Of a stretch of 35,427 nucleotides of DNA, positions 1-35,427 are shown in pieces. The position numbers were made by a program, and so were the translations under genes. The notes beneath the pieces were generated by a model. That model was given only the letters and a program-made list of their open reading frames with translations. It made no database searches and was not told the DNA's origin. The first letter of the stretch is position 1; each line of letters opens with the position of its first letter. The DNA comes from Acidimicrobiia bacterium (GTDB taxonomy: Bacteria; Actinomycetota; Acidimicrobiia; Spongiisociales; JAHEDJ01), in assembly GCA_035471805.1 (NCBI GenBank), contig DATIPS010000022.1, positions 1-35,427 on the forward strand, written 5' to 3'.

Positions 1-462
1 CTGCTGGCCGGACTCATGGAGGTTCCCAAGCTGCTGGAGTAACTTCTCCCACGCGGTCCTCCGAATCGGTAGCAAATCCTCACCTGCTCCCGACGACTGA
101 ACGGCCGGTTCAGGTATGCCATCCCTGGCCTCAACCGCCGCAGGAGCGTCGGCGTCTCCGGCTCGCGCTCTTTCGCTGGTCTCGCCGAGCACCTCTGACA
201 TCAGCACAATGCGCCGATCGCCGTGTGGCCCCCGCTCGAGCCTGCTAGCGATTCGTCCCTTCCGGTACCAGCGACGAAGAGTGCTCACGCTGACGGCGGC
301 TCGCTCTGCAGCTTCTTGGAGGGTTACCCACTGTTCCGTTGTCTCGACCTTCGCTGTCGAATCCGACTCGGCATCGGTTAGCGTGATTTCGACGATATCC
401 GGTCCACCTGGGTCTACCCCGAACGGGCTCGACGCGGAGTCCGAACCTTCCCCTGAAACCAT
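1..462 (-). CDS. Helix-turn-helix DNA-binding protein, C-terminus truncated by window edge
   Basis: An open frame without a stop runs from ATG at 462 to the left edge, giving 154 residues. Residues 1-44 are acidic and low in complexity. Residues 45-92 read as a MerR/excisionase-like helix-turn-helix: WVTLQEAAERAAVSVSTLRR, then a WYRKGRI segment and a wing containing GDRRIVL. The VSVSTLRRWYRKG core is typical of winged HTH domains that bind DNA as regulators or excisionases. After a Pro/Ala/Glu-rich linker, residues 135-154 begin a Gln/Leu-rich helix that could be a coiled coil. The start is supported by GGGAGGGG about 5 bases upstream. The target and role cannot be read from the sequence. It lies next to a tRNA gene, so a mobile-element origin is possible but not shown. 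Confidence 0.72.
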   Translation of the reverse strand, partial: MVSGEGSDSASSPFGVDPGGPDIVEITLTDAESDSTAKVETTEQWVTLQEAAERAAVSVSTLRRWYRKGRIASRLERGPHGDRRIVLMSEVLGETSERARAGDADAPAAVEARDGIPEPAVQSSGAGEDLLPIRRTAWEKLLQQLGNLHESGQQ

Positions 463-557
463 CAGGCCCCTCCCGTGAAGTGAGCACCGAATGCGGAAGG
501 TACCTGCCGTGGTAACGGCCTCAGGCAGTGCGGGATGATCTCCTCGACTTGACTCAT
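462..557 (-). CDS. Possible 31-residue ORF coupled to the HTH gene
   Basis: An ATG at 557 is preceded by an excellent ribosome-binding site (AAGGAGTC directly before the start). It opens a 31-codon frame beginning MSQVEEIIPHCLRPLPRQVP. Its TGA overlaps the ATG of the downstream HTH gene (TGATG), the arrangement usually seen in translationally coupled genes. The product has no signal peptide, membrane span or recognised motif. It could be a small protein, a translated leader, or an upstream start region of a larger transcript. The coding call rests only on the ribosome-binding site and the overlap. Confidence 0.4.
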   Translation of the reverse strand: MSQVEEIIPHCLRPLPRQVPSAFGAHFTGGA

Positions 558-604
558 GACTCCTTCAACGTCCCCTGCCGAATCTGACTCGCAACATCGC
601 CCCA

Positions 605-619
605 GCGCGCTTCGCGCGC
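605..619. repeat. Short GC-rich hairpin downstream of tRNA-Ala
   Basis: GCGCGC, a 3-base loop, then GCGCGC forms a perfect hairpin about 65 bases past the tRNA 3' end. No T-run follows on either strand, so it is at best a weak terminator candidate. The rest of 558-682 shows no gene or recognisable signal. Confidence 0.3.
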
Positions 620-682
620 CGGTCAGTGCCAAAACAGAGGCACGCTGACTAAGTATCGCGCGCTCAAAGGGATTTCGGATAG

Positions 683-756
683 TGGAGCTGAGGGGATTTG
701 AACCCCTGACCCCTTGCATGCCATGCAAGTGCTCTGCCAAGCTGAGCTACAGCCCC
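683..756 (-). tRNA. tRNA-Ala (anticodon GGC)
   Basis: On the minus strand the sequence folds as a full cloverleaf of 74 bases. The acceptor stem is GGGGCTG/CAGCTCC, the D arm GCTC/GAGC, and the anticodon stem CTTGC/GCAAG encloses ATGGCAT, giving anticodon GGC. The T arm is AGGGG/CCCCT around TTCAAAT. The G3:U70 wobble pair in the acceptor stem is the alanine identity element and confirms the assignment. CCA is not encoded. The gene starts 27 bases after the rsfS stop, so the two could share a transcript. Confidence 0.97.
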
Positions 757-783
757 AAATCGGACCGGTACTTTACCACTGCT

Positions 784-1167
784 TCAGATCTCGCCTATCG
801 CGGCCGGTTCCCATTCGAGGCGAGGGGCATCGCCCCACAGACGCTCCAGGTCGTAGTGCTTCCGCGGCTCGGGCTGGAAGAGGTGAACGACTACATCGCC
901 GAAATCGATCAGCAGCCAGATGCCATCGTCTTGCCCTTCGATACGAAGGGGAGGGCGATCATTCGCCTTCATTTGAACTGAGAGCTCATCAGCCAGAGTG
1001 AGAACCTGGCGACGGGAAGTTCCGGTAGCGATCACGAAGATCTCGGTGATCTGGATCAGTTCCGACACATCGAGCAAGATGATTTGCTCTGCTTTCTTGG
1101 CATCGAGGATGTCGGCGATTTGCGAAGCGGCTATTTGGCTATCGGAATCGACTGAGATTGTCGTCAC
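784..1167 (-). CDS. rsfS: Ribosomal silencing factor RsfS (YbeB/iojap family)
   Basis: The 127-residue product matches the RsfS family in length and along its body: KKAEQIILLDVSELIQITEI near residues 24-43, FVIATGTSRRQV, then GIWLLIDFGDVVVHLF and a closing RKHYDLERLWGDAP. RsfS binds ribosomal protein L14 and blocks joining of the subunits when nutrients are scarce. The GTG start at 1167 lies inside the end of the preceding LytR_C gene, an overlap of 29 bases. An AAGGAG sits almost directly against the GTG, which is closer than usual, and no better in-frame start is visible. Presence next to nadD is the classic bacterial arrangement, here with one gene inserted between them. Confidence 0.94.
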   Translation of the reverse strand: MTTISVDSDSQIAASQIADILDAKKAEQIILLDVSELIQITEIFVIATGTSRRQVLTLADELSVQMKANDRPPLRIEGQDDGIWLLIDFGDVVVHLFQPEPRKHYDLERLWGDAPRLEWEPAAIGEI

Positions 1168-2383
1168 TCCTTAGGACGAGGTCTGAACCAACGATGATAG
1201 TGAGGTCCACGACTCCACTGGGCTGTCTTTGCTCGAGAAAGACATCACCGGTGCCGAACAAACGCTGGACGGCGACGGCGGCGTTCTGGTTGCCGGGTCC
1301 CTGCGCGATGAAACGACTGACCTCGAAGTCCTGCCGATCGGCGTTGTCCGTGAAGACGACCCGGTAGCCCGCCTCGATTAGAACCTTGGCGACCGGACCG
1401 GCTGTCCCCACGAGTCCCGTACCGTTGAGGATCTCCACGCGCAATCTCGGTTCGTCCGCTATTTGCAGGTAGTCGAGCAGCTCGGTGACAAACGCCGCTC
1501 CTTCCTCGGTCGACAAGGTGTAGCGCTCCCCCGTCGACCCGACGCCTACGGCCCGATTGGTCGGGATGGCGCTGATCAACAACGGGTCGGACACGACGGC
1601 CGTCGACAACGATTGGTAGGCGACATCGGAAGGCAGCCCAAAGGTTTCGAGTAATCCGTCGAGTACGCCTGCATCCACAGCCGCAGCAGCAAACATCGCC
1701 TCCCACACGGCACCTTGACGCACCAGCCAAGCCAGTTCATCGCCATCACCCTGTTCGGTGAGCAACCGGGCGAGATCGCCGGGATCCCGATCGGCGAGCC
1801 CCTGCGCGAAGACGACCGTCTCGCCGCCGGAATCCGAGATGATCAAAGGGTTGGAAAGCTCGACGGGAACGGAGTCGCCGACGACAGATACAACCTCATC
1901 GACAGTCGCGACGCCGACGGCATCGATGCGGATCCCGAGCAGATTCGTGACCGTGAGCCGGAACAGATCCGGGCCACCAAAGAGGATTGCCTCCGAGATA
2001 TCCCTCTCTCCGTACCCGGGCAACACCGCCGCCAGCGAGGGCGGGAACAGAACGAGGCGTGGTTCCTCAACCGAGTGGGAGGCCACCAGCCCGATCGAAA
2101 CCAGCGAACCGCGTTCGTCGGTCAGACCCAGCAGGAGGGCCGCTCCGGTTTCGGGCGGAGGGTCGACGTCGGGCGGCATGGCTTCCGGCGACCGGTTCAA
2201 CCAGGTAGTCAGAACGACCGTCGCGCCCACCACCGCCAGGGCGCCCACCGTCGCAACGGCGATCCGGCGCCGCGCTATCTTCGCCGCCTGGTAGCGGGCC
2301 TCGCGCTCGATCTCCCGATGCGTCGGAGCGGCCTGGCCGATGATTCCGGACCGGCGCCGGCGACCTGGGCGCGATCTAGCCAT
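1139..2383 (-). CDS. Membrane-anchored LCP-like protein with LytR C-terminal domain
   Basis: I choose ATG at 2383 (MARSRPGRRRR) because it follows the nadD stop region closely; the product is then 414 residues. A basic cytoplasmic N-terminus is followed by one membrane span at about residues 39-62, so most of the protein is outside. The middle resembles an LytR-CpsA-Psr (LCP) fold: the GGPDLFRLTVTNLLGIRID segment matches the GGP...LTGIxID region of LCP phosphotransferases. The usual arginine- and aspartate-rich catalytic segments (RSD and PRD type) appear to be replaced, for instance by FPPSL. Residues near 310-400 match the LytR_C domain (LRVEILNGTGLVGTAGPVA, then a FxxxGDV-type ending). It overlaps nadD by 8 bases and rsfS by 29 bases, so all three are probably cotranscribed. 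A cell-wall role is inferred; catalytic activity looks doubtful. Confidence 0.82.
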   Translation of the reverse strand: MARSRPGRRRRSGIIGQAAPTHREIEREARYQAAKIARRRIAVATVGALAVVGATVVLTTWLNRSPEAMPPDVDPPPETGAALLLGLTDERGSLVSIGLVASHSVEEPRLVLFPPSLAAVLPGYGERDISEAILFGGPDLFRLTVTNLLGIRIDAVGVATVDEVVSVVGDSVPVELSNPLIISDSGGETVVFAQGLADRDPGDLARLLTEQGDGDELAWLVRQGAVWEAMFAAAAVDAGVLDGLLETFGLPSDVAYQSLSTAVVSDPLLISAIPTNRAVGVGSTGERYTLSTEEGAAFVTELLDYLQIADEPRLRVEILNGTGLVGTAGPVAKVLIEAGYRVVFTDNADRQDFEVSRFIAQGPGNQNAAVAVQRLFGTGDVFLEQRQPSGVVDLTIIVGSDLVLRSDDNLSRFR

Positions 2384-2942
2384 AGACGTGTTGCTCCTGA
2401 ACGTACTGCCACACACGTTCGCGCACGTAAAACCTGATGCTCAGGCCCTTGCGTGCCCTCTCCCGGACATCGGTAGCCGACACATCGATTGGAGCCATGT
2501 CGAGCCACTCGATGGTCTTCGGCACCGCATGCTCGACCTCATGACGCCCCACGCCGGGTCGCGGAGCAACCGCGAGGTCTACCTTCTCGAGAAGGTCCCT
2601 CCATCGATGCCACGAGCGAATGCCCAGGGCCGCATCGGCGCCCAGTATCAGAACGAGTTCGTCCCCTGCGAAACTCTCGACGGTGTCGATCGTGAAGGTC
2701 GGCCCATCTCTGCGAATCTCCGAGTCATCGGCGACGAAGTAGGGGATCGGCTCAACACTCAACCTCGTCATCTCCCAACGATGCTCGGCCGAGGACACGC
2801 CCGAATCGAACTTCTGCCAGGGTGCTCCTGCGGGAATGAACGAGACCACGTCGAGCGCGAGTTGCCGGTAGGCAGTTTCGCCGGCGATCAGGTGCGCGAT
2901 GTGGGGCGGGTCGAAGGTCCCGCCCAGGATTCCTCTCTTCAC
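2376..2942 (-). CDS. nadD: Nicotinate-nucleotide adenylyltransferase
   Basis: NadD adenylates nicotinate mononucleotide to deamido-NAD in NAD synthesis. The GTG at 2942 begins VKRGILGGTFDPPHIAHL, the diagnostic N-terminal nucleotidyltransferase motif with its T/HxGH-type PPHIAH core, giving 188 residues, close to the family's usual 190-215. The C-terminal ISATD(V)R-type signature is present as IDVSATDVRERARKG, which contacts the nucleotide. The frame stays open 39 codons upstream of this GTG, but that stretch does not look like NadD. The TGA of a third frame overlaps this GTG as GTGA, suggesting an ancestral coupled junction with the upstream peptidase gene. It is followed by the LCP-like gene with an 8-base overlap. 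Confidence 0.94.
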   Translation of the reverse strand: MKRGILGGTFDPPHIAHLIAGETAYRQLALDVVSFIPAGAPWQKFDSGVSSAEHRWEMTRLSVEPIPYFVADDSEIRRDGPTFTIDTVESFAGDELVLILGADAALGIRSWHRWRDLLEKVDLAVAPRPGVGRHEVEHAVPKTIEWLDMAPIDVSATDVRERARKGLSIRFYVRERVWQYVQEQHVYG

Positions 2943-3402
2943 CCTGGACAGGATAGGCCGACCGCGGGCGACGAGAAGCAGGCACGAGCCGCAACCCGAA
3001 CGACGGATCCAACAACTCGCAGGAAAGGAATCTGCGTGGATCGACGTAGCCACCGGCAACCCTCATCGAGAAATGCAGGCCGGCGGTTCCGTGCGCCACT
3101 CCGGAGACCCCGATCAACCCGCCTCTCGTCACCGGGTCTCCAACCGCCACCGCAATGCCGGCGAGAAACGAGTAGCTCGACTTCACTCCGCCACCGTGAT
3201 CGACCGTCACCGTTCGATTCCCCACCACCATGCCCGCGAACGAGACGGTGCCTCCATCCGATGCCACCACGTCCGTGCCGGGGGTGACTGCGAAGTCGAG
3301 GCCCCAATGGCCTTCGTAACGCCCGATCGGCGCAAAAGGACGGACAACAGGCGCGTCGACCGGTGGATCCATTCCGGAGCAATCGGCGGCAGTCGGAGCC
3401 AA
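2752..3402 (-). CDS. Secreted M23 (LytM-like) peptidase-family protein, probably inactive; irregular ends
   Basis: The frame carries a peptidase M23 fold: HWGLDFAVTPGTDVVASDGG, VDHGGGV..SSYSFLAGIAV, then a GLHFSMR strand and YVDPRRFL. The first zinc motif HxxxD is present (H32, D36 from the TTG at 3402). The usual HxH is GLH, so the first, catalytic histidine is missing while the second zinc ligand remains. Upstream of TTG the frame encodes a hydrophobic, signal-peptide-like run (IRLAVVILVAARALA) preceded by a strong GGAGGAG, but no ATG, GTG or TTG lies there; CTG (3435) or ATC (3441) would be needed. At its other end the frame runs 191 bases into nadD, where it is only a shadow. The real domain ends near 2980. 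Start and end are therefore both uncertain. Confidence 0.68.
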   Translation of the reverse strand: MAPTAADCSGMDPPVDAPVVRPFAPIGRYEGHWGLDFAVTPGTDVVASDGGTVSFAGMVVGNRTVTVDHGGGVKSSYSFLAGIAVAVGDPVTRGGLIGVSGVAHGTAGLHFSMRVAGGYVDPRRFLSCELLDPSFGLRLVPASRRPRSAYPVQGEERNPGRDLRPAPHRAPDRRRNCLPATRARRGLVHSRRSTLAEVRFGRVLGRASLGDDEVEC

Positions 3403-3621
3403 AGCTCGGGCTGCGACCAGAATGACGACGGCCAGGCGGATGAGAAGCTCCTCCGACCCGACGCACCCGCCCGCTCACGTTATCCGATCACCCGACTGCG
3501 CGGAAGCCCCTCGCGGTTGGGATGACGCCCGCCCGTTACCGCAAAGCGAACGAAGCGGCCTGCCCACGAGGCGGGCGGCCCCTCCCGAGCGAGACTCCGG
3601 TTGCCGGCGGCGAGGCGTCGC

Positions 3622-4623
3622 CTACTGATCGGCCATCGCCGACAGCATGTCCACCACGCGGCTCGAGTAACCCCACTCATTGTCGTACCAGGAGACAACC
3701 TTCACCATGTTGCCGGCCATGACCGTCGTCAACTGGGAGTCGAAGATGCTCGAATGAGGGTTCCCGATGATGTCGGACGACACGATCGGATCCTCTGTGT
3801 ATTCGAGAATGCCCTTCAGTTCTCCCTGTGCGGCAGCCAGGAACGCCGCGTTGACCTGCTCTTTGGTGACGTCGGTCTTGAGCTGCGCCACGAAGTCGAC
3901 GATGGAGCCGTCCGGGACGGGAACCCGCATTGCCATGCCGTCGAGCTTTCCATCCAGATGCGGGAGGACTTTGCCGACCGCCCGTGCAGCTCCGGTGGTT
4001 GTCGGGATGATGTTGGCGGCCGCATGGCGTGCGCGCCGCAGATCCTTGTGAGGGCTGTCGGCGATGCTCTGATCGTTCGTATAGGCGTGAATCGTGGTCA
4101 TCAGGCCACGCTCGACACCGAACGCTTCGTCGAGCACCTTCACCAGCGGCGCCAGGCAGTTCGTCGTGCACGATGCGTTGGAGACGAGCTTCGCGTCGGC
4201 CGTCATCGTCTCTTCGTTGACACCCATGACAACCGTCGCGTCGACCGGATCCTTGGCCGGAACGGTCAGCAAGACCCGCTTGGCGCCTGCCGTCAGGTGC
4301 TTCTCGAGTGAGACCCGGTCCCGGAACACACCGGTCGACTCGACGACGACGTCGACTCCGAGCTCGGCCCACGGCAGGGCAGCCGGGTCGCGCTCCATCA
4401 GCATCGCAACAGTTTGGCCACCCGCCTTCATGACACCCCCGCCCACTTCGATTTCACCGTTGAAACGTCCGAAGACCGTGTCGTACTTCAACAGATGGGC
4501 GAGAGTGTCGTCGTCGGTCAGATCGTTGACCGCGACAACCTGAAGATCCGGATCGTTTCGTTCGGCGATGATCCGAAACACGGCACGTCCAATACGGCCG
4601 AAACCATTGATGGCTACTTTCAT
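3622..4623 (-). CDS. gap: Glyceraldehyde-3-phosphate dehydrogenase
   Basis: The 333-residue product has the standard family length. The NAD-binding motif INGFGRIGR is at residues 5-13 and the active-site segment [13 protein letters not shown] places the catalytic cysteine at residue 152. The partner histidine is H179 in [10 protein letters not shown]. The C-terminal [15 protein letters not shown] segment is also standard. It oxidises glyceraldehyde 3-phosphate to 1,3-bisphosphoglycerate in glycolysis, or the reverse in gluconeogenesis. VNDLTD following strand 2 fits an NAD-dependent enzyme. AGGAGG lies 4-5 bases before the ATG. It stands alone here, without pgk and tpiA, within 180 bases of noncoding DNA on one side and 165 on the other, so it probably has its own promoter. 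A weak imperfect GC hairpin lies at about 3557-3580 downstream, with no T-run. Confidence 0.97.
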
Positions 4624-4788
4624 GAGTCCTCCTGGGACGAGACAGCTGGTATCGCGGTAGAGGTATCCCCCAACAGGGCCAATCTACCCCGAACCGGCGA
4701 CCCGGCGAACTCGGGAGACGGCAATCAGCGACGGCCGGGCCGTTGACGGAGCCGGACCGGCGGGCGGCCGTGTAGGCCCGACGGTGAG

Positions 4789-5187
4789 CTAGGTGGTGCT
4801 GAGGCCGACCGCAGATCTGGGACGGGCAAGAAGGTTGAGGACTTCCTGACGGAAATCGTTCGGCTGGAAGGGTTTCGTAACGAAGGCGTCGGCCCCACCC
4901 TCATCGGCTCGTCTGCGGGACTCCTCCTCGGCGTGTGCCGTCAACACGAGCACCGGGAGGTCCTTGGTCCTGCTGTCGGACCGAAGCCGGTCGAGCACTT
5001 CCCACCCGTCCATCTCTGGAAGTCCAATGTCGAGAACGAGAAGGTCGGGATGATCGTTGAGCGCAGCGGAGAGACCAGTCGGGCCGTCCTCGCGCATGAT
5101 CACTTCCAGACTGGCAGGTCGAAGACACACCTCGATGAGACGGCGAATCACCGCTGAGTCTTCAACTACCAGCACTCGGTGTGCCAC
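4789..5187 (-). CDS. Single-domain response regulator (CheY-like receiver)
   Basis: The product is a lone receiver domain with no output domain. Numbering from a GTG at 5193, the acidic pair E11-D12 lies in VLVVEDS, the phosphoacceptor is D55 in LLVLDIGLPEMDGWEV, T85 lies in VLVLTAHA and K107 in VTKPFQPND. I choose the third codon, GTG at 5187, because GAGGAG then stands 5 bases upstream, whereas it would touch the first GTG. That gives 132 residues. No histidine kinase is encoded nearby, so the partner is elsewhere. Such proteins usually act through protein-protein contact in phosphorelays, motility or development. The 168 bases upstream hold no gene; no convincing promoter was seen there. 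Confidence 0.93.
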   Translation of the reverse strand: MAHRVLVVEDSAVIRRLIEVCLRPASLEVIMREDGPTGLSAALNDHPDLLVLDIGLPEMDGWEVLDRLRSDSRTKDLPVLVLTAHAEEESRRRADEGGADAFVTKPFQPNDFRQEVLNLLARPRSAVGLSTT

Positions 5188-5355
5188 AACCACTCCTCGA
5201 GTTTCCGTGTTCCAGTTTCACCTGTCGGCAAACAGAGCGGGTCGGATAAGGACTGCTGCCATCGATCTGCCCGTCAACCTGATATCGACCGACTTGCCTC
5301 GCACCTTTACGCGGAAAAGTGACTATACAAAGAAAACCTGGAATGACTAGTGGAC

Positions 5356-6831
5356 CTATCTCTGCCAGAACCGGCCCGGGCCCGGTTCATGCGGAACAGG
5401 GCGGGAGACCCGACCGACCGGAGGCAGGGCAATCTGCTCGACGAAGGCTTCGAGCTGACGGAGGTTTCGGACTTCGTAGGCGCCCGTGCAGTGCTTGGCA
5501 TAGGCGTTCATGACAGAGTCGCCCGTGTCCCAGTAGGCCTCAGGCTCGGGGTTGAGCCAGTAGACGGCACGGGAGACTTCAACGAGCTGGGGAACGATCG
5601 AGCTGTTGACATCCCGGTAGTTGTTCCTCGCATCACCGGTGATGATCACGGTGGAGCGCCGGGTCAGATGGCCACCGTATCGAGTCCAGAACTGGTCGAG
5701 GGACCGGCCGTAGTCTGAGTGGCCGTCTATCCAGATGACTTCGGCCTCAGTCGATATCCGGTCGAGTGCCTGCGGAAAGTCGGTGCCGACGTCGAGATAG
5801 GAGGTGATCTCGTCGAGGGCATCAATGAAGGCGAACGACCGGACCTTCGAGAACTGACTCGACATCGCGTACATGAACTGCAGGGTGAAGCGGGCAAAGG
5901 TGGCCATGGAGCCGGAGATGTCGCATAGAAGGAAGATCTCCGGCTTGATCGGATGCGGGGACCGGAACTGCGGTTCGATGGGAACGCCGCCCGTCGCAAG
6001 TGAGCGGCGCATCGTCCTACGGAAATCCAATCGCCCCGCTCGGCGCAAGCGACGTTTGTGGGCCAACCTCGCAGCGAGCTTGCGAGTCAGCGGGTTGATG
6101 ACTTGTTCCAGCTGCGCCAGATCGGCCCTGGCCGCATGCATCAGATCGACATCTTCCAGCAGAGGCTTGCGGAGAGTCTTGGCTACGGCCTCACGACCCC
6201 GGTCCGCGACGAGTCGCCGCCTGATTTCATCCCGGATCTCTTCACGCAACTGCTCGATTCGCTCCTCATACTCCTCGCGCACGAGTCGCTCTTCGAGATC
6301 CGATCTGCCTTGGCCTTCTTCAGACTCGAGTAGACGTTCCAGCAGACCGTCCACGCCCAGACGGCGGAGAGTCCGGTATAGATAGTAGGTTCCCCCGACC
6401 GGGCGGCCGGGTTCGATCCCGGCGTAGTCATCGACCGCTCGACGGACGAGAGACCTGATACTCGCCAGGTCCTCGGCCAGCAATGCCTGAAAGAGGGCTT
6501 CGATGAGTTCGTCGAGGTCGCGGTCACCTCCCGCACCCGGCCGACCCCCCTCACCGGGCGTCGTCTCCGATTTCGATGGTGACCCGCTTCCGTCGCCGAC
6601 ATCCGGCTCCGGGCGGTGGTGGGCGAAGTAGACCTCGAAAGCCGTTTCGAAGGCTTCGAGGTGGCGCACGTTCTTGATCAAGGTCGCACCGAGAGTGGAC
6701 TTGAAAGCCACCCGATCCGCCAGGTCGGTGTAGCGGAGGGCTTCGGTGGCGTCTATCGCCTCGACCATCGAGACCGGAACGCCGGCCGCTCGCAACTCCT
6801 GGATGAAACCGGTGAGAACATCGAGGAGCAT
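5356..6831 (-). CDS. VWA-domain protein, CoxE-like
   Basis: ATG at 6831 (MLLDVLTGFIQELRAAGVPV) follows the MoxR stop by 14 bases, giving 491 residues; the frame is open further upstream but that part is a shadow of the MoxR gene. An N-terminal helical part is followed by a Gly/Ser/Pro-rich linker, a charged helical region with Glu/Arg repeats (roughly residues 180-240), and a von Willebrand A domain. Its metal site reads DISGS at about residue 304, with ITGDARNN near residue 396-403. This fits the CoxE/VWA family, which works with MoxR AAA ATPases in metalloenzyme maturation or complex remodelling; CoxE itself belongs to the CO dehydrogenase locus. No coxLMS genes are present, so the client is unknown. 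Confidence 0.9.
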   Translation of the reverse strand: MLLDVLTGFIQELRAAGVPVSMVEAIDATEALRYTDLADRVAFKSTLGATLIKNVRHLEAFETAFEVYFAHHRPEPDVGDGSGSPSKSETTPGEGGRPGAGGDRDLDELIEALFQALLAEDLASIRSLVRRAVDDYAGIEPGRPVGGTYYLYRTLRRLGVDGLLERLLESEEGQGRSDLEERLVREEYEERIEQLREEIRDEIRRRLVADRGREAVAKTLRKPLLEDVDLMHAARADLAQLEQVINPLTRKLAARLAHKRRLRRAGRLDFRRTMRRSLATGGVPIEPQFRSPHPIKPEIFLLCDISGSMATFARFTLQFMYAMSSQFSKVRSFAFIDALDEITSYLDVGTDFPQALDRISTEAEVIWIDGHSDYGRSLDQFWTRYGGHLTRRSTVIITGDARNNYRDVNSSIVPQLVEVSRAVYWLNPEPEAYWDTGDSVMNAYAKHCTGAYEVRNLRQLEAFVEQIALPPVGRVSRPVPHEPGPGRFWQR

Positions 6832-6845
6832 CAGACCCTTCGCAA

Positions 6846-7700
6846 TCAGATTTCGAGTTCTTTGGCGACCCGCTCTATGTCCGTTTGGTACTTCAGCAGA
6901 ACGTGGAGTGTGTCGGTGACATCCGCCGCCTCGATCTCGGCAACACCCAGTGCGATCAGGGTGTTCGCCCAATCGATCGACTCTGAAACCGAGGGAGCTT
7001 TCTTGAGATCGAAGCTGCGGACGCTGCGAACGATGCGCGCCACCTGCTCGGCGAGATGCTCGCTGACACCCTCGACCCTGGCGAGGAGTATCTGCTTCTC
7101 GCGCTCGACCGTCGGATATCCGATGTGCAGGAACAGGCACCGGCGTTTCAGGGCCTCGGACAGCTCACGGGTGTTGTTGGACGTCAGCAACACCAGCGGT
7201 TGAGACACCGCCCGCATCGTTCCAAGCTCCGGGATGGAAACCTGGAACTCGGACAGCACCTCGAGGAGCAGCGCTTCGGTCTCCACTTCGACGCGGTCGA
7301 TCTCGTCGATCAGCAAAACCACCGGCTCGTCGGTGGTGATCGCCTCGAGGAGCGGACGCGTCAGCAGGTAGTCCTCACTGAAGATGTCTTCTTCGAGCCG
7401 GCCCCAGTCGGACCCCTGGTCGGCCTGGATTCGAAGCAACTGCTTCTTGTAGTTCCACTCGTAGAGCGCTTTGGATTCGTCCAGACCTTCGTAACACTGC
7501 AAACGAATCAACCGCCTGTCGTGGACGGCTGCGAGCGCCTTGGCGAGTTCGGTCTTGCCGACGCCGGCCGGCCCCTCGATCAGCACCGGCTTGCCGAGCC
7601 GCTCGGCCAGGAACACCACCTGGGCGATCCGATCGTCGGCCAGGTACTTGACGTCCTCGAGAGCTGCCTTGACTTCGCGGGGTTCGGCGAACGTGATCAT
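6846..7700 (-). CDS. MoxR-family AAA ATPase
   Basis: The 284-residue product has Walker A GPAGVGKTELAKALA near residue 44, Walker B VVLLIDEIDR near residue 128, a sensor-1 segment VLLTSNNTRELSEALKRRC with the arginine finger region, and a C-terminal lid helix bundle. Length and motifs fit MoxR-type ATPases, which act as chaperones together with a VWA partner; that partner is encoded 14 bases downstream. The start ATG overlaps the proA stop as ATGA, so translation is probably coupled to proA. The two activities are not known to be linked, so the coupling may be only positional. Confidence 0.93.
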   Translation of the reverse strand: MITFAEPREVKAALEDVKYLADDRIAQVVFLAERLGKPVLIEGPAGVGKTELAKALAAVHDRRLIRLQCYEGLDESKALYEWNYKKQLLRIQADQGSDWGRLEEDIFSEDYLLTRPLLEAITTDEPVVLLIDEIDRVEVETEALLLEVLSEFQVSIPELGTMRAVSQPLVLLTSNNTRELSEALKRRCLFLHIGYPTVEREKQILLARVEGVSEHLAEQVARIVRSVRSFDLKKAPSVSESIDWANTLIALGVAEIEAADVTDTLHVLLKYQTDIERVAKELEI

Positions 7701-8938
7701 GAACGAATCTGGCCTTCTCCATACAACACATATTTCTCAGTGGTGAGCGCCTCGAGGCCCATGGGGCCGCGAACATGCAGCTTCTGGGTCGAGATACCGA
7801 TCTCGGCCCCGAACCCGAACTCCTCACCGTCGGTGAATCGAGTCGACGCGTTCACCATCACGACAGCACTGTCGGTCTCGCGGACAAACCGTTCGGCGGC
7901 TTCGAGATTCGCAGTCACTATGGCCTCGGTATGTCCGCTGGAGAACATCCGAATGTGCTCGACCGCCTCATCGAACGACGCGACCACCTTGACGGCCATC
8001 TTCAGATCCAGGTACTCGGTCGGCCAGTCCTCGTCCGTGGCGGCAACGAGATCGGGAAGGATGGCCCTTGCCGCCGCGTCTCCTCGCAACTCGACTCCGA
8101 AGTCCCTGAGACGCCCGGCGATGACGGGAAGAAACTGGTCCGCCACGTCGCCATGGACGATCAGCTTCTCTGCAGCATTGCACACGCCCGGCCGGTGTGT
8201 CTTGGCGTTGAAAGCGATGTCGGCGGCCATCGAGAGGTCGGCCGAGGCATCGACGTATACATGGCAGTTGCCGGCACCGTCGATGACGAATGGCACGGTC
8301 GCCTGCTCCTCGATGGCCGCGATGAGACCCGGACCACCCCGCGGGACCAGCAGATCTATCCACTCCCTGGCCTGCATCAGGGCAGTTGCCGCCTGCCGGC
8401 TGGTGTCCTGCATCAGTTGAACGGCATCTTCCGGTAATCCGTGCTTTCCGAGTGCAGCCCGAAGGGCACCCGCGATCGCGTTGTTGGACCGAAGGGTGTA
8501 CGACGAGCCGCGCAGGATTGCAGCGTTTCCGGACTTGAAACACAATCCTGCCGCGTCGGCCGTTACGTTTGGCCTGGCCTCGTAGATGATCGCGACGACG
8601 CCCAGGGGCACCCGCATTCTCTGCAAACGAATGCCGTTCACCAACACCCAGCCGCCTGTGAGCGATCCCACCGGGTCGGGCAGCGCAGCCACCGTTCGCA
8701 ACCCGTTGGCGATGGCGACCACTCGTTCTGGGTTGAGAGCCAACCTGTCGAGCAACGCCCCGCTCACTCCCTGAGCACGCGCATCGCCCATGTCGTCGGC
8801 ATTCGCACTCAAGATCTGTTCGACCCTTGCCTCGAGTTCGGCCGCCATCGTGCCCAGAACGCCGGTCTTGGTGGCAGGGTCGAGCGTGGCGAGCAAACGT
8901 GCGGCTCTCTTTGCCTTTTGGCCGATCTGATCAATCAT
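7697..8938 (-). CDS. proA: Gamma-glutamyl phosphate reductase
   Basis: ProA reduces gamma-glutamyl phosphate to glutamate semialdehyde, the second step of proline synthesis. I prefer ATG at 8938 (MIDQIGQKAKRAARLLATLD) over the one ten codons upstream, giving 413 residues, close to the family norm. Recognisable parts are the PLGVVAIIYEARPNVTADAA segment, the KSGNAAILRGSS segment, and the catalytic cysteine C253 in THRPGVCNAAEKLI. The C-terminal FGFGAEIGISTQKLHVRGPM is the standard ProA ending. Its partner proB lies 6.6 kb away, beyond the inverted potassium island. Its upstream side is divergent with trkA, and its downstream side overlaps the MoxR gene by 4 bases. Confidence 0.96.
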   Translation of the reverse strand: MIDQIGQKAKRAARLLATLDPATKTGVLGTMAAELEARVEQILSANADDMGDARAQGVSGALLDRLALNPERVVAIANGLRTVAALPDPVGSLTGGWVLVNGIRLQRMRVPLGVVAIIYEARPNVTADAAGLCFKSGNAAILRGSSYTLRSNNAIAGALRAALGKHGLPEDAVQLMQDTSRQAATALMQAREWIDLLVPRGGPGLIAAIEEQATVPFVIDGAGNCHVYVDASADLSMAADIAFNAKTHRPGVCNAAEKLIVHGDVADQFLPVIAGRLRDFGVELRGDAAARAILPDLVAATDEDWPTEYLDLKMAVKVVASFDEAVEHIRMFSSGHTEAIVTANLEAAERFVRETDSAVVMVNASTRFTDGEEFGFGAEIGISTQKLHVRGPMGLEALTTEKYVLYGEGQIRS

Positions 8939-9023
8939 TCCGGCGGAGTGTAGTTGCGACCGGAGCAAGACGGCCGGGTACTACGCTGTTGAGCCACCTT
9001 CGAGGGGAGGCGCGATCCAGGCA
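8939..9023. promoter_or_regulatory. Divergent proA / trkA intergenic region
   Basis: Only 85 bases separate two divergent starts, so promoters for both transcripts must lie here or overlap the coding ends. Facing trkA, a TTGCGA-like element and a TACTAC-like element about 19 bases apart can be seen, but the match and spacing are poor. A GGGGAGG lies about 12 bases before the trkA ATG. No operator-like palindrome was noticed. Function as a promoter region follows from geometry rather than from a clear motif. Confidence 0.4.
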
Positions 9024-10352
9024 ATGAGAATCGTTATCGTCGGAGCCGGAGCCGTCGGCTCCTATCTAGCCGCGCGGCTCTCCAGCGAGGGCCAGGATGT
9101 GGTCGTCATCGAGAGCGACGAACGCCATGCCGCCCATCTCCAGGAATCGGTTGACGCTCTCGTCATCGTCGGCAACGGCGCCAGTCCCAGCTCACTCGAG
9201 GAAGCCGGAATCCGAAAAGCAGACCTGCTGATTGCCGTCTCCAACTCGGACGGTGCAAATGCCCTGGCTTGTCACACGGCGCGAACAATGGGAGTCAAAC
9301 GGACCGTTGCCCGCATCGAGGACCAGGAGTTGCGCTCCGGATTGCAGGGCCTCGGCGTGGACGTCGTGATCGACCCGGGCGAGATGGCCGCGCGTGAGAT
9401 CGTGGGCCTGCTCGGACACAGCGGGGTTTCGGACCTCGTCGAGTTCGCCAGAGGCAAATTGGTGCTGGTTGGTGGCATCACGCGGAAACACAGTGCGATG
9501 GTCGGCCGGCCTCTGGCCGAACTCCGATCTTCAACCACCTGGGAATGGGTGGTGACGGCGGTCGTCAGGAACGGGGAGACCATCGTCGCACGCGGCGACA
9601 CCGTGATCCAGGAAGGGGATCACGTGCTGGTGATGACGACAACCGAGAACCTCGACCGGGCAGCCGAGTTCATGGGCGTGAATCAGCAGCAGGTACGCCG
9701 CGCAATCATCGTCGGGGCGACCAGGCTGGCCGAACTCACCGCTGATCAACTCCTCCAGGAAGGAGTCGATGTCGTGATGGTCGATGAGGACGCCGACCGC
9801 TGCCGATCCCTGGCCGAACGGCATGATCGGGTCCTGGTGTTGTGCGCCGATCCGACCGATCCTGCCGTCCTGGAGGAGTTGGGCGTGAACGGCAAGGACG
9901 CCGTGGTGGGCCTCTCGGGATGGGATACCGTCAACGCCCTGTCCTGCATGGTGGCCAAAGCGCTCGGCGCAGCCACAACGATCGCCCGGTTCAACCGGAT
10001 CTCCTACGTCGGGCTACTCGGCGGAACCGGCATAGACGCGGCGGTGTCCGCCAGGCTGGCTGCCGCCAACGCCATACTTCGATTCGTGCGACGCGGCCGG
10101 ATCCATTCTGTGGCGACCTTCAAGGACACCGACGCGGAAGCCATCGAGATCGAGGTTGCCGCCAGCAGCCAAGCCGTCGGAAAGGTCGTCAGCGAACTGA
10201 ACCTGAACGCCGGAGCAATCATCGGGGGCATCCACCGGGAAGGCGACGCTCTCGTGCCTCACGGCGGAATCGAAATCCACCCACGCGACCGTCTCATCCT
10301 CTTCGCCCTCCCGTCGGCCATCCACGACGTCGAGAAGCTCTTCACCGGCTGA
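9024..10352 (+). CDS. trkA: Full-length TrkA-type K+ transport regulator (double RCK)
   Basis: The 442-residue protein is two RCK units in tandem, each an NAD-binding RCK_N followed by an RCK_C domain. The first has an intact Rossmann motif GAGAVGSYLA and an acidic residue at the end of strand 2 (VVIESDE). The second begins near residue 230 with IIVGATRLAELTAD, where the glycine-rich motif is degraded (GATRLA for GxGxxG), so it probably binds no nucleotide in the normal way. TrkA is a cytoplasmic gating subunit that assembles on TrkH and senses NAD(H) and ATP. The stop overlaps the trkH start (TGATG), which agrees with a coupled two-subunit system. Confidence 0.94.
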   Translation: MRIVIVGAGAVGSYLAARLSSEGQDVVVIESDERHAAHLQESVDALVIVGNGASPSSLEEAGIRKADLLIAVSNSDGANALACHTARTMGVKRTVARIEDQELRSGLQGLGVDVVIDPGEMAAREIVGLLGHSGVSDLVEFARGKLVLVGGITRKHSAMVGRPLAELRSSTTWEWVVTAVVRNGETIVARGDTVIQEGDHVLVMTTTENLDRAAEFMGVNQQQVRRAIIVGATRLAELTADQLLQEGVDVVMVDEDADRCRSLAERHDRVLVLCADPTDPAVLEELGVNGKDAVVGLSGWDTVNALSCMVAKALGAATTIARFNRISYVGLLGGTGIDAAVSARLAAANAILRFVRRGRIHSVATFKDTDAEAIEIEVAASSQAVGKVVSELNLNAGAIIGGIHREGDALVPHGGIEIHPRDRLILFALPSAIHDVEKLFTG

Positions 10353-11842
10353 TGTCGTCACCAGCCACCGCGGGCGCTGCACAGCAGGACTCGATGGGAC
10401 GCCGATTGTCGTTCATCATCGGGGCGGTGGTGGCGGCGAGCGGATTGGCCATGGTGCCCGCCGCGCTCGTCTCAGCTGGATACCAGGAGTGGGCGGAAGC
10501 CGGTCAGATTCTCGCCGCGGCTGCGGTGACCATCGTGGTCGGACTCTTCGCCTGGCGCATCATCGGAAAGCACGGCGTCCTCACCACCAAGGAGGGCTTC
10601 GCCGCCGTTGGGCTCGCCTGGTTCGTGATGGCTTTCTTCGGAACGCTCCCGTATCTGTTCACCGGATCGATCACCAGTCTCACCGACGCATTCTTCGAGA
10701 CCGCAGCCGGATTCACCACGACGGGCGCCTCGATCATCGCCGATCCTGCCGAGCTGTCCCACGGCGTCCTGATCTGGAGGGCCGGTACCCAATGGTTGGG
10801 CGGAATGGGCGTGATCGTCCTGTCGATTGCCATCCTCCCTCTTCTCGGTGTCGGCGGAGTTCAACTGGCCAGGGCCGAGTCTCCCGGGCCGCAACCCGAC
10901 AGGTTGACACCGCGTTTTCGAGAGACGGCCAAGCGCCTCTGGTGGATATACGTGGCCTTCACCGTGCTCGAGATCCTGATGCTCTGGGCCGGGGACATGA
11001 ATCTGTTTCAGGCGGTGGCCCACTCTTTCACGACGATGTCGACCGGTGGTTTCAGTACGGAAGCAACCTCGATCAGCGGCTTCAGCCCCTACACGCAGTG
11101 GGTCATCACCGCTTTCATGTTCATCGCCGGAGCATCCTTCGCCCTGCACTTCCGCGCCTTGCGAAGACCCGGGGAATACCTCCGCAACGCCGAGTTTCGC
11201 CTCTATGCCCTACTGCTCTTCGTGGCGATCGCGGTCGTCTCGTTCGGAATCTGGACGACGGACATGTGGCATGGATCGTTGCGAGATGCCGCGTTCACGA
11301 CCACTTCGATAATGACTACAACCGGATACGCGACCGCGGACTTCGGGTCCTGGGCACCCGGCCTCCAGATCCTCATCGTCGGACTGATGTTCCTGGGCGG
11401 CAGCTCTGGTTCAACGGCGGGCGGTGTGAAGACTTTCCGCGTCGCCGTCCTCACCCGGGCCGCGGCAGCCGACCTGCGCCGACTCGTCCATCCGCGCTCT
11501 GTTCTCATCACCCGCTTCGGAGGAAAAGCGGTGTCCGACCCGATTGTCGGATCAGTCCAATCCTTCTTCCTGTTCTACATGTTCCTGTTCATGACGGGAA
11601 CGGTTCTCCTCGGCCTCATCGAATCGCGCCTGGGCACCGGCCTGGACCTCATCACTTCGACGTCCGCGGTCGCTTCGAGTCTGGGCAATATCGGGCCCGG
11701 CCTCGGACTGGTCGGCCCAACCTCCAACTTCATGGCCGTTCCGAACGTTGGCAAGTGGCTTCTCTCGTTCCTGATGATTGCCGGTCGCCTCGAGATCTTC
11801 CCCGTGCTCTTGCTGTTCACTCGTGACCTCTGGCGACGGTAG
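10352..11842 (+). CDS. trkH: TrkH-type potassium uptake channel subunit (first copy)
   Basis: The ATG at 10352 overlaps the trkA stop by one base and gives 496 residues; the frame is open upstream but that is a trkA shadow. The four selectivity-filter loops of the SKT superfamily are visible: TTTGAS, TMSTGGFS, TTTGYA, and SSLGNIGPG, each with the conserved glycine. A GGSSGSTAGGVKTFR segment follows the third repeat, as in TrkH family members where it forms the intramembrane gate loop. The chain is strongly hydrophobic with 8 or more predicted spans, and ends RDLWRR in the cytoplasm. It carries K+ (or Na+) inward with TrkA bound below. It is cotranscribed with trkA. Confidence 0.95.
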   Translation: MSSPATAGAAQQDSMGRRLSFIIGAVVAASGLAMVPAALVSAGYQEWAEAGQILAAAAVTIVVGLFAWRIIGKHGVLTTKEGFAAVGLAWFVMAFFGTLPYLFTGSITSLTDAFFETAAGFTTTGASIIADPAELSHGVLIWRAGTQWLGGMGVIVLSIAILPLLGVGGVQLARAESPGPQPDRLTPRFRETAKRLWWIYVAFTVLEILMLWAGDMNLFQAVAHSFTTMSTGGFSTEATSISGFSPYTQWVITAFMFIAGASFALHFRALRRPGEYLRNAEFRLYALLLFVAIAVVSFGIWTTDMWHGSLRDAAFTTTSIMTTTGYATADFGSWAPGLQILIVGLMFLGGSSGSTAGGVKTFRVAVLTRAAAADLRRLVHPRSVLITRFGGKAVSDPIVGSVQSFFLFYMFLFMTGTVLLGLIESRLGTGLDLITSTSAVASSLGNIGPGLGLVGPTSNFMAVPNVGKWLLSFLMIAGRLEIFPVLLLFTRDLWRR

Positions 11843-11935
11843 ACGGAACCACGATTAACCGTTCGCGATTTCCCTGGGTTCCACGGCTGGAGGCCTCCAT
11901 TGCTCGCCGACCAGCTACTCGCGACTCGTTCGTCG

Positions 11936-11941
11936 TATCAT
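11936..11941 (+). promoter_or_regulatory. Candidate -10 element for the second Trk transcript
   Basis: TATCAT (4-5 of 6 matches to the sigma-70 consensus) lies 24 bases before the ATG at 11966, in the 123-base gap after the first trkH. No good -35 element was seen. It would leave a leader of about 18 bases, just enough for GAGGAGAAGGA, the strong ribosome-binding site. The call is weak. Confidence 0.25.
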
Positions 11942-11965
11942 CACGCGGATGAGGAGAAGGAAGTC

Positions 11966-12622
11966 ATGCGAATCGTGATCGCGGGCTGCGGGCGGGTCGG
12001 CGCCAACGTGGCGAAGATGCTGGTCGGAGCCGGGCATGACGTCACGGTCGTCGACCGAAGCGAAGAGGCGCTCGAAACCCTCGGACGCGCCTTCAACGGG
12101 ACCGTCGTTCTCGGGGAAGCATACGATGTCGACACGTTGCGAGAGGCCGGCATCGAACTCGCCGATGTGTTCCTGGCGGTGACGGATTCCGACAACGCCA
12201 ACCTCATGGCAAGCGAGGTGGCCAAAGCCGTATTCGACGTGCCCCGGTCGATCGCACGCCTCTACGACCCTGCCCGCGAAGAGACCTACCACGCTCTCGA
12301 CATTCACCACGTGACCGGGACCAAACTGATCGCCAACGTGCTCTATGAGCAGATCATGGACGAAGAGTTCGCCTTCCACGTCACTTTCCCGAAGGGCGAC
12401 GTCGAAGTGGTCGAGTTCCACCTTTCGGAGGCCGCCGACGGCATGCGGGTGGATCAGCTCGAGATCGACCACGAACTGCGGATAGCCGCCATCCAGCGTG
12501 GTGAGGTGACCGTGATCCCGAAAGACGAGCTGAAGCTGCGCGGCGGCGATCTGGTGGTGGCCGCCGCTCGCGAGGGCGTCCGCAGCCGGATCCACAAGTA
12601 CGTGACCGAGAAAGACCGCTGA
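11966..12622 (+). CDS. Short TrkA-type RCK protein (CeoB-like)
   Basis: ATG at 11966 (MRIVIAGCGRVGANVAKMLV) has GAGGAGAAGGAAG just upstream and gives 218 residues; the longer frame from 11900 lacks this support. The product is one RCK_N with intact GCGRVG and an Asp after strand 2 (VTVVDRSEE), followed by one RCK_C domain ending RIHKYVTEKDR. The length and tandem arrangement match the paired single-RCK TrkA homologues ceoB and ceoC of mycobacteria. It should dimerise or pair with the protein encoded 2 bases downstream to form a gating ring on TrkH. DSDNANLMASEVAKAVF is the standard RCK helix region. Confidence 0.92.
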   Translation: MRIVIAGCGRVGANVAKMLVGAGHDVTVVDRSEEALETLGRAFNGTVVLGEAYDVDTLREAGIELADVFLAVTDSDNANLMASEVAKAVFDVPRSIARLYDPAREETYHALDIHHVTGTKLIANVLYEQIMDEEFAFHVTFPKGDVEVVEFHLSEAADGMRVDQLEIDHELRIAAIQRGEVTVIPKDELKLRGGDLVVAAAREGVRSRIHKYVTEKDR

Positions 12623-12624
12623 TC

Positions 12625-13386
12625 GTGCGAATCGTGATCATCGGAGGCGGAAAGGTCGGCGGGTTCCTCGCCAGACAGCTACGCGAGGCGGGCCACACGA
12701 TCACGGTGATCGAGCTCAATGAGTCGAACGCCGAGGAACTCGCCGCCGACGCGGACGTCCTGTGCCTCCTTGGAGACGGAACCGACGTTGCACTCCTGAG
12801 GAGAGCCGAAACCCAGCGAGCCGACTACCTGCTGGCGCTGACCGGCCGCGACGAAGACAACCTGGTTGCATGCCAGCTCGCCAAAGCTGCCTTCGGAACC
12901 CCGAGGGTGCTTGCCAGGCTCAACGACCCCCGTAACCGTCGCACGTTCGACGCGCTCCAGGTTCCGGTCGTCGGCTTCACCGACGTGGTGGCAAAGGTGA
13001 TCAGCAGCGAACTGGACGTCGGTGAACTGGCGCGCGTTGCCCTGCTCGATCGCGGAGACGTCAGTCTGCTCGAGATCGTCATACCCGATGATCTTCCGCC
13101 CCGCGAGGTCGATTCACTGAGCCTGCCGCCGTCGAGCATCCTCGTCGCGGTTCGCCGGGACGGCGCGGTGCTGGTTCCCGGCCCGGAGACCATGATTCAG
13201 GCCGGGGATCGGGTTCTCGCCGTCACCAGAACAGAGACGGAGGAAGGCGTGAGGGATGCTCTGGTCAGGATGACCCCCGCCTCGGGTCAGAGAGAAGACG
13301 CCAACACCGCAATACTCGAAGGAAAGGGAATCGAGATCTCCGGTGCGCCGGGAACACCGGAAAGCCCGGGTGAGGGAAATGGCTAG
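12625..13386 (+). CDS. Short TrkA-type RCK protein (CeoC-like)
   Basis: The GTG at 12625 follows the previous stop by 2 bases, so translation is probably coupled. The 253-residue product starts with MRIVIIGGGKVGGFLARQLR, an intact Rossmann motif, and has Glu after strand 2 (TVIELNESN), fitting NAD binding. DEDNLVACQLAKAAFGTPRV is the RCK interface helix, and an RCK_C domain follows to about residue 215. The last 30 residues are a polar Gly/Pro/Glu tail absent from the upstream gene. Its final codons overlap the start of the 44-residue membrane protein gene. Together with the preceding gene it resembles the ceoB/ceoC pair. Confidence 0.91.
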   Translation: MRIVIIGGGKVGGFLARQLREAGHTITVIELNESNAEELAADADVLCLLGDGTDVALLRRAETQRADYLLALTGRDEDNLVACQLAKAAFGTPRVLARLNDPRNRRTFDALQVPVVGFTDVVAKVISSELDVGELARVALLDRGDVSLLEIVIPDDLPPREVDSLSLPPSSILVAVRRDGAVLVPGPETMIQAGDRVLAVTRTETEEGVRDALVRMTPASGQREDANTAILEGKGIEISGAPGTPESPGEGNG

Positions 13387-13513
13387 AAGACGGCGGAGGG
13401 CCTACGAGTACGTCGTCGGAGGGTTCGCAGGCGTACTCATCGAGGTCGGAGCACTCGTTGTCCTCAGCCTCACAGCACTGCTGACCGCCCTCATCGTTGC
13501 GTGGATCCTGTGA
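13379..13513 (+). CDS. 44-residue single-span membrane protein in the Trk island
   Basis: A short frame opens at ATG 13379, inside the last codons of the CeoC-like gene, and stops at 13513, one base before the GTG of the second trkH (TGA, A, GTG). The product starts MARRRRRAYEYVVGG, then has about 28 hydrophobic residues and ends LTALLTALIVAWIL. The five arginines predict a cytoplasmic N-terminus and a single membrane span that ends almost at the C-terminus. GAGGGA lies just before the ATG. Position, overlap on both sides and composition suggest a real gene, perhaps an accessory subunit of the adjacent channel as small KdpF-like proteins are for other K+ transporters. I recognise no family. 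Confidence 0.7.
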   Translation: MARRRRRAYEYVVGGFAGVLIEVGALVVLSLTALLTALIVAWIL

Positions 13514-13514
13514 A

Positions 13515-15008
13515 GTGCTGATCCGTCCGCAATCCTCCGACATCAAACTGGTCGGCTTCCAGCTCGGCAGGGTTCTCTATGTTGTCGGAATCGCCGGCAT
13601 AATCCCGCTCGTCTGGGCAATCATCGATCGAGATTGGCATTCCGCCTCCTCGTTCATCTTCATGATCGGTTTGGCACTTGCCATCGCCGCCTCTGTGGAG
13701 AGGTTCCGTCCCAAAGAAGAGCACGCCGGCTGGCATCACGGCATGGTCACAGTCGCGCTCGTGTGGCTGGTGGTCCCGGCCCTCGGCGCCATTCCGCTGG
13801 CGCTGAGCCGCCACTACGGCCGCCCGCTGGACGCCTTCTTCGATGCGATGAGCGGCGTCACAACCACCGGCCTGGCCTTGATTCAGGATGTTGATCACCT
13901 CGCCTCCTCGATCAACGTGTGGCGAAGCGCCCTGCAGTTCCTCGGCGGCCAGGGGATCGTTCTGGCGGCCCTGATGTTCTTCGGTGGAGGCGGCGTACTG
14001 GCGCTCTACCACGGTGAGGCTCGGGACGAGCGCATCTTCCCCTCGGTTGGCTCGACGGCTCGCTTCATCTGGTCGGTCAGCCTCTTCCATGCCGTGTTCG
14101 GCATCACCGCACTGTGGGCCGTGGGATCGTTCATCCTGGGGTTTCATCCGATGCGTTCGCTTCTGCATGCGATAACCATCTTCATGTCGGCCTTCGATAC
14201 CGGAGGATTCGCCCCGATGAGCACGAGCATCGGCTACTACCACTCGGTGACCTACGAGTCCGTGATCGGGGTTCTGATGGTGGCCGGGGCATTGTCGTTC
14301 GGCGCCCATTACGCGCTGTGGAGAGGGCCCCGCAACCTGCTGCGCAACCTGGAAGCCCGCACGATCCTCACGACTTTCGCCGGGACCCTCATCATCGCGC
14401 TGTTCGGCCTCGCAGCTACCGGGTTGTACACGGACGGACTCTCTCTCGGTCGACAGGGGTTCTTCCAACTCCTCTCCGCACATACGGGTACCGGCTTTTC
14501 GACCGTGCCGCCGGCGGACCTGATCCGATGGAGTGGTCTCGCCTTCGGAGGAATCACGATTGCCATGGCTCTGGGAGGAATGGGTTCATCCACCGCAGGA
14601 GGGGTCAAGGCTCTGAGGATCGGCCTCACGGTGCGTTCTCTGTGGAATACCGTCAAGGAAGCTCTGCTTCCCGAAGGGTCGGTCATCTCTAATCGCTACT
14701 CGCAGGGAAGCCCCAAGGTGCTGCATCCGGAACTGGCCCAGTCGGTCATGACGATCTCCCTTCTCTACGTCGGCCTGTACCTCCTGGGAACAGCAGTCGG
14801 GATCGCATACGGTGTGCCGCTCCAGCAGGCCATGTTCGAGTCGGTGAGTGCAGGGGCCTCCGTCGGCCTATCGGTAGGAGTTGTGGACCCGACGATGCCG
14901 GTCATCCTGGAACTGGTCTACGTTCTACAGATGTGGATCGGCCGCCTCGAGTTCGTCGCCGTGTTCGCCCTCGTCGGGTTCGTCGTCAGCTGGGTGGTAG
15001 GCGAATGA
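13515..15008 (+). CDS. trkH: TrkH-type potassium uptake channel subunit (second copy)
   Basis: I take GTG at 13515 (VLIRPQSSDIKLVGFQLGRV), immediately after the small membrane gene, giving 497 residues; an upstream TTG would place six codons inside that gene. Filter loops are VTTTGLA, FDTGGFA, HTGTGFST and SVGLSVG, each with the key glycine, in a chain of 8 or more spans. GGMGSSTAGGVKALR follows the third filter, as in the first copy. The fourth loop (GASVGLSVG) differs from that copy (SSLGNIGPG), so the two channels are not recent duplicates. It is presumably gated by the CeoB/CeoC-like pair. Its stop overlaps the next start (ATGA). Confidence 0.94.
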   Translation: MLIRPQSSDIKLVGFQLGRVLYVVGIAGIIPLVWAIIDRDWHSASSFIFMIGLALAIAASVERFRPKEEHAGWHHGMVTVALVWLVVPALGAIPLALSRHYGRPLDAFFDAMSGVTTTGLALIQDVDHLASSINVWRSALQFLGGQGIVLAALMFFGGGGVLALYHGEARDERIFPSVGSTARFIWSVSLFHAVFGITALWAVGSFILGFHPMRSLLHAITIFMSAFDTGGFAPMSTSIGYYHSVTYESVIGVLMVAGALSFGAHYALWRGPRNLLRNLEARTILTTFAGTLIIALFGLAATGLYTDGLSLGRQGFFQLLSAHTGTGFSTVPPADLIRWSGLAFGGITIAMALGGMGSSTAGGVKALRIGLTVRSLWNTVKEALLPEGSVISNRYSQGSPKVLHPELAQSVMTISLLYVGLYLLGTAVGIAYGVPLQQAMFESVSAGASVGLSVGVVDPTMPVILELVYVLQMWIGRLEFVAVFALVGFVVSWVVGE

Positions 15009-15559
15009 GGGTGTGCATGATCCTGACCTCCGTCGCAATGCTGCTGGTCGGACCGGCACTCCCGTCAGCCGCAACCGAAGTATCAGATCTACTGTCGGAT
15101 CCGGAGTCATGGGCGGGCAAGGTCGTAGAGGTCAGCGGCGAGATCGTCGGTGACTACGGACGGCACTCCGGCTCCTTCTGGCTACAGCTGAACGACGACG
15201 CCTATGCCGTGGAGCCGCTGCTCGAGACGGGACGCCTGGCAGGGTCGAATATCGGCCTCACCCTCCGCGTCCCACCCGAACTGTTCGAAGAGATCGCAGC
15301 AGCAGAGCAACCTGGTGGATACCGGTGGCGCGGGCCGATTCTCAAGGTCGTCGGCGAGTATCGCTACCACGACCCCGATCGCAGCGGTGAGACGTACATC
15401 GCAGTGACTGCCCTCGAAATCGTCGAATCGGGGCGGCACCTGCCCTCAGAGGCAACGGGACCGTTGGGAATGGTCGGAGTGATTCTGGCAGTAGGTGCCG
15501 CAACTGTGCTGGCGCGGCACGCACGACAGCGCAGACGCGAATGGCGGCTCGAGGACTAG
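15005..15559 (+). CDS. Exported OB-fold-like protein with C-terminal membrane anchor
   Basis: The ATG at 15005 overlaps the trkH stop by 4 bases; the product is 184 residues. Residues 1-23 look like a signal peptide (MRVCMILTSVAMLLVGPALP). Residues 27-135 form alternating short strands with DPESWAGKVVEVSGEIVGDY, GSFWLQLNDD and ILKVVGEYRYHD, a pattern like OB-fold (tRNA_anti-like) domains. Residues 152-168 form a second hydrophobic span (MVGVILAVGAATVLARH) followed by the basic tail ARQRRREW. The protein would thus sit on the outer face of the membrane with a small cytoplasmic tail. Function is unknown; the tight coupling hints at a role with the channel. The gene is the last of the plus-strand block. 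Confidence 0.82.
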   Translation: MRVCMILTSVAMLLVGPALPSAATEVSDLLSDPESWAGKVVEVSGEIVGDYGRHSGSFWLQLNDDAYAVEPLLETGRLAGSNIGLTLRVPPELFEEIAAAEQPGGYRWRGPILKVVGEYRYHDPDRSGETYIAVTALEIVESGRHLPSEATGPLGMVGVILAVGAATVLARHARQRRREWRLED

Positions 15560-15575
15560 CCGAAAACTGATTGCC

Positions 15576-16685
15576 CTAACGGCCATGCGCCAATACGACC
15601 AGCTGGTCCCGGTGAATCACGATCATTCCCTCGCGCTCACCCGCACCGGCTGCACGTTGGAAATCGGCAGCACCGACCTGGACCTGGCCCTTGGCAAGCA
15701 GCCTCCCGGTTCCGTCGAAAACTTCGACGGCATCGCCGGCGATGAAGTCGCCGCGCGCCTCAGCGACCCCGACGGCCAGCAATGAAGCACCGTCTTGCAC
15801 AACGGCTCGAACCGCCCCCGGATCGATCGTGATCGATCCGGAAGAAGGGAGCCCAAAGGCGATCCACAGTTTGCGGGCGGACAATCCGCTCGGGTGCGGC
15901 TCGACCCATGTCCCCCGTGACTTGCCGGACAGTGCAGTACCCAGGACGGAATCATCGCCTGCCGAGGTGATGATGGTGGGAATCCCAGACCAGGCAGCCA
16001 TCCGCGCCGCGGCGACTTTGGTCGCCACTCCACCCGAGCCGAACGGGCCGGACGATCCGCGCGCCACCGAATCGAGCACATCGTCCGTGTGCCTGACGGC
16101 GGCGAGAAGTTCGGCATCGTCCGCCAGACGCGGATCAGACGAATACAAGCCGGCGGTGTCTGTGAGCAAGAGGAGCAGCCCGGCGCCGATCAGATGCGAG
16201 ACGATGGCGGCGAGCCTGTCGTTGTCCCCCAGGCGAAGTTCCTCCACCGCCACCGTGTCGTTCTCGTTCACGATCGGGACGACACCAACGCTGAGCATCC
16301 GTTCGAGAGCCTGACGGGCATGCAGGTATTGATCGCGATTGGCCAGGATGTCTTTGGTCAAGAGAACCTGACCGGCCACCATCCCTCGCTGTGAGAACTC
16401 CGACGTGTAGCGCTCCATGAGGCGGCCCTGTCCGACAGATGCGGCGACCTGGAGCCCGGGAAGGTCTCTCGGGCGTTCACTCAACCCGAGTGCGGGCAGC
16501 CCGGCGGCAACGGCGCCCGACGTGACCAGAACCGTCGGATGTCCGGCCTTCCAGCCTTCGCCGATCATCTCGACCGTCCGGGCGATAGCCCGATCGTCGA
16601 TTCCACCCTGGCGCAACGTCAGGCTCGAAGAACCTACCTTCACCACAATACGCGCCCCGCCGGCGATCGGGCGATGGCCGGTCAC
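15576..16685 (-). CDS. proB: Glutamate 5-kinase with PUA domain
   Basis: ProB phosphorylates glutamate at the gamma position, the first step of proline synthesis, and is normally inhibited by proline. The 369-residue product has the amino-acid kinase fold: RIVVKVGSSSLT, LVTSGAVAAGLPALGL, VVPIVNENDTVAVEELRLGD and GSGGVATKVAAARMA. The C-terminal part (about residues 275-365) is the PUA domain found in many ProB proteins, including the ARGDFIAGDAVEVFDG segment. The GTG start overlaps the obgE stop (GTGA), so it is in the obgE transcript. On the other side it converges with the potassium island, with only 16 bases between the stops and no visible terminator. Confidence 0.96.
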   Translation of the reverse strand: MTGHRPIAGGARIVVKVGSSSLTLRQGGIDDRAIARTVEMIGEGWKAGHPTVLVTSGAVAAGLPALGLSERPRDLPGLQVAASVGQGRLMERYTSEFSQRGMVAGQVLLTKDILANRDQYLHARQALERMLSVGVVPIVNENDTVAVEELRLGDNDRLAAIVSHLIGAGLLLLLTDTAGLYSSDPRLADDAELLAAVRHTDDVLDSVARGSSGPFGSGGVATKVAAARMAAWSGIPTIITSAGDDSVLGTALSGKSRGTWVEPHPSGLSARKLWIAFGLPSSGSITIDPGAVRAVVQDGASLLAVGVAEARGDFIAGDAVEVFDGTGRLLAKGQVQVGAADFQRAAGAGEREGMIVIHRDQLVVLAHGR

Positions 16686-17971
16686 TCTTCTTCCCCGCCG
16701 TCGGTCTCCTCATCATCGGGATCCGAGTACTCGAACACCAGCTCCCCGATACGCACTTCGTCGCCCGTGACTGCGCCGGCCTCCCGGAGGGCGGCGTCGA
16801 CGCCGATGCGTTCCAAACGGCGAGCGACGAAGTCGGCCGTTTGCGGAACGGTCAGATCATCGAGGCGGATTGCCCGCTCTGCGGCGCGCCCCGTCACTTC
16901 CCAGCCGGTCGGGGTCGCGAATACCTCGAAGCCCTCCCTGACGGGACGATGCAGTATGAATCCTTCTCGACCCGGTTCTTCGCGAACGGCGCGATCGACG
17001 GCATCGGCCACCGCGTGCAGGAACGGCTCGATGCCACGATGGACAACCGCGGAAATCGCAAAGACGACGGATTCGCCGAGTGCAGAAGCGAGAGCTTCGG
17101 TGTCGAAATCGTCCGCTGCCAAATCTGATTTGGACAATGCGACGACACGGGGCCTCTCGATCAGGTCGGCCGAGTGGCGCTCCAGTTCCTCGAGCAGCAC
17201 GCTGTATTGCTCCTCCGGTGACACGACCTGGAGCGGCGACGGGTCGAGAAGAACGATCAACGCACGAGCCCGCTCGACATGCCGGAGAAACTCGTGACCA
17301 AGGCCTCGCCCTTCGGATGCCCCCTCGATGAGTCCCGGAATGTCGGCGACCACGAACTCCCGCTTGCCGATCGAAACAACACCGAGATTGGGCTCGAGTG
17401 TGGTGAACGGATAGTCGGCTATCTTCGGCTTCGCGGCGCTGATGGCAGATATCAGAGTGCTCTTGCCGGCGTTCGGAAAGCCGATGAGCGCCGCGTCGGC
17501 GAGCAGGCGCACCTCGAGCGTGAACGAAGCCGCATCACCGTATTCACCTTGTTCGGCGAAGGCCGGTGCCCGCCGTTTAGACGAGATGAAGGCTGCGTTG
17601 CCCCCGCCACCGCGCCCACCTTCGAGCGCCTTGACCATTTGCCCGTGTTTGACGAGATCGGCAATCATCGTGCCATCTTCGTCGTACACGGTCGTGCCGA
17701 GCGGAACTTTGAGGATCAGGTCCTCACCCCGACGGCCGTGCTGGAGGTCACCCCGGCCGTGGGTGCCGTCCTTGGCGGAATGATGGGGATTTCGTTGATA
17801 GATCAGCAGCGTTGCAATCGCTTCATCAGCTGCGATATAGACGTCGCCGCCGGAGCCGCCCGATCCACCGATCGGCTTGCCCTTGGGCTTGCCCCGCGAC
17901 CGCACATAAGAAACCACCCCCGCACCGCCATTGCCGGCGCGGAGGTGAACTTGTACCTGATCGACGAACAC
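16682..17971 (-). CDS. obgE: Obg family GTPase
   Basis: The 429-residue GTG-initiated protein has the three Obg parts: the glycine-rich Obg fold (residues 1-155, with RAGNGGAG and IGGSGGSGGDV), a G domain (about 160-330), and a C-terminal OCT domain ending in an acidic tail (DDEETDGGEEE). G-domain motifs are GFPNAGKST (G1), FTTLEPNLG (G2), DIPGLIEGASEGRGLG (G3) and ISA (G5). The G4 motif reads SKSD instead of the usual NKxD, so the first position is serine. Obg acts in ribosome assembly and stringent control. It lies 26 bases after rpmA and overlaps proB. Confidence 0.97.
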   Translation of the reverse strand: MFVDQVQVHLRAGNGGAGVVSYVRSRGKPKGKPIGGSGGSGGDVYIAADEAIATLLIYQRNPHHSAKDGTHGRGDLQHGRRGEDLILKVPLGTTVYDEDGTMIADLVKHGQMVKALEGGRGGGGNAAFISSKRRAPAFAEQGEYGDAASFTLEVRLLADAALIGFPNAGKSTLISAISAAKPKIADYPFTTLEPNLGVVSIGKREFVVADIPGLIEGASEGRGLGHEFLRHVERARALIVLLDPSPLQVVSPEEQYSVLLEELERHSADLIERPRVVALSKSDLAADDFDTEALASALGESVVFAISAVVHRGIEPFLHAVADAVDRAVREEPGREGFILHRPVREGFEVFATPTGWEVTGRAAERAIRLDDLTVPQTADFVARRLERIGVDAALREAGAVTGDEVRIGELVFEYSDPDDEETDGGEEE

Positions 17972-17997
17972 CGGGCCGAGCCGTTGATCGACCCCCC

Positions 17998-18249
17998 CTA
18001 CTCGGGGAGAACGCTCACGAGACGGCGTCCGTGACTGGCGTGGTATTTGACGACACCCGGAGCCATGGCAAACAGCGTGTCATCGCGACCGCGGCCGACA
18101 TTCTCACCGGGATGAATCCGGGTTCCGCGCTGGCGCACGATGATCGCGCCGGCGTTGACAACGTGGCCGTCGAATACCTTCGGACCGAGGCGCTTCGCCT
18201 TTGAATCCCGACCGTTCTTGGTCGAGCCTCCAGCTTTGGTTTTGGACAT
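17998..18249 (-). CDS. rpmA: 50S ribosomal protein L27
   Basis: The 83-residue basic protein matches L27 throughout: [20 protein letters not shown], then [19 protein letters not shown] and [12 protein letters not shown]. The N-terminus of L27 reaches the peptidyl-transferase centre. A GGAGAAG ribosome-binding site overlaps the rplU stop, 3 bases upstream, so the two genes are tightly coupled. The N-terminus [10 protein letters not shown] lacks the cleavable extension known from Firmicutes. Confidence 0.98.
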
Positions 18250-18252
18250 CTG

Positions 18253-18612
18253 CTACTTCTCCTCGGCCTCGGCGGCTTTCGCCTTGGCGGCCTTCTTGGG
18301 CTTCGACACGGCGATCTCAGTCACCTTCACAGTGGTATAGATCTGCCGATGACCCATGCGTCGACGATAACCCGTCTTGTTCTTGTACTTGAAGATATCG
18401 ATCTTGTCGCCCTTCGTGTCGCCGATTATCTCGGCGCGCACGGTGTATCCGGCGAGTTGATCGCGATCGCTGATGGTGTTGCCGTCGTCGTCGACGACAA
18501 GTAACGGGGCAAATTCTACTTCTTTGCCGGCGGCCTTGAGCCGTTCGACGTCGATGACGTCGCCCTGGCGCACTTTCGCCTGTTTCCCGCCGGTGCGGAT
18601 GATCGCGTACAT
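18253..18612 (-). CDS. rplU: 50S ribosomal protein L21
   Basis: The 119-residue product begins MYAIIRTGGKQAKVRQGDVI, the L21 signature, and contains IDIFKYKNKTGYRRRMGHRQ, its RNA-binding motif. The last 20 residues are an Ala/Lys/Glu extension (PKKAAKAKAAEAEEK) longer than in many L21 proteins. L21 binds 23S rRNA with L20. A GAGGAC lies shortly before the ATG. It leads the rplU-rpmA-obgE-proB unit, 61 bases downstream of rng. Confidence 0.98.
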   Translation of the reverse strand: MYAIIRTGGKQAKVRQGDVIDVERLKAAGKEVEFAPLLVVDDDGNTISDRDQLAGYTVRAEIIGDTKGDKIDIFKYKNKTGYRRRMGHRQIYTTVKVTEIAVSKPKKAAKAKAAEAEEK

Positions 18613-18640
18613 AGTCGTCCTCAGGTCAAATGAAGCGGTA

Positions 18641-18668
18641 ACTCTACCTGCAATCGGTGAGTTTCCAA
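18641..18668 (-). promoter_or_regulatory. Candidate promoter for rplU-rpmA-obgE-proB
   Basis: In the 61-base gap between rng and rplU the minus strand reads TTGGAA, 16 bases, then TAGAGT, a fair match to sigma-70 -35 and -10 elements. It would start transcription about 25 bases before rplU. The spacing is a little short and the match incomplete, so the call is tentative. Confidence 0.3.
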
Positions 18669-18673
18669 CTTGG

Positions 18674-20206
18674 CTACATTGCTTCTACGTCGTCGTCTGT
18701 CTCAATCGGCAGGCCGCGGAGTGCCGTCTCCTCGTGCAACAAGACTCCTCGCCCGGAGCAGTTCGGGCACACTTCGGAGAACTGTTCCAGTAGACCCGCC
18801 GAGACGTTCTTGCGGGTCATCTCGACCAGGCCGAGATTCGAAACATCGAACACCTGCGTGCGCACCTTGTCCTTCGCCAGCGTCTCCTTGAGGCGGCGCA
18901 ACACCGCCTGCCTGTTGCGTGAGATCTCCATGTCGATGAAGTCGATGACGATGATCCCACCGATATCGCGCAGGCGGAGTTGACGACCGATCTCCTCGGC
19001 GGCTTCCAGATTGTTCTGCAACACCGTGTCTTCGAGATTGGAGCTTCCGACGAACTTCCCGGTGTTGACGTCGATCACCGTCAACGCCTCGGTGCGATCT
19101 ATCACCAGATGACCGCCGGACTTCAGCCACACCTTTCGGTCCAGCGCCTTTTGAAGCTGATCCTCGACGTGATACCGCTCGAAGAGAGGGATCTGATCCT
19201 CGTACAAACTCACCTTTTCGACCAGGTCGGGAGCAGTCCGATCGAGATACGAGACGACGGCATCCCGGGATGCGTCGTCGTCGATGAGCAAACGCTTGAA
19301 ATCCGGCGTGAAGTGCTCGCGGATGACCCTTATCAACAGCCCGGGTTCTTCGTAGATCGGGCGAGGAGCGCCGCCGACGGCTGCCTCCTCCTTGATGGCC
19401 TCCCAGACTCTCACCAAGCGGTTGATGTCGACTTCAATCTCATCCTTGGACGCCGCAGACGCCGCCGTCCGCACGATCACACCGTAACCCTCGGGCTTGA
19501 CCTCACGCAGGATGTCGCGCAGACGAATGCGATCGTCCTCGGGCAATCGACGGGATATCCCCTGCATGTCTGAGTCCGGGGCGAGAACCAGATAGCGGCC
19601 CGGCACTGTGACCTGACCGGTCAGGCGCGCTCCCTTGGCTCCCATCGCGTCTTTCACGACCTGGACGAGAACCTCATCTCCCTCGGAGAGCACCTGCTCG
19701 ATTCGAGGATGGCGCCCATGTTTGGCGGGGTCGACCTTGAGGTCTCCGGCGTAGAGCACACCGTTCTTCGGCTGTCCGAAATCGAGGAAAGCCGCCTCCA
19801 TTCCTGGAAGCACGTTCTTGACCTTGGCCAGATACATGTTGCCGGCCAGCGACGTCCGCTCTTGACGGGCCACATAGTGCTCCACGAGGGACGGGCCCTC
19901 GAGAATGACGATCTGCGTCTGCGTCGGAAGCACCCGGACCAGCATCTGTTTCTTGCCGGTTTCCGGCGGAAGAATGATCTCTTCCTCGAAGTGTCTGGGT
20001 GCACGGCGGTGACCGTCCCGACCAGAGGGACGGGGTCTTCCCTCGCGGGTGGTCGGTTTCGAATCCCGCTTCTTCTCGGGCGTCGCCCGGACTCTTCGTA
20101 CCTCGACCACGTCGCGACCGACTCGTCGGGTTGTAGTTTCCTCGACGGCTTTGTCGCCGACTCCGCGGCGAACCACTTGTGCCGACTTGCGGCGGAACCA
20201 CGCCAT
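18674..20206 (-). CDS. rng: Ribonuclease E/G family endoribonuclease
   Basis: I choose ATG at 20206 (MAWFRRKSAQVVRRG) because GGAAGGA lies about 10 bases upstream; a GTG at 20239 lacks support. The product is 510 residues. A basic, disordered N-terminal stretch of about 75 residues precedes the catalytic part. An S1-like region (SLAGNMYLAKVKNVLPGMEA, FLDFGQPKNGVLYAGDL) leads to the 5'-sensor and DNase I-like domain. Metal-binding aspartates are D379 in VIDVNTGKFVG and D422 in IVIDFIDMEISRN. The zinc link CPNC (C480, C483) follows, and the protein ends soon after, so it has no long scaffold tail. It processes rRNA and mRNA. The gene order rng-rplU-rpmA-obgE is the common one. Confidence 0.96.
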   Translation of the reverse strand: MAWFRRKSAQVVRRGVGDKAVEETTTRRVGRDVVEVRRVRATPEKKRDSKPTTREGRPRPSGRDGHRRAPRHFEEEIILPPETGKKQMLVRVLPTQTQIVILEGPSLVEHYVARQERTSLAGNMYLAKVKNVLPGMEAAFLDFGQPKNGVLYAGDLKVDPAKHGRHPRIEQVLSEGDEVLVQVVKDAMGAKGARLTGQVTVPGRYLVLAPDSDMQGISRRLPEDDRIRLRDILREVKPEGYGVIVRTAASAASKDEIEVDINRLVRVWEAIKEEAAVGGAPRPIYEEPGLLIRVIREHFTPDFKRLLIDDDASRDAVVSYLDRTAPDLVEKVSLYEDQIPLFERYHVEDQLQKALDRKVWLKSGGHLVIDRTEALTVIDVNTGKFVGSSNLEDTVLQNNLEAAEEIGRQLRLRDIGGIIVIDFIDMEISRNRQAVLRRLKETLAKDKVRTQVFDVSNLGLVEMTRKNVSAGLLEQFSEVCPNCSGRGVLLHEETALRGLPIETDDDVEAM

Positions 20207-20506
20207 GTGACTCGTTTCCTTCCAATCTTCAATACTCACGAGGCGAGCGTTCGAGTCCGGGTTCCGACCTCAGTCGAACGGCATTCCGTCCAACATTCCA
20301 GCCTGCTCTCTCGCTCGAGTGTTGTGAAGAGAGCGGCAATACACCTGTGCCCTGCCGCCTATCCGGGTAGTACGAGGGGATTCTGAGGTTCGTCCATCCT
20401 CGAGAGTGCCCGGATCGACGTGGAAAGACCTATCGAGAAGGTCGCGCCGGCAGACTCACGACCGCTCGCGGTCGCGCCACAAGGCTAGCAGCATCTGGCC
20501 GGACGA
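20207..20506. other. 300-base noncoding region between tdk and rng
   Basis: Both flanking genes are on the minus strand, so this is the tdk 3' side and the rng 5' leader. A 7-base inverted repeat with a 2-base loop, CGACCGC-TC-GCGGTCG, at 20459-20474 may help end tdk transcription, but no T-run follows. An rng promoter should lie here; no clear -10/-35 pair was found. No gene or other repeat was noticed. Confidence 0.5.
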
Positions 20507-21094
20507 CTAGCTATCCATTCCCAACCGGGGCTGCTCGGGCTCTTCCGGGTCGTAACAGTTGCGACACCGTGCCTCATACGCGTCCGTCGCTCCGAGCACG
20601 ACCAGGTCGTCGGACTTGATGATCCGCTGCGTGAACGCCGCCGGGGCACCGCACCGGTGACACACGGCAAGCATCTTCGTCACGTACTCAGAGCGGGTGC
20701 AGAGCGTCGGGATCGGCTCGAAGGGGCGGCCCAGATAGTCGAGGTCGAGACCGGCAACAATCACCTGTTTGCCCGACCTGGCCAGCCGCTCCGTTACTTC
20801 GACGATCCGGTCGTCGAAGAACTGGCCTTCGTCGATGCCGACCACTTCGGTTGCATCATCAATCATTTTGAGGAGAGTGAAGGAATCCGGCACCGGCTCG
20901 GCGGTAACAGAAAGGAGACTGTGAGAAACGACTTCAGCTTCCGCAAATCGCGTATCCAGAGCGGGTTTGAAGGTCTGAACCGGCACCCGGGCGATCTTGG
21001 ATCGGGTGACCCGTCGGATCAGTTCTTCGCTCTTCCCCGAGAACATCGGGCCACAGATGACCTCGATCCACCCCTGATCGCCTCGTCGGTACAT
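20507..21094 (-). CDS. tdk: Thymidine kinase
   Basis: ATG at 21094 gives 195 residues, the usual length of the type II family; the frame opens upstream but overlaps rodA. The P-loop reads GPMFSGKSEEL, Walker B is VVGIDEGQFFDD, and the DLDYLGRPF lasso segment follows VIVAGL. Four cysteines in two pairs (CHRCGAPA and CRNCYDP) make the structural zinc site. It phosphorylates thymidine in the salvage pathway. No purine-rich ribosome-binding site lies before the ATG; instead the upstream bases are C-rich and adjoin a strong hairpin, so expression may be low or controlled. Confidence 0.96.
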   Translation of the reverse strand: MYRRGDQGWIEVICGPMFSGKSEELIRRVTRSKIARVPVQTFKPALDTRFAEAEVVSHSLLSVTAEPVPDSFTLLKMIDDATEVVGIDEGQFFDDRIVEVTERLARSGKQVIVAGLDLDYLGRPFEPIPTLCTRSEYVTKMLAVCHRCGAPAAFTQRIIKSDDLVVLGATDAYEARCRNCYDPEEPEQPRLGMDS

Positions 21095-21098
21095 GGGG

Positions 21099-21115
21099 GG
21101 GAAGCATAGCTTCCC
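21099..21115. repeat. Perfect 7-bp hairpin between rodA and tdk
   Basis: GGGAAGC, a 3-base loop, and GCTTCCC form a perfect hairpin 4 bases before the tdk ATG and 19 bases past the rodA stop. No T-run follows, so it is a poor terminator by itself. Its position over the tdk initiation region is more suggestive of control of translation or of transcript end protection. Confidence 0.55.
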
Positions 21116-21134
21116 GAGCCTCAGCGCCGCCCAG

Positions 21135-22310
21135 TCAAACGATGTAGGTCTCTCCCGGTACCGGCGAGCGGCGCCGCCAGATCGAATTGAGCAGACCCAT
21201 CGCAAATGCGAACGTCAGCAGAGACGATCCACCGTAGCTCAAGAAGGGAAGGGGCAGTCCCGTCACCGGCATGATCTTCATCGTCATGCCTATGTTGACG
21301 AAGACCTGGAACATGATCATCGAGCCGATGCCGACGGCCATGAGGCTTCCAAAACGATCGCGGGCGGTAGCGGCGATCACGAACGCCCGCCACAACAAGA
21401 TGACGAAGGCCGCGATGACGAGGGCCGAGCCCAGAAACCCGAGCTGCTCTCCCACCGCGGTGAAGATGAAGTCGGTTTCCTGCTCGGGAACGAATCGCAG
21501 ATTCGTGAGGGCGCCGTCGAAAAGGCCTTTGCCCGTCAGCTGGCCTGATCCAATGGCGGTCACGCTCTGGGCCTGCTGGTAGGCAACGCCCAGCGGATCC
21601 GCGTCCGGATCGTAGAAAGCGGTCAATCGTTCCAGCTGGTATTCCTTGAGCAATCCCCGCTGGAACACAACCATGCCTCCGCCGACCGCTCCTGCTCCCA
21701 GGACGAGGAGCTGCTTCCAGGTCGCTCCCCCTGCAAACAGCATCACGAAAGTCATGAACGTGAAGACCAACATGGTTCCCAGGTCGGGCTGAAAGAAGAT
21801 CAGGAGCGACGGAATCGCCACCAGGAAGAGCCCCTGGACCATCCGCTTCCACTGCATGCCTTCCTGTCTCGCAGGCGCCAGCACGGTCGCCAGCACAATG
21901 ACCATTGTGATCTTGGCGAACTCGGAGGGCTGCACCTGGAAGATCCCCAGGTCGATCCACCTCTTCACGTTCTCCTGAGCCGGGATCAGCGGCGAGATCA
22001 GCAGCACGAGGGTCCCGAGTGTGCCGACGTAGATCCACGCCGCGAAGTTCCGGAACTCGCGGTAATCGATCAGCGAGCCGACCACGTACACCCCCACGGC
22101 CACGACGGCGAAGATGATCTGACGTTGCATCAACCTCCCGGGATCGAGGTTCTGAAGCTCGAGCTGCTCTCTCGTGCTCGCGTAGATCATCAACACGCCG
22201 ACGGTCATCAGAGCCGCCATCACAATGAACGAGACAACGTCCGGTCCCGGTCGCTTGCGGTCCGCGACGATGCCCGGGCCGCCGGAGCTCGACGATTCGA
22301 TGATGGCCAT
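21135..22310 (-). CDS. rodA: Rod-shape-determining peptidoglycan glycosyltransferase RodA
   Basis: The 391-residue, ten-span membrane protein belongs to the SEDS family. Recognised segments are VKRWIDLGIFQVQPSEFAK, FFQPDLGTMLVF, AYQQAQSVTAIGSGQLTGKG, and TGLPLPFLSYGGSSLL, the most conserved SEDS motif. WIDLG with QPSEFAK is the RodA/FtsW signature. It polymerises lipid II during side-wall growth together with the class B PBP encoded upstream. Its ATG shares one base with the mrdA stop (TGATG). Confidence 0.96.
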   Translation of the reverse strand: MAIIESSSSGGPGIVADRKRPGPDVVSFIVMAALMTVGVLMIYASTREQLELQNLDPGRLMQRQIIFAVVAVGVYVVGSLIDYREFRNFAAWIYVGTLGTLVLLISPLIPAQENVKRWIDLGIFQVQPSEFAKITMVIVLATVLAPARQEGMQWKRMVQGLFLVAIPSLLIFFQPDLGTMLVFTFMTFVMLFAGGATWKQLLVLGAGAVGGGMVVFQRGLLKEYQLERLTAFYDPDADPLGVAYQQAQSVTAIGSGQLTGKGLFDGALTNLRFVPEQETDFIFTAVGEQLGFLGSALVIAAFVILLWRAFVIAATARDRFGSLMAVGIGSMIMFQVFVNIGMTMKIMPVTGLPLPFLSYGGSSLLTFAFAMGLLNSIWRRRSPVPGETYIV

Positions 22311-24265
22311 CAGCTTCCGCCCTCTTCGGCCGCGCGTGCGGCGGCCTCCTCAGGCGTCGCCGCTCCTCCGGGCCGAATCGAGGTAACCGGTTCGTTTGGC
22401 AGCAGGTACTGCATGATGTTCCGAGCAACCGGGGCAGCGACGGTCCCGGCGAGACCGCCGTCGACGATCATCACCGCGACGACATAACGGGGATCGTCGA
22501 TGGGCGTCACGCCCACGAACCACGCCGTGTTGTCTTCGGAAACGTCCCGCTCGGAGGTCCCGGTCTTCCCGCCGGTCTGCCATGGATTCTGCATGACGCT
22601 GAATGCGGCGGCCGCCGTTCCACCGGCGTTCGTCACCCTCGTCAGGTCCTCCCTGATGAACCTCTCATGCTCCTCGGTGAACTCGATCGTGCGGGCAACC
22701 CGGCGACCGACGTCGAGCACCATGCGTCCGTCTACCGAGGTGATACGGTCGACGACGTGCGGCTCGAGGACATTGCCGCCGTTGACGAGCGCAGCAAAGG
22801 CGACTGCCATCTGAAGGGGTGTTGCCAGAACGTCCCCCTGCCCGATGGCGATGCCCATGATGTCGCCGCCTCGCCAGATCGCCTCCGTGAACCGGTCGGG
22901 AGACAGCAGAAGGCTCCCTCGTGGAGACTCGGCCCACTCCTCGTACAGCTGTCGGTCGGGTATGCGACCACTGTTTTCGAAGGGCAGATCGATGCCGGTC
23001 TTTTCGCCCAAGCTGAGCAGGCGAGCCCACCGCTGGAGGATGTCCTCGTTCTCCGGATCGTTCTTGTACTCGCGCCAGATGGTGAGAGCCACCTGCCAGA
23101 AGTAGACGTTGCAGGATCGACCGAGAGCGGTGTGAAGGTCGGTCGTACCATGCCCGGCGTCCGTGAAGGCGAGTTGTCCGCCCTCGTTGTCGTCGATGCC
23201 GAGATCCAACTCGCCCTCACAGTTGATCGTCCCCGAAGGTGTCGTGAGACCCCGGGGGTAGAGCCCCTCATTGATCGCAGCCGCCCAGGTGATCGCCTTG
23301 AAGGTCGACCCGGGCGGGTACGCCCCCTGGATGGCGAGATTGGTGAACACGTTCCGTTCGAGAAGCTCCTCGAACTGGGTTTGGCTGACTCCGTCGACGA
23401 AGAGGGCCGGGTCGAAATCGGGGTACGAATAGAGAGCCAGCACAGAGCCATCGGTGACATCCATCACGACCGCCGCTGCCAGATCGGGGTGACCCTCTTC
23501 GAGTTCTCTGGAGAGCTCCATCGCCTCGCTCACGGCGAACTCGACCTGTCGCTGGAGACCTGAATCGAGGGTGAGATGAACGGTGTCACCCTGCACGGCC
23601 GGCAGCTCCTCTTCGAGTCCGAGTGGATCACCCTGGGGGTCGACCCTGTACAACAAGGTCCCCCGCTCGCCCTGGAGGTATTCGTCGTAGAATTTCTCAA
23701 CCCCGAATTTTCCGATTGTGCCGCTCGGGTCGAGTTCCGGCCCGGCAGACGCAACGTCCTCCGGACTGGGTCGGCCGATGTGCCCGACCACGTGAGCGAG
23801 GAGGGGCCCTTCGGGGTAGACCCGGATGGGGCGGTCCTGGATCAGCACACCCGGGAAATCCTGCGAGTTCTTCAGAACGTACGACATCTGGGCGGGCGTG
23901 ACGATCCCCATCGGGACCTCGACCACAGGGCCCGCCTGCTCGAACATCGCTCGGACCTCTATGGCGGGCAGGTCGAACAGGGCGCTGATCTGCTGGATCA
24001 GGGCTTCCTCTTCTTCCTCGGTCACGGCAGTCCGCTGGACGATCATCTCCGGAACGATGCGACTGGTTGCCAGCAGCACTCCCCGGGAGTCCCGGATCTC
24101 GCCGCGAGCTGCCGTCGTACGCTCGGCGTCGAGTTGCTGCCTGCTTGCCTCCTCCTCGTACACCGTTCCGCTGGCAACCTGTACGAACCAGAGCCGAGTG
24201 AAGAGAAGCGAGAACAACACAACGAAGGCCATTCCCAGCAACGCCAGCCTCCTGGCGAAGTTCAC
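22310..24265 (-). CDS. mrdA: Penicillin-binding protein 2 (class B transpeptidase)
   Basis: The 651-residue protein has a short cytoplasmic start and one span (residues 8-29), a dimerisation/pedestal domain, and a transpeptidase domain. Catalytic motifs are S320-T-F-K323, S384-C-N386 and K567-T-G. GTIGKFGVEKFYDEYLQG lies in the conserved non-catalytic part. It cross-links peptidoglycan of the side wall with RodA. The C-terminus (about 620-651) is an Ala/Glu-rich tail. The GTG start overlaps the mreD stop (GTGA) and the stop overlaps the rodA start, so all the genes from mreC to rodA appear to be translated as one coupled unit. Confidence 0.97.
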   Translation of the reverse strand: MNFARRLALLGMAFVVLFSLLFTRLWFVQVASGTVYEEEASRQQLDAERTTAARGEIRDSRGVLLATSRIVPEMIVQRTAVTEEEEEALIQQISALFDLPAIEVRAMFEQAGPVVEVPMGIVTPAQMSYVLKNSQDFPGVLIQDRPIRVYPEGPLLAHVVGHIGRPSPEDVASAGPELDPSGTIGKFGVEKFYDEYLQGERGTLLYRVDPQGDPLGLEEELPAVQGDTVHLTLDSGLQRQVEFAVSEAMELSRELEEGHPDLAAAVVMDVTDGSVLALYSYPDFDPALFVDGVSQTQFEELLERNVFTNLAIQGAYPPGSTFKAITWAAAINEGLYPRGLTTPSGTINCEGELDLGIDDNEGGQLAFTDAGHGTTDLHTALGRSCNVYFWQVALTIWREYKNDPENEDILQRWARLLSLGEKTGIDLPFENSGRIPDRQLYEEWAESPRGSLLLSPDRFTEAIWRGGDIMGIAIGQGDVLATPLQMAVAFAALVNGGNVLEPHVVDRITSVDGRMVLDVGRRVARTIEFTEEHERFIREDLTRVTNAGGTAAAAFSVMQNPWQTGGKTGTSERDVSEDNTAWFVGVTPIDDPRYVVAVMIVDGGLAGTVAAPVARNIMQYLLPNEPVTSIRPGGAATPEEAAARAAEEGGS

Positions 24266-24765
24266 AGTCCTCTGCTCCGTTGCTTGCCCTCAACCGCACG
24301 GGCCACGAGCGGCTGCACGAGGAAGGCGAGTAGGAAGTTGTATCCGGGTACGAGCATGATCCGCCGCAGAGCGTCAGGTTCGGTCAAAGTCGCCTGCCCG
24401 AACAGCGTACCTACGACGGCGAGCAATATGACACCGGCGAAACTCAATACCAGGACGACGAGCGCTCCGGATAAGAGCCCCAGATCCAATCGAGACCTCG
24501 CCCTGACCGCCATGTACGCAACGAGTGTCAGGGTCAGGGCCCGCCAACCGAGCAAGCTCGAAGCGAGGAGGTCGACGAGCACCCCTCCGGTGAAGCCGAC
24601 GAGGAGTGCCGCGTCGTCGTCCAGGCGGCGGGCCACCACGATCGTCACGACCATCACCAGATCGGGAGCCACCCGGAAGGGTCTGATCCCGCCGACCGAG
24701 AACAATGTGGTCTGGACCAGCACAGCCGCCAGGATCAGTAGTAGGGAAACGGATCGGGTTCTCAT
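24262..24765 (-). CDS. mreD: Rod-shape-determining protein MreD
   Basis: The 167-residue product is strongly hydrophobic with five or six predicted spans. FRVAPDLVMVVTIVVARR and VGFTGGVLVDLLASSLLGWRA are typical MreD segments (the GFxxGLxxDL region). MreD is a membrane component of the elongasome that contacts MreC and PBP2. The ATG overlaps the mreC stop (ATGA), and its stop overlaps the mrdA start. Confidence 0.93.
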   Translation of the reverse strand: MRTRSVSLLLILAAVLVQTTLFSVGGIRPFRVAPDLVMVVTIVVARRLDDDAALLVGFTGGVLVDLLASSLLGWRALTLTLVAYMAVRARSRLDLGLLSGALVVLVLSFAGVILLAVVGTLFGQATLTEPDALRRIMLVPGYNFLLAFLVQPLVARAVEGKQRSRGL

Positions 24766-25667
24766 GAGCCTCCGTCGACGGTGGAACCCGTCGTGTCCGT
24801 CTCGTCCGGGATCGTCGTGTCTGACGGCTCATCGACCAGATCAGACGGTACGCCCAGAACGGTGACGAATTGAAGCCGGGTGAAATCCACAAACGGGACA
24901 ACGGCGTTCGTGTCGATCTTCGATACGTTGACTTCTGCGGGAGCCGTCATGATCGCCACGTTGAGGCCGTTGGGCGTGTTGCTGTCGTGCCGGAAGGTTC
25001 TGAGAACGCTGTCGACGCTCAGAGCGCCCGTCGCGTCGTATATCTCGAGGCGGAGCTCATCCTCCGTGCCTTGTCCGGAGATGATTCCCGGATCTCCACC
25101 GTCGGTTACGACGCTCACCACCGTCCCCGACGCGATGATCGGACCGACCGTCGAAGTCGTTTCGCTCACGTCGACGATGAAGCCGATGAGGGAGCCGGCA
25201 TCATCGACGACGGCGCTTCCGACAACGATCCCATCATTGGCACCTCTGTTGATCGTGAAACGCAAGTCGAACGAATCACCGCTGCTGAGTATGGCGGCGG
25301 CCGTCAGCGTGTATTCAGGGAACTGGTCGTACAGGGCCAGCAGGGCGCGCAGCTGATCATTCTCAACCAGTGCGGCTTCGGCTTCGGACAATCGCGAGAG
25401 CAACTCCTCTCGTTCTCCGCGCAACCGGTCGTTCTCCTCCCGCAGGGAGGCCAGGTTGGCGAGGGCGTCGAATGCGTCGACGACGGGGTCGATCACCGCC
25501 TGCGCCACGTGCTGGAAGGGATTGAAGATCGTCTGTGCTCCGCTTCGAATCGTCTGGGTGAACCCTTCACCGGATGATCTGATGTCGAAGGTCATCAGCA
25601 GGAACGAGACCAGAGCCAGTACTCCGAGGGTGACGGTGCCGCGCCGGGAGCTTCCATATGGGAGCAT
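24762..25667 (-). CDS. mreC: Rod-shape-determining protein MreC
   Basis: The 301-residue product has a basic start, one membrane span (about residues 10-27), a coiled coil (about 70-108, LREENDRLRGEREELLSRLS) and a beta-barrel periplasmic-side domain (INRGANDGIVVGSAVVDDAG, then GPIIASGTVVSVV). The last 28 residues are a Thr/Asp-rich tail. MreC scaffolds RodA/PBP2 outside the membrane and links them to MreB. It lies 35 bases after mreB. Confidence 0.94.
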   Translation of the reverse strand: MLPYGSSRRGTVTLGVLALVSFLLMTFDIRSSGEGFTQTIRSGAQTIFNPFQHVAQAVIDPVVDAFDALANLASLREENDRLRGEREELLSRLSEAEAALVENDQLRALLALYDQFPEYTLTAAAILSSGDSFDLRFTINRGANDGIVVGSAVVDDAGSLIGFIVDVSETTSTVGPIIASGTVVSVVTDGGDPGIISGQGTEDELRLEIYDATGALSVDSVLRTFRHDSNTPNGLNVAIMTAPAEVNVSKIDTNAVVPFVDFTRLQFVTVLGVPSDLVDEPSDTTIPDETDTTGSTVDGGS

Positions 25668-25702
25668 CTGTCAAACCGCCGTCGAGCTCGGATTCATGAC
25701 GA

Positions 25703-26734
25703 TCACGGGCGGCTTGACGAGACCAGGACCCCCTGCAACACATCGAACTCTTCGAGGCATTTGCCGGAACCCAGAACTACGGACTGGAGTGGACGATCCG
25801 CGGTGATGATCGGCATTCCGGTCTCGAATGCGATTCTCTCATCGAGACCCCGCAACAGCGCGCCGCCGCCGGTCAGGACGATGCCTCTCTCCATGATGTC
25901 GGCCGCCAGTTCCGGCGGTGTCTTGTCGAGGGTGTACTTGACCGCGTCGACGATGACTTGTACCGGCTCCTCGATCGCTTCCCGGACTTCGGGACTGCTC
26001 AACACAATCGTCTTGGGCAGGCCGGTGACGAGATCACGGCCCCGAACCTCAGCCGACGGTTCGTCCGGATACGGGTAGGCCGATCCGATTGCCATCTTCA
26101 GCTGTTCGGCGGTGCGCTCGCCGAGCAGCAGGTTGTACTCCTTCTTCACCCAATCGACTATCGCCTCGTCGTGTTCGTCTCCGCCGACCCGGATACTACG
26201 CGAAACGACGATCCCGCCCAGGGAGATGACCGCGACCTCGGTGGTGCCTCCACCGACGTCGACCACCATCGATCCGGACGGCTCGTGAATCGGGAGCCCC
26301 GACCCGATTGCAGCAGCCATCGGCTCTTCGATCGTGTATGCCCTTCTGGCACCGGCGTGATAGGCGGCCTCCTCGACGGCCCGTCGCTCGACGGGCGTGA
26401 TGCCGCTGGGGACACAGATCACGATCCGCGGCCTCGCCCATTTGCGACGGTGGACTTTCTGGATGAAGTACCGCAACATCTTCTCGGTAACGTCGAAGTC
26501 GGCGATCACGCCGTCACGCAGCGGACGGATCGCCTGAATGTTGGAGGGCGTCCGCCCGATCATCCGCTTCGCTTCCATCCCGACGGCCAGCGCACGGTTG
26601 TCCCGCACGTTTATCGCAACGACGGAAGGCTCGTTGAGCACTATCCCGACATTACGTACGTACACCAGCGTGTTCGCGGTGCCCAGATCGATGGCCATGT
26701 CCTGGCCGGCGAATGCAAAAAGGGTTTCAGCCAC
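25703..26734 (-). CDS. mreB: Actin-like rod-shape protein MreB
   Basis: The 343-residue GTG-initiated protein has the actin-family nucleotide motifs: [11 protein letters not shown] (phosphate 1), [20 protein letters not shown] (phosphate 2) and [16 protein letters not shown] (adenosine). It also has [18 protein letters not shown], the standard MreB N-terminal signature. AAGG stands about 6 bases before the GTG. MreB forms membrane-bound filaments that direct the elongasome. It leads the mreB-mreC-mreD-mrdA-rodA transcript. A rod-shaped cell is inferred from this set. Confidence 0.97.
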
Positions 26735-26805
26735 GTATGGCCTTGGCTAGGGGATGGAACGGCAAGGATAGTTCCCGGTTGAGGTTTTTCCCACCCGATA
26801 GTCGT

Positions 26806-26866
26806 CCGGTTCCGGGTTGCCGGTTCCGGGTGAGTCCGGAACCGGGAACACAGAACCTGGAACCGG
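26806..26866. repeat. Tandem and inverted CCGGTTCCGGGT repeats between ndk and mreB
   Basis: CCGGTTCCGGGT occurs twice in tandem (26806-26817 and 26820-26831), followed by the inverted arm CCGGAACCGGG (26836-26846), which forms a perfect 10-bp stem with the second copy over a 6-base loop. A degenerate further copy, CTGGAACCGG, ends at 26866. The array lies in the 137-base gap upstream of mreB and past the ndk stop. It may end ndk transcription or be an extragenic repeat. No T-run follows. Confidence 0.7.
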
Positions 26867-26871
26867 CATCG

Positions 26872-27276
26872 TCAACCGAAGAAGATCTCAAGCTCCCGCT
26901 CCGCGCTTTCGATGGAATCCGAGCCGTGCACGATGTTGTTGGTCACGATCAGGCCGAGATCTCCGCGGATCGTCCCGGGTGCGGCCTGCTTGGGATCGGT
27001 TGCGCCCATCAGGGTGCGGGCGACCGAAACCGCCGACTCACCGGACCATTCCATGGCAACTACGGGCCCGCTGGTGATGAACTCAACCAGTTCCCCGAAG
27101 AACGGCTTGTCGACGTGTTCGCCGTAGTGCACCCGGGCCATCGCCTCGTCGATCGTCAGGCTGCGAATCTTCTCCAGGCGCAGGCCCTTCCGCTCGAACC
27201 TGCTGATGACCTCGCCGACCAGTCCCCGCGCGACGCCATCAGGTTTCACCATGATGAATGTGTTTTCGTGTGCCAC
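26872..27276 (-). CDS. ndk: Nucleoside diphosphate kinase
   Basis: I choose GTG at 27276 because AAAGGAG stands 9 bases upstream and [20 protein letters not shown] is the expected N-terminus; this gives 134 residues, the normal length. The frame continues upstream but without Ndk similarity. The phosphorylated histidine is H117 in NNIVHGSDS. The [10 protein letters not shown] segment is also standard. It balances nucleoside triphosphates by phosphate transfer from ATP. It stands alone between folC and the repeat array ahead of mreB. Confidence 0.97.
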
Positions 27277-27325
27277 TTTCCAGATCTCCTTTGAAACAGC
27301 CCGGGATGGTAGCGGCAGAGGGACC

Positions 27326-27437
27326 GCCTCCGGCCTCCGGCCCATCGGTTGGATGGATTCGCCGTGAGTACCCGAGCGCGTCGAGCGCCCTGATTCTGAG
27401 AACCAGATTCGATCGTCGCCAATGCGAGGCCGGAGGC
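27326..27437. repeat. 12-bp inverted repeats flanking the folC-ndk spacer
   Basis: GCCTCCGGCCTC (27326-27337) and its exact reverse complement GAGGCCGGAGGC (27426-27437) lie 88 bases apart in the 175-base spacer. They could pair in RNA or mark a small relic element. A weak TTGGCG / CAGAAT pair in between could be an ndk promoter. Nothing else was recognised. Confidence 0.5.
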
Positions 27438-27451
27438 TCTTCGCCGGCCGC

Positions 27452-28771
27452 CTAAGGGTTCGTCGAGTTGATGCCGCCGCCCGGTGACCCCATCAGCGCG
27501 CTGCGCGCCTCGCCCACCACGTAAAGCGAACCGGTGACCAGGATCGACCCGTCCCGGCCTGCCAGCCGGCGGGCGGCTTCCAGGGCGGGCGGGACACCGG
27601 GGACCGACTCCACCGGAACGTCGAAGACCTCGGCCGCCACCTTCGCCACTGCTTCGGCCGGGACGGCGCGCTCATAATCGACTGAGGTGGCGACCACCGA
27701 TACGACCTGACCCTCGAATTGCCGCAACATCGCTTCGAGATCCTTGTCCCCCATGGCGCCAACTACCAGAACCCATTCCGTCTGAAAGAACTCCGTATCG
27801 ATGGCTTCTGCCAGCAGTTCACAGGCCTGCGGGTTGTGCGCTCCGTCGAGGAGGATCAACGGCCGGCGCCCGATGACCTCCATTCTCCCCGGCGATGTGA
27901 CCGCCGCGACGCCCGCCCGGACGGCCTCGGGATCCAACGACCTGCCGGTCAGTTCCTCGACGGCTGCGACGGCCACCGCCAGATTGTCGAACTGGAACTT
28001 GCCGTGGAGCGGCAGATAGAGGTCCTCGTAGGTTTCGTAGATGCCGCTGATCGAACCGGCCCACCCGCCGACTGCCATCGTGACGAACTCGGGGTGGAAC
28101 TCCGCTCCCAGCCGCCTGTGCGAGATACCGAGTTCCTTCGCGTGTTCTGATGCCTGCTCCAGAATCGACTCGGGCAGTCGCCCTGTCACCAGCCGGGACG
28201 ATTCCTTGGCTATCGCCAGCTTCTCCGCGGCGATCTCTTCCAGCGAGTTCCCCAACCAGGCGGTATGTTCGAGCGCTATGCCGGTGATCACGGCAACCTT
28301 CCCGTCAACGGCATTTGTGGCGTCGAGCCGGCCGCCCAGGCCCACTTCGATCACTGCCACGTCGACGGCGTTGGTTGCAAAGAACGAGAAGGCCAGCGCA
28401 GCAGTCAGCTCGAAATAGGTAGGCGTGGCGCCGGTACGCTCTTCATACAACTCGACGAAGGGCCGAATGTCCGCGACTGCTTGTGCGAACTCCCCGGGCG
28501 TTGCCGGGACCCCGTCGAGGGAGAACCGTTCCTCGATCTTCTCGAGATGTGGAGAGGTGAATGTGCCGACCCTCAGCCCATGGGCAACCAGCAGGGAGGT
28601 GATCATTCGCGAGGTCGATGTCTTGCCGTTGCTCCCCGTTATGTGAATCACCGGATAGGCAAGCTGAGGATCGCCCATCATCTCCGCCAGGCCACGTATC
28701 CGATCCAGCCCCGGCCGCATTCCTTGTCCGATGTGAGCGTCGAGATAGTCGACGGCTTCCTGGTAGTTCAT
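27452..28771 (-). CDS. folC: Folylpolyglutamate synthase / dihydrofolate synthase
   Basis: The 439-residue product belongs to the Mur-ligase-like FolC family. The P-loop reads [19 protein letters not shown], followed by [19 protein letters not shown] (the conserved SPH motif), [19 protein letters not shown], and [20 protein letters not shown] in the C-terminal domain. It adds glutamate residues to folates, and often also makes dihydrofolate. [20 protein letters not shown] is a typical start. It begins 6 bases after the valS stop, so the two genes form an operon, a frequent arrangement in bacteria. Confidence 0.97.
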
Positions 28772-28777
28772 CTCTTG

Positions 28778-31375
28778 CTACGACTCGAGTTCCGACAGTT
28801 GAGCCTGCAACTTGTCCAGTCGGGCGCGGAACTCGGCGGCCTTGCCTTCTTCCTTGGCGACGATCTCGACCGGAGCCCGATCGCGAAACCCGGGATTGGC
28901 GAGCTTCTTCTCGGCCTGCTCCAGGTCGTTCGACGTGACGGCGACGGCCTTGAGGAGTCGGCCGCGCTCCGCATCGATGTCTATCACTCCTTCGAGAGGA
29001 ATGAATGCCTGGAGGTCCCCGGCGACGACCCGTGTGTGGCCGGTGGCCGGAGCGACCTCTGTCGGCTCAGCGGCGACGGCGACCAGTGACTCGAGTTGTT
29101 CGGGCCACCAATCTTCCACCACGCCGCCCGGATCGAGGAGCTTGACCGCCAGTTCGGACCGGGGGCCGAGGCCGTGTTCCGCCCGGAACCTGCGGATGCC
29201 GGTGACGAGTTCCTGGAACGTCTCGATGTTCGGAGGTGAGTCGATGGAGGGGGGTTCCGGCCACGACGACCCGGCGATGTACTCACCGCCCACGAGTTCC
29301 GACCACAGCTCCTCGGTCAGGAAAGGGATGGCGGGATGGAACAGCTTGAGCACGTCCCGCAAGACGACGCCGAGAGTCTGACGGGTCGGAGTGGCGCGAC
29401 CGGCGTCGCGCAGGGGCAGCTTGGACATCTCCAAATACCAATCGAAAACCTCGGACCAGGCGAAGTTGTAGAGAAGGGCGAACGCATCGGAGAACCTGTA
29501 CTCATCGGCCAACTCGTCGAACCTTCGTTGTACTTCATCGAGGCGTCCCAGGATCCAGCGATCCGCCGGTCCGGGTTCGTCGGGATAGCCTCCCTCGGCC
29601 GGTACAGACCCGCCCTCGATGTGCTGCAAGGCGAACCGCACCGCGTTCCACAGCTTGTTGCCGAACTTGCGAGTACCGACGACCCATTCCATGTCGAAAG
29701 GAACGTCGTGCCCGGGCGCCGCAGATTGAATCAGCGCAAGGCGGAGCGGATCGGCGCCGTGCTCGTCGATCACGTCGAGGGGATCTATGGCGTTACCGAT
29801 AGATTTCGACATCTTCCGCCCGATCGAATCACGAACGAGGCCGTGGATGACGGTGTCTGCGAACGGAACACCGTCCATGAAGTGGATTCCCATTTGCATC
29901 ATGCGGGCTACCCAGAAGTAGATGATGTCGAACCCGGTGATCAGAACGGAGTTCGGATAGAACTTCTCCAGGTCGGCAGTTTCGTCCGGCCATCCCAGCG
30001 TTGAGAAGGGCCAGAGAGCCGACGAGAACCAGGTGTCGAGCACGTCGTTGTCCTGCTGCAGTTCGGCACCACCGCAGTTCGTGCAGCCGGTCGGGTCCTC
30101 CTTCGCCACGATGGTCTCGCCGCAGACCGCGCAGTACCAGGCAGGAATCCGGTGGCCCCACCAGATCTGTCGGCTGATGCACCAATCCCGCAGATTCTCC
30201 ATCCAGTGGAAGTAGTTCTTCTCCCACCGCTTGGGGACGAAGCGCATGTTTCCGGCCCGAACGGTGTCGATGGCCGGTTCGGTGAGGGGCCGGACCTTGA
30301 CGAACCACTGGAGGGACAAGTACGGCTCAACCACCGTCGAACAGCGATAGCAGTGCCCGACCGAATGGTCGTGGGCCTCGACCTTCTCGAGGTGACCGCG
30401 TTTGTGGAGTTCGTGTTTGACGGCTTCGCGGGCTTCGAACCGGTCCATACCGTAGAAGTCGCCACCGGCCTCGGTAATGACGGCTCGCTCGTCGAGGATC
30501 TTGACCGTCGGCAAGTCATGCCGCTGGCCCATATCGAAGTCGTTCGGATCATGCGCCGGCGTCACCTTCACGGCACCGGTGCCGAAATCCCGATCGACGA
30601 ACTCGTCGGCGATTATCGGAATCTCACGCTCGATGAGCGGAAGTAGGACTTTCTTGCCTATCAAGTGGCGGTAGCGCTCATCGTCGGGGTGAACGGCGAC
30701 GGCCGTGTCTCCGAGCATCGTCTCGGCCCGGGTGGTGGCCACTGTGATTCCACCGCCGCCATCGACGAACGGGTAGTTGATGTGGGCGAGTTCGCCCTTC
30801 TCGTCGTCGTATTCGACCTCGATTTCAGCCAGGGCGGTACCACAGCGGGGACACCAGTTGATGATCCGATTTCCGCGATAGATGAGACCTTCTTCGTAGA
30901 GCCGGACGAAGACCTCTCGCACGGCCCGGGACAGGCCGTCGTCCATCGTGAATCGTTCCCGCGTCCAGTCCACCGAATCGCCGAGGGCCCGCATCTGCAG
31001 CGAGATCCGGTTCCCGAAGCGGCGTTTCCACTCCCACACCTGTTCGACGAACGCGGCGCGGCCGACATCGTGGCGGGTCAGCCCTTCCTGAGCCATTTCG
31101 CGTTCGACGACGTTCTGAGTGGCAATTCCTGCATGGTCGGTTCCCGGCAGCCAGAGGGCGGCGTACCCCTGCATCCGGCGGCGCCTGATGATCACATCGT
31201 GGATCGTGTGATTGAGTGCGTGGCCCATGTGCAGCGATCCGGTGACGTTCGGAGGGGGGATGACGATGCAGAAGGGTTCGCCATCGGGATTGTGCTCAGG
31301 GCGGAACACACCGGACTGCTCCCACCGGTCGTACCAGTGAGCCTCTACGGCTTTCGGGTCGTAGGTTGCTTCCAT
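28778..31375 (-). CDS. valS: Valyl-tRNA synthetase
   Basis: ValRS charges tRNA-Val. I choose ATG at 31375 ([20 protein letters not shown]), preceded by AAGGGC; another ATG lies four codons upstream. The product is 865 residues. The class I signatures are HMGH at residues 49-52 (in [15 protein letters not shown]) and KMSKS in [13 protein letters not shown]. The editing domain is intact ([22 protein letters not shown]). [19 protein letters not shown] and a CAVCGE...CTNCGG segment suggest zinc-binding cysteines. The C-terminal 65 residues form the coiled coil that contacts tRNA. A TACAAT -10-like hexamer lies at 31405-31410 on the minus strand, 30 bases upstream. No T-box was found. Confidence 0.97.
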
Positions 31376-31387
31376 TGCGCCCTTCAT

Positions 31388-31738
31388 CTCGATCGCGAGC
31401 CGCCATTGTACGAAGCCCGCGGCGGAGTCGTGCCGCTATTGAGATGAGCCGGGTCTTGGTGCCCTCCGCTTTCGCCCGACGGCGAAAACACCCTCCCCCA
31501 TGTGACGCGGGGAAGGAATGCGTTTGCATCCTCACCGCACGAAGTGGGGGAATGCCTGATCCGAAGGATCAGGGCGGGAGGGGCATCGTTGCGATTGCCC
31601 CCTCCGCTTTCGCCTTACGGCGAAAGCACCTCCCCCGTCCAACGCCGGGGGAGGAAACGCAGAACCCGGTCTCGCCAATCTTGGCTTCCTTCGCTCTCCC
31701 GCCAGCCGGCGGCCCCCGTCTCCGAGCAGGGTATCGAG
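31388..31738. repeat. Repeat-rich spacer with two copies of a ~60-bp hairpin element
   Basis: This 351-base stretch upstream of valS holds no gene. A ~60-bp unit occurs twice in direct orientation: 31462-31521 and 31600-31660. Each starts CCCTCCGCTTTCGCC, has a 3-4-base loop and GGCGAAA arm (9-bp stem in the second copy, 606-614/619-627 of 31 kb), continues with CACC(C)TCCCCC and ends with ACGC and a G-run. Between the copies, CCTGATCC-GAA-GGATCAGG is another hairpin (31555-31573), and CCTCCCCC/GGGGGAGG pair in copy 2. This resembles a family of extragenic palindromic repeats. Confidence 0.75.
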
Positions 31739-32815
31739 CTACGGCAGCCTCCTCGACCAGCCGCTGATCGGCTGATCCTCCTTGCGTGTGATCGACAGGA
31801 CCGCCATACCTCCCAGAGCGGCAATGGCCGTCGCCAGGCCGGCCAGGCCGGGGACGTCCGGTGGACCGGTGAACGGCAAGGTCTCAACCACGGTCGCTGC
31901 GGTGGTCACCACCTGCGGCAGGACTTGCGCGGGCCTGACGATGCCTGCGTCCCAAGTGTGGTCCCTCTCGCCGGCCGAGAGCGAGATCGGCCCGGTCCTT
32001 CCGGTAGCCGGAGCGGCGTCCGAGTCCACGGCATCGTCGTCCGGTTCGTGCAGCCTTGTGAACTCGAATCCGGCGGGCAACACGAACTGGACTTCGTATT
32101 CTCCTGCAAGAAGCCCGCCGAACAAGTACTTGCCGGCATCGTCTGTGACCGTTTGGGCTACGACCAACCCGCTCTGGAGCAGATTGACCACAACTCCTTT
32201 CACGCCCTTCTCCCCCGGCTCCTGGATGCCGTCGCCGTCCGCGTCTTCCCACACGAAGTCGCCAATCTCACCGAGCAAGGAGCGCGGCGGCGTCGGCGGT
32301 GGAGTGACCGTCGGTTGCGAGGGTGGTGTTGTCGGTTCCGTTGGCGGCGGTAGTGTCGGCGTCGTTGGTGGTGTCTGCAGGTAGCAGAAGGAGACGTGGC
32401 TCAGACCGGCCCATCCGCCGCTGCTGTTTTCCGGTGCGTGTAGGAGCTGGTCTCCCACCGACCCCGAGGCATAGCGGTACAGGTTGCCTCCAGGGCCCCC
32501 TTTCACGAATACACCCATTATCGGGAATGAAGCCGTCCAAGCGATTGCCTGACCACCATCAGTCACATAGGCATCCCAGGCGACGCGCATCTCCGCATCG
32601 CCGGCAGGCCAGACGCCACCATCCGTCACGGGTTCGACCTTGTGAAACTCGACCCAGGTCGAATCGAGAGAGCCGCAGGTGGCATTGCCCTCGACCAGTG
32701 TCGGTTCGACGGCGGCCGCTTCTGCTTCTGGGGCGGGCACGACGAGCAGTCCGAGCCCGATCAAGAGAAGACAGAGAAGCAAGATTCCGAAGGCTCGACG
32801 GAAACCGTTCCGCAT
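31739..32815 (-). CDS. LPFTG-anchored surface protein with SdrD-B domain
   Basis: ATG at 32815 has GGAGG 5 bases upstream; the product is 358 residues. Residues 1-33 form a signal peptide (FGILLLCLLLIGLGLLVV, then APEAEA). A unique domain of about 115 residues follows, then a Pro/Thr-rich stalk of about 30 residues. The SdrD-B-like Ig domain reads GEIGDFVWEDADGDGIQEPG, then YLFGGLLAGEYEVQFVLPAG and a DAVDSDAAP metal-site-like segment. It ends with LPFTG at 313-317, a hydrophobic span and a basic tail, the sortase signal. It is expected to be linked to the cell wall. A partner role is unknown. It is the last of three similar genes. Confidence 0.9.
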   Translation of the reverse strand: MRNGFRRAFGILLLCLLLIGLGLLVVPAPEAEAAAVEPTLVEGNATCGSLDSTWVEFHKVEPVTDGGVWPAGDAEMRVAWDAYVTDGGQAIAWTASFPIMGVFVKGGPGGNLYRYASGSVGDQLLHAPENSSGGWAGLSHVSFCYLQTPPTTPTLPPPTEPTTPPSQPTVTPPPTPPRSLLGEIGDFVWEDADGDGIQEPGEKGVKGVVVNLLQSGLVVAQTVTDDAGKYLFGGLLAGEYEVQFVLPAGFEFTRLHEPDDDAVDSDAAPATGRTGPISLSAGERDHTWDAGIVRPAQVLPQVVTTAATVVETLPFTGPPDVPGLAGLATAIAALGGMAVLSITRKEDQPISGWSRRLP

Positions 32816-32939
32816 GTCCACCTCCTTGGTGAATGCAGGCCGGTCTCACCATTGGCTCCCAACGACCCCGGTGACCGATCTCGGGTCGAGGCTCTCGGCC
32901 GCCCTATCAGTCACCATCGTCTCACTCTGCGTGACAGAT

Positions 32940-32957
32940 GACAATGGGCCGATTGTC
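32940..32957. terminator. Weak hairpin after the second surface-protein gene
   Basis: GACAAT, a 6-base loop and ATTGTC form a perfect 6-bp stem 22 bases past the stop of the gene ending at 32980. No T-run follows. It could reduce read-through into the next gene; alternatively it is part of that gene's leader. The rest of the 158-base gap (32822-32979) shows no clear signal apart from GGAGG before the next start. Confidence 0.25.
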
Positions 32958-32979
32958 CTAGATCCCCGTTCGCAGACGG

Positions 32980-34155
32980 CTAAGACCAGCGGAGGACGTC
33001 CCCATCCCAGACCATTGTCGACCGCTTTCCGGCGGGAGCGGCGATCTCCCTCTCCCGACGTTGAAGCAACAACAGCAGGACCGTCCCGAGAATCACCATG
33101 ACGAACGCGACCCCGGCAGTAGCCTCGCCCGCGACTCCGGTGAACGGCAACGTCGGGCTCGTCGTGTCGGACGACGGGATCGTCGTAGCAGGGCTGCTTC
33201 CCGGCGGGTTCGTCGTCACCGTCGAGACGATGGTCGACTCCGATACATCCAGGACATAGATCCCGAGGTCCCAGGTGTGATCGACCTCCCCGGCGTCGAG
33301 ATCGATGTCGATCGTCCGCCCCGTGACTTCGTCACCGTCACTGTCGAGATGATCGGGCGCAACGTCCTGATCGGTGATGACGTAGCGAAGCGGAAGCGTC
33401 GAGACGATGAACTCGACGAAGTAGGTACCGGCCGGGAGATCGGGGAACAGGTAGTAGCCGTCGCCATCGGTCTTCGTCGACGAGATCTTCGTCTCCGACC
33501 CGGCCAGGTAGAGGTTGACGACCACGCCGGCCACACCCCGCTCTTCGGTGTCTTGCCGGCCGTCTAGATCGAGATCGAACCAGACATAGTCGCCGATCTC
33601 GCCGAGCAGGTCCGCCACGGTGCTGGAGGTCGTCGACGTCGAGGATGTCGAAGAGGTGCTACTGGAAGAAGAGGAGCTGGAGCTGCTGGACGACGAGCTC
33701 GAAGAAGAGCTCGAGGATGAAGAACTGCTCGAGCTCGAACTGCTGGACGACGACGAAGACGTGCTGCTGCTCGAAGAGGTCGAGGTGTCGCAGCGGGGGT
33801 AGTGCGACAGCAACAGCTTGCCGTCGGCAACATCGTCCCGGGCGCTCAGAAGAGTGTCACCCGCAGCCAGCTGGATGTCGTAATGAAGGACGGTTCCATT
33901 CCACCAGGCGGTCGCAGAAACGACCCCGGCTCTAGCGAAAGTGGCGGTCAGCGTGCCGGAGGTACTCTCGGTCTGGTTGTGAACCCAATGCCACTCTCCC
34001 CCGCAGTCCACCGTCGGATAGAGAGGGTTTGACTGCTCGACGGCACCTGCCGGGGCGGCAAAAGGCTCTTCCAGCAACAGCACGCCGGAGAGTAAGAGCA
34101 AAACCACCAGCCACGCCCCGGCGAGTCGCCGGACGACGGCGTCCGAAATGTTCAC
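32980..34155 (-). CDS. LPFTG-anchored surface protein with poly-Ser stalk and SdrD-B domain
   Basis: I choose GTG at 34155 (MNISDAVVRRLAGAWLVVLL) because GAAGGAA lies 6 bases upstream; the product is 391 residues. A signal peptide (to about residue 37) precedes a unique domain with CGGEWHWVHN and ATAWWNGTVLHYDI. Residues about 124-182 are an almost pure Ser/Thr stalk. The SdrD-B domain (GEIGDYVWFDLDLDGRQDTE, YLFPDLPAGTYFVEFIV, DHLDSDGDEVTG) follows, then a Thr/Ser/Pro linker and LPFTG at 336-340, a Val/Leu-rich span and RREREIAAP tail. The extra 15 residues after the basic stretch are unusual. It should be a sortase substrate on the cell wall. Confidence 0.9.
   Translation of the reverse strand: MNISDAVVRRLAGAWLVVLLLLSGVLLLEEPFAAPAGAVEQSNPLYPTVDCGGEWHWVHNQTESTSGTLTATFARAGVVSATAWWNGTVLHYDIQLAAGDTLLSARDDVADGKLLLSHYPRCDTSTSSSSSTSSSSSSSSSSSSSSSSSSSSSSSSSSSSSSSSSSTSSTSSTSTTSSTVADLLGEIGDYVWFDLDLDGRQDTEERGVAGVVVNLYLAGSETKISSTKTDGDGYYLFPDLPAGTYFVEFIVSTLPLRYVITDQDVAPDHLDSDGDEVTGRTIDIDLDAGEVDHTWDLGIYVLDVSESTIVSTVTTNPPGSSPATTIPSSDTTSPTLPFTGVAGEATAGVAFVMVILGTVLLLLLQRREREIAAPAGKRSTMVWDGDVLRWS
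33610..33789 (-). repeat. Poly-Ser/Thr coding low-complexity tract
   Basis: About 55-60 consecutive codons, nearly all Ser with some Thr, encode the stalk of the LPFTG protein. The codons used are mixed (AGC, TCG, TCC, AGT, TCT), so the tract is not a simple DNA slippage repeat and appears to be kept at the protein level. The opposite strand shows a meaningless poly-Glu/Leu frame. Confidence 0.85.
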
Positions 34156-34290
34156 GTTCACTTCCTTCGAGGCGGCCCGGGCGCACGAGAGCACGAAGGT
34201 GCACCATCACGCGGCGGGGCCTCCCATTAGCCCTTGGCCCCAAAGGGGCCTGGCCGAACGTACCACAAGATGGGAGAAACCACTCAACGT

Positions 34291-34344
34291 AAAAAAGTAT
34301 GAATTTCGCGACTTAGGCCCCGGATTGCTCCAGGGCCCAAGTCG
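34291..34344 (-). terminator. Rho-independent terminator of the right-edge surface protein
   Basis: On the minus strand, 20 bases past the stop at 34365, CGACTTGGGCCC (34333-34344) pairs with GGGCCTAAGTCG (34309-34320) as a 12-bp stem with one G:T pair and a 12-base loop. A TTTTTT run follows 12 bases later (34291-34296). It fits an intrinsic terminator, with the T-run a little distant. A second hairpin, GGCCCC-AAA-GGGGCC, lies at 34236-34250 just upstream of the next gene. Confidence 0.6.
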
Positions 34345-34364
34345 GATTGAGGGAACGGGGAGGG

Positions 34365-35427
34365 TTACTCCACGTCCCAACCCAGGTCGGACCCGGCTTC
34401 TGCCGCGGTCACGACTTCTTCTTCCCGACGGCGCACTGCCATCAGAGCCACGCCACCCAGCGCGACCAGCGCCAGAGCGATACCGGCCAAACCGGCCTCA
34501 CCGAAGTCGGAGCCGGTGAACGGCAGCGTCTCCGGAGTGGTCGTGGTGATCTGAACACCACCGACGGCAACGTAAACAATGCCGGCATCCCAGGTGTTGT
34601 CGATCACATTGCCGAGCACCTTGATCACCGGTGTGCGGCTGACGTTCGTCGTGTTGTCGGCGTCAGAGTCCAACCCGGGATCCACTCCAGCGTTCGGCAC
34701 GACGAAGAGATCGTCGGCTTCCGGGAGAATGAACACCAGGTAGTAGTCGCCCGGCTGCAGATTCTCGAACAGATAGTTGCCGTTTGCATCCGTCACCTGG
34801 GTGGCGACGAGCGCATCGGTGACTGCGTTGTAAAGCCTGACGGTAACCCCGGCCACGCCGGGCTCGCCAGGATCCTGGACACCGTTGGCATTCCGGTCTT
34901 CCCAAACCAGGTTCCCGATGCCGCCAAGAGCCGGTGCGGCCGTAGTCGTTGTCGTCGAAGCTGAGTACCCGAAGTAGTGGGAAGGATCGGAGTCTCTAAC
35001 CTGAGTCTTATCCGGCGCCCACCCTGTGACCGTACCGATGTTGGCGTACTGGCCCGAGGTGGCCGTTCCACTGGCCGAGCACGTCATCGACTCGCCAGCC
35101 ACCAGCGTGGTCTTCGGGCACGACACTTCAATCTCCTGATCGTCGGACACCTCAATGTCGGTCAGTTCAACATCCCCGAGGTTGCGAACCACATATTCCC
35201 AGATGACGGTGCTGCCCACGAGAAGCCGTGGACCGGTCGGGTTGTCTGCATCCTGCCCGTTGGTTGACTTCTCGATATCCACCGCAGACTCACATTCACC
35301 AACATCGAAGCTGCCAGAAGAATCTCCAGTGAACTCGAACCCATCTTCAGCAACCGCCGTCCACGAGTACGCACCAGGCTCAAGATCCACAACCGTCGAA
35401 GCCGAGTAAGGACCATACGAACCACCA
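34365..35427 (-). CDS. LPFTG-anchored surface protein, N-terminus beyond window
   Basis: The frame is open to the right edge, so the start is missing; about 354 residues are seen. The visible N-terminal part (GSYGPYSASTVVDLEPGAYS) continues into a Cys-containing beta domain (EDGFEFTGDSSGSFDVGE). A DUF11-like repeat follows (GSTVIWEYVVRNLGDVELTD, SCPKTTLVAGESMTC), then a short Thr/Ala linker and an SdrD-B domain (GGIGNLVWEDRNANGVQDPG, YLFENLQPGDYYLVF, DPGLDSDADN). It ends with LPFTG, a Leu/Ala span, RRREEE and a 15-residue acidic tail. Role: probable wall-anchored adhesin or surface-layer component, exported and attached by a sortase not in this window. Confidence 0.88.
   Translation of the reverse strand, partial: GGSYGPYSASTVVDLEPGAYSWTAVAEDGFEFTGDSSGSFDVGECESAVDIEKSTNGQDADNPTGPRLLVGSTVIWEYVVRNLGDVELTDIEVSDDQEIEVSCPKTTLVAGESMTCSASGTATSGQYANIGTVTGWAPDKTQVRDSDPSHYFGYSASTTTTTAAPALGGIGNLVWEDRNANGVQDPGEPGVAGVTVRLYNAVTDALVATQVTDANGNYLFENLQPGDYYLVFILPEADDLFVVPNAGVDPGLDSDADNTTNVSRTPVIKVLGNVIDNTWDAGIVYVAVGGVQITTTTPETLPFTGSDFGEAGLAGIALALVALGGVALMAVRRREEEVVTAAEAGSDLGWDVE

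Follow-up and report, generated by a model that had tools for sequence, protein, structure and literature searches.

A short membrane protein encoded directly before one TrkH subfamily: a probable small subunit of Trk potassium transporters

The Trk machine is regarded as complete with TrkH and an RCK partner, and throughout membrane transport single-helix subunits pose a question still to be settled. In a stretch of 35,427 nucleotides from an Acidimicrobiia bacterium (contig DATIPS010000022.1, positions 1 to 35,427; hereafter the window), a short open frame, here termed sm, is squeezed between an RCK gene and a trkH gene. Its position raises the question of whether this frame is a gene at all and, if it is, whether its product belongs to the transporter encoded around it. 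The genes concerned are arranged as follows.

About 10400 to 11842 (start approximate), + strand: trkH1, an ordinary TrkH paralogue without an sm of its own
11966 to 12622, + strand: RCK1, a TrkA-like gating subunit with TrkA_N and TrkA_C matches
12625 to 13386, + strand: RCK2, a TrkA-like gating subunit with TrkA_N and TrkA_C matches, overlapping sm by 8 bases
13379 to 13513, + strand: sm, a predicted single-helix membrane protein of 44 aa with an Arg-rich N-terminus and a GVLIE motif (Glu22)
13515 to 15008, + strand: trkH2, a TrkH-family K+ transporter subunit of 497 aa (PF02386) belonging to the sm-carrying subfamily
15005 to 15559, + strand: the OB-fold partner, a predicted secreted protein of 184 aa with a signal peptide, a C-terminal transmembrane segment and a basic tail, its frame overlapping the trkH2 stop in an ATGA

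The sm frame and its setting

The sm frame runs from ATG to TGA over 44 codons and encodes MARRRRRAYEYVVGGFAGVLIEVGALVVLSLTALLTALIVAWIL. The initial annotation had described it as overlapping the last codons of the RCK gene, as stopping one base before the trkH start and as encoding an Arg-rich start followed by one long hydrophobic span, and each of these particulars was borne out: RCK2 ends at 13386, the sm stop codon ends at 13513 and is separated by a single A (13514) from the GTG at 13515, and the 44 aa translation displays both the Arg-rich N-terminus and a single hydrophobic span. A GTG further upstream, at 13343, also leaves the frame open; the ATG is supported by relatives from the same genus, which carry MARRR at the same place and are 57–64% identical to the window protein. 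Across its members sm is mostly about 38–52 aa in length. No Pfam or NCBIfam model matched the window protein, ten diverse members likewise gave no credible match to either collection, and a sequence search of the PDB yielded no solved structure matching sm. When the 44 aa protein was employed as sole query, a few weak true matches were obtained amid noise beyond the genus; homologues were found by first locating trkH2 and then reading its upstream region.

TrkH2 matched PF02386 at 132.5 bits (cut-off 27; E 2.1e-38) and TIGR00933 at 222.9, the latter being below the stricter cut-off of 331.15. A TrkH2 profile matched the TrkH of Vibrio parahaemolyticus (3pjz, 4j9u) over its full length, and residues 51–538 of the model of a homologue (L208) superposed on residues 2–483 of 6v4k_A with a Z of 37.1 and an rmsd of 3.0, the N-terminal extra domain included. 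The possibility that sm is a displaced TrkH helix was rejected, as TrkH2 retains the full helix set of Vibrio TrkH; since the part of the model that matches Vibrio TrkH consists of residues 51–538, the sm helix would be additional to the known TrkH helices.

The operon of the window TrkH follows a two-RCK design, in which two separate single-RCK genes, both with TrkA_N and TrkA_C, lie directly upstream of trkH2, and trkH1 is also present. trkH1 and trkH2 are about 30% identical and share one cluster with the two RCK genes, within which sm and the OB-fold gene are neighbours of trkH2 only. The window genome contains exactly one match to the sm profile described below, which leaves trkH1 without one. 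A comparable design has been described in Thermotoga maritima, where, according to the accessible part of that account, two separate RCK proteins encoded by overlapping frames, TM1088A and TM1088B, serve one TrkH, TM1089 (PMC4380455). TM1088A is, however, given TrkA_N only in that part of the account, whereas both window RCKs also carry TrkA_C, and the same part describes neither a small membrane protein nor an OB-fold partner.

Linkage of sm to the trkH2 subfamily

A TrkH2 search of 59 related genomes distinguished close relatives (52–97% identity) from ordinary TrkHs (about 30%), and all 19 full-length loci of the order with readable upstream sequence carry a short frame with one long hydrophobic span directly before trkH2. 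TrkH2 relatives are present in 82 of 296 genomes sampled across the phylum, and the subfamily is found in the actinobacterial order to which the window belongs, in further classes of that phylum and in Omnitrophota, with sporadic occurrences elsewhere. The named contigs with TrkH2 belong to Omnitrophota, Nitriliruptoraceae, Saganbacteria/Margulisbacteria and a few Desulfobacterota-type and other bins, all being at least 41% identical. In other classes and phyla, where TrkH2 identity is 38–48%, sm recurs, an example from beyond the order being MRFKPTVNVILGIITEILYVFSIILAAFLICLLVSFKS (L183). In two loci (L095, L097) a broken N-terminal trkH fragment is found between sm and the intact trkH2, as a consequence of which sm lies about 190–250 bases from trkH2.

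The specificity of this linkage was assessed by a six-frame search of 429 whole genomes (137 from the order and 292 from the phylum, a few genomes being in both sets) using a 26-row sm profile (A3). This search gave 71 matches at E ≤ 0.01, 70 of which lie just upstream of trkH2: 66 are immediately upstream, and on the same strand, of a listed trkH2, while four precede a trkH2 that runs off the end of its contig. The remaining match (G013) falls inside a frame of 973 residues and was taken as false. In a background of 247 genomes of another phylum, the search returned just the query genome itself and a match located within a frame of 1051 aa. No credible match to the profile was observed in genomes of the order that possess ordinary TrkH only, and the plasmid collection contained distant haloarchaeal TrkH only, the one inspected being without an sm-like frame. 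sm is confined to genomes with the TrkH2 subfamily, where it lies immediately upstream of trkH2, in most loci no more than a few bases from the start of that gene. Because the only genomic link of sm is to a single TrkH subfamily, an accessory subunit of the Trk complex, as proposed in the initial annotation, is its best reading, and the proposal is supported at the genetic and evolutionary level by this linkage and by sequence conservation. The evidence argues, with a probability of roughly 0.7, for sm acting together with TrkH2, as a small protein integral to the membrane and an accessory subunit of a Trk transporter built from several parts.

A second gene is similarly placed on the other side of trkH2. 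The product is predicted to consist of a signal peptide followed by a domain outside the cytoplasm and by a C-terminal helix that ends in a basic tail. Sufficient sequence was available at 135 loci, and in 128 of them the gene comes right after trkH2; 115 of these 128 also carry sm. A profile search of the order found 44 copies, 41 of them adjacent to a listed trkH2 and three in genomes outside the trkH2 tables. The predicted structure (mean pLDDT 93) is best matched by the OB domains of aspartyl- and asparaginyl-tRNA synthetases, MCM, RPA and OBodies (Z about 11–12); no curated family fits the protein, a few members matching OB-type models weakly. The gene is conserved directly 3' of trkH2 over several phyla and its tie to trkH2 is as tight as that of sm, so that sm is one of two unnamed proteins linked to this TrkH subfamily, the OB-fold protein being possibly an extracytoplasmic subunit. 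In L090, L093 and L250 an OB-fold-type gene is located upstream of trkH2, and in L090 and L093 one is located downstream as well, which suggests tandem trkH2-OB units.

In four loci of Saganbacteria/Margulisbacteria (L182, L190, L197 and L234) and one of Omnitrophota (L229), the RCK gene abuts trkH2 and sm is missing. Relocation of sm to another site was rejected, as no match was found elsewhere in these five genomes. All five keep the OB-fold gene and constitute natural sm knock-outs. The gap between RCK and trkH2 has a median of 142 bases in loci with sm, as against −4 to +5 in six of the seven scored loci without it.

These loci bear on which protein sm would contact. It could be a subunit whose direct partner is not TrkH2 but the RCK ring, to which it would provide a membrane anchor, or the OB-fold protein, and such an arrangement would agree with the position of sm beside RCK in nearly all loci and with the OB-fold protein being equally tied to trkH2 and possessing a single transmembrane helix of its own. 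We nevertheless consider it unlikely, since genomes that have other TrkHs and are without trkH2 are also without sm, and since the Saganbacteria-type loci retain RCK, TrkH2 and the OB-fold protein in the absence of sm.

Conservation of the sm sequence

The sm sequence itself was also analysed for conservation. In the order, sm aligns without gaps from a Glu residue to near the C-terminus, the Glu being invariant in the 19 loci, and the core that it shares with sm from beyond the order reads G-[ILMVF]-x-x-E and continues into a largely hydrophobic stretch of about 20 residues, in which those at +11 and +15 are small. Using a profile trained on the order only, sm of other groups scored above the 99th percentile of composition-matched shuffles in 11 of 41 and 20 of 59 cases. 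The dN/dS analysis that the initial annotation had recommended revealed purifying selection on the frame, NG86 ratios of 0.05, 0.28, 0.31 and 0.32 being obtained for close pairs that have few gaps and an unsaturated dS and whose nucleotide differences fall predominantly in third positions; weaker ratios of 0.26 and 0.62 came from two pairs at greater distance. A lack of conservation of frame, start and hydrophobic span at homologous loci had been named as the observation that would speak against the proposal, and the opposite was found, all three being kept within the order, in further classes of the same phylum and in phyla beyond it. On sequence evidence, the sm frame is a real, conserved gene under purifying selection.

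The distances from the sm stop to the trkH2 start cluster at −4 (52 loci), −1 (27) and +1 (26), and in the window the GTG of trkH2 is one base past the sm stop. Since most loci have the two frames overlapping or directly adjoining, sm and TrkH2 would probably be synthesised in step. Taken alone, such synthesis would also fit a leader that acts mainly through translational coupling, whereby ribosomes that have completed sm go on to initiate at trkH2 and the peptide has little function of its own. This explanation is improbable in view of the selection against amino acid changes in sm, the G-x3-E core that is kept without gaps across phyla, and the loci in which 40–100 bases separate sm from trkH2 and the same protein is retained; the conservation of the amino acids speaks in favour of a role for the peptide itself.

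The short, hydrophobic sequence and basic N-terminus of sm would suit an unrelated toxin-like or chaperone-like peptide merely riding in the operon, but such a peptide would hardly be expected almost nowhere except upstream of trkH2 among 429 genomes, and we judge this origin highly improbable. Under a fixed definition of sm (34–65 codons, a maximum 19-residue hydropathy of at least 2.3 and a stop within −60/+10 of the trkH start), a qualifying frame occurred in 140 of the 176 distinct regions upstream of trkH2, as against 2 of 3520 dinucleotide-preserving shuffles, and about 20% of trkH2 loci fail this strict definition; the shuffle test is independent of the profile, whereas the conservation statistics derive partly from sequences also used in building it. 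Open frames are many in GC-rich DNA, but a chance frame is refuted by these counts, by conservation over phyla, by dN/dS below 1 and by profile matches specific to trkH2, and is scarcely conceivable.

The conserved Glu is not universal. Several distinct branches of the TrkH2 tree carry Val, Thr, Leu, Ala, Ile or Ser in its place, and it has been lost several times independently, the loci concerned being L274, L244, L192/L240, L194/L217, L297/L298, L086/L091/L096 and those of the Nitriliruptoraceae type. Several TrkH2 columns change in up to four of the loss groups and none changes in all, clade effects confounding this comparison. As there are lineages without sm and lineages without the Glu, sm is not essential to every TrkH2: it is a strongly preferred, not obligatory, partner, in which the Glu is important but replaceable.

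Proposed role of sm and relation to known systems

The accessory subunit reading can be extended to a working model, for which the sequence features of sm provide the basis. sm would insert into the membrane as a single helix with its Arg-rich end in the cytoplasm; the N-terminus is more positive than the C-terminus in 97 of 125 members, the reverse being true of 13. The Glu would then lie in the inner leaflet, in the cytoplasmic third of the helix, and Gly at −4 together with Ala/Gly at +11 and +15 relative to the Glu may form a small-residue face for packing against TrkH2 or against the anchor helix of the OB-fold protein. A fused sm-TrkH2 prediction, in which loci with natural in-frame read-through served as the paired alignment, returned sm as one helix (pLDDT about 63–67) whose placement was not confident, and the top pairs of a mean-field coupling analysis of sm against TrkH2 (153 pairs, Neff 113) were scattered without a clear interface. 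The complex would comprise the RCK ring, TrkH2, sm and the OB-fold protein, with sm stabilising it or tuning its gating.

KdpFABC is a K+-pumping P-type ATPase, and its KdpA is a distant relative of TrkH. In agreement with the TrkH fold of this channel subunit, KdpA chains match the TrkH2 model at a Z of about 18. KdpF, like sm, is a small single-helix membrane protein encoded with K+ transport genes, and is supposed to stabilise the KdpFABC complex (PMC3618439). It is shorter than most sm proteins, at about 30 aa, and sm differs from it in its basic N-terminus and inner Glu, and in being encoded between RCK and trkH2 and not with kdpA, kdpB and kdpC. The comparison with KdpF drawn in the initial annotation therefore stands as an analogy and fails as homology, given that no curated family model, KdpF included, matches sm; the closest functional analogue of sm would be KdpF beside KdpA.

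The structurally characterised TrkH-TrkA of Vibrio parahaemolyticus (3pjz, 4j9u and 6v4j-l) resembles the present system in its RCK partner and in the full-length alignment with TrkH2, which includes the extra N-terminal helices, although TrkH2 is only about 21–22% identical in the fold alignment; neither a small helix subunit nor an OB-fold protein was detected from the titles of these entries or by sequence search. Small proteins of up to about 50 aa that bind a transporter and tune or stabilise it include AcrZ, MgtS, MgtU and MntS (PMC10710835), but these act on other transporters, and the review in question mentions neither Trk nor KdpF. No description of a small TrkH subunit or of an OB-fold Trk partner was found in the literature, a search from which subscription journals were largely absent and which leaves priority unproven.

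As a 44-residue protein is encoded directly before one TrkH subfamily across phyla, transporters of the TrkH2 subfamily probably carry an overlooked small subunit. A broader proposal, to which we assign even odds, is that the product of TrkH2 operons is a K+ transporter of several subunits that has gone unrecognised, in which a TrkH channel is joined by a cytoplasmic RCK ring, by sm within the membrane and by an OB-fold subunit that lies outside the cytoplasm and is held by a single anchoring helix, with the parts laid out as KdpF and KdpC are around KdpA and with the RCK ring in place of the ATPase. If sm, together with the OB-fold protein, is indeed a subunit, two components have been missed in the annotation of a large Trk subfamily, and experiments that reconstitute the transporter from only TrkH and TrkA would give a misleading picture. 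Given that the partner, the G-x3-E motif and the natural losses of both sm and its Glu are all defined, the question of what small subunits do is directly testable in this system.
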